Assembly: GCA_037042915.1 (NCBI GenBank)
Contig: CM073198.1
Coordinates: forward strand, 2,666,001 to 2,730,000
Source: Auricularia sp. M13
Lineage: Eukaryota > Basidiomycota > Agaricomycetes > Auriculariales > Auriculariaceae
Direction: 5' to 3'
DNA length: 64,000 bases
The translations under genes and the position numbers were made by a program. Numbering within the stretch: position 1 is the first letter of the stretch; every line of letters starts with the position of its first letter. This document shows, piece after piece, positions 1-64,000 of the stretch. The notes below the pieces were generated by a model, which did not search any database, was not told where the DNA came from, and saw nothing but the letters and a program-made list of their open reading frames with translations.

Positions 1-619
1 TGTAGCGGGGAGGGCAGAGGAAAGGAGAGGGTCGAGACCGCTCCGGTCGTCTTCGGTGAGCTAACACTGGACAGGAGCAGAGGCCGAGAGCTCTAACGGC
101 AGCTGGGCGACTCGGGACGTCAGCGGAACGAAATGACGCCTACAGCTAGCTGGGTGCCAGGGGAACGAGATGCTTTGGGAAAAGACAGCTTGGGAAAAGA
201 CAGCGAATAAGTAACGCAGCGTCAGGTGAAAGTCAATGGCGTGCAATGGGTAATAGGAAGAGAGGGCGTAGGGTGGCAGTGGGACCGGCAGGGCAACAGG
301 TCATATAATGCCGCAGAAGCGCGACGGCCTGATGCGATGCTGGTTTCTTGCCCGCGCCTGGCGGACGGATGGCCCACTGGCACCATTCTCCTGCCTGCCG
401 CGCCCTCGCTGTCCGCCTGGATAATGGCTCAGGGCCTGCCCAAGGGGGGCCGGGGCGCTGCTGGGCGTTAGTCTGGCGGACATGGAGGACGCAGACGCTG
501 GGGGTTCAAGCATTGGTCAGCTGTGGGCGGGCGTGTGTGAGTGTGGGGAGGAGGAAGACAGCTTGTAGCGGAGAACCAACTGCACCCTGACCTGGACGGC
601 GAGCACGAGCAAAGTCGCT
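1..619. other. left-end intergenic / 5' region of SET1
   Basis: No coding sequence is supported here. Reading frames in this stretch are short and their translations resemble no known domain. The right part is presumably promoter and 5' leader of the SET1 gene that starts at 620. A gene reaching in from the left cannot be excluded. Confidence 0.5.
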
Positions 620-3600
620 ATGTCTGGGCGAGCGCCGCCGCGAGGCCCACGCGCGCTCTCCTCGTCCATACTCCCGCCCGCGCCGTCCGTGCCCGCGCCC
701 AGCCAGCCAGAGCCGCCTGCCGAGCCCCCGCCGCCGCTGCCCGCGTCGTTGCCGCCAACAACGCCAGCGGCGGCCTCGGCGCGCGCGCCTGTGCACATGA
801 ACGGCTTCGGCCACGCGTCTGGCGCGAACGGCCACGGCGCGCTGCTCAACCCGAGGCAGCAGCCGGTGTCGTTCAAGTTGAACGGCGCGAAGCAGCCACC
901 CGGCCAGCCGACAGCGACCTCCTTCATCCCGCCCAAGGTCCAATCAAAGCTGCTCAACACCGCCCACCGTCCGCCGTCGCCGCCCGGCCCGGCTCCTCCG
1001 CCCCCGCCCCCGCCATCGCTGCCGCCGCAACCTCCGCCGCCGCCGCCGCCGTCAACAGCGCCGCCCCCGCCCGCACAACCACCTCCTCCGCTGCCGCCCG
1101 GCCCGCCGCCCCCGCCCCCACCGTCTGAGCCGGCGCCCGTGCTACCACCGCCGCCTCCCATTTTCAGCATGAAACTCAAATCAGCGATTCCCGCAGCGCC
1201 GTTGCCTCCGTCGGCGGCGACCTTCCTTTCTCCGCAGCGCCAACCGCCTCCGCCGTCTGCAGCACCGCCTCCTCTTCCTCGTCCGCCGCCGCCGACAGCG
1301 TCAACGTCCATGCGACACGCTCTTCCGCCCCGTCCGCCGTCGCCGCGGCCGCAAAGTCCGCCGTCACGCAAACGCCCTCGCACTCCTCCCCGGCAGCGCT
1401 ACCCAAGCCCGCCTAGACAGTCGCCACCGCGGCCTCAGGAGATCACGCCGCAGACGTCTCCCGTGCAACCTACTCGCGAAGTCAAGAGGGACCTCACCCC
1501 GCCGCCAGAGCCTCGCCCGCCAACGCCAAAGGACATCGAGTACCCGCCGTGGCCAGGACCCGACCCGCACGACTTCAAGGTCATGCACGATCCCTTTATC
1601 GACAAGCAGGACATCAGCTTCAGAGGCAAGGAGCTCATCATCCGCTATGGTGGACAGCCTTTGAAGCCCACGGATCCACCTATCGTCGTCCAGGATCCTC
1701 GCATCGGTGCCGGTGGCGTGCGCAAACTGCCGCGCAAAGTCCGTCAGGATCTACACGTGATCGAATACGAGGTGAGTGCTTCTCTCCACCGCTGTCCCCT
1801 AGCGCGAATCGCGCTCCCGGCATGCTTATTCTGACTCTGACGTGCGCTCTCCTCGGTGCAGCACGACGAGAATTCAACGGGCCCGCCGCCGCCCACGGCC
1901 ATTGTCGTCCAGGGTCTCTCCCCGCTCACCCCGCACGCGCATGTTCGCCGACATTTTTCGCGCTATGGCACCATCGTCTCGTTCGAGCCTCAGGTGGACC
2001 GCTTCACGGGTAACCCCTTTGGCATCTGCTGGATCAAGTTCGACACACACGACATCGCGAAGCGCGTCGTTGCAGAAGAGAATGGCAAGCGCGTCGGCGT
2101 CAACAACAATGACGCCCAGCACGTCCTCGTCAAGTTGGACGGCGACATGTCCAACTGCAAGGCTGCCGTGCGCCAGGCGTACGACGCTAAACGCGCCCAG
2201 AAGAAGAAGGTCGAGGCTGCGCCTTCGACATCGACCTCAACCACCGCCGCGCAGCCCGAGGCTGGCCCGTCACAACAGCGCACAGAGCCTGCTGCCAGCT
2301 TGCCCACGCCGACGAGCTTGGACGCGTTTGGACAGCCTGTCAAGCACCCGTTGCCACCCCCTCCGACGACAAACCACCTACCTGCGCCCATCGCCTTCGC
2401 TGCGCGTGGCCGTGGACGAGGTGGACCGCCTTCGTCGACGCGAGGTCCGCCGTCGCAACATTTGGCGCATCCCATGCGCTCGGAGAACAGCTATCGTCCA
2501 CCAGAGAACAGCTACCGACCTGGCGATCGCGAATATGGGTATCGACGCGATAATTACCGGCGGCCGCTCCCACCTCGTTCGCCGTCGCGTTCGCGGTCGC
2601 CCTCCCCCGCGCCGACATACTACGGCCGCGGCCGCGAGAGGGAGCGGGGACGGGAGGACGACGATGCCATAGGAGACGCGCTGAGTTCCAGTTTGCACGA
2701 TTATATCAAGCTCGAGGGCGCAGGGCGCAACATAGTCGAAGAAGACATCCGCGGCTTCTTCAGAGGGTTTGAGGTGGACAAGGTGCGTCTATTTGCCCCC
2801 TCGTATTCATTCACACTTTTTTGCGTGGCGCGGACAATGGGCTGACGGCGGCGGTCCCGTTTATATAGGTCATGCGTGACTCCGTTGCATGGTACATCAC
2901 CTTTCGCGGCCCCTCACAAGCGCGGCGCTCGCACATCGCGCTTTCGGCACAGTACATCCAGCGCCAGACGGTGTCCCTGAGAGTCTGCAAGCCGCCTCCC
3001 CCACGCGCTGGGCCCGCGCGCAGCGGCGCCCGGCCACCGGCAGACGTTATGCGCCAGGCGAGCGATATGGTGTTCCGCGAGCTGCGGGATCTGTTGGCCA
3101 AGGATGTGCGCGAGCGCGTCGTGGCCGTCGGCGTGCGGTCTATGGTCGAGGACGCGCAGCACCATGCTCAGGCGTCCACCGCGGCCGCGGCTGCCGCCGC
3201 CCCGCCGGACGGTGAGCAGCAGCAGCCACAGCCGGTCAAGAAGAAAAGCCTCAAGGAGCTCTCGTTCAAGAAGAACTGCCCGCCGCTGTACGAACCGGGC
3301 CACGATCCCGGCGTCGTCTTCACGACGGGGATGCGTGTTCCTATGGTGGTCCGGAAGCGCTCGCCGTCACCGGAGGAGCGCGATGTGGAGTCGGAGGACG
3401 ACGACGAGGAGAACGAGGTCGCTGCCCGGCCGCCGGTCAAGAAGCGCCGGATTGACATCCAGGACATGCTCGAGTCGGACAGCGATCTGGAGCCGCCGCC
3501 TGCGCCGCCGCCCGTGCCCCCTATCGTCAAGAAGGTCAAGCCTTCTGAGGTGGTGAGGGAGGAGCCGCGCGCGCCGTCTCCCGCACCGGCGCCGGCGCCT

Positions 3601-5038
3601 GTGCCTGTCGCTGCGAAATCCAAGGCGAAGTCGAAGAAGCGGCCTGCCGACGGCGAGGCCAAAGGGCGACAAGCCAAACGCGCACGGACCGAGGAGCCAG
3701 AGCCCGAAGAGGAGCAAGACGCGGATGTCGCTGGCGAAGGCGTGGCTGATGTGGACGACGACCTGCTCGCTGCTGTGGAGGAGGCGCCGGAGAAGAAGCC
3801 GCGGAAGCGGAAATCTGCCCCTCTGACGAAGAAGAAAGGCGCGACCAAGAAAGCTGGCGCTGCTGCGAAGAAGAAGAGCAAAGCTGCTGCCGCCGCGGAA
3901 GCCAAGCGGTCGCGGGACGCGGACGCCATCTGGTCGTCCGACGAGGAGGACAAGGCCGGGAATGATGTCGTCCCTGCGGTGGACGACTCCAAGCTCGAAC
4001 CTGCTGTCTTACAATTACCGACGCCCAAGCCGCCTTCCCGGTCTCCGTCGCTCGAGCCTATTTCTGTCCCCACGGAGGAGCCGCCAGATCTTGGTGACGT
4101 TCTGCTTGATGAGGAGGATCGCTATTTCGCCCGGCTGGTCCTCGAGGAGGAGCGACCCGCCTTGTCACGTCGTCCACGGCAACCATTACCGCCGCCTGAG
4201 CCTGACGCAGACCAACCTCCGCCCTTCCGTGTGCACACCAGCGGGTCGGCGCGCACGGAAGGCTACTACAAGATCCCGCACAGCGCCAAGCTCGCCTACG
4301 TCGCGCAGTACAGCGACCGCATCGTACCCGCTCCTGGTGCAAATGACAACTCCACGTCCAACGCTCCGGCACCGGCGCCAGCTATATCATCGCGGTCTGC
4401 CCGTGCGGAGGGCCGTCGGCAAGCGCAGGGCTTTGAGCAGATCAACCGCACGCTGGCTGAGAGCGGGGACATGACGCTGATAAAGTTCAACCAGCTGCAG
4501 ACACGCAAGAAGCAGCTCCGCTTCGCGCGCAGTCCCATCCACGACTGGGGTCTATACGCGATGGAGCGGATTGCGCGCGGCGAGATGGTCATCGAGTATG
4601 TTGGCGAGATCGTCCGCGCGCCGGTTGCGGACCGGAGAGAGAAGCTGTACGAACGCCAGGGCATTGGCAGCTCGTATCTCTTCCGCATCGACGAGGAGCT
4701 CGTCGTGGATGCCACCAAGAAAGGCAATCTGGGGTATGTTCTCGGGCTTGTTGTGTTGTGCGTGACACTGACATTCCGTCTGCCTGCCAGTCGCTTAATC
4801 AACCATTCGTGCGATCCAAACTGCACGGCGAAGATCATTAGCGTCAACGGTGTCAAGAAGATCGTCATCTACGCCAAACAGGATATCGAACTCGGTGACG
4901 AACTCACGTATGGTGCGTATATCCGTCAACCTCTCGCCGCGCTGTTTCTGATGTCTTCCAGATTACCACTTCCCTCGAGAGGAAGCCAAAATCCCTTGCC
5001 TTTGCGGCGCGGTCAAGTGCCGGGGTTTCCTCAATTGA
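620..5038 (+). CDS. SET1: SET1 histone H3-lysine-4 methyltransferase (COMPASS catalytic subunit)
   Basis: Nuclear enzyme that methylates histone H3 lysine 4 within the COMPASS complex. Five exons fit the frame: 620-1771, 1862-2782, 2869-4733, 4791-4912 and 4962-5038, giving 1,378 residues. Residues 1 to about 380 are a low-complexity proline-rich leader. An RRM follows at about 394-470 (TAIVVQGLSPLTPHAHVRRHF), and a second RRM-like segment spans about 663-750. A lysine/acidic linker precedes the N-SET segment near residue 1150 (SGSARTEGYYKI). The SET domain runs from about 1237 (KKQLRFARSPIHDWGLYAME, YVGEIV) through the cofactor-binding NHSCDPNC motif, and the protein ends with the post-SET CLCGAVKCRGFLN. 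RRM plus N-SET plus SET is diagnostic of Set1 rather than other SET proteins. The introns at 4734 and 4913 interrupt the SET domain but restore it perfectly. The start is the first ATG of the long open frame; the proline-rich N-terminus is less certain than the rest. Confidence 0.93.
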
Positions 5039-5369
5039 CAGTCCTTGTCAACTGTTCTTGCTTGCTTGCTGTGTGTCGGTGTCTACGTTGCATCACGCTC
5101 TCTCGTCTTGCTGTCTTGTGTGTGCTTATACAATGGTAAACTATGTTTATATTCGTCCTTCACTGCTTGTATGAAATTGCTTATGCATATGGTCTACAGT
5201 GTAACAAGGATAGCTGCATTGCTTGCGCGGAACCCTCGCCAATTGTGTATGGAGATGCGCGTATACTACCAAGATTCCCTAGAAACGAAATGACATCCAT
5301 GCTCAACCAAAACATCCCATGAGATGGGCAAAAGGGCTCCAGCGACGGTGATCCAGATGAACTCAACGC
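5039..5369. other. convergent 3' intergenic region (SET1 / QTRT2)
   Basis: Tail-to-tail spacer of 331 bp between SET1 and the queuine transferase subunit. It is relatively T-rich on the + strand just after the SET1 stop and presumably holds both 3' UTRs. No gene is seen. Confidence 0.6.
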
Positions 5370-6918
5370 TCAGCCCTCGGCCTCCGCAGCGAGCAGTTTC
5401 TCGCGCGCAAGCCGACCTTTTCCTCTTGCCAGGTCCACGTCTTTCCAGTCTCGGCGCGCATCGCCCAAAACACGCATGGCACCGTCGTAGTGCGCGACGA
5501 ATTTGTCCACCTCGACCTTGTAGGCATCCTCGCCGCCTGCGGATAGGACGCGCCTGATCCCATCGAAGAAGGCGTCTAGCACAGTGAGGTTGTGCGCAGC
5601 AAGCATGGCGTGGGCCGACATCTCGTGTGTGTGCAGAAGGTGGTGAATGTATGATCGCATGTAAGCCTTAGGTTTGAGAGCGACATCGCTTGGCAGAGCG
5701 TCTGCGGGGGTGCTATGGGCAAGATGTGCAAGGGGTACCGATGGGCAACAGGCCAGGCAGGGACACTCGGGTGGTGCCGTACTGAACGACGAATGGTCGT
5801 GTGCGTATCGTTCATCGTAAAGGTTGTGACCGAGATCAACCAGGCCATCGTCCCGCCGCCGCGGGGCACGCGAGCTGCTAGTATGCTCGGGAGGCACAGG
5901 GAAAACAAAATCCAGCGCCACACCATAATGCGCTGCATCTTGTGCCCATTGACCGTCAAAGAGGTCAATCCCGATATCCCTGACCAGCAGCAACACGTCG
6001 TGTGGCGAATGTGCAGTGTGTGCGACGCGGAGTTTGCCTGCGTCGAGGGCTGCCAGTGATGCGTGCAGGTAGGGAGATATGTCCTGCTTCTTGTCTTCGG
6101 CGTCCGCAACACGACTTTCTGCTACGGTCTGACGTAGATACGCCAGATCGAACACAAATCCGCTCACGGAATCGTGCAGCGTAGTGCGCTCCGGAAGGTC
6201 GTCTGTACCCTCGTGTAAGAGAGCATCTGCGAAAGCTCTACGTGCACCCAAGTTTGCCCCACCGACCATCTGGACCAGAATATTTTTGGCGCCACCGTTC
6301 ATTTTCAGGAGCGACGTTATCCAACCTGTCGTTCGTTCGATGCTCCTAGTGAGCCGCCGTTGAGAGTGTGGAGGGGCCGTATAGGGTACGTCGCTGATGG
6401 CCTCGAGCAAGTCGGGCTTGCACGCGATAGCCTGGGAGTGAAAAGCCCCAGAGGCAGCCTGACGGACCCCGCGTCCTGTCCAGACTGTAACATGGTCATT
6501 TCCGTTTGGCGGCGCAATGCGCAAATCGGACGGGTCACGCAGAGCCAGAGAGAGAAGATGCTGTTGCCAGCGATACCCAGCGAAGTCGTGCAGCGGGTAC
6601 GATGATGGGTAGAGCGGTGGCAGCGGTGGCGACTGCTCTAAGCTAAAATCAATATGAGAGCAACTTCGCGCAGACCGTTCACGCTGATACTGACAAGGAA
6701 GCGTAAGGTACATGCACCCCTCGTATTGCCAAGGTTTCTAGCACGCTATCACGTGACAGATGTGGAACGGCGCCACGATGCGTCGATGCCAGGTACGCAG
6801 GTGTATGAAGCTCGATACGCGACTGATCTTGCCGGGAGACCAATATGTGCCCTAGCCGCGGGGCAAAACGCGTAGTCGAGCTCGTTGGGCTGAGCAGACT
6901 GAACGTAACGTTGCTCAT
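5370..6918 (-). CDS. queuine tRNA-ribosyltransferase accessory subunit 2 (QTRT2-like)
   Basis: Predicted non-catalytic partner of the eukaryotic tRNA-guanine transglycosylase, which swaps guanine-34 for salvaged queuine in GUN-anticodon tRNAs. Two exons: 6691-6918 encodes the N-terminus, including TPAYLASTHRGAVPHLSRD and IRGVHVPY, and 5370-6632 encodes the rest, joined by a 58-nt phase-0 intron; 496 residues in total. The family signature is clear: a CPCLAC zinc-ligand cluster near residue 360, then YIHHLLHTHEM supplying the histidine ligand, and a long C-terminal helical tail ending in basic and alanine-rich residues. This motif order matches QTRT2 (formerly QTRTD1) rather than the catalytic subunit. 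The long open frame extends upstream of the true second exon and would give a false N-terminus; the RGAVPHLSRD segment decides the start in exon 1. It sits tail-to-tail with SET1 and 121 bp downstream of an NLR gene on the same strand. Confidence 0.85.
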
Positions 6919-7039
6919 CGTCGTCGAAAGGAGAGTTAATATCCAGAGCCAAACTCCGCCCATTTGACGCAAATCGCTAACTTCTGCAAACACTCCAAGA
7001 ACGTATTTCGTTTCTGTCAACACAATATCTGCAGCGCAA

Positions 7040-10000
7040 TCATCTATGGACCGCTAGTAACTCATTACATTGCTTTATTCCAGGACCCCATTCCAGACGC
7101 TCGTACTCGTTTAAAGCGGCCCAGCAGAGCTCGTGTGCCTTCTCGTCCTCGCCACGCTTGAAAGCAATCCTGGAGAAACGCAGCCGCGCGTCCGACAGTT
7201 CCTTCCTGTTTGCAACTTTGCACAGGTGAGGAAGGATAGCATGTGTCATTGCGACACAAGCATCGGGATCTCCGTCGGAAAGGCACGCATCGGCAAGCAT
7301 GTTCAGAGAGATGAGCATCTCGGTGAACTCTTGCGTCTTGCGATTGATAATTGCTGCCAGAGAAAAGAGGTTGGCGGCCTCTCCGTAGTCGCCCAGCATC
7401 TGGTCGATGGTTCCGAGTCGCCTGATCGCTCCGGCCTCGTACTCGAGATGTCCGTCCTTTCGAAAACAGTTTCGGGCGGTTTGCGCGACTGCCCTGGCCT
7501 CAATGATATCTCCTCGATAAAGAATGATGTCACTCCATGCGTAGGCACACATGGTGCGCCCCCACGACCACTGAGATGGGATTTTCAGCACAGCGATGTT
7601 AGCAGCCGTCAGGCTGCATTCCGCCGCGTCAAGGTTTCCGAGAGCCGCCTGAGACCACGAAATGAATACTAGAGCGGCCACTTCGAGCATCGCCGCTCTA
7701 CCAGTTCGATATAGTGCAAGGGCGGTTAACAAGAAGTCGAGTCCACGGCGATGTTCTCCCATAGATATATGCGCCATCCCGACCTGACGGTGACAATCAG
7801 CCTCGTCCACTGGCTGACGGACCCGTTGCTGCGTCAAAGGGAGTGCGATCTCGAAAAGCTTGAGTGCCTCCCGCGTACGCCCGCGTGCAACGAATATTTC
7901 CCCTAGTTCTCCCAGCGCGCGCGCGTACAGGCTCGCGTCGGGGTGCGTCATCGAGCCGAAGATGGCGATTGCTTCCTGAAAGTGAGCAGTTGCGCGGTCG
8001 AGCTCGAGCAGACCCATTCTTGCATTCCCGACGCACAATAGCAGCGTCAGGAGAAGGTCAGCGTTGTTGCCAGCACGAAGATCGGCAAGATTAGTCTCTG
8101 CCTCTTCTACCATTGGGCGCTCACAAGAGTGCTTTGCGAGCGAGCCAACAGCAAGCACACGTCCATTCGTGTAACCAACCTCCACAGAACGCTTGTGGGC
8201 GTCGGAAAACAGCTTTTCGGACTGCACAGGGTCTATCCCTGCGTATATCCATTGAGCGGCGCAAAGCATCGTGTCGATCTCGAGCTCCTGGTCACCGAGG
8301 AAGCGAGCGGCTTCGAGCGCTGCCTCCACAAGTCTCGGTGGCCCGAGACGCGTCCTCCAGTAGAAAAGCGCCAAAGCATGGACGGCGCGGACAATTCGGG
8401 CGTCGGGACGACATGAGAGCGCGTGACGGATGACACTATCAAAGTTGCCCTGCTCGTGAGCAATCATATCTAGCAGAGACGAGTCGACATTCGGATATGC
8501 TTTGAATGCCTCGGCCGCAGATACGTAGTGCTCATATAGAGAGTCCAGATGCGCTGGTTTGGGTGCATGATACTGCAACATGAACACTCTGATAGGTGCG
8601 AGTACCCGTATCCGCCCATCGACCAACGAAGTGCTGTACGCCAGAGAAGACTGCAGAAGGCTTGAAAGACACCGCAATACATTCGGTAGCGCCGGCAAGG
8701 CGGCCCCGACGTCAAATTGGCGAAGTCCGTCCGGCAAGAGAGAGAGAAGAGACAAGACCGTGATTGCGTTTGGAGACGAGCATATGCGTGGCGACTGCAA
8801 GGATAGGGAAATAGAGCGGCCGAGACTGGATAGGCCACGGCCGTGACCATGACCAAGTGACGATGCGTTGAGCTCGTTCCATCGGAGGAGCAACACGCCA
8901 CAAGACTCGGATTGTGCCATGTTGGCCAGGAGAACAACCACCAGGGGGACGCCATCTGCCAGCGATAGCAACCGATCCATGTCCGGGTCTGAGTCGGCTT
9001 CGGTGATGCTCGTGAAGACTTGGCGAGCTGCCTGCTCGTTGAGCGGGGGTAGCACCGGTAGGAAGGGGTGGGTCCAGGCAACTCCATGTGGCCGCTCTGT
9101 ACCACGCATTGTAATGATGATGGAGAGAGGCGAGACCTCTGATAGAGCAGAAAGTAGCGATTCCACGCCCATGCGGGTCAGAGTTGGCTCCCAGACAGAC
9201 TCGAAGTTATCCAACACAATAAGCGTAGGACGCTCGGCTTCTCCAAGCCAAGAAATAAAAGCTCTTTGTGCAGCCCTTGTGGAGTTGGGAGAGCTGAGGC
9301 CCGCTACACTGAGTAGCAGGTGCAGCAGAGCCTCAAATGAAGTTGCCCCCTCGCAAGCGACGAATAAGCGCCTGTCATCGAAGTGATGCGCGACGCGCGC
9401 GTGGTGCAGAACTGACAGAGCTAAAGACGTCTTTCCAATACCCGGCCCACCCAAAATGGCTACACGGCCAGGAGGAGACGCCTCATCGCAGAAAAGCTCG
9501 ATGAGCGCATCTATTTCGGCGTCACGACCGAATAGAAAGGCGGGGCGAGCGGGTAGACGGGGACGGCCAGCCATTGCATTCATTTCTTGCTTGATCGCAG
9601 ACCGTGCGGACCGTCGGTTCGCCACATGCTCGTTGACGTCGTCGGCCTGGCTCTTCAGAGTACGAAAAACTTCGCCACCTTCGAGAATGTGCAAGCGGTT
9701 GAGCTCAGACTTCTGCAGGAAGATCTGTGTTTGAATCTGACCCAAAATCATGAGTGCATGAGGATGTCAGCTAAACGCGGATATAACGCACGTGAAATAG
9801 CTGTAGCGCTTGCCGTATGTCTTCATTGAAGCCAGTAAGCAGCTGAGCCTCTCGTTCTTTATGCAATAACGCGCGGAGACGTGATTGGTGGGCGTGTAGT
9901 TGAACAAAGTTGAGAATTTCCGAGACTTTCTGGCCCAATTCTTCGAGGAAGACCAAAAAGTCGGTGCTGTACTGTATCTGGGTGCCGAGTTCGTCGCACT

Positions 10001-10232
10001 GTGCCGTGACAGCCTCTACAAGCTCAGAAACTCGTGCAGCCAGAGACTTGAATGCGTCTTTGTTGCTCGTAGCTCTCTGATACAGATTTTGTCAGTGGGA
10101 AAAAGACGGGATCTATTTCCTTACTCGTGCACCATCAACGACTTCGCAAGATGCTGCGATGACTGCAGTCATAATCGGGAGGCCACTGACCGATATCGTC
10201 GTCTCTTTGATCAGGCGGGCGGAGAGCGACAT
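7040..10232 (-). CDS. STAND/NLR-type receptor A: helical N-domain, NB-ARC/NACHT ATPase, TPR repeats
   Basis: Signal-transducing ATPase of the fungal NLR type. Three exons: 10125-10232 (36 codons), 9792-10076 and 7040-9736, total 1,029 residues. Exon 1 is a hydrophobic, glycine-containing segment. Exon 2 is a helical region (SLAARVSELVEAV, FLEELGQKVSEILNFVQ, FNEDIRQALQLFH) resembling four-helix-bundle N-domains of the MLKL/HeLo-like kind (inference). The nucleotide-binding domain follows: LFGRD near residue 195, P-loop GGPGIGKTS near 228, Walker B LIVLDNF near 301, and a later DGVPLVVVLLA that fits the GxP(L) motif of NB-ARC proteins. The C-terminal half is a run of TPR-like helices (for example ALYRTGRAAMLEVAALVFIS). 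No WD40, ankyrin or LRR repeats are seen. The neighbouring gene B has the same exon plan and nearly the same length, so the two are a tandem duplication. The trigger and downstream effect are not visible in the sequence. Confidence 0.85.
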
Positions 10233-10886
10233 GGTTGTACGCAGTACAGAGCACACGGCCGGAACGCGGAAGAAATGGCGTCGTTGCCACGTTAAGGGTC
10301 CGAGTCTTCTGCATGACAAAATTTGAGAAGACTGAGCATTCTACCAAACAATGCGGCTAAGATAGGCAGTAGTTCCTCCACGAGACAGCAGGTCCATGAG
10401 GGTGTGGGCCTGAACATGAGCGCATGACATCGTGATGATAGCGTCCGAGAATATGGCACTGGGCAAGAATCCGAAAAAAGGTTCAGATGAGGTCGAACGT
10501 TGCAGCACGGGCATGTCAAGGTTGTGTAGAGATAGATAGTCCAACGCCACGGACCGCCCAGATAAGGACCCCGAGCGCTGAGCGCTCATGGCGCCGCCGC
10601 TGCCGAACAAAACACAGGAAAGCCGCGGGCTATAGAAGCCAAGGATTGAAACGCTTTGTGCATGCGCAACCTCAAACTGCACAGTAAGAACGAGTCAGAT
10701 CAGAGAAGAGACCAGACTAGTTGGAACAGTTGTCTTCAATTTCAAAGTCCGAATTGTCCGAATTGTTCAGTTACCGACTTAACTCAGCTACTTACTTACT
10801 TATAAGTTACCAGTTTCACAGCGTACAGTGATAGCTGTTCAAGGAGCCTCGTATTGCATTAACGGGACTTGGTATGATTGCGAAAT
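10233..10886. other. intergenic region between the two NLR genes
   Basis: Holds the 5' region of receptor A and the 3' end of receptor B. A minus-strand open frame of about 113 codons lies at 10341-10682, but its translation shows no domain, no similarity to the flanking NLRs and no neighbouring splice partner. I see no supportable gene. A duplication remnant is possible. Confidence 0.45.
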
Positions 10887-13800
10887 TTATGTGTCCATGC
10901 GACAGGCATCTAGAAGGGCTCGACAACGTATTACACCATACTCCCACTCCAATTCCCGATAATCCTCCAGTGCAGCCGCGCATAAATCTCGAGCGCGAAC
11001 GATGAGCTGCCGTCGCTTGGCGATCTGTGCGAATCGAAAGTTTATATCAGCGAGTTCCTTTCGACTCCCCAGCCGCGCCAGTGGCGGACTGACTGCAAAC
11101 GAGAGGTTGATCGCGGATGTCTCGTCCCCTTGCGCAAGCCAGACGTCGGCAAGCCTGTTCAGTGCAACGACAATGTTGATATACTCCAGCGTTTTCCTAT
11201 TGAGTATGGCGGAGACAAGGAAATTCGTCTCTGCGTGGGGGTAGCGCTGTTCGACCAGGTCCAGGAAGCCCAGTCGCTTCAGCGCCTCGGCTTCATAATC
11301 GCGCTGCGCAATGCGTCGAAAAGTATCCCGCGCGGCACGATATACGACCCGGGCGCTCTCGTAATCTTCTCGATAGAGGCTGATATCGCCATGCGCCCAG
11401 GACTGGAGAGTTCTGCCGAAGGACCAGCTCCCCAGCCTACTCAGGCATTCGGAAGCGAGATTGAGAGTATCTTCAGCACCTACGAGGTCGTTTATTGCAG
11501 CCTGTGACCACGATATGTGAACCAGCGCTGCGACTTCAAACATCGCCCAACCGCCAGCGCGGTAAAGGTCCAGGGCAAGGTTTAGATATTTCAGTCCGAG
11601 CCGATGCTCCCATAGCGCAATATGCGCCGTACCAATTTGTCGAAGACAGTTTGCTTCATCGATCTTGCGGCGGTGCCGCTGTGCAAGAGCGACACCTTCG
11701 CGAAACAGCGGAAGTGCTTCTTGAACTCTGCCCTCGACGACGAGAATATCTCCGTACTGCCCAAGAGACGTCGAGAACTGACTGGGGTCCGGGTTCTCTG
11801 AAGAGCGGCAGATCGCAACTGCTTCAGCATAGTATGCCTTGGCCTCCGCTAGGCGCGTGAGCCTCTCGTTGGCTTTTCCTAGGTTTATCAGAGTGATGGT
11901 GATGAGCAGCGGGTCGTTCGTTCCTCTAGCCAGCGAAAGCGCGCGGGCTCCATATACCAGCTGATCGGCTTGGGCGTTGAGGGCAGGCAGCATGCCTAGC
12001 GCTCTGATCTCGCCGCGAACATAGCCGAACTCCTTTGATAACGCCAGAGCTTCGTCAACCATTGCTTGGACGCGCTCGTGGTCGCGCTTGCCCCAGTTCA
12101 CAGAAGCAGCGTTGTGAAGGCAGTCGACTAGTAATTCCGTCGCCTCAAGATGGCGCGCTGCTTCGAGACCAGCCTCGATCAGCTTTGGAGAGCCCAAATG
12201 GTTACGCTGGAAGAGCAAAGATAGTTGAATGGTAGCCTTGACCTTGTCCTCATCTGGAGTGTGCAGGAGTCCATGGCGAAGAACGGAGTCGGCGTTGCCC
12301 AGCTCGTGCGCAATGATGTCAAGTTGCGCCTGGTCCATGTCGGGATACGTCGCAGATGCTTCGGCAGCTGTAACGAACCTAGCATACAAGCGCGATAAGC
12401 TGCTAGCTGTGGGCGCACGAGTGCGCAACATGAAGGCTCGGATAGGCGCTAGGACTTTGACACGGCCAGCCTCGGACATCCGGTGCGCAAGAGCAGTGCG
12501 TAGCAGGACTGCAACGCAACGACCAGCGTGAGGGATATCACAAAGCTCGGAAACATCCTCTTGCTTTATGCCATCGGGGAGCAGGGAGAGGATAGACAGC
12601 AAGAGCTCGGCATTAGCTGCGAGGCTCATACGCGGGGCTTGTAAGGATAAGGTAATGGATACGTCGAGGCTTGATAGCCGATCATCGCCGAGGTTGAGCA
12701 TGGATGTCTGCAACTCGTTCCAGCGTTGTAGCAGGGACGAGCATGACTCGTATGCCGCCGTAGTGGCAATGAGGCGGATGGCAAGAGGGACGCCATCGGC
12801 AAGGTCGAGGAGCGCCTGCAAGTTCGGGTCATGGTCGATTTCAGATATTGTCGCAAAAGCCTGACGCGCGGCGTCCTGCGCAAGAGGTTTCAACGGCGCG
12901 ATGAACGGCTTTGTCCAGTTTGTGCCGTTTGGGCGCTCAGCGCCCCGCAGCGTCACGACCAGAGATAATTGGGGCACTGAAGAGAAAGCTGTAAGCAGCT
13001 CCTCAACGCTGCTACGGAAAGCAGCGTTATCCCACGGTGTCTCGAAGTTGTCGAGAATCAGAAGCGTGCGCGCCTCGGTAAGCCACTTGAGAACTGATTT
13101 CCTCAACACGGCGCTGCTGGAAGCCCTGATTCCGAGCGCGGTCCCAAGAAGACCCAGAAGCGAATCATGGTCTTGCGCAGAGTCACAAGCAATGAATAGG
13201 CGCCTGTCTCTGTATCGTTCGACGACTGCGGGATCATGCGCGACGGCAAGAGCGCATGACGTTTTGCCCATTCCGGGCGCGCCGAGTATGCAAACGCGAG
13301 CGTCGCCGCCGTCCGCTGAAGCCAACGAGCTGACAATTTGCTGGACCTCGTCATCGCGTCCGAACAGCAGCTGCGGATGCGGTGGGACATTGGGCATGGG
13401 CACACCGGCATCGATAACAGGTTGCAGACTCTGTTTTCTAGCTTTGACCTTTTGCCTGTGCGCGTGGATTTCTTGGGCGTTTGTCTCTAGCGCTTGAATA
13501 ACGTTGAATCCTTCGTCGGTTCGAACCTTCAAAGCATCGACGTGGTGCATTTGTAGGTAGCTCTGAGTCTGTAATATTGAATGAGAAGAATGAGATTGGA
13601 ACAACAAGACCAGTACGTGCATTAAAGATGGCCAGGGCATTGGTAATATCGTCCTGGAAGGCTTCCAGCTGTCTCGTATCCCGTTCTTGGAAGACAAAAG
13701 CCTTCAATCGCGATTGCTTCAATTTCAGCTTTATGAACTCGTTGATTGAGAGCAGCTTGTAGCCCAGGTCATCGAGGAATGCGAGGAGCTCTTGAGGTAA

Positions 13801-14082
13801 TGCTGGCGTGCCGTCGCTCATGAGGCCATCCACATGCGTCGTAACAGCCTCAACAAGCTCGGAGACGCGTCGCGCGAGATGCTGAAATGCAGTACGATTC
13901 TGGGAAGTGGTCTGATCGATTTTTAGAACGCAGGTACACTGGGTTGGGATTAATGAGACCCTGTCTGCGCTCACCTGGGCACTGTCAAAGATTTCACCCG
14001 CGACACCGACAATTGCAGGCAAAATCGGCGGGCCTGCAACGCGGACCGCCTCTCGAAGGACGCGCACACCCACAGTGGCCAT
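10887..14082 (-). CDS. STAND/NLR-type receptor B: helical N-domain, NB-ARC/NACHT ATPase, TPR repeats
   Basis: Paralogue of the adjacent receptor A. Proposed exons: 13975-14082 (again exactly 36 codons, starting MATVGVRVLREAV), 13621-13911 and 10887-13568, giving 1,026 residues against 1,029 in A. Exon 2 again encodes the helical bundle (HLARRVSELVEAVTTH, FLDDLGYKLLSINEFIK, FQDDITNALAIFN). The ATPase shows LFGRDDEVQQIV, P-loop GAPGMGKTS near residue 227, Walker B LLILDNF near 302 and DGVPLAIRLIAT. A long TPR region follows (for example ALPLFREGVALAQ, GLKYLNLALDLYRAG). The junction of exons 2 and 3 is odd: no well-placed GT donor keeps the frame, but a GC donor after AIFN gives a 52-nt intron and restores it. 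If that intron is not used, the gene may be disrupted at this point. The start was chosen by alignment with the first exon of A; an in-frame ATG lies 18 bp upstream. Confidence 0.8.
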
Positions 14083-14520
14083 GAGTAATTGAAAGGTCAA
14101 GGTGTAATCGTATGTCGGCGTTTGGAGTCATCGTGTTGTAAGCGTTGTAAATTATACGAGGCGAAAGAGCCGTTCTGAGAAGCCGGCGCCACGATATGTC
14201 CGGCGATTCAGTTGTCAGATATGGAACGAGTAATCTCCGTACCAATTCCAGCTACCCGCGGCCAATCCTCCTGAGTTATGAGGTTCATGCTGAAGGCAAA
14301 TAGAGATTTCACAAAAAAGGTATGTGTGTGTCCGTTTATCCAACAGGAATGAGGTCCTCCCAAGAAAATTGCCACCACCCCAGTCCCCCCAATTTGACAT
14401 AAACAAATGGCGCTGTGAATGGTTAACCGCCGAATGTGCCTGCGTCAAAGCAACACAGCACTGCGGTCAGATATCGATACCACCTTCCCATTCTTCGTCG
14501 GGCGCTAGCAGGCATTCGTG
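14083..14520. other. intergenic region, 5' of NLR B / 3' of CSC1-like gene
   Basis: Both flanking genes are on the minus strand, so this holds the promoter of receptor B and the 3' UTR of the channel gene. No coding sequence, repeat or RNA gene is recognisable. Confidence 0.5.
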
Positions 14521-17500
14521 TCAGTTCCGTATACAGTAACCCGAGGCGTACTCACGGTTTCGGGACACCTTCACCACGCCATGCTTGTCCACAGTGGCGC
14601 CCGTGTCAGATGCTGAGACGCCTGCCATATTAAGCTCCTCCACAATGACACTGCTCAGTCCGAGTGGATCTCGGGGGACCCAGATCCAAGGAGCAGGCTT
14701 ATACGTCGCTGGATGATCGAATGCGTGCTCATCGAGCTCGACATCGGCATCGTCATCGTCATCTGCATCTGTGTGCGATTCGCGTACGAACGTATCGGCA
14801 GCCGAAGGTTGCGAGTGATGCGAGACGAACGGAGGCGGAGGTGGTGGCGGTGGACTGGTGACAGTAATATTGGGCTGTGGCGCACTGGGATGGCGGTTGA
14901 CGGCCGTGCTCGATCCGTACGGTGAGCTCGGAGAGCCTGCTGATGAATGAGATGAGGTACCCGATTTTAGGGCTTTCGGTATGTGGAGCTGTGTTGAGGG
15001 GATACTCGGCATATGCAGTCGGCTCGCTCCTTGCTTCAAGCGATGCTTGACCACAGCACGAATATCTGCGAGACGCTGAATGCCAGGACCACCTATCTCT
15101 GCCGTGAAACTTACGCTCGCGATTGAAGAGGTCAATGTCATCAGGAAGTAGCGACTCCAAGCCAGACTTCTTGCGTTCCTGCTCGTACCTCTCCCTCATG
15201 CCCTTGGTCGCAAGGGACATAGGAAGATTTTCCACAATGTCTAATGAAACAATTGTCAGCTCATATGCCCTAAGCCAGAGAAACCATCTCACCGTCGAAG
15301 GAGTTATGAAGCATCACCTGCGCACCAAATGTGAGGAAGACAAGGATCACCTGCAGTACAGATTGAGCAAGCAAATACAATCACGATAGGCGATATCACC
15401 CACCATAAATGCGCCTTGTATCGCGGATGCCACGCGAGCTCCGTCAATTCCAAGCCGGAGGAAGAGTAGGCCAGCAACCGTCACTTGTTGAATATACAGT
15501 CCAGCGACTGAAGACGGCGATAGTCAGGATACAGCTCCTGTGTCACTACGATACGCACAAACGTTGGATATCGCCTTGGGATACTAGACGCCGTGAGGTC
15601 AGTCTCCCCAATAGCTAGATGATCCGACATCTACGCACGTAGAGCCCTCCCGTTTCGTTTTGCTCGGGCTGGTCCATAACGTAAAGGAAGAGATATTTGT
15701 ACGCAAACCACAGTAATCCGGTAGCGATGAGGGCAACGACGTTCATGAGCGGGTTGATCACAGCGTACGATAGCCCGATAGTAGCCTATAAAATCATATT
15801 TCAGTTTCGGCGCCGTCGAACATGCGAATAGGCGGTGCACCAGTAAGCTAATGGGCGGTATGATTACTCCAAAGTCGACGGCTGGCATGATGAACGAGAC
15901 GCTGTAAGCCTCGCGACTGCGCTCATCAGTGAACACGCGCGCGCAAAAATGCAGATGACCTACGGCGTTCGTCCAAACAACCACTTCTTCACATAGTGAA
16001 GGATGAGAGGCACTAACTGCAAGAAAGCCATGCCTGCTCCCTGGAAGCCCGTCCCATTCAGCTGCGCTGTCGAACAAATAGGAAAAGTGAATGTTGCTCA
16101 CAGTGAACCCAGTGCTAATGATATACTAAGGGAGGAATCATGAGCAAGCTCTCTTTCATGAACGAGGGATGAAATAAGCTCACCGTCAAAAAATACGTGC
16201 CGGCTTGGGGCAAATTATTTGCAAGCATCCTAACGGCCTCAGACGGCCGGTCCAACACTTGCGGAATCGCCGCGATGAGACTGGACGACAGGGTAGTCAC
16301 AATGAAACCATGGACGACCAGGAATAGGAAATAACGCGTGTAAACGCGCTGTGAAACGAGGGTATATCGCGGTACGCATTCGAACCACGCCAAAGCTGCG
16401 TCCGAGCCATTAGCATGTCGCAGCCACGACAGTGGGAAAGCTTACCGCGCAGTATGAAGGGGACGAGGAAAAATAGAATGGCGATTACAAGCGGCGGGAC
16501 CACACCCTGTATCAGGCCGAGCGCAACGTCGGGCACTAGAAAGAGCAAATCCGCTTCAGCGATGTCTTTGGGCAGCGCGACCCTTTTCACCTTTACAGAT
16601 CCAAGCCAGCCATCTGACTTGGTCAGATTGAATTATAGGGACACACGAAACTGAGGCTTACTTTGCGCGAGTGCACCAAGTCGACTGCATAGCCGTCAGG
16701 ACGCGCATACGGATGATATGAGGTCGGAACGTACAATGTTGCTGATTGTTCCAGCGAAGCTGACGAGCGGCGCGTAGCCAATAATGAGGCCAATCGTCGC
16801 AAGCCATGATATAGCGAATCGAGCGCGCGTTTCGTATGAGCCATCCTAGACACGCAAACCTTTCTCAGCAATTGGGCGGATGAGGCTTCGAGGTCATGCT
16901 TACATCAATGTTGGCCCACACAATGTCTTCAGCTGCCACTTCTGTCCATTTATCGGACATCTTCAACGGCTAGGGCACACATTGTATCAGCATAGAAGAC
17001 TCAGCAGGTCTTCGAGCTTAGGATGCGCACCTCGTGATAACTGACACACTGCGATATATTGAGCATTGAGCATTTGGCGGGATTCCGCGCGCACGACGCA
17101 CCTGGTCCATAACATGCGCACCCAACTGAAGGTTGAACTCAATGAAAGCCGATCCAGCAGGCTGGACATGCGGCAGATCGTGTCTCGCGTCTGCAATCCT
17201 GCGGTCCAGGTCGGGAATGACAGCCTGAGCGCGTAGCAAGGGTTACAATACTGTAAAGCAAGCCCAGCAGCGCGTCGCGCACCTTGGCCCAATCGATCGT
17301 GTCCACCTTCTTGCCCACAAGCCCCAGCATGCCCAGCCGGTGCTTCGGGCGGTGCTTCGGCGGAACGAGCTCGTCGAGAAGGGCCCGCGTCGCAGTGGGG
17401 TACGGCACATCCACGCCCTTCTTCAGCGCACGTTTCACGCGTTTATTCTGCACCTTGGTCGCGCGCCGCAGGACCTGCGTTACGGCCGACTCGAGCTTCT

Positions 17501-18668
17501 CGCAGGCTGTCTGGCGGTCCTCGTAGAGCTCGCTGAGAATCTAGACCCATATGCACGCGTTATTTAGGAGTTGACAGGGGTAGGCGTCTGTACCTTGGAT
17601 TCGCGGTATATCCAGATGTTATTCACGCCACCGGGTACGAAGCTCGTGAACTCTCGCAGGTGCTTCTCCGTGAGCAGCTCCTTCGGCACGCCCGTGACGA
17701 GCACAGTACGCGCCTGCGCCTTACGCGAGTGGTGTTTGCTGATGAGGTAGCGGTGGCGCAGGTTAACGAGGTGCAGCAGCTCCTGGCGCAGGAGGTAGAA
17801 GATGTAAACTGCGTGGAAGCGCGTTCAGCAGACGGACATATGCATGGCAGCTGTGCGCTCACAAGCTAATGTGTACGACACGACGACGTGTGCGGTGTAG
17901 CGCGCAGACATTCTGTCCGGGATGCTACAGTGGGATCAGCGATGGCTGCTTCGGTCCGGCGGACAAAGGCTCGCTCACTTTCCCCATGAGATGCGCAAGT
18001 AGCCCTTCAACTGCTGCTCGAGCTGCGGTATGCCGGCGATGTTGACGGGCACAAGGACTTGGTTGACGCGTCAAACGAGCCGGGACCGGCGAACAGGGGG
18101 GTGTACGCACCGGCGAAGGCGACGACGGTCGTCACGACGAAGATTTTGAGCAGTACTCTGGCGGACGGTCAGCCTAGGGCTATTGCGTGATGGCCATAGA
18201 CTTGCCTGAGTAACCGAAGAAAAAAGTAGGCGTCTAGCCCGTTCTTGTGTATCTAGAGCGTGTTCAGCACTGATCACTTAGCATGGCCCTAGCAAACGGC
18301 GCACAATGTCTGTCGCGGGCGTCTTTATGATGGCGGGTATCCAGGACAGGTAGCCTTTGCCTATGTCCGGGGAGCGGCGACGCGGAGGTGGGAGGTAGGT
18401 GCGGGGTGCGTAGATCTACGCGGGGGCGCAAGCGCGTTGAGCGCAGCGTTCCCAGTGGTTGGCCCGTGTAGGCCCACACCTTTCTAATATGGCGGCGCAG
18501 AATCATGAACGCGCCGACCTCGATGAGCAGAATGCCGGCGTTCGTCACTGCAAGCGTGCATAAGATGCGTTGGTACTGCTACAGGGCGGCACTGTGCGCA
18601 CCCAGGGCGGTGACGAGGGCCTGAACGGAGCCATTCTTGACGCTGGCAGCCTTGCCTTGGCTGGCCAT
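14521..18668 (-). CDS. CSC1/OSCA-like (DUF221) stress-gated cation channel
   Basis: Multi-pass membrane protein of the OSCA/TMEM63/CSC1 superfamily, which includes osmo- and mechanosensitive calcium-permeable channels. The reconstruction has 26 exons and 940 residues with every phase consistent. Exon ends run 18668-18602, 18547-18480, 18415-18305, 18252-18206, 18157-18111, 18057-17979, 17924-17863, 17808-17594, 17540-17283, 17224-17102, 17048-17031, 16969-16904, 16845-16735, 16684-16662, 16613-16591, 16535-16446, 16395-16184, 16125-16102, 16061-15964, 15916-15841, 15785-15639, 15583-15559, 15507-15404, 15350-15293, 15240-15115 and 15065-14521. Hallmarks in order: an N-terminal membrane helix; IYAPRTYLPPP and GYLSWIPAIIKTP; DIIHKNGLDAYFFLR; the cytosolic segment with RTVLVTGVPKELL and RLGMLGLVGKKVDTIDWAK; then the channel core (TRARFAISWLATIGLIIGYA, DVALGLIQGVVPPLVIAIL, YSVSFIMPAVDFGVIIPPIS). 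The tail is proline- and acid-rich and ends in KHGVVKVSRNREY. One intron (18158-18205) has a GC donor. Confidence 0.9.
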
Positions 18669-19743
18669 CGCAGACGGCGAGGTGAGGGGAAGGTGAGAGC
18701 AAGGGAGCAAGGGGCGGCACGTGGAATATTGTTGGATCAACTGCCGATGCAAGCGCGCACTTCTTGGCTTGCGCTTTCTCACGGTCAGATGCTGTGTCCA
18801 GTCAACGGTTATTCTCATTCAGGGAGCAACGGGTAAGGTAGGCAATTATATTGCATATATGCCAGCATGCGTTATATACATACGCGTCGCAATCAGGAGT
18901 ATGTCAGGGAACAGGCGCTCGTCCTGGTGGGACAGACGAGACCGCAACAGGATCCTGTATTGCGGTCATTGCCATCCAGCGCCCAGAGCGAAAGGGCAGA
19001 GAATGACCCGGTTGTAGATTATAACGCCGTATTATGCGTGTCAAGCGCTGAGCACTCGCTGTTTTGGGACTGCATGTCAACGCCAAAAGGCTTCATTATT
19101 TCGGTCGCCAATGGCGGAGACACAGCTTAACATCCGGCCTGCGAGACACGGTGTTTGGTACTGAACAAGCCATTGCGCGTTTCTGTTGTTAGACGCGGTG
19201 TGGGACGGGCAGAGTGTTGACCGGGTGATGGAAGGCGACCCGCCGCAACTCGCGATAAAGTCGGTTGATAGATGGGCAGTCCAGTGAGATGGATCCCGCG
19301 GAGCAGCGTGCAAGGGAGGAGGAAAGACGTCGATCGCCTCGTTTCCACGTCGAGGAATTCATGCCTCCCGGCAAGGTTGCGCACGTGCCGCCTGGACGGC
19401 GGCCGCTGTGCCTGGCGGCGTTTACTAGCCCATTATATGCATCCTCGGCCGCTGGGACTATGCGCAGACCGGTGGGAGCAGCGGACAGAGCGGGAGGGCC
19501 GTAGCAGCAGGAGATCTAGGGGCTTGGAGAGCAGAGTGTCAGGGTCGGAATAGGCATCATCTGCTCCCGGAGAGTTGAGTGCGAAGCGAAGGGACCCCGA
19601 TTTCATTTTCTGTCCCCGCCCGCCCGACCTGCCGCCCGCCGTCGCCCGCCCCGCCCCCAAGCCCCCCAGCCAGTGTGCAGCCGTGTCCGGGGTCCTGCAC
19701 CAGCAGTCGCAGCGTGCTTGAGCATTCCGAGTGATAATTAAGC
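18669..19743. promoter_or_regulatory. divergent intergenic region between CSC1-like gene and EPL1
   Basis: About 1.07 kb between two head-to-head genes, so it should contain both promoters and 5' leaders. Several short frames exist but none shows a domain or a consistent splice structure. No specific binding site could be assigned with confidence. Confidence 0.5.
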
Positions 19744-22014
19744 ATGGGTTGCCCGCGCGACGGTACTCCGGGTGCGCACGCTTTGTCTGTGATGCCGGCG
19801 CGGTCGCTGACTCCCTTCGTAACAGCGGGCGAGGCAAGCAGCGCACGCTCACCGACGCCAGCCGCGACCGCCAGCCCGGCAGCATCGACCGTGTCGCAGA
19901 CCCGCAAACGCACACGCTCGGCCGCCCAGCCGCGCCGCTCGTCGATGCAGACACGGGCAAAGGGCAAGGCCCCGACGTCGGCCACGCCCTTCCGCATCAT
20001 ACTGCAGTCTTCAGGCGTCGACGATGCCCAGCTGGGCGAGTGGCAGGGCGCGCTGCCGCAGTGGCACTCCAAGAACAAGACCGTCGACCAGTGCGCCCAC
20101 GACGACGAGTCCGAGCGCCAGCAGGCCATCAGCAGGCCACAGGGCGTCGAGCGCGCTGAATATCTTGTGCGTCCCGACTTATCGCGCCGGCTTCGGCCGC
20201 CGTCCGCTGACCGCCGTGCTTGGCTTGCTCTCCAGGAAACCCATCTTCAGCACGCCCTGGGCGGCCCAGGCGCTCACACGGTACACACCATTCGCCCGTC
20301 CGATCTCGGCTTACTCAACACGGTCTTGACGCAGGCTGCATCCTACATTCCCATCCCGCCCGCAACCACAATCTCCGACGAACAGTATCGCGCCCTGTAC
20401 CCGCTCACGCTCAAGGAAAAGAAGAAGCAGAAGCCCATCAAGACGCGCCGTCGTCATCTAGAGTTCCGCACGTCCAGCCAGCTCTATGCCACCTACTTCA
20501 TGGACGAGATGGACCGCGACTGGCTCGACGAGAACAACCGCAATGTTCATGCATCTCAGAGGGCGACGAGTAGCCAGCCAGGGGCATCGACCTCCTCATC
20601 TACCACAGCCTGTGAGCTGGACGATCCCATGGACCTGGACGACGAGACGAGCATTATCCGAATCAAGACCGAGCCGCTACCCGATCGCTCCTCGGTGCTC
20701 AGAAGCCCCGCAGTCTGTACACCAAGTCGTCGCCAAACCGAGCCACTACCCGAACGGTTGTTATCGCCCAACGGCATGGGCCCACCTCCACTCATCGAAC
20801 ACCAAATTCAGGATGCGAGTCTTCTCTCGGAGGACGAGCTCGAGTTTATCATGCATCACCTGGAAGTCTGCGCATTCAGGGCAACGCGGAATCACTCACC
20901 GGTCAGTGGGCACAGTCTCGTACCTTTGTCTAGCCGCGTTGAGAGCTGACGATCAGTTCCCCCTCTTGGCGGACTTGCAGAGTATCGAAACATTACGAAG
21001 CGTCATGGAGCTCGAGTTTCCGCTGCGCGTCTGCACGTTCATCCATGAATGTACTTCCGCGCGGTCGCGGTTACGCCGAATACCGTGCATATGCACGCAG
21101 CTCAGCGTCGTATATCCGCACTGGTTGCGGCGGCGCGTCTCTCGCGACGGGCGTTCGCTGTTTCCCCAACTTCAAGTGCCCAAGGTACGGCCTTCAAGGA
21201 ATGTTGTGTGCCTCCTTGCTGAGTTCTGGACCAGGATATTTCGCAGGACGGCGAAGACCCATATATTGTGTTCAGAGATACGAACGAGCAGTGGAAACGG
21301 GATCTCGAGCGGCCAGCAGAAGGCCGTTCGCGTAATCCGCGACGTGACGCGAAAAAGCAGAAGAAGCTTCAGGAGCAGGAGGAGCGGCTTAGGCGGATGC
21401 CCAAACGCGTCAGGCTCACCGTCAACACGCCACCACCTCAACCTCCGCCTCCGCCCGCACCCGCGCCCGCGTCCGCTACACGAGCGCTTTCAAACACGGG
21501 CGTAACACCCGCGCCGTCGCTTTCGAATGTAGACGTCATCCCTGTGTCCTCGCCGGTGCCCGCCCCTGCGCCCTCGAATACGGGTGCAACTCGCGCGCCT
21601 TTGCAGTCGAATACCGTCGCTACCCCCGCGCCCAATCCTCCTACACCTCCACCGAATACGGCCGTGCACACGCCGCCCACACCATGTCCTGCGCCTCTGC
21701 CTCTGCAGCCACGAGTCCCCTCGAACGGCACGCCGCGCTTGGTGCCCGTGCCGGTCGTTGAGGACGTGTCGGTTAAGGACCAGTCTCAGACACCCGTGGA
21801 CGTCAGCTCGCCTCCTTACAAGGCCGCCACGTTCTTCTCCGTCGCTGACGCGCGCTCGGCGGCCGAGAACGTCATTATGAGCGAGCACATCGTCGACGAG
21901 ACGGTGGACACGACGGTGCCGATGGACATCAGCAGAGAGGGCTCGCCCTCGCTCATGGCCATGTCGCCCCTCACGGAGCCGCCTACGTTCGACCCGAGCG
22001 ACCCAGACGCATAG
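19744..22014 (+). CDS. EPL1: Epl1, enhancer-of-polycomb-like subunit of the NuA4 / piccolo acetyltransferase
   Basis: Chromatin scaffold that holds the Esa1 catalytic module of NuA4. Proposed exons: 19744 to 20865 or 20901, 20957-21028, 21101-21184 and 21235-22014, giving about 685-700 residues. The EPcA domain is visible in pieces: YIPIPPATTISDEQYRALYP, then LYATYFMDEMDRDWLDENNR, LLSEDELEFIMHHLE, VYPHWLRRRVSRDGRSLFP and GEDPYIVFRDTNEQWKRDLE. These match the order in Epl1/EPC proteins (YIPTP, the FMDE-D-WLD-NN motif, ISEDEFE, VYPHW-RR, PYVCFR). The C-terminal third is proline- and threonine-rich low-complexity sequence. The first donor is uncertain: GTCTGC at 20866 or GTCAGT at 20902 both preserve frame. 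The N-terminal 70 residues are poorly conserved and the start is the first ATG of the open frame. It is head-to-head with the channel gene and tail-to-tail with the bHLH gene. Confidence 0.82.
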
Positions 22015-22778
22015 CGTATGTTCGGGACATGCATGACGCCCGCCTCTTGGCGCTCTGGAGTGATATGCCCTGTGTATGGTAACCTTATTCGTTTTTCTTG
22101 CGCCCGCGACTTCTCCGCTCCGCCTCCCCTCTCACCGCAAAATCTCGCCCCCGCCTCTCGTCTTGAACCCCGAGCCTCCCCACTCCCCACTCCGCCATTC
22201 TTCGCGCCCTCTGGCCCATGTCCTTTCTCGCTTCTGGGCCTCCCCCTTTGCGCCGAGCCTTACTTACTCTGTACTGGATATGAGCTGCCTGCGTCCTCTT
22301 CTCTCGTCTTTTCCCCTCTCTTCGATCTCGTTTACCCTCATGTAGAACTACGTACATATGCAGTCAGCAAAAGCAAAATGAAGGTTAGATAGTAGGATGT
22401 AATCAATGGTGGTTGTATCCTTTCATTCCCCAGTCCGTGCACGGTGCTCGTGCGGGTGCGTCTTCCAGGTCAACTTCTTGTGGCGCACGTGCATGGGAAT
22501 GGCAGCCTTGGAAGAGGGGTCGTGTGCGCGTGCATCTTCACCCGAACGTGCATAGTTCCCGTTATCGCTGACGGTGGCAAAAATGGACATGTTATACAGG
22601 CGGAAGGCAGCTTACAGCTACGGCGCAGCGTTCAGAAACATGCGAAGCTAGCTCTCTAGGTACAGCTGACGGAGAGGAGTGCATGTATGACTAGGAACGG
22701 TCAGTCTACGGTGACGAGTCTGGAGCAGAGGATACAAATACAGAGCAGGAAGCCAGCACGTGCGTCTACAGTTTCCTG
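22015..22778. other. convergent intergenic region (EPL1 / bHLH gene)
   Basis: Tail-to-tail spacer holding both 3' UTRs. The + strand at about 22080-22340 is rich in C and T. Small frames in it show no recognisable protein, and nothing else is seen. Confidence 0.5.
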
Positions 22779-23639
22779 CTAGAGCGAGGCGGGACGGATG
22801 CCGAGGATGCCCGCTGGCGTCATCGATACGCGGCCGGCGCGCTTTGATTCGGTGGGCGAGGAGATGGTGAGCAGGAGTGAGGCGACGTGCTCCTCGTCCG
22901 GTGTCCAGGGCGCGTCGCGGTTGGTCTTGTTCGCGGCCGGCAGAGTGAGAATGGGCGGGACGTCCTGCGCCGTGGGCCGCATGGGCGCCGACAGGGGCGG
23001 CGAGGGCAGCTGCGGGTTGAGGAGCGAGGAGATGGACGGGAGACGGCTCGAGCGGGCGGGACGCGGCGCGTCGTCGTCGTCGGCATCGTCGGTGGCCTCG
23101 CTGCGTTTGCGCTTGCCCAGTGCAACCTCCGAAGCATTATTTGACGAGGAAGACGGCTGCGCAGGCTGCTGGCTGAGCTGGCCCTCGAGTGTGGATATCT
23201 TGTCGAGCAGTTGGTGGATGTAGTCGACGGAGCGCGTGAGCACCTCCAGCTTGAAATCCTGCGCCTTCTTGCCCTTTGCGTTGGGCTCCTGGGCGGCCTC
23301 CTCTGCCTCCTGCGCGGACTTGGAGGGCTTGTAGCCGTCGGCCAGCAGCGAGCGGAGTGCGCTCATGGTCTCGTTGATTTTCTCGCGTCTATGCGCTGGA
23401 CGGTCAGAACAGCGACGGACGCCTTGCCGGGATTCTGACCTGCGTTTCTCGATGATCGAGTGGTTGGACTTGCGCAGCGCTTCTCTGGCGGCACGCGACC
23501 CCGGCGCTGGCTTGCGGCCCCGTTTTGAGGTGGTCGCGTGCGCACTGTCGTTTGGGGCGTCGGCGGACGCGCAAGGCGAGCCTGGCGGGTGGTAGCTGTC
23601 GTGCTCGTCGTCCGTCAGCGAGGGCGAGGGCGTCGACAT
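22779..23639 (-). CDS. basic helix-loop-helix transcription factor
   Basis: Predicted nuclear DNA-binding regulator. Two exons, 23440-23639 and 22779-23388, joined by a 51-nt intron that splits the basic region; 269 residues. Once spliced, the basic region reads NHSIIEKRRREKINE, followed by helix 1 and loop (TMSALRSLLADGYK, then an alanine/glutamate-rich loop of about 30 residues) and helix 2 (KLEVLTRSVDYIHQLLDKI) running into a short possible zipper (STLEGQLSQQ). Histidine, glutamate and arginine at the class-B positions predict recognition of CACGTG-type E-boxes (established for class-B bHLH proteins, inference here). The C-terminal part is serine/proline-rich. Without splicing, the frame reads through the intron and breaks the domain. 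It shares a 274-bp divergent promoter with the next gene. The target pathway is unknown. Confidence 0.82.
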   Translation of the reverse strand: MSTPSPSLTDDEHDSYHPPGSPCASADAPNDSAHATTSKRGRKPAPGSRAAREALRKSNHSIIEKRRSESRQGVRRCSDRPAHRREKINETMSALRSLLADGYKPSKSAQEAEEAAQEPNAKGKKAQDFKLEVLTRSVDYIHQLLDKISTLEGQLSQQPAQPSSSSNNASEVALGKRKRSEATDDADDDDAPRPARSSRLPSISSLLNPQLPSPPLSAPMRPTAQDVPPILTLPAANKTNRDAPWTPDEEHVASLLLTISSPTESKRAGRVSMTPAGILGIRPASL

Positions 23640-23913
23640 GGCGGGGATTGGGGCCTATCTCGGCGCGTGCTGGCTCGAGAGCCCTTTAAAACGGGCAGCC
23701 GCATCTGCTCGTGTGCCAGTCCCTGCGCGGCACGCACGTTCGTCGTCTCCGCGGTCGTCCGTCCGCGGATCCTCCCGGCGCTTATGCATGTAGCCTTGTC
23801 CGCTTGGGGTGTAGCAACAATTCACGCCGGGAATTTGAATTCGTGCGTCGAGAACCCAATGTCATTTTGGCTCTCAGCTGCGCTCTCCCTCTCATCACTC
23901 CCCTCTCACCGCG
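23640..23913. promoter_or_regulatory. short divergent promoter region (bHLH gene / two-TM protein gene)
   Basis: A 274-bp head-to-head spacer that must carry the start sites of both genes. The spacing suggests a shared bidirectional promoter. No specific operator could be identified by eye. Confidence 0.5.
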
Positions 23914-25963
23914 ATGGCCAGCGCAACCCTCCAGCTTGGCGCTGGCCCGTCCGGGAATGGTGCACACCTCGCGCCGTCGCCGTCTGCGTCCTCCTCTGGC
24001 TTGACCGTCTCACCGGCCAATTCGATGCAGTTTCTCGAGGGGAGCCCGAGCAGCTTGTTCTGGCGTCCGGGTCCTTCGTCGCGCGAGGAGGGCGACGCGC
24101 CCCCGGCGGAGGCTCAGCCGGACGAGCATCCTTCACCGCCAGAGCCCGCACCACCCTCACCGCCCCGCATCGACCCTCTCTGCAATCGATTCCCGAAAGG
24201 TCCTCCCGCGCCGCACGTAGACCAATTGCGAGCAGGTTACTTCGGGCTCGGTCTCGCGTACCAGCAGACCTCCGTCCGCGACACCGCAGGCGAGTCTCCC
24301 GAGCCAGGGAACGAGTCCGACCACGGCGACACGACGCGTCGCGTCAGCGTTAACGCGCTCTTGTCTGATAGCTTCTTGAGCTTGCGCCAGTGGTGGCCGA
24401 AGGGCGCGAACAAGGGTGTGTGCATCGCGTCCCCAACCTTGTTGGGCCCGAAACGCGCTAACTCGCGCGTTCCCGCATACAGACAGATCCAATCTCTCGC
24501 TTCCTGTCTCTGTGGGATATACCGAAAGCTCTGTGTCTGGGCGCGTGACGCCAGAGCCCAGCGGCCAAGCAGATTTCCCGGCCGCGGCGCATTCATCGCA
24601 GACGCTCGCTCCATCGCCCGAGCTGCCCGCGGAGACAACGAGATCGAAGTCTGCGCCGAAGAGCCTGAGAATCCGCCCTCCCGGCCCCGTTGTTCTTCCC
24701 ACGATAGCGGGGAGCCCGAACATGGAGGTCCTGCGGCGCAATCGTGGCAAAGAGCCTGTGAACGACCCTCCGACGCCCACTCCGCAAACTGCTTTCTTCG
24801 CTCGGAGAGACTCGTCGCCGACTGTCAAGCTTGTCCGCGACAACTCTTCTCTGAGCCGTCAGTCTTCCTTATCCGACAGGAGCGAGTATGTGACTCCCGC
24901 AGAGTGGGTCAAGCGCGGCTCAGCCGGCCTCGAGCCGTTCGAAGGCGGGACACGCGACAGCGGCGTAGACGTCCGCCAGCCCATCGACTGGTCGAAATAT
25001 CAGATCTCCCCGCCTCCGCCTGCGCGGGTATCCACGTCCCCGCAGAAGAACGCGGACATATACCGCGACGCGCTTCCGATGGAGTCACTGGTCGCCGGCT
25101 CAAGCGATATTAATATGACCATGGACGTCGCGCCCGTGACGCCGCAGAAACAGCGCCGCGGACTGACCATAAACGTCATGTCGCCAATGTCGCCCACGTC
25201 TCCGACGTCCATTATGGTCGTCCCTGCGCGGGGCACGCAGCATGAGCTACAGCCGACTTCGCCGACGTCCATCATGCTCATCCCGTCGCGGTACCAGCAG
25301 GACAATCTTCACCCTCCCCTTTCCGCGCGTTCGTCTCACTTTTCCTTCATTTCCAACATGTCGACGCGGAGAGGGCTCCGGGCTCCATCGAGGATGGAGA
25401 GCGACGCACATCTCCGGGCGAGCAGTGTCGCAGGCGGGTCTGGCGCGCGAATACGACCTCGGAGCCATCTGCCCACCGCTCGCACGCTGTTCTTCTTGGG
25501 ATTCATTGCCCCCTGGTGCTGGCTGCTGGGCGGATGGCTGCTCGAGAAGTCTGGCAGCATGAGAAACCGCACACCGCATCGCACAAGACGGTCCCAGAAG
25601 GGCGGCCGCGGCGCTTGGGACGCCCGACACCTGGCTCCCACGCCGGACATCGATGACATGCTGCAGGTCGACCGCTCCAGACTCCTGTCCGCTGAGAAGT
25701 CAAACGCCCATCTCGATACCTCGCCGGTGCTGCCGAATGCCCCTCACTCAACTCCCGCCATGGCGGCCACGGCTGCCAACCCGTGGCAGTACTGCGCGTA
25801 TGAGCCGGGGGAAACCGACTTGGAACTGGCTGGGTTGCAGGTGCAACGACTCGACCCGTGGGTGAAGCGATGTCGCATCGCTGGCATTATCAGCTCTTTC
25901 TTCATTCTCGCAGGTTGCATCGCTGCGTTGGCGCTTGCCTTCCGCGTCGACCGCGGAGGGTGA
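23914..25963 (+). CDS. unrecognised serine/proline-rich protein with two C-terminal membrane segments
   Basis: I do not recognise this family. Two exons, 23914-24415 and 24483-25963, give 660 residues. The first 430 or so residues are hydrophilic, rich in Ser, Pro and Thr, and probably disordered. They contain an imperfect tandem repeat around residues 420-455 in which TSPTSIM followed by a short hydrophobic pair, Pro and Arg occurs twice. Two hydrophobic stretches follow: TLFFLGFIAPWCWLLGGWLL at about residue 505 and AGIISSFFILAGCIAALALA close to the C-terminus, separated by a basic loop of about 120 residues. The layout suggests a protein anchored by a C-terminal hairpin with a large exposed N-terminal region and many potential phosphorylation sites (inference). 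It is transcribed divergently from the bHLH gene. Function is not assigned. Confidence 0.7.
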
Positions 25964-26266
25964 TGTGCGCAGTAACTCTTCCTATGGCGACGAATAGCGC
26001 TATCCACCACCACCACCACTAACCTTATTCGATCTTGTGCAAGGCCACAGTGGCGTCAATCGCTGGACCTGAGAGTGACGACAGCCGGTGTGTGCTGAGC
26101 GCGCATCTTTTATCTTACAACCGTACGGCAGCCGTGCAAAAGCTCTTGTAGAGGACACTTGCCTGCCAATGTATCCTACTGTTGTGTATTTTTAGCCATC
26201 CTCTGCTGCAGGACGATGCCAAGGTTCAACCCTGCGTCACCAAGGATGATCTCTGTGGCTGTGCAA

Positions 26267-26291
26267 TGACGTACGTGGCTAACCGACGTCA
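26267..26291 (+). promoter_or_regulatory. paired CRE-like half sites upstream of the alanine-rich protein gene
   Basis: TGACGTAC starts at 26267 and GACGTCA ends at 26291, forming an inverted arrangement of TGACG/CGTCA half sites about 85-105 bp upstream of the start codon. Fungal ATF/CREB-type bZIP factors bind such sites in stress genes (established for the family). Their use here is inference. Confidence 0.35.
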
Positions 26292-26307
26292 TCTGAAGTG
26301 CATTGGG

Positions 26308-26313
26308 ATAAAA
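26308..26313 (+). promoter_or_regulatory. TATA-like element of the alanine-rich protein gene
   Basis: ATAAAA about 60 bp before the ATG at 26373, a typical spacing for a TATA-containing inducible fungal promoter. It is a short motif, so the call is tentative. Confidence 0.3.
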
Positions 26314-26372
26314 CCAGAGTCGCCAGCCCAGAGCCACTCACTCAAATTTCCCTCTCGCCACCACTCACCACA

Positions 26373-27536
26373 ATGTCGACTCCTACATCTAACGCTGCCA
26401 CCAAGCCCATCGAGGAGGCCGTCTACGCCAAAGAGTGAGCACTGCGGCAATATCCTACCGGGATGATCGAGCTCACCGATCGGCTCCAGACGCCTCCAAC
26501 AGGAGGGAAATGCTGCCTCGGCTCAGGCCCAAGGCGCAACCCAGCCTTACGTCGCGCAGGCCAAGGACACTCTGAACAGTGCTGCTGGCACGGCTGCGGC
26601 CTACGCGACCGCGGCCAAGGACTCCGTCGTGAACGCCACGCAGACCGGCGTGACTGGAGTCGGAACCCCGTCCACGACTGGTCAGACGGGCCCTACCTAC
26701 GTCGACAAGGCCAAGGAACTCGCTGCTGCTACCGCTGCGACGGCTCAGAACGTTGCTGCGGGTGCTGCTGCAACGGCCGGGACCTACGTGAATGCGGCTC
26801 AGGTGAGCAGATTACCTGGTGGAGCACAGGATGCATTCCTAAACTGCGCGCAGGAGAAGCTTTCTAGCGCTTCAGCCCAGACCGGCAACGCCGCGAACGA
26901 GTTCCAGAAGGAGGCCGCAGCGCACACAAACGCTGCCGCCCGTGAGGGCGAGCATGACGTGAACAACGCAAAAGCCACTACCGGCTCTTACGTCGACACG
27001 GCGAAGAATCTCGCCGGCACCGCCCTTTCTGGTGCTCAGGTGAGCATACGCTAGCCGGGATCTTTCTGCTGTGCATGGTTCTCACCCGGCTACAGACGTA
27101 TTTGAACGCCGGCAAGCAGCAACTGGACAACTTTGCCGCGACTCACCCACCGAATCCCGAAACGACGCTTGGTTCTATCACCGCTCAGCTGCATTCCGTG
27201 ACGTCGGCGGCGCTGGGGACCACTGGCCAATACCTCGCGTCTGCGCACAACTCGCTCCAGCCCCAGGGAGACGCTGTCAAACATGATCTGGAGGCTGCGG
27301 CGGGTACTGCCCAGGAGAAGGTGAACGTCGCTACCGGATATGGCACTGCGGCGAAGGAGCAGGCACAACCTCATGTGGACGACGCCACGGCAGCTGCCAA
27401 GCACCACCTAAGCAATGCTCAGACCACGATCTCGTCGCACCCAGTCGTTCCTGCACAGGATCCGCTGGCTCCTCCGGCTCCCCCGAAGGACCCACTGGCC
27501 CCTGCGCCTGCCTCGGGAAACACGACTATCGTTTAA
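26373..27536 (+). CDS. alanine-rich amphipathic repeat protein (LEA/perilipin-like architecture)
   Basis: Four exons, 26373-26434, 26490-26802, 26854-27039 and 27096-27536, give 333 residues. The sequence is dominated by imperfect repeats of about 11 or 22 residues rich in Ala, Thr, Gln and Asn with regularly spaced Lys and Glu, for example YVDKAKELAAATAATAQNVA and SYVDTAKNLAGTALSGAQ. Internal introns fall after Gln at the ends of repeat units, as if the gene grew by exon repetition. There is no signal peptide, membrane segment or cysteine. Such composition is typical of late-embryogenesis-abundant-type proteins and of lipid-droplet coat proteins that form amphipathic helices on surfaces (family knowledge); which applies is unknown. 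The C-terminus has a proline-rich tail with two near-identical DPLAPPAPPK / DPLAPAPAS units. The first exon was fixed by splicing MSTPTSNAATKPIEEAVYAK into RLQQEGNAASAQAQ. Confidence 0.72.
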
Positions 27537-28036
27537 TCTGGAACAATGCTAGCTTGCGGGCTGAATATCAACATCATCTTGTACTTTACCTTACGTACCA
27601 AATTATGAACCATCTTGTATCTCTAGCAGATCTCCGCGGTGCAAACGTTGCAGGCCTAGTCGCGATAGACGCAGATAGGCACAAGTGGCTCATGAACGAA
27701 CGTGGACTGTTGCTGCTTCCAGTACGTGCTTGACATGTGTCATTGGTTCGGGACTGTTTGGGAAGTCGCGCAGGCTCAAATCCGCTGAGGCGCGGGATGG
27801 GACGGCGCAAGAGGTTCTGAGAGCGTGAACCGTCTGCATGTATAGTTAGGCCACGCCGCATGCAGACGCAGGAATGCCATTTCTAGGTCATGAGACGGCG
27901 GAAGGCGCCCAGATGCCTCACAACGAGTTTCCGGCCGACACCCAGATAAATTCCGCCCTTGGGTTCGCACAGCATCCGCAGCCTCGTCCCGCCCCTCCTT
28001 TCCTCTTATTGTCGGTTATCCAGCATTACATCCACT
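27537..28036. other. intergenic region between alanine-rich and F-box-like genes
   Basis: 3' UTR of the upstream gene and promoter of the next one. Reading frames are short and without recognisable domains. Confidence 0.5.
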
Positions 28037-29291
28037 ATGCGAGGCATGCCGGTCGAACTCGTCGAACGAATCATCCATTTCGTGCTCCATGGGTTGGAAC
28101 GACAGGACAGCGCACTGATTTTCCGAGCAAAGGCTCCCTGGTCCACCGTGGCGTCTCTGGTCAATGTATCCCGCCTGCTAAGGGCTCTGACCCTTCGGGA
28201 GTGGTTCTCCACCCTCTGCATACAGAGCTCAACGGACTGGGATTACCTCGAGCGCCATCCCTGGATCTGGGCATCCGCGAGGTGTGCAGTCCCAGAGCTT
28301 CGCGAGCGCTACTGATATGCTAGCGCCCAGAGAGCTGAGATGCATCGGCGACGCATTGTCGTGGTGCCATGATCTAGCAACAGTGCTGGATATCCAATCC
28401 AAGGCGATATCTCGCTCGTCGACCCTGAGACATATCTGGTGCGACTTTGCGCCGCGACGAATGGCCGAAATAAGCCTCCCGACACGCTGGACGTCGTTCG
28501 TCTCGGGAATAGCAGGCTGCAGCAACCTGACCCGCATCGAACTCATACACGTCGCGCCGACCTCGGTGGAGGACCTGCGCGTCCTTTCGGCGCTTACACC
28601 CATGCTTGAGGTGCTTCGCCTGGGAACGTGCCAGGAGCACTGCAAGGTGTCCAACTGCTCGCTGTGCCGGGCCAGTTCCTCGGTGCGGATCCTCAACCAG
28701 GCCGTGGTGCGTCCGTGCTGCAGACATGCGGCATATTCCCACGTCTAAAGCAAAGACACTTGGACTGACAAGGTACAGCCCCCAGCGAGGATAATCAGAG
28801 AGTTGCAGCGTGGTTACTTTGGCCTACCAAAGCTCCGTGCGCTGTCGTTGAACATACACCTCCTCGTCGCTGAATGTGCATGCGAAGCCCACGCGCCAGC
28901 CGCGGTCACGTGCGAGACTCTAGACAGGCCGAAGTCACGCTGTGCGAGATGCGCAAAACAGACCGAGTTTGCTATCCACGCCGCGCAAGCAAAAGTGAAC
29001 AAGGTCCTGTCAGAGACGTTTGACAGTCTAAGTCAAAACTCGGTGACATGGTGTTCTGCAGAGCCGCTTCCCGTCGGGAAGGGAAGGCGTGCCTATGATC
29101 CACGGCATCAGCGCGTGCAGGCCCAACAGGATGTTGTTCAGCTCCCAGGCACCAGGCGGGACGAGCATGGAGTGGAGTCGGGAGCCGGTAAGCAGCCAGA
29201 AATTCGTGGACATGATCAAGCACTGAACAAGCACAGCATTCCGCGAGGCCCCGCCGCGCTAGCCAGCGCAGGCGACAGTTACGGCGGCTAG
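28037..29291 (+). CDS. probable F-box-like / leucine-rich protein
   Basis: Three exons fit: 28037-28283, 28324-28706 and 28779-29291, 380 residues. The N-terminus, MRGMPVELVERIIHFVLHGL, followed by a segment with STVASLVNVSRLLRALTLREWF, resembles the F-box-like start common in Agaricomycete proteins (P-x-E-L-V-E-R-I-I, then a variable loop and a conserved aromatic). The remainder has leucine-rich segments (LTRIELIHVAPTSVEDLRVL, GLPKLRALSLNIHLL) compatible with degenerate LRRs. F-box proteins act as substrate adaptors of SCF ubiquitin ligases; whether this one binds Skp1 cannot be judged. The first intron would be only 40 nt and the second is inferred from frame. The last 60 residues look less protein-like, so the C-terminus may be wrong. 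Confidence 0.5.
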
Positions 29292-29556
29292 ACACTGAAT
29301 TGCGCGAGGAAGGGTGTGAAAGGAGAAGGAGTGATGTTCGGAGAAACTGGCGGAAAAACTTCCACAGCGGCGAATTCTGGGACGCATGTCGCGCCGTACT
29401 CGGCGTGTCCCTGTATACTCTCGATGGCCGCAATCCAGATCTATGGCGCCCAAATTATTCCGAGCTGCTCTCTCTTATAAAGACCCGCGGGCGCGCAGAT
29501 AACCCCAGTGTGGCGCGCCGTTCCCGTCCGTCTCGACTTTCGCCTTACGCTGCTCG

Positions 29557-31190
29557 ATGAAGATCGCAGTTACTGGTGCAAGCGGCAACCTCGGCCAGCG
29601 CGTCGTGCGCATTGCGATTGCCCACGGACACCGCGTCGTGGCCTTGGACAAGGTGCCACCGATCGAGCCGCCGCAGGTTCCCGAAGACACGACAAGCAAG
29701 GACGAGTGGTTCCGCTTCGTGCAACTTGACATTCGCGATTACAACCAAGTCCTCGAGGGCTTCCGCGGCTGCGACGCCGTCATCCACCTCGCCGCCATCG
29801 CCAACCCAGGCGACTATGTCGTCGAAACACACAACCTGTGCGTCTTCTAATGCATGACCCGTTCCGGTGCTGACCCTGTCCGCCTATAGCAATGTTGTCG
29901 CGTCGTGGAACTCGTTGCGGGCGGCTGCCGAAGTGCGCCGGCTTTCCGTGACCCGGCATTATGCAATTGCTCACCGAGTAATGTCCTTTGCAGCTCGGAA
30001 TCGAGCGCATATGTCAAGCGTCGAGCATAAACGCAGTCGGCATGGTATGGGGCGACAACCCGATCATCGACTACCTTCCCATGGACGAGAAGCACCCATG
30101 CCGTCCGGAGGACCCGTATTCGCTGTCGAAACTGTGCGCATATTCCCTTCTCCGTTTGCACGCAAATTTTCAACTTCTGTAGCATTTGTGAAATGCAAGC
30201 GGACACGATCGTTCGCCGCTGGCCAAACATCCGCATTGCCAGCATCCGCCTCTCCTGGGCAGTCCCTAACCGGGAATACGCGATGGGCCGTGAGATGGAC
30301 TGGGTGAGCGCGGATTGGCTACTGCATCCACATACACCTGACTTGCTGGTTTATTTCAGGTGCGGAAAGAGCTATGGTCGTGGGTAGATGCTGAGGAGAG
30401 TGCGCGTGCGTTCGTCCTCGGGGTCACTTCGGGCGACTTCAAGGGGCACGAGACGTTCTTCACCATCGCGCCGATTACCTGCCAGGACGAACTGACACCG
30501 GACCTAATTGCCGAGCATTGGCCCAACGCAGAGCTTCGCAGGGAGTTCCACGGTCACGAGAGTCTCTACGACTGTTCCAAGGCGGAGCGGCTCCTGGGAT
30601 GGGTCCATGCGGCAGTTGTCCCGGAGGGCGCTGTGGCCCCGCAGGTTGCGGAGCCCACGCAGCCCGAAGCTGTTCCTGTCCAGACCGACGCACCAGAACC
30701 TCTCGTCATCGCTCCCGCCGCGCAGATAGAGCCGGCTGAGCACCACGATGTTGTATCTGGCCCTGAAGAGCTAGATTCCTCTGTGGAGCTGGCAGTTACT
30801 ACGCCCGCCGAGGACGAGTCTGTTTCGGCCGACATTGCTGTCGACGTCTCTGCTGCCGCCGAGCCAGAATCTGACTCTGCACCTGTCGCTGCCGTGCATG
30901 CTGAGGTCGCTGTGGATCCTGTGCCAGCACAAAAGCCAGAAGACGCGACAAGCTCTTCGTCTTCGTCGACTTCGGATTCTACAGACGGCGACGGAGACCT
31001 TGACGCCGACGAGACTCCAGAGAGCGAGATTTCGACAGACCCATCGGAACCGGAGAACGACCCCGAGCCCGAGGTGAAGCCGCCTTTGCCTGCGTACCCC
31101 GCGCTCCTCCCCACATTATCAGCACCTGCCCCCGACGTTGTGCCGGCGGAACTTCACGCATCACCGATTGTTGAGCCCGTCGCGCCGTAG
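29557..31190 (+). CDS. extended SDR (NAD-dependent epimerase/dehydratase-like) with long acidic C-terminal tail
   Basis: Five exons, 29557-29837, 29890-29932, 29994-30133, 30183-30303 and 30360-31190, give 471 residues. The start MKIAVTGASGNLGQRVVRIA carries the nucleotide-binding TGxxGxxG motif of extended short-chain dehydrogenases. VIHLAAIANPG follows near residue 72, and the catalytic YxxxK is YSLSK near residue 153. The third exon contains a typical SS-NAVGMVWG segment. The substrate is not evident; sugar-nucleotide epimerases and related NAD-dependent reductases share this layout. The enzyme core ends near residue 270 (LLGWVHAAVV). About 195 further residues are rich in Pro, Glu, Asp, Ala and Ser with no fold, a length unusual for the family. 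All splice phases match. It is tail-to-tail with the kinase gene across a 2.4-kb gap. Confidence 0.82.
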
Positions 31191-33615
31191 TCTCAGCTTC
31201 CGTGGACAAAACTGCCGCTCGCTTCCTTCTAGCACACTTCATTGGGAGAGCAGTCGAACTCGTAGGTGCTTTGTGTAGTATAGTTTGTTGCTGTGCCGCA
31301 TTCGTTGGTTGGTGCGCGAGGGTTTCCTTCGATCGAGCCTCACTTCGCTGCATTACGCATGTTGTCTTCGCGCGACTGGCGGCATTTCGCGCAGCGTTGG
31401 TTGGCGGCTGTAATACTAGACTTGCCGCAGGCGTGCAAATGTAGATCTTGCGTGCGAATGTAAACGCTTTTGGAAATGCAGTTCCAGACGTCGTCATTGC
31501 CAGCGCAACAGCCTGGGCATTATCCTATACCGGAGCCGTGATCAGTGCAAAAGATAAAACGGAAGGATTAGGTGGGCGAACCACGAGCGAATAGACTTTA
31601 AAGTGTCGAAAGCATCCTTTCGGGGACAGACCCGTGCTGAGCGTCCAGGGGCGCACATCCCCTCCACAGTGAACGCGTATAGTTTCAGCAAAGTTGAAAC
31701 GAGGAATGTGGACTCGCGAGTGCATTCCTACAGGCTGCACGGTTCAGATGGGTACAGAAAGCGGGAGCATTCGCCACTGGGGATCGAGCCCACACAACGG
31801 AAGCTCGTACCTGATATGTCCCGTCGCCGAACTGCTCTCCGCGGTGCACACCTCTTGCTATTAGGCCCGCTCAGGATACGCGGATCCTAACGTGGCGAAC
31901 GAGTCGTATTAGATGAGAGGGCAAGGCCGTCCAAGATCCAGCACAGCACGGAGCGCGCGCAGAAGGAACAGCAGAGAAGCGACTCTCGCGTCCTTCTCCT
32001 TCGCCGCGCATTCTGGGCGCAGTTCACTGCATCACTTCAGGCCACGGTGCTCGACGGAGAATTTCGTCAGACCGAGAAGAAGGGCGCGACGTGAAGTCGG
32101 CGACGGCACACATGCCGTTCAGTGTGTTGTGTGCGCAGGCAGCAGCCTCGCGAGATCCTAGGAACATCCAGGTGGGGCGAAACACGCATTACGACTACTC
32201 CATGGCGCGGGCCAATGCGATTACGACGGGCTGAGGAGCACAGGAACGTCATTATGACCTCTAGAGTTCAGAAGTGGGAAGACGGAGATGTTGTCGCGTC
32301 ATTGACATGAACATAACTGTCCAAGACGCGTTTCAAGCCATCGAGCTGCGAAAATTTTGAATGATTCGCTAAACTTCAGCACGCCACACAGGGACAAGGA
32401 ACAGATGCACCAGGAACTGCCAGGAACGCGGACTGCAGAACTGGACCCGTGCTCAGCCGCACGGACAGATCGTACACGTTTGCCAATCGCTGCGACGCAA
32501 AAGTAGCCTTGGAGCGAGCGCATGGCGCAGCGCAGCGCGCGCTGGTGGAACACGGGCCGCAGTGAAGTCATGCCAGGCAAGCGTGGACGGCGCAGGACCC
32601 GATGCGGGTTGGGATTCAGATTCAGAAGACAGCGCGAGGCAGCAATTGCTGAGCATTGGTAGGTAACTGGAGGAATCGACCTCTGGAGCAATCCGCTGCT
32701 GCTCCTGCGCAAGGGCCCGACAAGTGCGCGATATCTGCACTGCAAGGGGGGCTGCGCGGTCCGAGTTGTCGCCCCCAGCGCCGCGGCCATTTGGTGCAGT
32801 CAATGGTTGCGCACTCGGAGAAACCGCACGCTACCTTGGCGCGGCCGCCGCCAGCTGCTCGCGAGATCACCCGCATGAGTCCCAGGATTGTTCCCCCGCG
32901 ATCGAGCCAGGCGCAGCCTGAGGTCTGTCAGGAGAGAAGCGGCCCGTCGTCCGTGCATCGCCATCGCCATGGCATGACGCGTGCGCGGAAACGTCGGATG
33001 TCGGAGCGAAGACGAGGACAAACAAACAAAACGAAGACCCACACATACAATTGTCGAAAGATCTGCAATACGACCCAGCCTCGCAGCCAATGAGGTGTGC
33101 TGTGGCAATGGTTGTTAACGGCTCCTAAGGAAGAACTCGTCGGTAAATGGTCGCGAGTCTGGCCAAGGACGACGCCGCCAGCAGCCAGCAGTCGCGCCGA
33201 AACTTCTATGGCCATACCGTCCTCCCGACTCAAAGCGGCAGCAGCGCCCGGTTAGGGAGAACTCGTGGGAAAGTTCACCAACGGCAGAGTGTATGTCGAA
33301 GAAAAACTCATGCCGAGAAGGGTAAACCCAACGGCGCCCAAAGCCCAGAAAGCGAGCGCCAGCGCGACGAGTTGCGTCTGGGGCGCACCCCATACGGCAC
33401 CCAGCCCTAGCAATCGTATGCAACAACCGGTTCTATGGGATTACACCAAACATCGCACAAGCACGTACAAAGGATGCGGACTGCAGACGGAGACGGAAAA
33501 GAAAAAATTCTGTGGGAAACAACGTTCGTTCTCCTCCTCCCCCCCAATTACTGTCCGCTGTGCGCGCCCCCGTCCGCGCCGGACAGGGGAAACGCAGACT
33601 CAAGAAGCGGGTCAC
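31191..33615. other. 2.4-kb region without a supportable gene
   Basis: Lies between the 3' ends of two convergent genes. Frames up to about 190 codons occur on both strands but overlap one another, show low-complexity Arg/Ser/Ala-rich translations and offer no domain or coherent splice chain. A weak 5S-rRNA-like stretch near 33210-33270 and a B-box-like motif near 31785 were examined and not accepted. It may hold long 3' UTRs, a non-coding RNA or decayed sequence. Confidence 0.5.
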
Positions 33616-36232
33616 TCACTCGTCGGTGAGCTTGGTGCGCTCGAGCGCGCTGGTGGGCGGCTCGAGCAGCCCGTCCTTAATGGAGGGCGACAGCGGCGGG
33701 CGGGGCGACGTCGGCGTGCCGGCCGTCGAGGGCGTACGCGAGTGCGTGCCGTCGCTCGGGTGGCCGTAGATGACGTCGTGGCCGTCGTCGATGTGTTCCT
33801 GCAGGCCCCGTCAGCAATACAGCACAGAATCAGTACGGGATAAGGCAACACGCACGTCCTCGGCCGCCTTCTTGTACTCGTCCACGTTGATCGCGAACTC
33901 GGAGCGCGGGCTGATGGTGTGGCCTCTGAGCCTGTTGAGAGCCATGGTGCTCAGGATCGCCTTCCGGACTGCACGCACAGTCAGCATACGGCACGAGGTA
34001 AACTGGGAGGCCGCTCACAGGTCTTGCGCGCGTTGAACGACTCCTTGATGTTGGGCAGCAAGTCCTTCGGGCCGCCCGTCGGGCTCGTCGGGTCGGCGAC
34101 GAAGTGCGGCTCAAGACTTGCCAGCCACGGGTGCTCGAGCGCCTAGCGCGCGCAACACTTACTCTCAAAACCGTCGAGTCCTACTCAGACGCGATACTCA
34201 CCTGCGTGGCGTTCGGGCGCTTGGCGGGGTCGACGTTGAGCAGCGTCTTGACAAAGTCGCGCGCGACGTCCGAGACGTTCGCCCAGTACTCCTTGGGCTC
34301 GAACTTGTAGTCGCCGGCGATGATGGCCTCCATCTCCTCCTGCTGCGTGTCGCGGTCGAACGGCGTGTAGCCGCACAGCAGGAAGTACGTGATGACGCCC
34401 ATCGCCCAGATATCCACTGGCTTGCCGTGGCCTACTGCGGAGCGCGTTGAGCGAACGCGTAGCGGAGCGTACGGTGGCATACGTTTTCTGAAGATCTCGG
34501 GCGCCATGTAGCCCGGCGTGCCACAGATCTCGGTGAGCAGCTTGAACTTCTCGTCGTCCATGACGCGCGAGAGACCGAAGTCGGCGATCATGATGTCCGC
34601 ATCCTCGGCCGGCGAGCGGAAGAGCAAGTTCTCGGGCTTGAGGTCTGCGTGGGCGTGCAGCCGGATAGTGCGAGTGCGTGGGCAATCCGGAGCGTGTATG
34701 CGCAGGCGGTGCGAGCGGTGTAGCGGATAAGCGGGGGCAATGCATGTCGAGAAACCGTCGCGGTCAGCCGCAGTAGGCAATGAGCAGCGTGACTCGAGGC
34801 GGACGCACCTCTGTGGACTATGCCACAGTTGTGGATGTACTGCACCGCCTTGAGGATGGTGCGCACCAGGTCGGCTGCGTCGCTGCAAAGGGGAATGAGG
34901 GGTCAGCGCCCAGCAAACAAGCGCAGACATCTCTCATTCAGCGAGCTGAAGGCAAAGTGCAAGAAGCCGTTGGGCGCAACAGCATGCGAGAGGAGAGAAG
35001 GGCTCTGCGCGTCTGGCCTGGATTCCAACGTACGCCTCGTAGTAGTTGCCCTTTGCGCAGATGCGGTCAAAGAGCTCGCCGCCGGTGCAGAGGTCGAAGA
35101 CGAGATAGAGGTTGTGGGAGGTCTGTATGCACGCCGGAATCACGCGCGGACAATCATGGGCGCAGAATAGGGCAGGAGGCCAAGCGCAAGCGTGCGGGAT
35201 CGAGGCCAATCCCAGCAGGTGGATAGCAGAAGGGAGAGTAAGCGCTGCGCCGGGGGGCCAGGCGGCGTGCACGGACCTCGAAGTAGTCGTGCAGGGTGAC
35301 GATGTTGCGATGGCCACTGGAGACCTTTTTGAGCACGGCGATCTCGTTCCGGACCTGGTGTATGCGAAGGCGTGAGCACGGTGTCCAAACGCAGGCTGGC
35401 TGGCAGGGGCGGTACCATGTGCTCTCTGCCCTCCATGAGCTTCTTGTTGATGACCTTGCAGGCGTAGTATTTGCCCGTCTTGATGTGGACGGCCTCCTTG
35501 ACCACGGCGTACGTCCCGCTGCCCAGCGTCTTGCCGGTGCGATACTGGAGGGGTTATCGCGAGATCGCAGGGTGGGATCATGTCCAAGAGTGGGTTTGGA
35601 ACGCAGTAGTGGGTGTTGCAGGGAGCAGGGAGGCTGAGGGTGAGCAGGATGCAATGCCTTGGATTGAGACAAGCTGCAGCGACAGACCTGGCAGGGGACA
35701 GTCTGGGGCACGGGCATGGCTTGTTGCGGGGGAGTCTGCTGTGGCTGGGGAGTGGCTGGGTGTCTGGGCGGGGGCGGGAACTGGGCAGACAAGAAATAGA
35801 GGCAGATTTAGCAGGACGGCCAGTGCAGCAGTAGATCGGCGCAGGCCGCATGCCGACTGGCGCGCCGTGATGGCTCAGTCCTCTCAGTCTCACCTTTGCG
35901 TACGAGCCCGCGTTGAGCGCCATGACCTGCGTCGCGGACGACACCGACGTGATGCTGAGTCCCGTCTGCTGCCGGCGCGGCGCGGGGAACGACGCCGGAG
36001 TGAACGAGAGTTCGAGTCCGGGCGAGGGCGGTGCCGCGGCGGAGTCTGCGCTTTCCGTCGCGCCCGCCAGCTCGCTGAGAGACGCGTTCCCCGGCCGTCT
36101 CAGGCTTGGTGCAGCACTCCCGGGGCCAGACGCGGGCTGGCTGCTGCTGGCGGGGTCGGGAGGGCCGAGCTGGGTGTTGCGCCGGGACTTTGGCGCGCTG
36201 ATGGCGGAGAGCTTGCTCTGAGCCTTTCCCAT
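33616..36232 (-). CDS. calcium/calmodulin-dependent protein kinase (CMKA/Cmk1-like)
   Basis: Ser/Thr kinase of the fungal CaMK group. Ten exons: 35894-36232, 35416-35544, 35277-35354, 35034-35122, 34809-34882, 34483-34644, 34202-34434, 34019-34142, 33856-33968 and 33616-33798, total 507 residues with consistent phases. The N-terminal 113 residues are a Ser/Pro-rich extension. The kinase domain then starts at YRTGKTLGSGTYAVVKEAV, with ATP-anchoring lysine in YYACKVINKK, helix C glutamate in VRNEIAVLKKV, the catalytic loop HRDLKPEN near residue 236, DFGLSRVMDD, the activation segment CGTPGYMAPEIF with the threonine expected to be phosphorylated by a CaM-kinase kinase, and VDIWAMGVITYFLLCGYTPFDRD. 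After the kinase core, FRKAILSTMALNRLRGHT fits the autoinhibitory and calmodulin-binding region. The N-terminus MGKAQSKLS fits an N-myristoylation signal (inference). One intron (34645-34808) is long at 164 nt. Confidence 0.92.
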
Positions 36233-36459
36233 GGCAGAGAAGAGACTGAGAGACGGCAGCGTGCAGTGGGAGAGCCGGTCTAATAGCAGCAACGAGGGAT
36301 ACATGAGGCGTGCCAGTGACTGTACAGAGCATACTGTATGTATGCGGCGAGTGATTCGGGTAGCGTGCATTCGAAGGCGCTAGGCGGGCGTCGCCAATCA
36401 GTGTTTCAATCCTTTCTTCTCCTCCTCCTCTCCGTCTCTCAGTCTCAGCGCATGGCACG
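36233..36459. promoter_or_regulatory. divergent promoter region (CaMK / unrecognised acidic protein)
   Basis: A 227-bp head-to-head spacer serving both genes. A C/T-rich run (TTCTCCTCCTCCTC) precedes the + strand gene at about 36415-36440, a common feature near fungal transcription start sites. Confidence 0.5.
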
Positions 36460-38815
36460 ATGCTGCTGCGTCTCATCCCGTCTGCGCCGTTCCCGACCGT
36501 GCTCTTCACGCTCGCATTCCCCGCCCTGCCCGACGACCTGCCGCTGCCGCACGCTTGGCTGACCGTCGCAGAGACCCTGCAGACCCACGACCTGCCCCCG
36601 CCGCCCTGCGTCCACGCGCTCGACGCGGCAGCAGCGCCCGTCGCCCTGCTCGACACCGTCACCTTCGACCTCGCCCGCGGCGAGCTCACGTGCGCCTGGA
36701 TCGACGGCACCGCCGACGCCCACCCCATCCCGCCCGCGTGCGTCGCAGCGCTCGAGCAGATCGTGCACGACGTCTCGCTCGCCAGCATCGAGGCCCAGCG
36801 CGAGCAGCACCGCGCCCGCCCCACAGACTGCCCGCCGACGCCGCACTCGTCCCTGAACCGCCCGCCCGCCGCCGTCCAGGGCCAGGCGGCCAAGCAGAAG
36901 CGCCGGCGCTCGACGTTCTTTTCCATGGTCAGGTGCGCGCAGAATCCTGCGAGCAGCCTTCTTTCGGTCTGATGCCTTCTCCCGCTCAGCGCGATCCTCT
37001 CCTCGACTTCTTCGGCGAATTCGGCCCCTGCCCTACCCTCGTCCCAGGACGCCCGCCAGGACGTCGACCAGCCCGTTAGCGCCGTACCTGCCGCTAACCC
37101 CGCCCCCGCCGAGCTAGTCGCCGCCACAAGCCGCGGTCCGCGGTCCCGTTTCCTCCGTCGCCGCGCCCGTTCGCTCCTGGTAACGTCTTGTTCGCGGCTG
37201 CGCCCCTGGATGGAAAGGCTAACCCGTCGCTTAGGTCGACACCTTCCGCCGCTTCGTGCTGCCGCTTTACCATCCGCGCCAGTCGTACGACACATGGTCT
37301 ATCGAGTCGCTCCTCCGCCGGACCGTGCTCCAGGCCCATAACGTCCTCGACCGCGCCGCGCCCGTCGCACGCGCCGCCGGAGTGCGTGCGCTCCCGTGCC
37401 CCGAAGCCGCCGCAAGCGACGAGATGCCGCCCTGGCCGTACCTCGACGAGCACGAGGATGACGACGACGACGATGAGGGCGCCAGCGACTGCGACTCGGC
37501 GTCGGAATGCAGCTCGACCGTCGACGAGTCCAGCGTCGACACGCCGCGCGAGGGAGAGGTCGACGTCTTTGTCGACGTCCGCGTTGCCCGACCCAGCAAC
37601 GATGACGAGGAGGACGATCCCTTCTTCCCGCGGGGTGCCGCCGCCGCCAACGCGAAACAGATCGCCTCCGCGTCGACTGCCCGCCCGCCGAGCTGCACCA
37701 TCACCCAGGCGCATATTGACCGCGCTGCCCTGGCCGCGCTCGCCGAGGAGTACACCGCGCTGCAAACGCATGCGTCCAAGTTGCGCGTGCTGCGCGCGTA
37801 TCTCGAAGGACAGCGCGAGCGCGTGCTGGCCGAGGAACGTGCGTTTGGCGAGGCCCTGGAGGAACGTGCCGTGCGTCGCGCGAGTAGCTCGCTGGGCTTC
37901 GGCTCGCGTTCGGTGTCGTCGCTCGTGTCGTCGCGCTGCGACTTCACCCGCCCCTTCACCCGTAGTCCGCTCGGCGCGCAACGGCCGGCGACCATGGACG
38001 AGCCATGGGAAGATGACGACGAGGACTACTGGCCCAACTGTACCGACCGGGCCAGCGTGAGCATCAGCGTCGACGAGGGCCGCAAGAAGCGCCGGATGCT
38101 CGGCATGCGTCGCACAAGGAGTTCCTGGGACGTCAAGGCGCGCATATATCACCGTGCGGCGGTTGTCGCGTCTGCGAACAACGCGGCAGCCGCCTCGATG
38201 GTCCCTTCATCGAGCGTGGCCTTCCCTTCTGCGGGCGACGACGAGGACATGACGTACGACGAGGACGACGGGTACCCGCTGCCCGACGAGCTCGATGCGT
38301 TCGACATCATCACAGCCTCGCCGACCTCGGGCCTGCACGGCTACGCCGACGACGAGGAGACGTACGCCTACACGGACCTCGCCTCCCCCATCGACGAGGA
38401 GTTCCCCCGCGCACCGACGCGGCAGTCGTTCGAGCGCGACGAGTTCGACTTCACCCAGCCGCAGCCGCGGCGCAGTCTCGAGGCGGACGTGCCCGCGACG
38501 CGGCCCGTGTGCGTTCCGAGTAGCGAGCTCCCCATCATCATGGACGACGCGCCGCCCGCGCGCGGCTCGCTCCTGCGCGCGGCCGTCCGCAAGCGGCTGC
38601 CGTCGTTCTCGCTTCCGCGTCTCCGCCGCGAGACCAGCGACGGTGACCTCGACGACCTCGACCTTGAGCGCGGCGTCTCGCCCCTTGCCTCCCTCCCGTC
38701 TCAGCCCGTTATGCCCGTGTCCCCGCCGCGGCCCAGCGTGCGCGGCATGCTCGCCAGCCTCAGCGGCATGCGCCGCGCTGCTGCCGATGTGCCGCTGCCC
38801 GTCACGGCGTCGTGA
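36460..38815 (+). CDS. unrecognised large acidic protein
   Basis: No known domain recognised. Three exons, 36460-36932, 36990-37179 and 37235-38815, give 747 residues. The N-terminal 150 residues include an ordered-looking hydrophobic segment (LLRLIPSAPFPTVLFTLAFP) and a stretch rich in Asp, Ala and Pro. A basic cluster AAKQKRRRSTFFSMV precedes the first intron, and RFLRRRARSLLVDTFRRF crosses the second. A region with YHPRQSYDTWSIESLLRR looks conserved in character. The centre is strongly acidic (EHEDDDDDDEGASDCDS), followed by a predicted helix, perhaps coiled-coil, around YTALQTHASKLRVLRAYLEG. The C-terminal half alternates acidic, serine-rich and basic patches, ending with RLPSFSLPRLRRE and VRGMLASLSGMRRAA. 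Continuous length and splice-restored frame support a real gene. It is head-to-head with the CaM kinase. Function unknown. Confidence 0.68.
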
Positions 38816-39794
38816 TTGCGGGCAGGGCGATCCACTCGTTTCAGTCTGTGCATTACGCACTGTGCGCCTCCTCGCAGATCAGGCGCTCATCTCCTCCGCA
38901 CGCTGGCGACGGCGTACTCAGGTACTCACCCTCTCCCAGCTCCCCACCACCACCATCCATCCATCTATCCATCCAAAAACTTATTTTATTCCATTTACCC
39001 GGAGGCAAGGGGATGTCGCGCGCGTCTCCGTGTACTATTAATTCCCGCGCTCCCCCCGCCTGCTTTCGCCGGTCTGCCCGCCTTTCTTATTGCTTTTTGC
39101 TGTCGTCTCTCCAAGTCCACTTATTTTTTTACTCATTTCTTGTCACTTGCCATCTGACTCGAATCTGTGCATGCGTCTCCTCAATCTTCCGTGTCATTTT
39201 TGCAATCCCTCCACCATATCATCCCATATCATCTCACCATGCTTCCCCTCCCCTTGCATATCTTCGCCCCTCCCATTCCTCCCACTTGCTATCGCCATCC
39301 TGCCCCTAACCGACTAAACCCATCAAACGCTAACTAACCCATCGGCTTGTCCTCCCTTGCATATCTCCCGTCCGTGCCTTGGTATACCTGGGACTTCAGC
39401 ACCGCTTGCATCTGGCCTCTCTCCCACCATGTCATGTCCTGCACGCCCTTGAAACGCAATCACCGACCCTGCACGCAACACTCCTCATGTCCGTACGCCC
39501 GCGCAATAACGTGACGACATCATTTTGCCTCATCGTTGCGAGTGCGAGACTTTATGTTATGCTATCACGTTTCTTATGCCTTGTTACTCTTTATGCCTGC
39601 CTGGATCCATTTGGTTTCCGGTTTCCGATTCCTGCTTTCTTGTCGTCGTGTCGCTTGCCTGGGCAAATATATGCCGTCCGCTCGTTAGTATCTAGAATCT
39701 GAAGCGACTACAACAGGATTGATTTGCATTTTGCGTTGTGTTCCGTTTGCCAAGTGTCCGTAGGCTAAGTACATGCTGCGATGCGAGCGTATCC
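38816..39794. other. convergent 3' intergenic region with C/T-rich sequence
   Basis: About 980 bp between convergent genes. The + strand is markedly C/T-rich from 38920 to about 39470, with a CCAT/ATCC microsatellite. Translations here are low complexity. It probably represents a long 3' UTR plus the short 3' UTR of the RidA gene. Confidence 0.5.
38953..38974 (+). repeat. CCAT tetranucleotide microsatellite
   Basis: Five to six near-perfect CCAT/ATCC units, one interrupted by CTAT, in the 3' region of the acidic-protein gene. Non-coding. Confidence 0.6.
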
Positions 39795-40366
39795 TTAGTG
39801 CGGGACCTCAGCAACGAGCTCGAGCTCGACGAGCGCGTTGACGGGGAGCTGGGCGACGCCGACGCAGGTGCGTGCCGGCGGGACGACGCCCTCGAAGAAC
39901 TTGAAAGAGTGCGCGTGAGCATGCAGCCATATTGGACAGCGCTGTGTGCGTACCTTGAGGTAGGCCTCGTTCATCGGCGCAAAGTTCTCGGACAGGTTAA
40001 CGAGGTAGACGTTAACCTTGACGATGTGCGCCACGTCTGAGCCGGACGCGCGCAGCACCTTGGTGATGTTCTCCAGCGCACGCGTCTGGACGCCACAATA
40101 CGATGCTAAATCAGCTGCTCCGCAATCGCACGCAGGGAAAGACATACCGTCTGGGCTTTGATGTCGTCGCTGACGAGCTTGAGGTCGTTGTCGCAGCCGA
40201 TGCAGCCCGAGGCGTAGAGCAGGTTGCCGGTGACGATGCCCGGCGCTGTGCAATTGACGATGAGCAGCGCATACAGAGACTCTCAGCGGGAAGTCCTCTC
40301 ACAGAAGACGGGGAGAGGGGGGACACCGTCGGCTGCGCGCACGGCCTTCTTTGTGACGGTCGACAT
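39795..40366 (-). CDS. RidA/YjgF-family enamine/imine deaminase
   Basis: Small protein of the RidA (YjgF/YER057c/UK114) family, which hydrolyses reactive enamine/imine intermediates released by PLP-dependent enzymes such as threonine dehydratase, protecting branched-chain amino acid and other pathways. Four exons, 40303-40366, 40148-40245, 39954-40085 and 39795-39899, give 132 residues, the usual family length. Conserved features: GIVTGNLLYASGCIG at the N-terminal strand, QTTRALENITKVLRASGSD, the HIVKVNVYLVNLSENFAPMN segment, and the active-site arginine in PPARTCVGVAQLP. The C-terminus VELELVAEV is typical. The start is decided by the splice that joins MSTVTKKAVRAADG through the first intron into SAPGIV. 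It likely acts in mitochondria or cytosol as a homotrimer (family knowledge); no clear presequence is seen. Confidence 0.9.
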
Positions 40367-40576
40367 GGATCTGGGAGTGGATGAGGAGATGAGAACGGGG
40401 AACCTCAACGACCGCAAGCCGATCCGGCTAGATATCCCAGCGCAAATCATCGGGCCGGGGACCCGTGCGGGATAAAACGGCCCGGCAGCAAGCTCGTGAA
40501 AACCCTGTAGAATTGACAAGAAAATACATCCTCAGTCCATACAGATCACCTTTACACAGAGCGCACAGGTCGATAT

Positions 40577-43500
40577 TCAATCTCTGAGCAAGTCAAGAGC
40601 GTCCCGGTTCTTCGCGATAAATGCTTCGCAGTGGTTCTTCAGCCCGTCGGCGTGGCAGCTCGCAGCCTCTCCAAGAACTGGAAGCACCGTTAGGGAGCTA
40701 GCTGATGCGTTATACAGGAGTGCTTACTATCATCAACAGTTGTGGGCCCGACAAGCTTGAGGTCTGCCGCAATGATCGCCGCAACTTCGTCCTTGAGGTC
40801 CGGAAGACTCCACATGTCCGCAAGTTTGAGGAGGTCGAGCAGCTCTCTGAGTATCTCCCCCGCTTGCTCATTCGTCTCCAATGTCGGCCGCTCGACGCGA
40901 CCGACGTACAGATACGCTGCCAGTGAAACGTCAGCCTGCGATGAGCGATGAAAACTCTGGGCCTTTACTCACAGAGGACGCTCTCAATGCAAAAGTCTGT
41001 TTCGCCGAGACGCTGTACTCCTGATTCGGACCATCCCCCAGAGAAGCCCTCGCGATGATGCTTCGAGGAGGCCGCGAGGACGACTTTGTGAGCGTGATGG
41101 TGGGTACCCGTCTCGGACACGAACGCGTAGTCCGTCAGCTCTTTCGCGCGCCTCATGGAGTCCAGGACCGCCAACCGCGCATCTGCGCTTCCCGGAGCCG
41201 CGGCAGGCCGTCTATAGTCGACGTGCGCTATCGATGTGGCGCCGGCAGCGAGTAGGAGGTCCTTGTAGGGAAGCAGCCATTCCTTTACGCAGAACAAGTT
41301 CTCCGCATCGTACAACAGTCCAACGGCCAGCTGAGACGCAGGCTTGAAGCACCAGGTGTCGGTCGCCGAGTCGACATTGAGGAACAGCGCGAGGCCGCGC
41401 ATCGGAGCGATGTACGCCTTCGCCTGGCTCGCGCAGTTGTTCAACCATTGGTAGGTGTCTCTGAGGCAGGTAAGCAGGCTCATGTTCCCCGAATGACCCA
41501 TTGCTACGACGGTACTGAGCGTCTTGAGATGCGCCACCTATAGATACATTAGAATTCTTTCCACTCTCCGGCAACGCACTATGTCGTGATGCACTCACCA
41601 CTGCCGCAACAGATGGTTTTCCAAACTCCGGGAACGCAGAGATGAAGCCTAGCGGCGGGTCGAGGCGTGCAGGAAGTCGGGCGCATTGCGTCCACGCGAT
41701 AGTCTCGAATTCAGGCCGCACGATCCTAGAAGGACTCACGATCCGTTCCGAGATGGGTAGATATCCACTCGCATCGAAGGTCAGGCCCTGCACGCCCCCG
41801 GTTGTCGCGGGCACGAAGCGCAAAGACTGCACTTCATACCAGCGATTGGCAGTGCGACGGTTCAAGCTCTGCGGGACATCCTGCATGAAGGACTCGACGA
41901 CGACGTCTGCGCGGGTTACGAGCTCCAGAGACTGTGTGACCGAGTCGGCGTCGATTGCGCGCGCAGCAGCTAGGAATGTCTCGATGTTTACCGCGTTCCG
42001 CAAGCCCAGGAGCACAAGGAACTCCATCACGTCATGTAGCGACCGGTGCACGAAGGCAGTTTCCATCGTGGACTGGAAAGCTGTGGCGAAAAGTGGGATT
42101 CGGTGATCGTACAGCGATTGCGGCGTACGGACGACCAATGCACCATCCGGAATGATTGCCTTGCCCGAGGTTTTAGTGAAATTGGAGGAGCGTAGGATCT
42201 CGATGAGAGCGCGATAATGAGGCAGTTGGTCAGGCTGAACGTGTGTCGGGAATGTGAGTCTTGCGAATGTTTGTGCCATGTCGAGTTTGCGATGCGGCTG
42301 CATGTGTTGATCTAGCGTATAGTTCCATCCCACGCAGAAGTCAGCAGCAGGAAGGAACTGCGACAGGAGCGTCAGGGCTTGGGGACTGCTCCAAGCCTGC
42401 GGTAACATGTACAGGTCCTCCGCGGCCATGAATGACTGCTGTCCGCCTGGACCATATGCAATCCAGATAGGCAGCTTATGGACATCGGGTAGTGACTGCC
42501 CGCTCGAGGCGAGGTTTTCGCGCACATATGCTGCAAACCTATCCGGCCTCTGCATCGTGGGGAAAACTTCATCAACACCACCGAGTCCCGAGATGCCCTT
42601 CAGCACGTTGGGAAGAGAAAACTCGAAAGTCGCATGCTCAGTTGTGGGTATGACCCGACGCACTGAATGGTGTAAGAAGATGATACCGCTCCTCCTGAGA
42701 TCGTCCACGATGTCGTCCATGTAAGAGCTATTCGGTAAAAACAGCGCCAGGCCTTGACGGCAGAACTCCAAGCTGACGTAGCGGTACCCAGTGTCCGTGC
42801 GAAGAATTGGTAGATCTGCGAGCATGGCGATTGAGATGTCTCGGATCCTCAAGTACTCGATGTCATTCCAGAACGCTTCGATGCAACGATGTACGTTTTC
42901 GTTGACGGTGACGACGACCTGTGTCGGATGGAGAGCGCACTCCTCGGCGAATAATTCTCGCGCGGACTGAGGATTACTGATGGTGCGTACGTTGGGTACT
43001 GCCCGGACAAGACGTTCCCGTATGTCCAGAGACATTCTCCGATCGATGAACCTCGATCTGGAGAAGGAGTTGGGTAACGATATCGATGTCGGATAGCTGT
43101 AGTAGACCTTCGAGCCTCCTAGGGTACCGAGCTCACCGTTCTCTAGTGGCAATATCGTCAATGCATCAAGAGCGACGCTGGAGTCCAGAAGATATGCGAC
43201 GGCACTCTCGATAGAGCGCAGCAGAGTAGCGACACCATCGCGGGATACTGTATCGGTGCGGAAAAATAGTAACCGCATGCGCTCCCGCTCAGTTTCCAGA
43301 AGCTGTGGCAACATGTGCTGTTTTTCGAGCAGTAAGCGCCGCGTGTATTCCGGCGATGTTGTGCCCATGCCATCGAACGCGGAAGAAGCCTGGAGCTTGC
43401 TTGGAGGACTGAAGAGATCGTCTGGGCGCAAGCGCAAGAGTAGATCTTCGTAGCTTTGGTCACCACCGTCGCGGCAGAGTATGCTGGCATGGGGCGACGC

Positions 43501-46500
43501 CAGAATGCCTGATGCAGCGGGAAGAATCTTTTGACGTGAATGCGGGAGAGCCTTGTAAAATGCCGCGGCAACAGCATGCGAGATCAGATCCCGTCTAAGC
43601 CTGGGAAACCAGTCCCACAGCTGATGTGCGCGACTGTGGGGAGTCTGCATCAATGTTTCACCCAAGTGCCCAAGAAGATCCAGATATACTGGAGGGACAA
43701 TAGTTTCGAGAAGCCAGGAGTTGAAGGCAGAGCCGGCAGGGCGCCGACCATTGGCATCCGGGGGTTCGAACCGAATGGCCCTGCGGTCAGAAGCCATGAC
43801 GAACGGCGCTGAAATGTGAATGGGCAGGCCTGTCTGAATTGGCATGGGGACAATCGAAAATATGCGACTTTGGTCGGGTGGTCGCGCCGCCGCAATCAAT
43901 GTAACGTTGAATCTGTCCTTGCGCACCAAGTGCACGAGATCGGCAGGGACATCCTCCCGGGAAACTGATGTAGTCTGGGTGTACCAGATCTCCACGGAAC
44001 GAGCTTGCTGGCGCACGGAATGCGATTGGAGCGAGATGTGAGAGTGACCTGAACCTGCCACAACGTTGGCGCGGTCTGCAGTGACTTCCCAAAGATCCGA
44101 TATCTCTCCATCAGCATGGCGACGCTGAGCACGAATCTCGAGGAGTGTTGTGCAAAACAGAGAGTCGAGAGCGAATGCGCGGTATTGACCAAGGAGCAGG
44201 GAATGTATCTCTACGACGCTGAGCGCCGTCCTCGAGAGCAGGCTTGTATTCGCTCTGGAAGCAGATCGTAGCGGAAGAACGATGATGGTCTAGAATACTC
44301 TTAGTAGCTGCGGTTAAGACAAATGCTGCAAGCACGTACCCCAGGAAAGCTCTCAGAAGTCTGGGAAAAGCCGAACAATCCATTCAGGCGCAAGAGATGC
44401 TGAGGCGAAGTTCTATACATGTATAAATGTCGATATCAAGAGGGGGGACAATGCGCTTGCCTGTTCAGGACGGAAAGTTTATATTTCAATGTCGCGCGCT
44501 TGGCAGTTCTATGCTTTTGCGGGATGTACGCTTTCGAGGGATCGATAAAGAGTACAAATTCACCTGGAAAAATGTAAACCACTGAGTAATCTGAACCCAG
44601 CTCGTGTAACGACGTACCTGATACCACCATCGCAACGTCCGTGAAGTGATAAAAATTGAGTGCACCGAGACCGAATTGGCCGATAGCATGTTCCTCCAGA
44701 GCTTCCTTGGTGCTGCCAAAGCGGCGGATGCGAAGGAAGTCCGCGTCCGAGAATACGGCGTCGTTGTATAGTATCAAAGTCGGCAGAGCTTGACACTCAG
44801 CCAGTTCTGGCGATAGCGGGGCCACGAGGCTGCACAGTTTCATCCAGGAGAGCCTTGAAGACGGTCGCCTTTGCGTCATTGGCGTTGGCGATAAACTCGG
44901 TGAATGCGAAGTCGTGTGAATAGTCACGCAGCACACCGCGAATCCTGTCGTAGAGATCTTCGCCGAAGTCCACCTCTTCGTCATCCTCTTCCTCAGCTCG
45001 ACTGGCAAAAAGGTCGCTGAGCCGGCGCAGATTCAACCGCTCCGCGACATCGGACGAAAGGCCTGGGTGACAGAGAGCGAACTGCGAAGCTACGTCTGAA
45101 GATGATCCAGGAACGTTGTTGAAGAAAAGGTCGTCTGGCGCACGCATCTTGCCGGATGCGTCGGGAATCAACAGCTCAGCCCGGGCTGCGGTGTCGAGCT
45201 CATGGTGTGCGGCAATCTCCTTCAGGAGGCTTAAGGCGAGGTCAGTGGCCTGAGGCTGAGACTGTAAGAGCTGCAGCTCTGATATCAAAACATGCAACGT
45301 TGGCCTAATCATGTCGCATTAGCCGCAGCGGGCCTCCACATAAACAAACAACATACCGCCGTGTACAACCCATCGCCTCCAAAAACAGAAACTGCTGCGA
45401 ATCTCGCAGCCTAGGCGGCAGACGCTTGAAAGGTCCCAGGTCAACATCCAGGGTGGCGTGAGCTGTCTTGCAAAGAGTATTCTTGTCGATGGGGATCCAT
45501 TCCTCCTTGCCAGTCCTTTCTCGAAACGCGACGAGGACATCGGCGGGGATTGTCGGCAAACGGGGTGCAAGCGATTGTATGATCTTCATCAAACGTTCTG
45601 CATGCGTAATCCGAAGAGGTAGCTCGCATTCCACGATTCGTGAAACCTGTCGGAGAACGAGTTCGAAAGGAACGTCCGACGTCCAGCCGAGCGCAGTACG
45701 CAGAGACTGAGCGGCGAGAGGCTTCTTCAGACCGATAACGGGAAGGACTAGGTCGAAGAGATGACCGTCCTTACTGTCCCGGCAACCTCGTAGACTACAC
45801 ATACGCCCCTTCTTCTTAGGGTGGGGCAGAAAGTCGATATCGAGCGAGAATGACCATCGTGTAGCTGGATGCTCAGTGTAGTGATGATCTGCCAGCGACA
45901 GGAGTTGCAAAGCGCCATCGTCTGGGCCATGTGTGCTGAAATAACATAGGCGGTCGTGCACGATAGCCTCCGTCAATTTAGACTGCAGTACGCCTGCCGA
46001 GGCCAGCAGCAAGCTCCACGGGCCTCTTGGGGCAAATCTCCTTGCAGGAAACACCTCTTCTCCTCGGGAGAATAGGCAGGCTATATCTGCCGCAGGGTCG
46101 ATTGCCTCGCAAAGCGGGACACGTTTGGTACCATCGACATTCACAGGGAGGGCGTTGCGAACCTGAATGCAGTCTCGAGCGGAAGGAGATAAATCAGTCC
46201 AGCGACAGAGGATGCGATGGAGGAGGTGGTCGAGAAGTTCTGGCGGCTGGCTGTCCAACTGGGGCGCAAGGAGCTCTAGAAGCGATATCTCGTCAAGACA
46301 GGCACCTGCTTGCAGCACCGAGCGAAAGACGAGATCAGCCGAATCAATGAAAGTCTCCTGCGCCAGCTGGGGGACAACTGACACGTCCTGGCCAACGAAC
46401 ATCACGGAGCCGATGGCAGGACCGAACCGAGTACCTCGTTGCGCAGACCCATTCTTCGTAACGCGCGTACTGACGACGCTGAAGATTGGCAACGACGCAA

Positions 46501-49149
46501 GCCTGCTTCGCAGCGCCGAGTCCAGTTGCGCTGTCGCCGAAGTGACGATAGCTGCAAGTTGTCGCTTCAACGCCTCCTTGTAATGCATTGATAAGCCAGC
46601 ACACTTCGACACATCCAGGTGGGACAGCAGAAATCGCAGGTCGGAAGGAACGCGCGTACACGCCAGGCGTTTCAGTGTGGCCGTATAGCTGACGGCGTCG
46701 TCATGCAGGAACGGAACGCCGAGGTCTTGAAGCGCTTGTCCCGCCGGGCTACGCAGGAATCTGGGTTCGCATACCAAGATGCCGCTCGTCACCGTCCTGA
46801 CAGTCTCCTTGCGCGTGGGCAAGAGGTGGATGTCTCGAATGAGCGTGAACAGCTGCTTAGACTCTGACCATGATTCCACCCATGCCCAGAAGTCATGAAT
46901 CCATGGCATGCGCGCTGACATGCGTTCCGATTCGTCCTGGTCGGGCGGAATGTCGCTGGTCAGCGCCACCAGAAACCCATGTACAATACTCGGCGTGAGG
47001 CGCGTGATGTTGTAACGTCCACGCGGCTGAAGCGATATCTGCTCGAGCGCACGACGAGAGTACTGACCCATCTTGTCGACTGCTGCTAGGGCGCGGCCAC
47101 AGCTGCCGAAGAGCGCGATCTCAACGTCGAGACAAAGTACCATACTGTCGCTGTTGCCGGGGCTTCCAGTGCGAACTGCGCTGAATGTACCGTCGTGCAA
47201 TGGGACTAGCTCAAGGCCTAGAATGTAATCGAGACTGCCGGGCGGCGTGACGAGGTACTCCGCGATAGCCCGTTTCTCGTCGACGTCCAAACGATTCAAT
47301 CCGCCAGGGAGCTTCTATTAATTGGTCAATATTTTGTTGCGGAGGCTGCTAAGTAAGTAAAGTGACGAACCTTGATGTGCTGATAGACCGTTTGTGCGAG
47401 CAGAGGTCGAAAACTGTTTGGGGGGAAGATGCTGTACAGGTCTTCCGGTGGGGCGACGATGGTGATTCCGAGAACATTGAGGATGCGGAGGAGTTCGAGG
47501 GCAGCAGCGTCTCTAGCGGGGGCAGCTACCAGCGCAGAAGGAAGATCCACAAAGGCCGGCCGAGCAGCTGCGTGTACAGGCCAAATACGCAGCGACAATC
47601 CCAACGCGACGCGCAAGATGCATGCCGACATATCTTCCCAGTACGCATCACGAGACGACTTGGAATCAGGCCACAACGTGTATATGTCTGTGGCGCTTTG
47701 TTCGACGGAGACAATATTGAGTAGCTGCGCCCATGCTGCCGGAACAACCGTCTGGAACATCATTTGGTTCCAAGCGACGAGCATCCTGCCAAAATGTCAG
47801 TGACATATCACAGGAAACCTTTGTCGACACACTTGTCGCGGCCAGCAAGGCCGGTTTCCTGGGGATTCTTGAGGGCTTGCCTCGTCGGAGTGAGCGCAAA
47901 GATGCCATGAACGTGCAGAGGAAACCCGGTAAGGATTGGCAAGGGCAGCAGGGTGAAGAGGCGACCATGCGAACCACCCGCGTCGGAAATCGCGCGGTCG
48001 ATGGGTAAGGCACATGCGGCATGGGCGAACAGCTTATCCTTCTTCAGCTTGTCCTTCAAGTCTTGCTTCGACGGCTGCCCAAGCTTAGATTGCAGAGCAG
48101 AGACAACCTCGGAATCCGAGGCGAAATGGTGCAATATTTGCCAGGTCGTTGACTGCGAAGCGCGACCTCGCGCCGTCGTCTCTATCCGCACACGGTAATG
48201 CTCGAGTGCCGGGCCAGCCTGCACAGTCCATTTTCGCTTTGCGCGCAGTACCTCGTCCGCACTGACGATTCTGCTGACGGCGAGTTGTTTGCGGTTGCCG
48301 CGCGGGTCGATGTGGACGAGTTCGATGGTCTCGAGCGACTTGAGGAACAGCATTTCGATGGCGCATTCCTCCTCGGCGAAGTCAGAGAAAAGCGTCTTTA
48401 CCCAGTCAACCGAAGGCATGAAGCCCGAGATCTTCTGAGGAGAGTCGTTCGTGCGCAGAGGCAGCCGGATAACGGTCCCGTTGAAGTCCGAGCAGTCGGC
48501 GGCCACGACTGAGCTGAATGCAGCCAGCTGGTCTCGATGGTCTGAGGTGACTGGCAAGAACGAAGTATGCCTGATGCCACCATCGGATAGCACACTTTGA
48601 TGAGGGTCGAAGACGACCAGTGTTCGAGATGACAAAATTTGTGGAAAATCAGTGACCTGCATCAAATGTCAATACCGCAAACAACAGTATTTAATAGCGA
48701 AGGCGAACGTGATAACTAGACCGAAATCCGACTAGACGTCTTTCAGCATACCGAGATAGTCGTGTATAACGGCAACTACGTACGTCCGTATTTTCCTATC
48801 TGAGTGTTGTCGTCGGCTTTCGAAGAGGCGTGAATGGTTCGAATGGCTTTCCAATCTTGAGGACGAAAAATCGAGTCGTTCGCGGCTATGAGAGCTGGGC
48901 CCTGGCAGCAAGCAAGCCCCCCGACGACCAGAGATCCCGTCGGGTGTTGACGCTCGTCCAGTATGAACGTCTGTTGCCGCGAGCCAGCATCGTCACTATT
49001 CTGAATGAAGAAATGAGTTGAAAGCCTAATCACGGTGATTCCAAATAAACCTGGATTAATTCGCGGAGGATGGCATTACTAGCGGGGTAACCGTCCAAGA
49101 TGCCTCGGATTCCTGCGCAAAGGTCGAAGGTCTCAGCAAAGCTCTCCAT
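40577..49149 (-). CDS. giant sacsin-like protein: two HSP90-type ATPase modules plus C-terminal BTB domain
   Basis: Proposed 12 exons: 49051-49149, 48784-49000, 48709-48731, 47833-48656, 47371-47785, 45357-47311, 44461-45304, 44340-44412, 41599-44289, 40973-41537, 40728-40916 and 40577-40677; about 2,664 residues if one base near 44835 is discounted. The first sacsin-repeat module begins within 30 residues: LRELIQNSDDAG (N-box with the ATP/Mg asparagine and aspartates), ILDERQHPTGSL, then GKYGLGFRSSYH and VVFDPHQ. The second module starts near residue 1290: LYDRIRGVLRDYSHDFAFTE, FIANANDAKAT, ILYNDAVFSDADF, IGQFGLGALNFYHFTDV and VLFIDPSKAYIP. The N-box there has Ala and Asn at places usually Gln and Asp. 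The end carries a BTB/POZ domain (LTDYAFVSETGTHHHAHKVV, then YLYVGRVERP). Sacsin-type proteins are chaperone-like; BTB domains recruit Cul3 ligases. The role here is unknown. A GC-AG intron occurs at 44413-44460. Confidence 0.8.
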
Positions 49150-49209
49150 GTCGTTCGGGTGAAGGACGCGGAAAGCGAAGAAAGAGAGTTGTTCCCGGGG
49201 TTGCTTGTC

Positions 49210-51683
49210 TTAAGAGTGCCACCCTTTCATGTGCCCATGATACACGTTGTCGTCCAAATGAGACGTTCCCCTAAACGCGCGATTTGCGCTGGAGTAAGCG
49301 GACAGGTTCAACATGCAGGGACAGCCAAGGAAGCATGCAACGAGGCACCAGCCAGTGGCCGCGCAAGCAAGCAAGTTACTTGTATTTGCCGTACAATAAT
49401 CTAAATATTCGGCGACAACCTTGGGAACCCCTTTTTCAGCCAACGAGTCGATGAGAAGGGGAGTACAGACGTACCAGTCGCCATGGACAAGGTCATCGGC
49501 GTTTATTATGGCAGACGTGACAAGTTCACGGGCCTCTATCCAGATCCACATCTGCACCCGAGACGAGATGAGCCCGCGAGAAGTCGCAAAGGGGCAACGA
49601 ACCTTCAGCAACACGCCAACGTCCGCCCTCTGCGCCAAAGCCTCCTTTGCAGACACCTGCCTTCCCAGCTGCCGAAGAATAGGTAAGGAGCTTTTGAATA
49701 GGTCCAGGGTGGGATCCAGGCGCCTTCCGATGCCTTCCAACAGTAATATCGAGATAACGGTATTGACAAAGTCGGGTTCCATTTTGACATGGTGCTGCCG
49801 CACGAACTTGAGCACGTCCGTCAAGACGTCCGCGATCCGTATCCGCGCGAGCGAGAATGTCTTGCTTTTCACGCTGAGCACGAGGTTCTGTATCTTGAGC
49901 GCAAACGTCTCGGGGTCGACAGCTAGTTCGGGGGTCCGACAACGCTCGACCATGAGTTTGCCAGCGCGATACCCGTCGAATTCCGCGATGGCACGGAAGA
50001 GATCCAGGAAGTTCTTTCGGTTCTTATCGTTGAGCGTCGTAACGAGGCCGGCGTCAAGGAAAACAATCTCCGGCAGGTACCCCTCATCGTGGAGGTGTGT
50101 AAGTTCTGCATTCCACTCCTCTGGTTTCTTGGCCAAAGCAGCGAGGCGATCGACCGCAGCGCTCGCATCCGGCGTCGTAGTAGGGTCAGCAGGACCCGCG
50201 AGCTTGAAGATAGACGCCGCAATGCCTTTCAGGAGGTAAGAAGTCGAAGGCTTGTAAAACTTGATGAGAAGGTTGCCTGGATGTGCATCTGAGTGCACGA
50301 AATTATCTAAGAGGAGCATATGCTAAACACCATGAGCTGCTAGCACAGCCGTCAGATGCTGCTTTGCTCACCAAGAATCCCTCTAAACCGAGCTCAGCTA
50401 TTACAGCATCGAAGGGGCCGCCTCCATTCTTCAGGAATGCGTTCAACGGCAAGGCGTGAATATACTCTTCTATCATGACGTCGTGACTGGAGAACTGGTC
50501 CAGCGGGCGGGGGAACGAGATGGGTGTCTGTCGCACGGAAAAGTTCTTCTCGAAGCGCTGGAGATTCTCGACTTCGTTGCGCAGGTCGAGCTGTCCCCGC
50601 ATCATCTCCCCAAAGACCGCGACCTCCTCGGGCAGAGAAAGCCACTCGGCACCGGGTATGAGAGTGAGAGCGTGCGCGAAAAAGCTCATTATTGAGAGGT
50701 CTCGAGCTATCATGTTGGAAACGCGAGGGTGCAATATCTTGATCGCGACTGAGGCTGACGGGACGTCGACAGGCGGTGGAGGATCGACCTGTATGAGCCG
50801 TGTATGCTCTGTCTGCGGATTACGCTTGGGATTCAGGTAGTCGGGCGGCAGCAGGTCTGAGCGAAGCGTGGCTCGATGCACCTGAATGCATGTGTGAGTA
50901 TAGATGGAACGAAGTTGCACTGCTCTACACACTTGTGCGATGGCGCCTGAACCAAGCGGGACTTGGTCGAATTCTTCGAATACCTCGTCGAACGGCCGGC
51001 CAAAGACACGCTCAATCACGCGCTTCGTGTGCTCAAAGCTATGCACTTTGCCGCTCGAATGGGTCGCGCTAAAGCGTTCGCACAACATGGGAGGGAAAAG
51101 GTCCGCACGCGACCCTGCCCATTGCGCGAGCTGCAAGGTGTCAGATTTGAGGGTCAAGTCATGCAAACGCACGTACCTTGATAAAGGTCGGTCCAGCGCG
51201 TTCCATTTGGGCGACTAAGAAGCCGTACCACCATAACGCGCCTCGTCGTTCGCCGGATTCCTTGTCAACGTGACCGAGGAGTAACGCCGGCGATGTAAGA
51301 ATTACGGGGAGAAATAAGACGAGCAGGTGGACAAAACGGCCAGTCGTGCGCAATGGCTCCAGTACCTTGCGGCGCAGGAAGTCCAGCACGCGGTCGAGCG
51401 GCGAGTAATGCGGCTCGATGGGCGACGAATTTGTGTAGTCGCTCGTGGATAGCGGTATTATGCTTTCGGAGAGCAGTAGTGACTTTGCAGACTCTTCCCG
51501 TCTGCCATTATGCACCAAGTATACTGAAACGCCGAGGAGTGGGACGAGAACGGCGAGTGGTTTGCGGGAGCGCGCCAGCAAGTTGGGCGACGAGAGCGAG
51601 ACATGGCCCCTACGTAGTCCTGGCGCATGGAACACGCGTCGCCAGGGGGGTGCTGCCGCCAGTGGTAGTCTAATTGCGTACAT
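49210..51683 (-). CDS. ABC1/ADCK-family atypical kinase, mitochondrial (Mcp2-like)
   Basis: Member of the ABC1/ADCK/UbiB family; fungal Mcp2 and its relatives act in mitochondrial lipid homeostasis (family knowledge). Five exons: 51177-51683, 50933-51130, 50372-50881, 49603-50322 and 49210-49551. The first 60 residues are Arg/Leu/Ala-rich with no acidic residues early on, followed by a hydrophobic segment (LAVLVPLLGVSVYLV), consistent with mitochondrial import and membrane anchoring. Signature motifs: LAQWAGSRADLFP (the KxGQ-like region), VPLGSGAIAQV (Ala-rich nucleotide loop), VAIKILHPRV, the glutamate in LDLRNEVENLQRF, DVMIEEYIHALPLNAFL, FVHSDAHPGNLL (catalytic loop HxDxHPGN) and VFLDAGLVTTL (DxG). 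The C-terminal 70 residues after NADDLVHGDWY look poorly conserved and may include an unrecognised intron, so the stop position is uncertain. Only 60 bp separate it from the proposed sacsin-like start. Confidence 0.85.
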
Positions 51684-52359
51684 TGCCCATGGACGAACGA
51701 GGCTGACGAGACATCGTTGATCTGCGATGACGCAGCGAGCAGAAAGTTCGGCTCGACGGACGTAAAATCCGGTAGGCAATTCTCGTGGTCACTGACAGGT
51801 CAGACTGCATGTGAGCTATTGGCCTAGGAATTTTTTTTTGGAATATTTCAACTATATAACAGGAGAAATGCTATCACGAGGCACTGTTTACCTAGACGCG
51901 ACTTCAAGAACGCGACTGCCAGCCGGTAGCCGCTATAATTACGGTGTAAGACAATATAAGATATTGCACCTGAAAGTACTGCTCGGACGACCAGCCAACA
52001 GGCCAACAAATACTAGCTTTCTGAGTGGTAGACCGTCACAACCATCTGCGAGCGGCGAGCCCTCGAACTGCGGCCTTCTGCGCAACGGCCGCTGGTCTGC
52101 CCTGTCCATAGGATATTTCAGCAGTGGTGACACTAATTACTCTCGTTTAGGAGAGTAAAGAGCACACGGGGTCCCTGTCTGAAGTTGCGCTCGTTGAGTG
52201 AGTCAGTGAAGCTGGGGAAAAAGGACTTGACAGAATGGACCCAGCGCCACCGGCTCGTCGGATGTTTCCCGACGGCTGTGACTTGCAACTCAGCCGACAG
52301 CTCCTTGACCTGTCCCACCACCACCGTCCTTCACACTTCCTCCGCGAAAGACAGACAAT
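51684..52359. promoter_or_regulatory. divergent intergenic region (ADCK-like / CWC25)
   Basis: About 680 bp between head-to-head genes, comparatively AT-rich around 51830-51970 and including a run of nine T at 51831-51839. It should contain both promoters. No gene is seen. Confidence 0.5.
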
Positions 52360-53767
52360 ATGGGAGGCGGCGACTTGAACATGAAGAAGTCGTGGCACCC
52401 TGCCCTGATGAAAAATCAGGAGCAGGTGTGGCTGAAGGAGAAGGAAGCGGTACGTTTGCCCGATCGCCCTGCGCGGTGTGCTGTCTGGCTGACCAGTGTC
52501 TGCATAGTTGGAAGAGAAGAAGAAGCTTGCCCAGCTTCGCAAGGAGAAGGAAGAGGAGCGCCAGATGCAAGAGCTGCAGCGCCTGCAGGAAGAGCAAACG
52601 GGTCGAAAACGACAAGATCGCCTGGACTGGATGTACGCGACGCCGGCCTCGGGTAGTACAGCCAACGCGAACGACCTCGAGGAGTATCTGCTGGGCAAGA
52701 AGCGCGTCGACAAAATGCTCATTGGCGACGAGAATGCAAAGGTTCGTCCGCTGCTATTGCGTGAATGCCAGACCAAATGCTGACCTGGCGCATAGCTTGG
52801 AGCTGCCCACAAGGACTTCATTGCCGTGCAGAACGCAAACACCCAGCGGGACATCCTTTCCAAGATTCGTGAGGACCCGCTGCTAGCCATCAAACAGCAG
52901 GAGCAGGCAGCTTACCAGGCGCTTATGAACAACCCACTTCGTCTCAAGGAGCTCAAGGAGAAGTCGGGACTGAGCAAGAAGGACAAGAAAGAGAAGAAGG
53001 ATAAGAAGCACAGACATGAGCGGGGCACCCGCAGCCGTTCTCGGTCTCGCTCGCCTCACCGCAGGCGCCACCATTCTCGTTCCGCATCGCCCCGCCCTTC
53101 GTCACACCGCGACCGCCACGACCGTGACCGCCGGCGCGACGAATCTGACAGGCGCCGTCGTTCTGACTCCCGCAGTCGTAGCCCTGACCGTGACAGACGC
53201 GAACGCTCGCACCGTGATTACGATTCTCGCCGCCGGAGCCGCAGCCGCAGCCACGAGCGTCGCGAGAGGAGACGTAGTGCTAGTCCACGCCGCCGGGACG
53301 ACAGGGCAGGCCCATCTCGCAGAGAGCCCGAGGAAGATTTCCTGCATCGTGCGCCGACGCCGCCCCCTACCGGGCCTCCCGTCCATCCTTCTCGCGCGGC
53401 CTTCATTCAGAATTCGGCGCCGCCTCGTCCAGCTGCCCGCCCGCCAGCTCCGACTTGGTCACGGCCAAGCCCCCCATCCGCATCGTCTTCGCAGCCGGAC
53501 AAGGAAGCCGAGCGTGCTGCTCGCCTTGCGGCCATGAGCTCCTCTGCCACGGAATTGGCAGCGGACAGGGAGAAGCGTATTGCTGCCATGGTTGCTCGCG
53601 AGAAGGAAGAGCTGGCTCGCGAGGAGGCTGCTCGTGCCAAGAGCTACAAGCATGGCGGCGTTGGCTCGTTCTTGGATAAGGAGAAGGCACGTGCCCTCAT
53701 GGGTAGCGAAGGCAACCTTTCGGAGAGGATTAGGCGCAACCGCTCTGCTCTCGTTGGTGTAGACTAG
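52360..53767 (+). CDS. CWC25: Cwc25-type pre-mRNA splicing factor
   Basis: Spliceosome protein that joins the catalytically activated complex and promotes the first transesterification step (established for Cwc25). Three exons, 52360-52449, 52508-52741 and 52796-53767, give 431 residues. The N-terminus [20 protein letters not shown] is the family signature. It is followed by a charged helical region ([20 protein letters not shown]), [25 protein letters not shown] and [17 protein letters not shown]. The second half is a long Arg/Ser/Asp-rich RS-like region and the C-terminus contains [20 protein letters not shown], another conserved Cwc25 block. Many small frames on both strands over the RS region are shadows of its repetitive composition. 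It is followed after 151 bp by the PTM1-like gene on the same strand. Confidence 0.92.
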
Positions 53768-53918
53768 TCAAGCTCTTCGTTCTTTGTCGCGCTGCTTTGT
53801 AAATCTATGAGCTGTCCATCCCGTGTCCACCTTCCAGGAGTTGAATGTTGAACGTTGAAGCCACTGGTTTTACTTCTTGTGTGAACCCGAAACACGACCA
53901 AACTCACGCTGTACCGTC

Positions 53919-56079
53919 ATGCGTTTACGTTCACTGCGCTGCCTGGCTGCTGCTCTACCTTTACTATCGCTCGCTCGTGGATTCGAGGTGACGATACAGG
54001 ACACAGATGAGGGGAAGCAAGTCTGTTCTGGGATGTGGGGAGGCGCAAATGCGTACATAAATTGTGAGCGCGTGCGTCGACGGCGTGCGCAGCTCCAGCT
54101 GACGCAAGAGTTCCTCGTTCCAGTAACGTTCTTTCCATCTTCGCAAGGCCAGATAGCAGTAGTAATATACGAGTGGAACGACGTCGATTACCTTGGCCGG
54201 GCATCGTCGGACCCCGAGCAACCGGTGCGTGTGTCGTGGACCAGTGCCGCTCACTGACGCTGAGCCCGCGTGTTACCAGCCAACATACGTCTGCACGACG
54301 AAGGCGGTCTTGCAGGGCACCTGCTCTCAGTCCAGCCTCGGGCACTTCATCCTCGACCTGCCGCCAGGCAAGACGCAGGAGCAAACGAGCATATGGAGCG
54401 CCTCAATCGCGTTCCACCCGCCGTCCAACAACCAGTTAGCTGCGCGCCAGGCAGCTTCCACCACCCCCGCCGCGCCTGCATCGTCGGCAGCGCCGTCGCA
54501 AGTCTTGTCCGGCGGTGATGCTGGACGCACCATGTATTACCAGGCGCCCATACACTACCCTGTTCGCCAGAAGGGTTATTACTGCGTCGGTGCGCAGCCC
54601 CCCTCACCAATGCAGGGTGCAGTGCTGACTGGGAGGGCCGTCTATGCTATGTTTAGCCACCATACCAGTCACCGTACAGCGTCCGACTCGGCGCGACGAT
54701 GCTGATAGCGACAACAAGGAACACCTCCACGGCGGCTACAGCGGCACCGTCCTCTTCAAGAACGTCTTCGAAGGGAAGCTCGCGGCGACCGACTACCCAA
54801 AGATATACCTTTACCTCGCTCTTTTCGTCGTCTATTCCATCCTTGGCGCCGCGTGGGGATGGTTGTGTTACAAGTATTCGCAGGACTTGCTTCCCATCCA
54901 GGTATCCTCATTTTGAGATGTGTCTATCTTTTTGTGCTCATGATATTGCAGAATTACATCTCGAGCTTGGTTGGATTATTCGTTATTGAAATGGTTGCGC
55001 ACTGGGGCAAGTTTCCTTCATTTTATGCGGCAAACATCGTAAGCGCTTACGCTCTTCCACTCAGGGTATTATAGATATCTGAACGCTCATGGGGGCGGTG
55101 TGACTTCGACGGTCTTCCTCATTGTCGTGGCTATTTTAGATGCGGGCCGCAACGCTCTTTCGTTCTTCCTTCTCCTGGTCGTGTCACTTGGCTTGAGCGT
55201 AGTACGTCCGACATTGGGTAATGTGACCATGCGCAAATGCCAGTTGCTTGCTGGCGCGCACTTCATCTTTGGTGGTATGTGGAGGGAATGCTGCTGCCTT
55301 GCTGTTTTCTGATTATCCTATGAAATCCAGTCCTGTATGCCATCGGCATTGTCGAACTGCAGCTCGAGTCGACATCTGCCTTGGTCCTGTTGCTCTTCGT
55401 CATCCCTCTCGCTTTCACGCTCAGCACGTTCCTCCTCTGGATCATGTACGCGCTGAACGGCACCATTGCTCAGCTCGTGGCTCGCAAGCAACGCTACAAG
55501 CTTGCCATGTTCAGACGCCTGTACTGGACACTCGTCGGCGCGGTCGTGCTGATCATGGTGTTCTTCGTGGTTTCTTCAATGTCTTTTTCCAACAGACTTG
55601 CGGAAGGTACGTGGCTACCTATACCACCTGTTGCACTGGGATTGAGATGGCTCGTAGACTATGCTGCCAACTCTTGGGAATACCGCTGGTGGCTGCTCGA
55701 TGGCTGGCTTGCCTTCCTGTACCTCATCGTCTTCGCAATAATCGCGTACATCTGGCGACCCAGCGAGAATAACGCCCGGTTGTCCATGTCGGACGAGATC
55801 GCCCAGGACGAGGAGGAAGCGGAGGACTACGACATGGCTGCGCTCGAAGAACGCATGAAGGGTGACGACGACGACGACCATACGCTCGTCGACCGCGACA
55901 ACATGTCGCACCACCGGGTAGCGCGCAACTCCCTGGGAGACGACGGCGTAGTCTTTGAGATCGGCGATGGGCAGGAGAGCGATAGCGACGACGGCCACAA
56001 GCACACTCCGCGACAACAGCAAGGGCAAGCGCACCAGGGCTCGCGGGAAGAATCGGCTGGCCTCATGCGCGACTCATAG
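53919..56079 (+). CDS. PTM1/GOST-family seven-transmembrane protein
   Basis: Golgi/endosome-type membrane protein of the PTM1/GPR107 (GOST, lung 7TM) family, implicated in secretory and recycling traffic. The signal peptide is MRLRSLRCLAAALPLLSLA. A luminal domain follows, spread over several exons (EVTIQDTDEGKQVCSGMWGG; VPVTFFPSSQGQIAVVIYEW; YVCTTKAVLQGTCSQSSLGH). The seven-helix region starts near 54790 (YLYLALFVVYSILGAAWGWL) and continues with NYISSLVGLFVIEMVAHWG, TSTVFLIVVAILDAGRNALS, FFLLLVVSLGLSVVRPTLG, LVLLLFVIPLAFTLSTFLLW and WTLVGAVVLIMVFFVVSS. The last helix is LDGWLAFLYLIVFAIIAYIW followed by RPSENN, the family's characteristic end of the bundle. The cytosolic tail is acidic. Several short introns (for example at 54064, 54904 and 55275) split the gene; I did not fix every junction, so only the outer limits are given. 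Confidence 0.85.
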
Positions 56080-56178
56080 CAACGTCTCGTAGAGTTCGTG
56101 TAATGCTGCCCTACGGGGCAACTACTCGTATGTACATACACTAGTACCCGGAAAATCTGTCTCGTGCATTGGGCGTCG

Positions 56179-58001
56179 TTAGACGTCGACTCGGATGCGT
56201 TGCAGAATAGGAATTATGCGCTCCCATTCTTGCATTGCCTATGAACATTCCATTCGTAAGCTCCGAAGCGGGGTACGGGCTATTGTGTGAGATGCGTACC
56301 GCGCGGTAGGTTTCAATCTGACCGTCTGCGAGGGCGCCGAACATTTCCTTCATCTCGTGCCGTTTCGCGTGCTGGAAGATGACCTGCTCCTTCAATGTCT
56401 CCTCGCTGAACGCGTCAGATGTCTCGTGCGCGACAGTGACAGCTTCTTCCAACTGGAAAGAGTTAGGCCTAACTAAAAACATTGTGGATGACGACGAACC
56501 TCCTTGATCTTGGAGTCCAGCTTGCGCATGCGCTCCACCCTCGTGCGATCATCGTCAGCGCCGCGTAGGGCATCGACTTTGTCGCGCAAGTAAGAGCCGA
56601 GACCGAGCCCCGTACTACCTGCGTGGCCGCTGATCACGGCGGCGAGCCTGTCACGTTCCTGCACAACACCGCTCAAGTACGATGACAATTCTTCAAAGTC
56701 CAGTTGCTTCTGGTCGCGGAGCTTGAGAACTTGCCGATTGACTTGTGAGTATTGGAGGAGAGAATGGAGGTGCAGTAGAAAGGGGTCGATAGTGCTGTCG
56801 ACCTGTCAAGGGAGTGTCATCAGCTTGGGGACTGTCGATGGAATGTACGTTGATACGCACACTGTGACGCATGAGAGACGAAAATTCAAGAAGCGTGTTG
56901 GAAAAGTGGTTCAAAGGGTCTGTGATGCCAGACTCAAGGAAGCCCAACCCCTGGACGGCGATAGCGAGGTCCTTGTAGTCCGAGGACAAGTCTGGCATGC
57001 ATCAGTCAGTCGATATCGAACCGTTCGATTGAAAAGCAGGGAAATTACCTGTTGAGCGAGAACGAACGCGGGTATACAGCCTGTCAATGCTGACCATGCC
57101 CTCCTCCGCCTTGTCTACGCTGTCGCGCATGGCCAGGAAGCGCTCATCTGGCTTGCGAACGCGGGTAAAGGCATTCAAGAGCGTATCAGAGATGTTGTCG
57201 AATAATGACGGAGCCGGCTCTTGGCCAGGCGGGTGAGCAAGGTGTTGGTGCATGTGCACTTGCTGTAGACGGTTAGCATGTCATTGCATGCACATGACGA
57301 AACACACCCACCCATTCCGTCGACTCAAAGAAGGCCTTGACGAGAGTGCTTCTCTGCAATGTGGGATGGCGACCTAGACGTTGGAGGAAGACATGCAAAC
57401 TAGAACTGCATTAGAACGACATGACGGGAGTGAGCAATGCGCACTCTTGTCGGCGACGCTCGATGAATTCTGAGCTGAAACGATCTCCGGTAATGTATTC
57501 TAATCCGACATTGAGACGGGAAAGCGTTGAGAGGATGCGTTACAGACGCACCCATCCGGTGCTTATCCGGCAGAGGCGGGACCACGCAAGCAGGGAAGTC
57601 CCTGGAAAGGTTCTCTCGCAGAAACACAAAGTCTTGGAATCGTCTGCGCGCCGAAGGGTTGGGTGTGCTGAATGTCGGAAGGTTGGACTGCGTTGCAGAG
57701 TGTTGAGCTCGGCTAGATGACATGGAGTGTAATTGCGCACCTGGGCAGTAACCAGATACGACACATAGGCATCCTTGGTGTCGGCCAGCTCCTTGACAGG
57801 GTCACGAACGCTCGTAATGAGATAGCCCTCCCATTTGGGCTCGTGGGGGTTGCGGGACTCAGACTCTGACGGCAGGCTCTGCCTGAAGCCTGGGCCAAAG
57901 CTTTGCTCCTGCGGCGACGGCGGGGATGGGTCGACCGAGTATCCAGCAGTGTTGTTGGGCGCTGCGTCCCAGTCGACGCTCTCGAATACGTCGTCGTCCA
58001 T
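56179..58001 (-). CDS. SNX4: sorting nexin Snx4/Atg24-like (PX-BAR)
   Basis: Endosomal sorting nexin involved in retrieval from endosomes and in selective autophagy in fungi (family knowledge). The start is MDDDVFESVDWDAAPNN, a typical acidic Snx4 opening; another in-frame ATG lies 63 bp upstream. The PX domain follows: YLITSVRDPVKELADTKDAY, VSYLVTAQ, ARRRFQDFVFLRENLSRDFP and ACVVPPLPDKHRM, then YITGDRFSSEFIERRR, with the phosphoinositide-contacting arginine and the PPLP-K loop present. The C-terminal half is helical, consistent with a BAR domain (SVDKAEEGMVSIDRLYTRV; LSSYLSGVVQERDRLAAVIS; MRKLDSKIKEV; FQHAKRHEMKEMFGALADGQ). The last exon, joined over a short intron from 56237, ends AMQEWERIIPILQRIRVDV, matching the family C-terminus. 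There are about ten introns; internal junctions were not all resolved. Confidence 0.88.
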
Positions 58002-58284
58002 AGTAGTCGGTACGCGAGCCCGGACAAAGCTCACCGGCTGCGCGGCTGACGGAACGCGAATCAAAGGCCGCTATCGGTAACAACTCCGAGCTTGCGCTGT
58101 CTGCTCTGAACCACAACCGCCGCGCACTCACTGCGCACCAGTACGCTACAGCAACGCTTGCGGGCCCATACCTTGGCCCTTTGTTGTGTGCTAGCGGTAG
58201 TTGACGATCACCTGCGCCAGCCAGACGCGTCGAACCTGCAAAAATATATTCTCAGGTCTCAGCTCTTAAATTGAAATTTCTGCA
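58002..58284. promoter_or_regulatory. divergent promoter region (SNX4 / RPB2)
   Basis: A 283-bp head-to-head spacer that must drive both a trafficking gene and an essential polymerase gene. An A/T-rich patch at 58237-58285 lies just before the RPB2 start. No specific factor site assigned. Confidence 0.5.
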
Positions 58285-61200
58285 ATGAGCCGTGCGTTTC
58301 TGCACTAGATACAGATAGCCCAACTGCTCACGCTGCGCTGGCCGTGCAGAATATGGGACTCAGACTGCACAGTACGAGTACGACGATGACGAACGGTACC
58401 AGGAGGACGATTATGAGGACATAACGCAGGAAGACTGCTGGACCATCATTTCCTCGTTCTTCGAAGAAAAGGGTCTTGTGCGCCAGCAGCTCGATTCGTT
58501 CGACGAATTCGTGCAGAACACGATGCAAGAACTCGTGGACGAGAACGCGGAGCTCATCCTGCATCAGGGGGACCAGCACACCGGCCAGGAGGGCGACGCT
58601 AATGTGAGCATATTGTGTTCGTGACATGTCTCAGCGTCTGACACTTGCAAAGCTTCGCCATGAAATCAAGTTCGGGCAAATTTACCTCTCGCGACCAACG
58701 ATTACGGAGGCGGACGGCAGTGTGACTCCCGTTTTCCCGCAGGAGGCGCGCTTGCGCAACTTGACATACTCTGCGCCGCTCTATGTTGAGATGCGCAAGT
58801 CCACCCTTACCGGTCGAGAGAGCGCAACAAAGCCAGGCGACTATGACTGGCAGCGAGACCCCAACGAATCGGCTGAAATGCAGAAAATTTGGATCGGGAA
58901 GGTGTGTAAAACCCGCCCCCTTGATATGTTGCGTTAACGCGCATGCTGTCAGGTCCCCATTATGCTGCGCTCCAGTTTCTGCATCTTGAAGACTCTATCC
59001 GACCGAGACCTCTACGACCTGAACGAATGCCCTTACGACCAGGGCGGTTACTTCATCATTAACGGCTCTGAGAAGGTCTTAATTGCGCAAGAACGCATGG
59101 CGGCGAACCATGTCTATGTCTTTGCCAAAGCTCAACCGTCACCCATCAATTTCCTTGCCGAAATTCGCAGCGCAGTTGAGAAAGGAGGCAAGACCATCAG
59201 TTCGTTCCAAGTCAAGATGTTCCACCGCAACCAGGAAAAGACTGTACGCTGCGTCAGTCTCTGCGACGGCAAAATTACTGACTGTTAGTCAGAGCGGAAA
59301 CACGATCAAGGCGACCATCCCCTACATCAAGCAGGACATTCCAATCTGGATTGTCTTCCGTGCGCTGGGCGTCATGTCGGACCGCGACATCCTCGAGCAC
59401 ATCTGCTACGACATGCACGACGTCAACATGTTGGAGATGTTGAAACCTTGCATTGATGAAGGCTTCGTCATCCAGGAGCGCGAGGTCAGTAACTGCAAGA
59501 GGTCGCAAAGCAGCTGACTCATAGTTACTGCAGCAAGCGCTGAGCTTCATCGGCGTGCGTGGCACAACCACAGGTCTGAACAAGGAACGGCGTCTGCGCT
59601 ATGCGCAAGAAATCCTGCAGAAGGAGATGTTGCCACACATCTCGATGGCTGAAGGCTCAGAGTCAAAGAAGGCTTACTTCCTCGGCTACATGATCCACCG
59701 CTTGCTGCTCGCCGCACTTGAGCGAAGAGAACTGGACGACCGTGACCACTTTGGCAAGAAACGACTTGATCTGGCGGGACCGTTGCTCGCCAGCCTGTTC
59801 CGCATGCTATTCCGGAAGTTAACGAAGGATGTTTATCGGTACCTGCAAAAGGTTCGTATTTTTACCTGACGCACATGCTGCGAGTCTACAACGTCCTTTC
59901 AGTGCGTGGAAGCGCGCAAGGACTTCAACCTTAACCTCGCGGTTAAGGCGAATACCATCACCAATGGTCTCAAGTATTCGCTAGCCACGGGCAACTGGGG
60001 CGACCAGAAGAAGTCTATGAGCGCCAAGGCTGGCGTGTCGCAGGTGTTGAACAGGTACACCTTCGCCTCTACGCTTTCGCACTTGCGGCGGACGAACACG
60101 CCGTTGGGACGTGAAGGCAAAATCGCGAAGCCGCGCCAGCTACACAATACGCACTGGGGCATGGTCTGCCCTGCGGAGACGCCGGAAGGACAGGCGTGCG
60201 GTCTGGTGAAGAACTTGGCGCTCATGGCGTGCATTTCGGTCGGCTCGCTGTCTGCACCGGTCATCGAGTTTTTGGAGGAGTGGGGTTTGGAGTCGCTCGA
60301 GGAGAACGCCCACTCGGGTATCCCGTCGACAAAAGTTTTCGTGAACGGCGTGTGGATGGGTGTCCATCGCGACCCCGCCAACTTGGTTAAGACGATCAAG
60401 AAACTGCGTCGGAAGGACGACATCAGTCCCGAGGTCTCCGTGGTACGAGACATTCGCGAGAAGGAGCTCCGTCTGTACACGGATGCTGGCCGCGTGTGTC
60501 GTCCGTTGTTCATCGTCGAGGACCAGCAGCTCGTGATCAAGAAGCATCACGTCGAGTGGATCCAGAACAAGCAGGATGAGCACGGCGCGTCCTTCAAGTG
60601 GGATAACTTGATCAAGACGGGCTTGATCGAGCTGTTGGATGCTGAGGAGGAGGAGACGGTCATGATTTGCATGACGTCGGACGACCTGGAGAACTCTCGT
60701 CTACAGAGCCGAGGCATGGCGCCGCGCGATGCGGACAACGAGTTCGACCCAGCTGCGCGCCTGAAGTCGGTCGTCAATGCGCACACTTGGACGCATTGCG
60801 AGATTCACCCGAGTATGATTTTGGGCATTTGCGCGAGCATCATCCCGTTCCCCGACCACAACCAGGTATATATCACACCGCGATCTTGTTGAACCTATAC
60901 TTATTCTATTTACAGTCTCCCCGTAATACCTACCAATCGGCTATGGGCAAGCAGGCTATGGGCATCTACCTGACGAACTTCCAAGTACGGCAAGACACAA
61001 TGGCGAACATTCTCTACTATCCTCAGAAGCCCCTTGCGACGACGCGCTCGATGGAATATCTGAAGTTCAGAGAACTTCCAGCCGGTCAGAACGCCATCGT
61101 CGCTATTCTGTGCTACTCCGGCTACAATCAGGAAGATTCCGTCATCATGAACCAGAGCTCCATCGACCGTGGCCTCTTCCGTTCCATCTATTATCGCAGC

Positions 61201-62405
61201 TACATGGATGTCGAGAAGAAGTCGGGAATGGTCGCGCTCGAAGAGTTCGAGAAGCCGACTAGAGACACAACCCTCCGTATGAAGCACGGCACGTACGACA
61301 AGCTCGAGGACGACGGTCTTATCGCGCCGGGCACTGGTGTTGCTGGAGAGGACATCATCATCGGAAAGACTGCACCACTGCCGCAAGACAGCGAGGAGCT
61401 GGGGCAGCGCACGCGCACGCATCAGAAGCGAGACGTCTCGACGCCGCTGAAGAGCACGGAGAATGGTATCGTCGACCAAGTGCTCATCACCACGAACCAA
61501 GACGGGCAGAAGTTCGTAAAGATCCGTATACGGTCGACGCGTGTGCCGCAGATTGGCGACAAGTTCGCGTCTCGTCACGGTCAGAAGGGTACCATCGGTA
61601 TCACCTATCGCCAGGAGGACATGCCCTTCACTGCGGAGGGCATTACGCCAGATATCGTCATCAACCCGCACGCCATTCCGTCGCGCATGACTATTGGTCA
61701 CTTGGTCGAATGTCTGCTCTCGAAAGTTGCGACTCTCATCGGCAACGAGGGTGACGCAACGCCGTTTACGGACCTGACTGTCGAGTCCGTGTCGCAGGTC
61801 CTGCGTTCGAGAGGTTACCACTCTCGTGGGCTGGAAGTCATGTACCACGGTCATACCGGTCGCAAGCTGCAGGCGCAGGTGTACCTTGGGCCGACGTACT
61901 ACCAGCGTCTGAAGCACATGGTGGATGACAAGATCCACTCTCGTGCTCGTGGGCCCGTACAGATCCTGACTCGACAGCCCGTGGAGGGTCGTAGCAGAGA
62001 CGGTGGCCTGCGCTTCGGTGAGATGGAACGCGATTGTATGATTTCGCACGGCCTCGCCGCTTTCCTGAAGGAGCGCTTGTTCGACGCCAGCGATGCGTAC
62101 AGACTGCATGTCTGCGATATTTGTGGCTTGACTGCGATTGCGAACCTGGTAAGTGGCATGGTCTCTGGAGTGGGCCTCTTGTCTGATGATTGGTGCAGAA
62201 AAAGCAGAGCTTTGAATGCAGAGCTTGCAAGAACAAGGTCGCAGTTTCGCAGCTGTACATTCCGTATGCTGCGAAGCTTTTGATCCAGGTCTGTTCTTCG
62301 CGGACGTTAGTGCGCTGCATCAGCTGACATACTCTCCAGGAATTGCAAAGCATGAATATCGCAGCACGTCTCTATACAGTGTCCACAGGTCGCACGCGCG
62401 ACTGA
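58285..62405 (+). CDS. RPB2: RNA polymerase II second-largest subunit (Rpb2)
   Basis: Catalytic-core subunit of RNA polymerase II in the nucleus. Ten exons: 58285-58291, 58350-58603, 58653-58901, 58953-59252, 59293-59484, 59534-59851, 59903-60865, 60916-62148, 62199-62288 and 62340-62405; 1,223 residues, almost exactly the yeast length. The first coding exon is only 7 nt (Met, Ser and one base of the third codon). Conserved blocks: [10 protein letters not shown]-type [20 protein letters not shown] in the protrusion; [35 protein letters not shown] with the preceding [22 protein letters not shown] with the Glu-Asp pair that contacts the catalytic magnesium; [18 protein letters not shown]; and [20 protein letters not shown] in the hybrid-binding region. 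The C-terminal zinc site is formed by CDICG and CRACKNK across the last introns. The third exon could start at 58635 instead, adding six residues. Confidence 0.96.
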
Positions 62406-62566
62406 GCTTTGACTTTGTTTTCTATAGCAAATCTGTATTCTACACGCGCACATCTGCTAACAATGTGATCTTCGCGCCGGTGGTGGCTTTTGCGAGACGG
62501 TGGATTTGCATATGAAGCATGAAGAATCGATTTATATGTCCATTGTCGCGACACTCCAGTCAATTC

Positions 62567-63872
62567 TTACTTGCCATTTATCGAGACCTTCCCCAAGAGA
62601 TCTGCAAGTTCATCTGCAACATCCTTCTTGACATTTGGTACATCGACCAAGGAAGACGCCGCCTTGTTTTCACGCGCGTTGGCCTTGACCTCGTCGTCAC
62701 TGTTTTCTTGAGCACTGTCCGGACCCTCCTCCTCGTCCTCCTCTCCTTCCTCCATGTCGTCCAGTTCGTCAAGGGCCTCGGCATGCCCGTGCGAATCCAG
62801 CGCCGCACGAATATTTTCTATGCATTCGTCCTCTGGGTCGGCAATGTTTCCATTGATTTCGAGGGTTGCGAGGTGCTCAAGATGTTCGTGGATAGCCTTG
62901 GCGAGGAGCTCCAGCGCACGAGAGTCAAGCTCGTCGTATTGCATCTTGAGCGTCTGAAGTTTCTTCGACGAGCCTTTTCCGAGCGCAAGCATCAACGCGA
63001 CGCTTTCCCGCCGACCAAGGATGCAATCCGACACGTTGAGGAATTCCAGACCTGGCCACGACGGCAGGGCGCTCGCGAGCGCGCGTGTGCCGTTGGGCGG
63101 GACGGTGCCAGGCTCCGCGTCGCGCTTGCAGAACGTGTTGTCCTGCAGGTCGAGGGTGCGCAGCTTCGTGCACGCCGCGAGCCCGCGCACGATCTGGCTG
63201 ATACCCTCCGCGCGGATGCCGTTCTGCGGCAGCCGGACCTCCTCCAGGTTGGGCAGCGCGGCGAATGCCTCGGCCCAGCTCGCCGCGGAGCCGTTCTCCA
63301 AGCGGTTGCGGCCACAGACGATGCTGCGCAGCTGCGACTCCTTGCCCTCCAGCTTGCGCAGCCGCGCGTTCTCCAGGATGGCGGACGCGACGACGGACGC
63401 GCCCTCGGGGCCCAGGCCGTTGTTGGTGAGGATCAAGTGCCGCAGCGAGGTGTTGTGGGTGAGGAACGGCACCATGGGCTCCACGACGCGTCCGCCGAAC
63501 GCGTTATCAGAGAGATTGAGCGTGTGAAGCGTCTTGCTGTCTTTTAACGCGTCGCAGAGCGCGGTGAGCGCTGCGGGGATCTCTGTGATGAGCCGGCCGG
63601 TGAAGATGTCGGACAGGTCGGCCAGCTGGACGCGATTGAGTACGATCGGTGAGCATATACGCGTATTTGAAAGCCGAAATACGCACCTGGAGCTCCTTCA
63701 GTGTTGCTAGAACCTCAGCCAGCGCTTGCGCGGCCTCGATGCCCAATGTGTTACCACTGAGATGAATCTCATGTACGGTGGGCATGGCGCGTAACTGCGC
63801 GAGATGGGGCTCAATGTCGGCCCGCGTGTTGAGCTTGAGCACTTGGCCCTTGAGCGAGAATGTAGTTGCCAT
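62567..63872 (-). CDS. RNA1: Ran GTPase-activating protein (RanGAP / Rna1)
   Basis: Cytoplasmic leucine-rich-repeat protein that stimulates GTP hydrolysis by Ran, maintaining the nucleo-cytoplasmic RanGTP gradient. Two exons, 63687-63872 and 62567-63625, give 414 residues. LRRs run from PTVHEIHLSGNTLGIEAAQA through LADLSDIFTGRLITEIPAAL, LHTLNLSDNAFGGRVVEPMV, LRHLILTNNGLGPEGASVVA, LEEVRLPQNGIRAEGISQIV, LRTLDLQDNTF and LEFLNVSDCILG. The arginine in FTGRL is residue 73, matching the catalytic arginine of yeast Rna1. GRNRLE is also conserved. The acidic C-terminal tail (DDMEEGEEDEEEGPDSAQEN) and final DELADLLGKVSI are typical of fungal Rna1. The intron falls exactly between two LRRs. Tail-to-tail with RPB2 across 161 bp. 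Confidence 0.94.
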
Positions 63873-64000
63873 TGGAGAGAAGATGTGGGCAAAAAGTGGT
63901 CGACTTGTTGGATGTGGCGCAAGCAGAAGACAAATTCCGGGATCAAGCGCCAGCTCGCGTCAGCGCATCTCAAGACCCATGCCAACCCCCCCATGTGCAG

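Follow-up and report, generated by a model that had tools for sequence, protein, structure and literature searches.

Tandem fungal NLR-type receptor genes with putative MLKL-like N-terminal domains in Auricularia sp. M13

Two adjacent genes on the minus strand, at positions 7040-14082 of the window (the whole stretch of 64,000 nucleotides that was analyzed), raise the question of what kind of receptor they encode and what the domain at the head of each protein could do. A preliminary description took them for tandem NLR-type receptors, in which a hydrophobic N-terminal helix and an MLKL/HeLo-like bundle precede an NB-ARC-type ATPase and TPRs. The reading favored here, and held to be quite probable, is that they form a tandem pair of fungal NLRs of the “all-in-one” type with a BaMLKL-NB-ARC-TPR layout, which would kill by release of helix 1 of the bundle and which stem from an old duplication. 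Sequence comparison carries the gene structure, the identity of the NTPase and TPRs, and, at the level of the family, the homology of the bundle to that of MLKL.

Two intact genes with one architecture

The genes are intact and lie head to tail, gene B upstream and gene A downstream, with 654 bases between the stop codon of B and the start of A. In the splice model, gene B begins with an exon of 36 codons (13975-14082), which holds an extension of ~20 residues and the start of an MLKL-like helix 1. A phase-0 intron of 63 nt (13912-13974, GTGAGC...TCAG) separates it from exon 2 (13621-13911, 97 codons), which encodes the remainder of the bundle. Intron 2 (13569-13620, 52 nt) leads to exon 3 (10887-13568), which holds a linker, the NB-ARC-type NTPase, and the TPR region before the stop codon. 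Gene A follows the same plan, with a 36-codon exon 1 (10125-10232) of the same content, a phase-0 intron of 48 nt that contains an in-frame stop (10077-10124, GTAAGG...TCAG), an exon 2 of 95 codons with the rest of the bundle (9792-10076), a second phase-0 intron of 55 nt (9737-9791, GTGCGT...TCAG), and an exon 3 (7040-9736) laid out as in B. The products are 1,029 (A) and 1,026 (B) residues long and share 41.7% identity over nearly their whole length. Thus, the tandem arrangement, the three-exon plan, the 36-codon first exon, the protein lengths, and the clear divergence of the two genes, all claimed earlier, are present in the sequence.

Both introns of gene A and intron 1 of gene B are of the GT-AG type, whereas the length of 1,026 residues for B presupposes a GC-AG intron 2 (donor GCACGT). 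Donors of the GC type are uncommon across most genomes, and a weak GT alternative exists 15 nt downstream, which would give an intron of 37 or 43 nt and a protein of 1,031 or 1,029 residues. The GC donor lies at the homologous position and is the preferred, though unproven, choice. A GC donor at the last N-domain intron is modeled in three of the 22 family members described below (B, L052, and L058), and L052 has another at intron 1.

The P-loops GGPGIGKTS in A (9425-9451) and GAPGMGKTS in B (13257-13283) can be read directly, and the NB-ARC profile of Pfam is over its cut-off of 23.5 bits in both proteins (A 25.5, B 23.8 bits), as the preliminary description would lead one to expect. The AAA_16 profile (cut-off 32.6 bits) is exceeded by A at 45.6 bits and missed by B at 30.9 bits. 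The TPRs are borne out as well: TPR_12 scores 51.7 bits in A and 40.4 bits in B against a cut-off of 30.1, with three stretches per protein. No kinase or pseudokinase domain is found in either protein among the Pfam matches listed up to E 5. By an NB-ARC domain with an intact P-loop and by C-terminal repeats, A and B can be classed as fungal NLR/STAND proteins.

Small exons, paralogues, and the origin of the pair

The N-terminal domain is spread over small exons, which makes their reality the next question. The genome searched comprised 52.1 Mb in 14 contigs, and exon 3 of gene B matches 44 stretches in it, B itself and A included; these are stretches and not genes, several of them coming from one gene in some cases. 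Twenty relatives with upstream DNA make up the paralogue set, and together with A and B the family has 22 members. A plain HMM of the two N-domains, with no splice model, finds pieces upstream of several paralogue NTPases, the best in L052 (E 3.6e-6). The counts used as evidence come from splice-aware alignment with an unrefined profile of A and B only, and the control was 40 dinucleotide shuffles of the same paralogue stretches. With this profile, the 20 paralogues score 18 to 150 versus a maximum of 0.7 for the shuffles. Directly behind exon 1, 19 of 20 paralogues have an intron at profile column 37 in phase 0, against 0 of 40 shuffles; for the last N-domain intron the counts are 13 versus 1, and for a phase-2 intron 17 versus 5. 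Chance assembly of the exons is ruled out by the shuffle controls. Because the place and phase of intron 1 are conserved in the paralogues and not in the shuffles, the small exons of A and B are, on this comparison, real.

When the profile was rebuilt once on its own first results, the first intron appeared in all 20 paralogues, the last one at columns 132-136 in 19 of them (at 146 in L059), and the phase-2 intron near column 86 in all 20; the phase-2 intron is absent from A and B. The three-exon plan therefore describes A and B and fails as a family plan, since 20/20 paralogues have one exon more. The figure of exactly 36 codons likewise holds for the pair and only approximately for the family, whose first exons comprise 33 to 39 codons (L056, whose exon 1 is modeled with two extra introns, is unsure). 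Intron 1 of gene B is itself open and in frame (21 codons, no stop), as is the one in L048. A retained-intron isoform was considered and dropped, because chance alone should yield two or three introns of this sort among 22 by a rough estimate (one third in phase, ~0.4 of these without a stop).

How the pair came about can be approached through trees. The NTPase tree pairs A with B (97/92) and joins L052 to them next (98/95). The N-domain tree has the same order with a weaker A-B fork (95/76) and comes with a long-branch warning from the program. L052 retains the phase-2 intron. The three-exon plan is derived, probably by a single intron loss before the tandem duplication, because the intron lacking in A and B is carried by all 20 paralogues; the pair would then go back to an old tandem duplication. 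A stretch of contig C6 (~0.32-0.85 Mb) holds 14 of the 44 matches to exon 3 of B, and the A/B pair stands apart from this group, at 2.67 Mb, amid housekeeping genes. Its neighbors in the window are a SET1-type methyltransferase (SET and N-SET, 2872-5136), a tRNA-guanine transglycosylase (TGT, 5373-6737), the tail of a PHM7-type transporter (14524-15195), and the C-terminal part of the RNA polymerase subunit RPB2 (60646-62280). Elsewhere, L054 (C1:4.86 Mb) and L055 (C1:0.83 Mb) are near-identical receptors ~4 Mb apart on the same contig, with L050 close to them; they are read as a recent dispersed duplication in a family that is otherwise old.

Identity of the N-terminal domain

A profile of the 22 N-domains was compared with the PDB, and MLKL accounts for every one of its best seven matches (E 7.4e-11 to 8.5e-8), the next match standing at 0.051. 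The homology spans positions 24-135 of the family profile. At E <=1, Pfam MLKL_N matches 20 of the 22 members (best 6.6e-10), while no HeLo, HeLo-like, or Goodbye family is listed for any of the 22 at that threshold, within the filters of HMMER. Membership in HeLo or Goodbye was rejected on this ground. The MLKL/HeLo-like head proposed earlier is thus supported by sequence at family level, with MLKL_N/BaMLKL as the better label by these profile matches.

The result belongs to the family more than to the pair. Taken singly, A and B reach 13.9 and 15.4 bits against MLKL_N, under the cut-off of 27. Five paralogues scanned singly include one that passes (28.5 of 27 bits) and four at 19.2 to 23.9 bits. 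A phmmer search with the N-domain of B found no MLKL, and a profile built from A, B, and L052 places MLKL third at E 0.52, which is not significant; neither B by itself nor these three could be tied directly to a solved structure. Searched against the genome, exon 2 of B alone recovers no sequence besides itself and A. What ties the pair to its family is the profile of the 20 paralogues, which finds A at E 2.9e-16 and B at E 2.8e-25, the paralogue models having initially come from searches that used the A+B profile. In a one-pass version the values are 2.3e-19 for A and 8.7e-28 for B, versus 0.01 to 1.6e4 in three shuffled pipelines (the lowest of the three trials for A being 0.01). The homology of the A/B head to the MLKL four-helix bundle is supported at family level by these comparisons. 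By its profile scores, the pair is the divergent end of the family, and its link to MLKL rests on the wider set.

The domain extends from residue 1 to about residue 150, over three exons. The alignment pairs residue 23 of B with position 3 of the MLKL_N profile, which means that ~20 residues stand before the MLKL-aligned part. From this alignment, we infer that exon 1 encodes these extra residues together with the beginning of a putative MLKL-like helix 1, and that the intron cuts that helix. The leading segment is a candidate counterpart of the published helix hG. The hydrophobicity expected of the N-terminus is there: the best 17-residue Kyte-Doolittle mean of exon 1 is 1.93 in L052, 1.79 in A, and 1.57 in B, which rank first, second, and fourth among the 22 members. 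The proposed order of a hydrophobic helix followed by the bundle needs refining, the MLKL-aligned part starting near residue 20.

An exon-by-exon search of the genome with MLKL_N misses A and B and finds only one other locus, L061 (C1:5833000-5836600, minus strand). There, a stretch of MLKL_N type scores 24.1 to 25.9 bits alone and 28.7 bits when its in-frame neighbors are included. Behind it come further exons of helical appearance and then a protein kinase domain (PK_Tyr_Ser-Thr) that has the VAIK, HGDLK, and DFG motifs. This would be a fungal case of an MLKL-like bundle combined with a kinase, as read from separate, unjoined exons. A relative of its first stretch, at 36% identity, lies at C1:1502273-1502404.

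Known systems, proposed function, and alternatives

The receptor design is already known in print, and A and B are soundly regarded as a fresh example of it that comes with a gene model. The available text of Wojciechowski et al. (2022; PMC9815663) describes the BaMLKL class as MLKL-like N-domains of Basidiomycota NLRs with an extra helix, hG; it counts 600 sequences, predicts the bundle fold from cluster alignments, and names TPRs among the fungal NLR repeats. A and B share with these receptors an MLKL-like N-domain that follows an extra N-terminal segment and is fused to an NLR NTPase. They differ in lacking one intron of their own paralogues. The family also differs in that none of its 22 members matches Goodbye or HeLo-like Pfam models, whereas the largest such cluster in PMC9815663, as far as its text was available, overlapped both (CDD was used there, Pfam here). 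The term BaMLKL is, in the literature searched, confined to that paper, from which the word “intron” is absent, and no publication that deals with how BaMLKL receptor genes are divided into exons was found when papers were judged by title and the start of the abstract.

MLKL itself, the executioner of animal necroptosis (PDB 4btf, 6ux8, 2msv), shares the homologous four-helix bundle, but A and B have an NTPase and TPRs with no kinase or pseudokinase match, and they carry the N-terminal extension. With HeLo, HELLP, HET-S, and the HeLo-like NLRs of Ascomycota (PMC12881547, PMC10197012), the likeness, going by the portions of these sources consulted, is a proposed superfamily with a membrane-targeting first helix and some “all-in-one” NLRs; the difference is the lack of any HeLo or HeLo-like match at E <=1 in the 22 members, within the HMMER filters. 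Two reviews, in the parts available, describe fungal NLRs with built-in HeLo/4HB-type domains and suggest killing by cation channels.

By analogy with such systems, A and B may recognize non-self and kill cells. At rest, following NLR and MLKL biology, the NTPase would keep the bundle in monomeric form. Binding of a ligand to the TPR superhelix, whether it comes from the host or is non-self, would bring about nucleotide exchange and oligomerization, and the clustered bundles could then free helix 1 into a membrane, so that a hyphal compartment is killed or sealed off. The hG-like segment is a candidate cap, because it would need to shift aside for helix 1 to be released.

That the extension sits ahead of the very helix used by MLKL is also a counterpoint to killing, and it feeds the main rival, in which the bundle is only a signaling or oligomerization adaptor that makes no membrane contact and recruits a separate effector, such as a stand-alone bundle protein. 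The divergence of A and B from MLKL fits this as well, and the genome has at least one further MLKL_N stretch, with a kinase domain behind it, as a possible partner. The fusion of the bundle to the receptor argues the other way, as does the high hydropathy of the first exon in A, B, and L052, which is what a membrane-seeking helix would be expected to have. The adaptor is on balance considered unlikely. For Goodbye-like domains, which also bear an extension, PMC9815663 asks, in its available text, for experiments before killing is credited to them.

A bolder version of helix release makes exon 1 a conserved gate module, the first half (hG) acting as cap and the second half starting the killing helix. 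Splicing at the phase-0 intron (~codon 36, modeled in 22/22 genes) would add or withhold the membrane-active end, and activation would displace hG upon NTPase oligomerization. We know of no counterpart in MLKL or HET-S to such a control step, and the gate is given little credence. Least credible of all is that the two are duplicates adrift, at least one of which has ceased to work as a receptor, or general STAND regulators outside immunity: one paralogous stretch has an internal stop (C4:555211-557409) and the pair sits among genes such as those for a SET1-like protein, TGT, and RPB2, away from the C6 paralogues, but at 58% divergence both genes still have frames open for ~900 codons, intact P-loops, and introns that look plausible, which suggests long-kept selection on both genes.

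In the literature as far as available, BaMLKL receptors have so far been treated computationally, in papers that call for experiments. With these isolated, intact receptors, a firm gene model, a paralogue set, and an N-domain boundary, the questions of whether BaMLKL domains kill and whether hG caps them become testable. Also, the exon map may help to recover the BaMLKL domain from the genomes of other basidiomycetes, in which profile searches run exon by exon overlook it, as happened with A and B.
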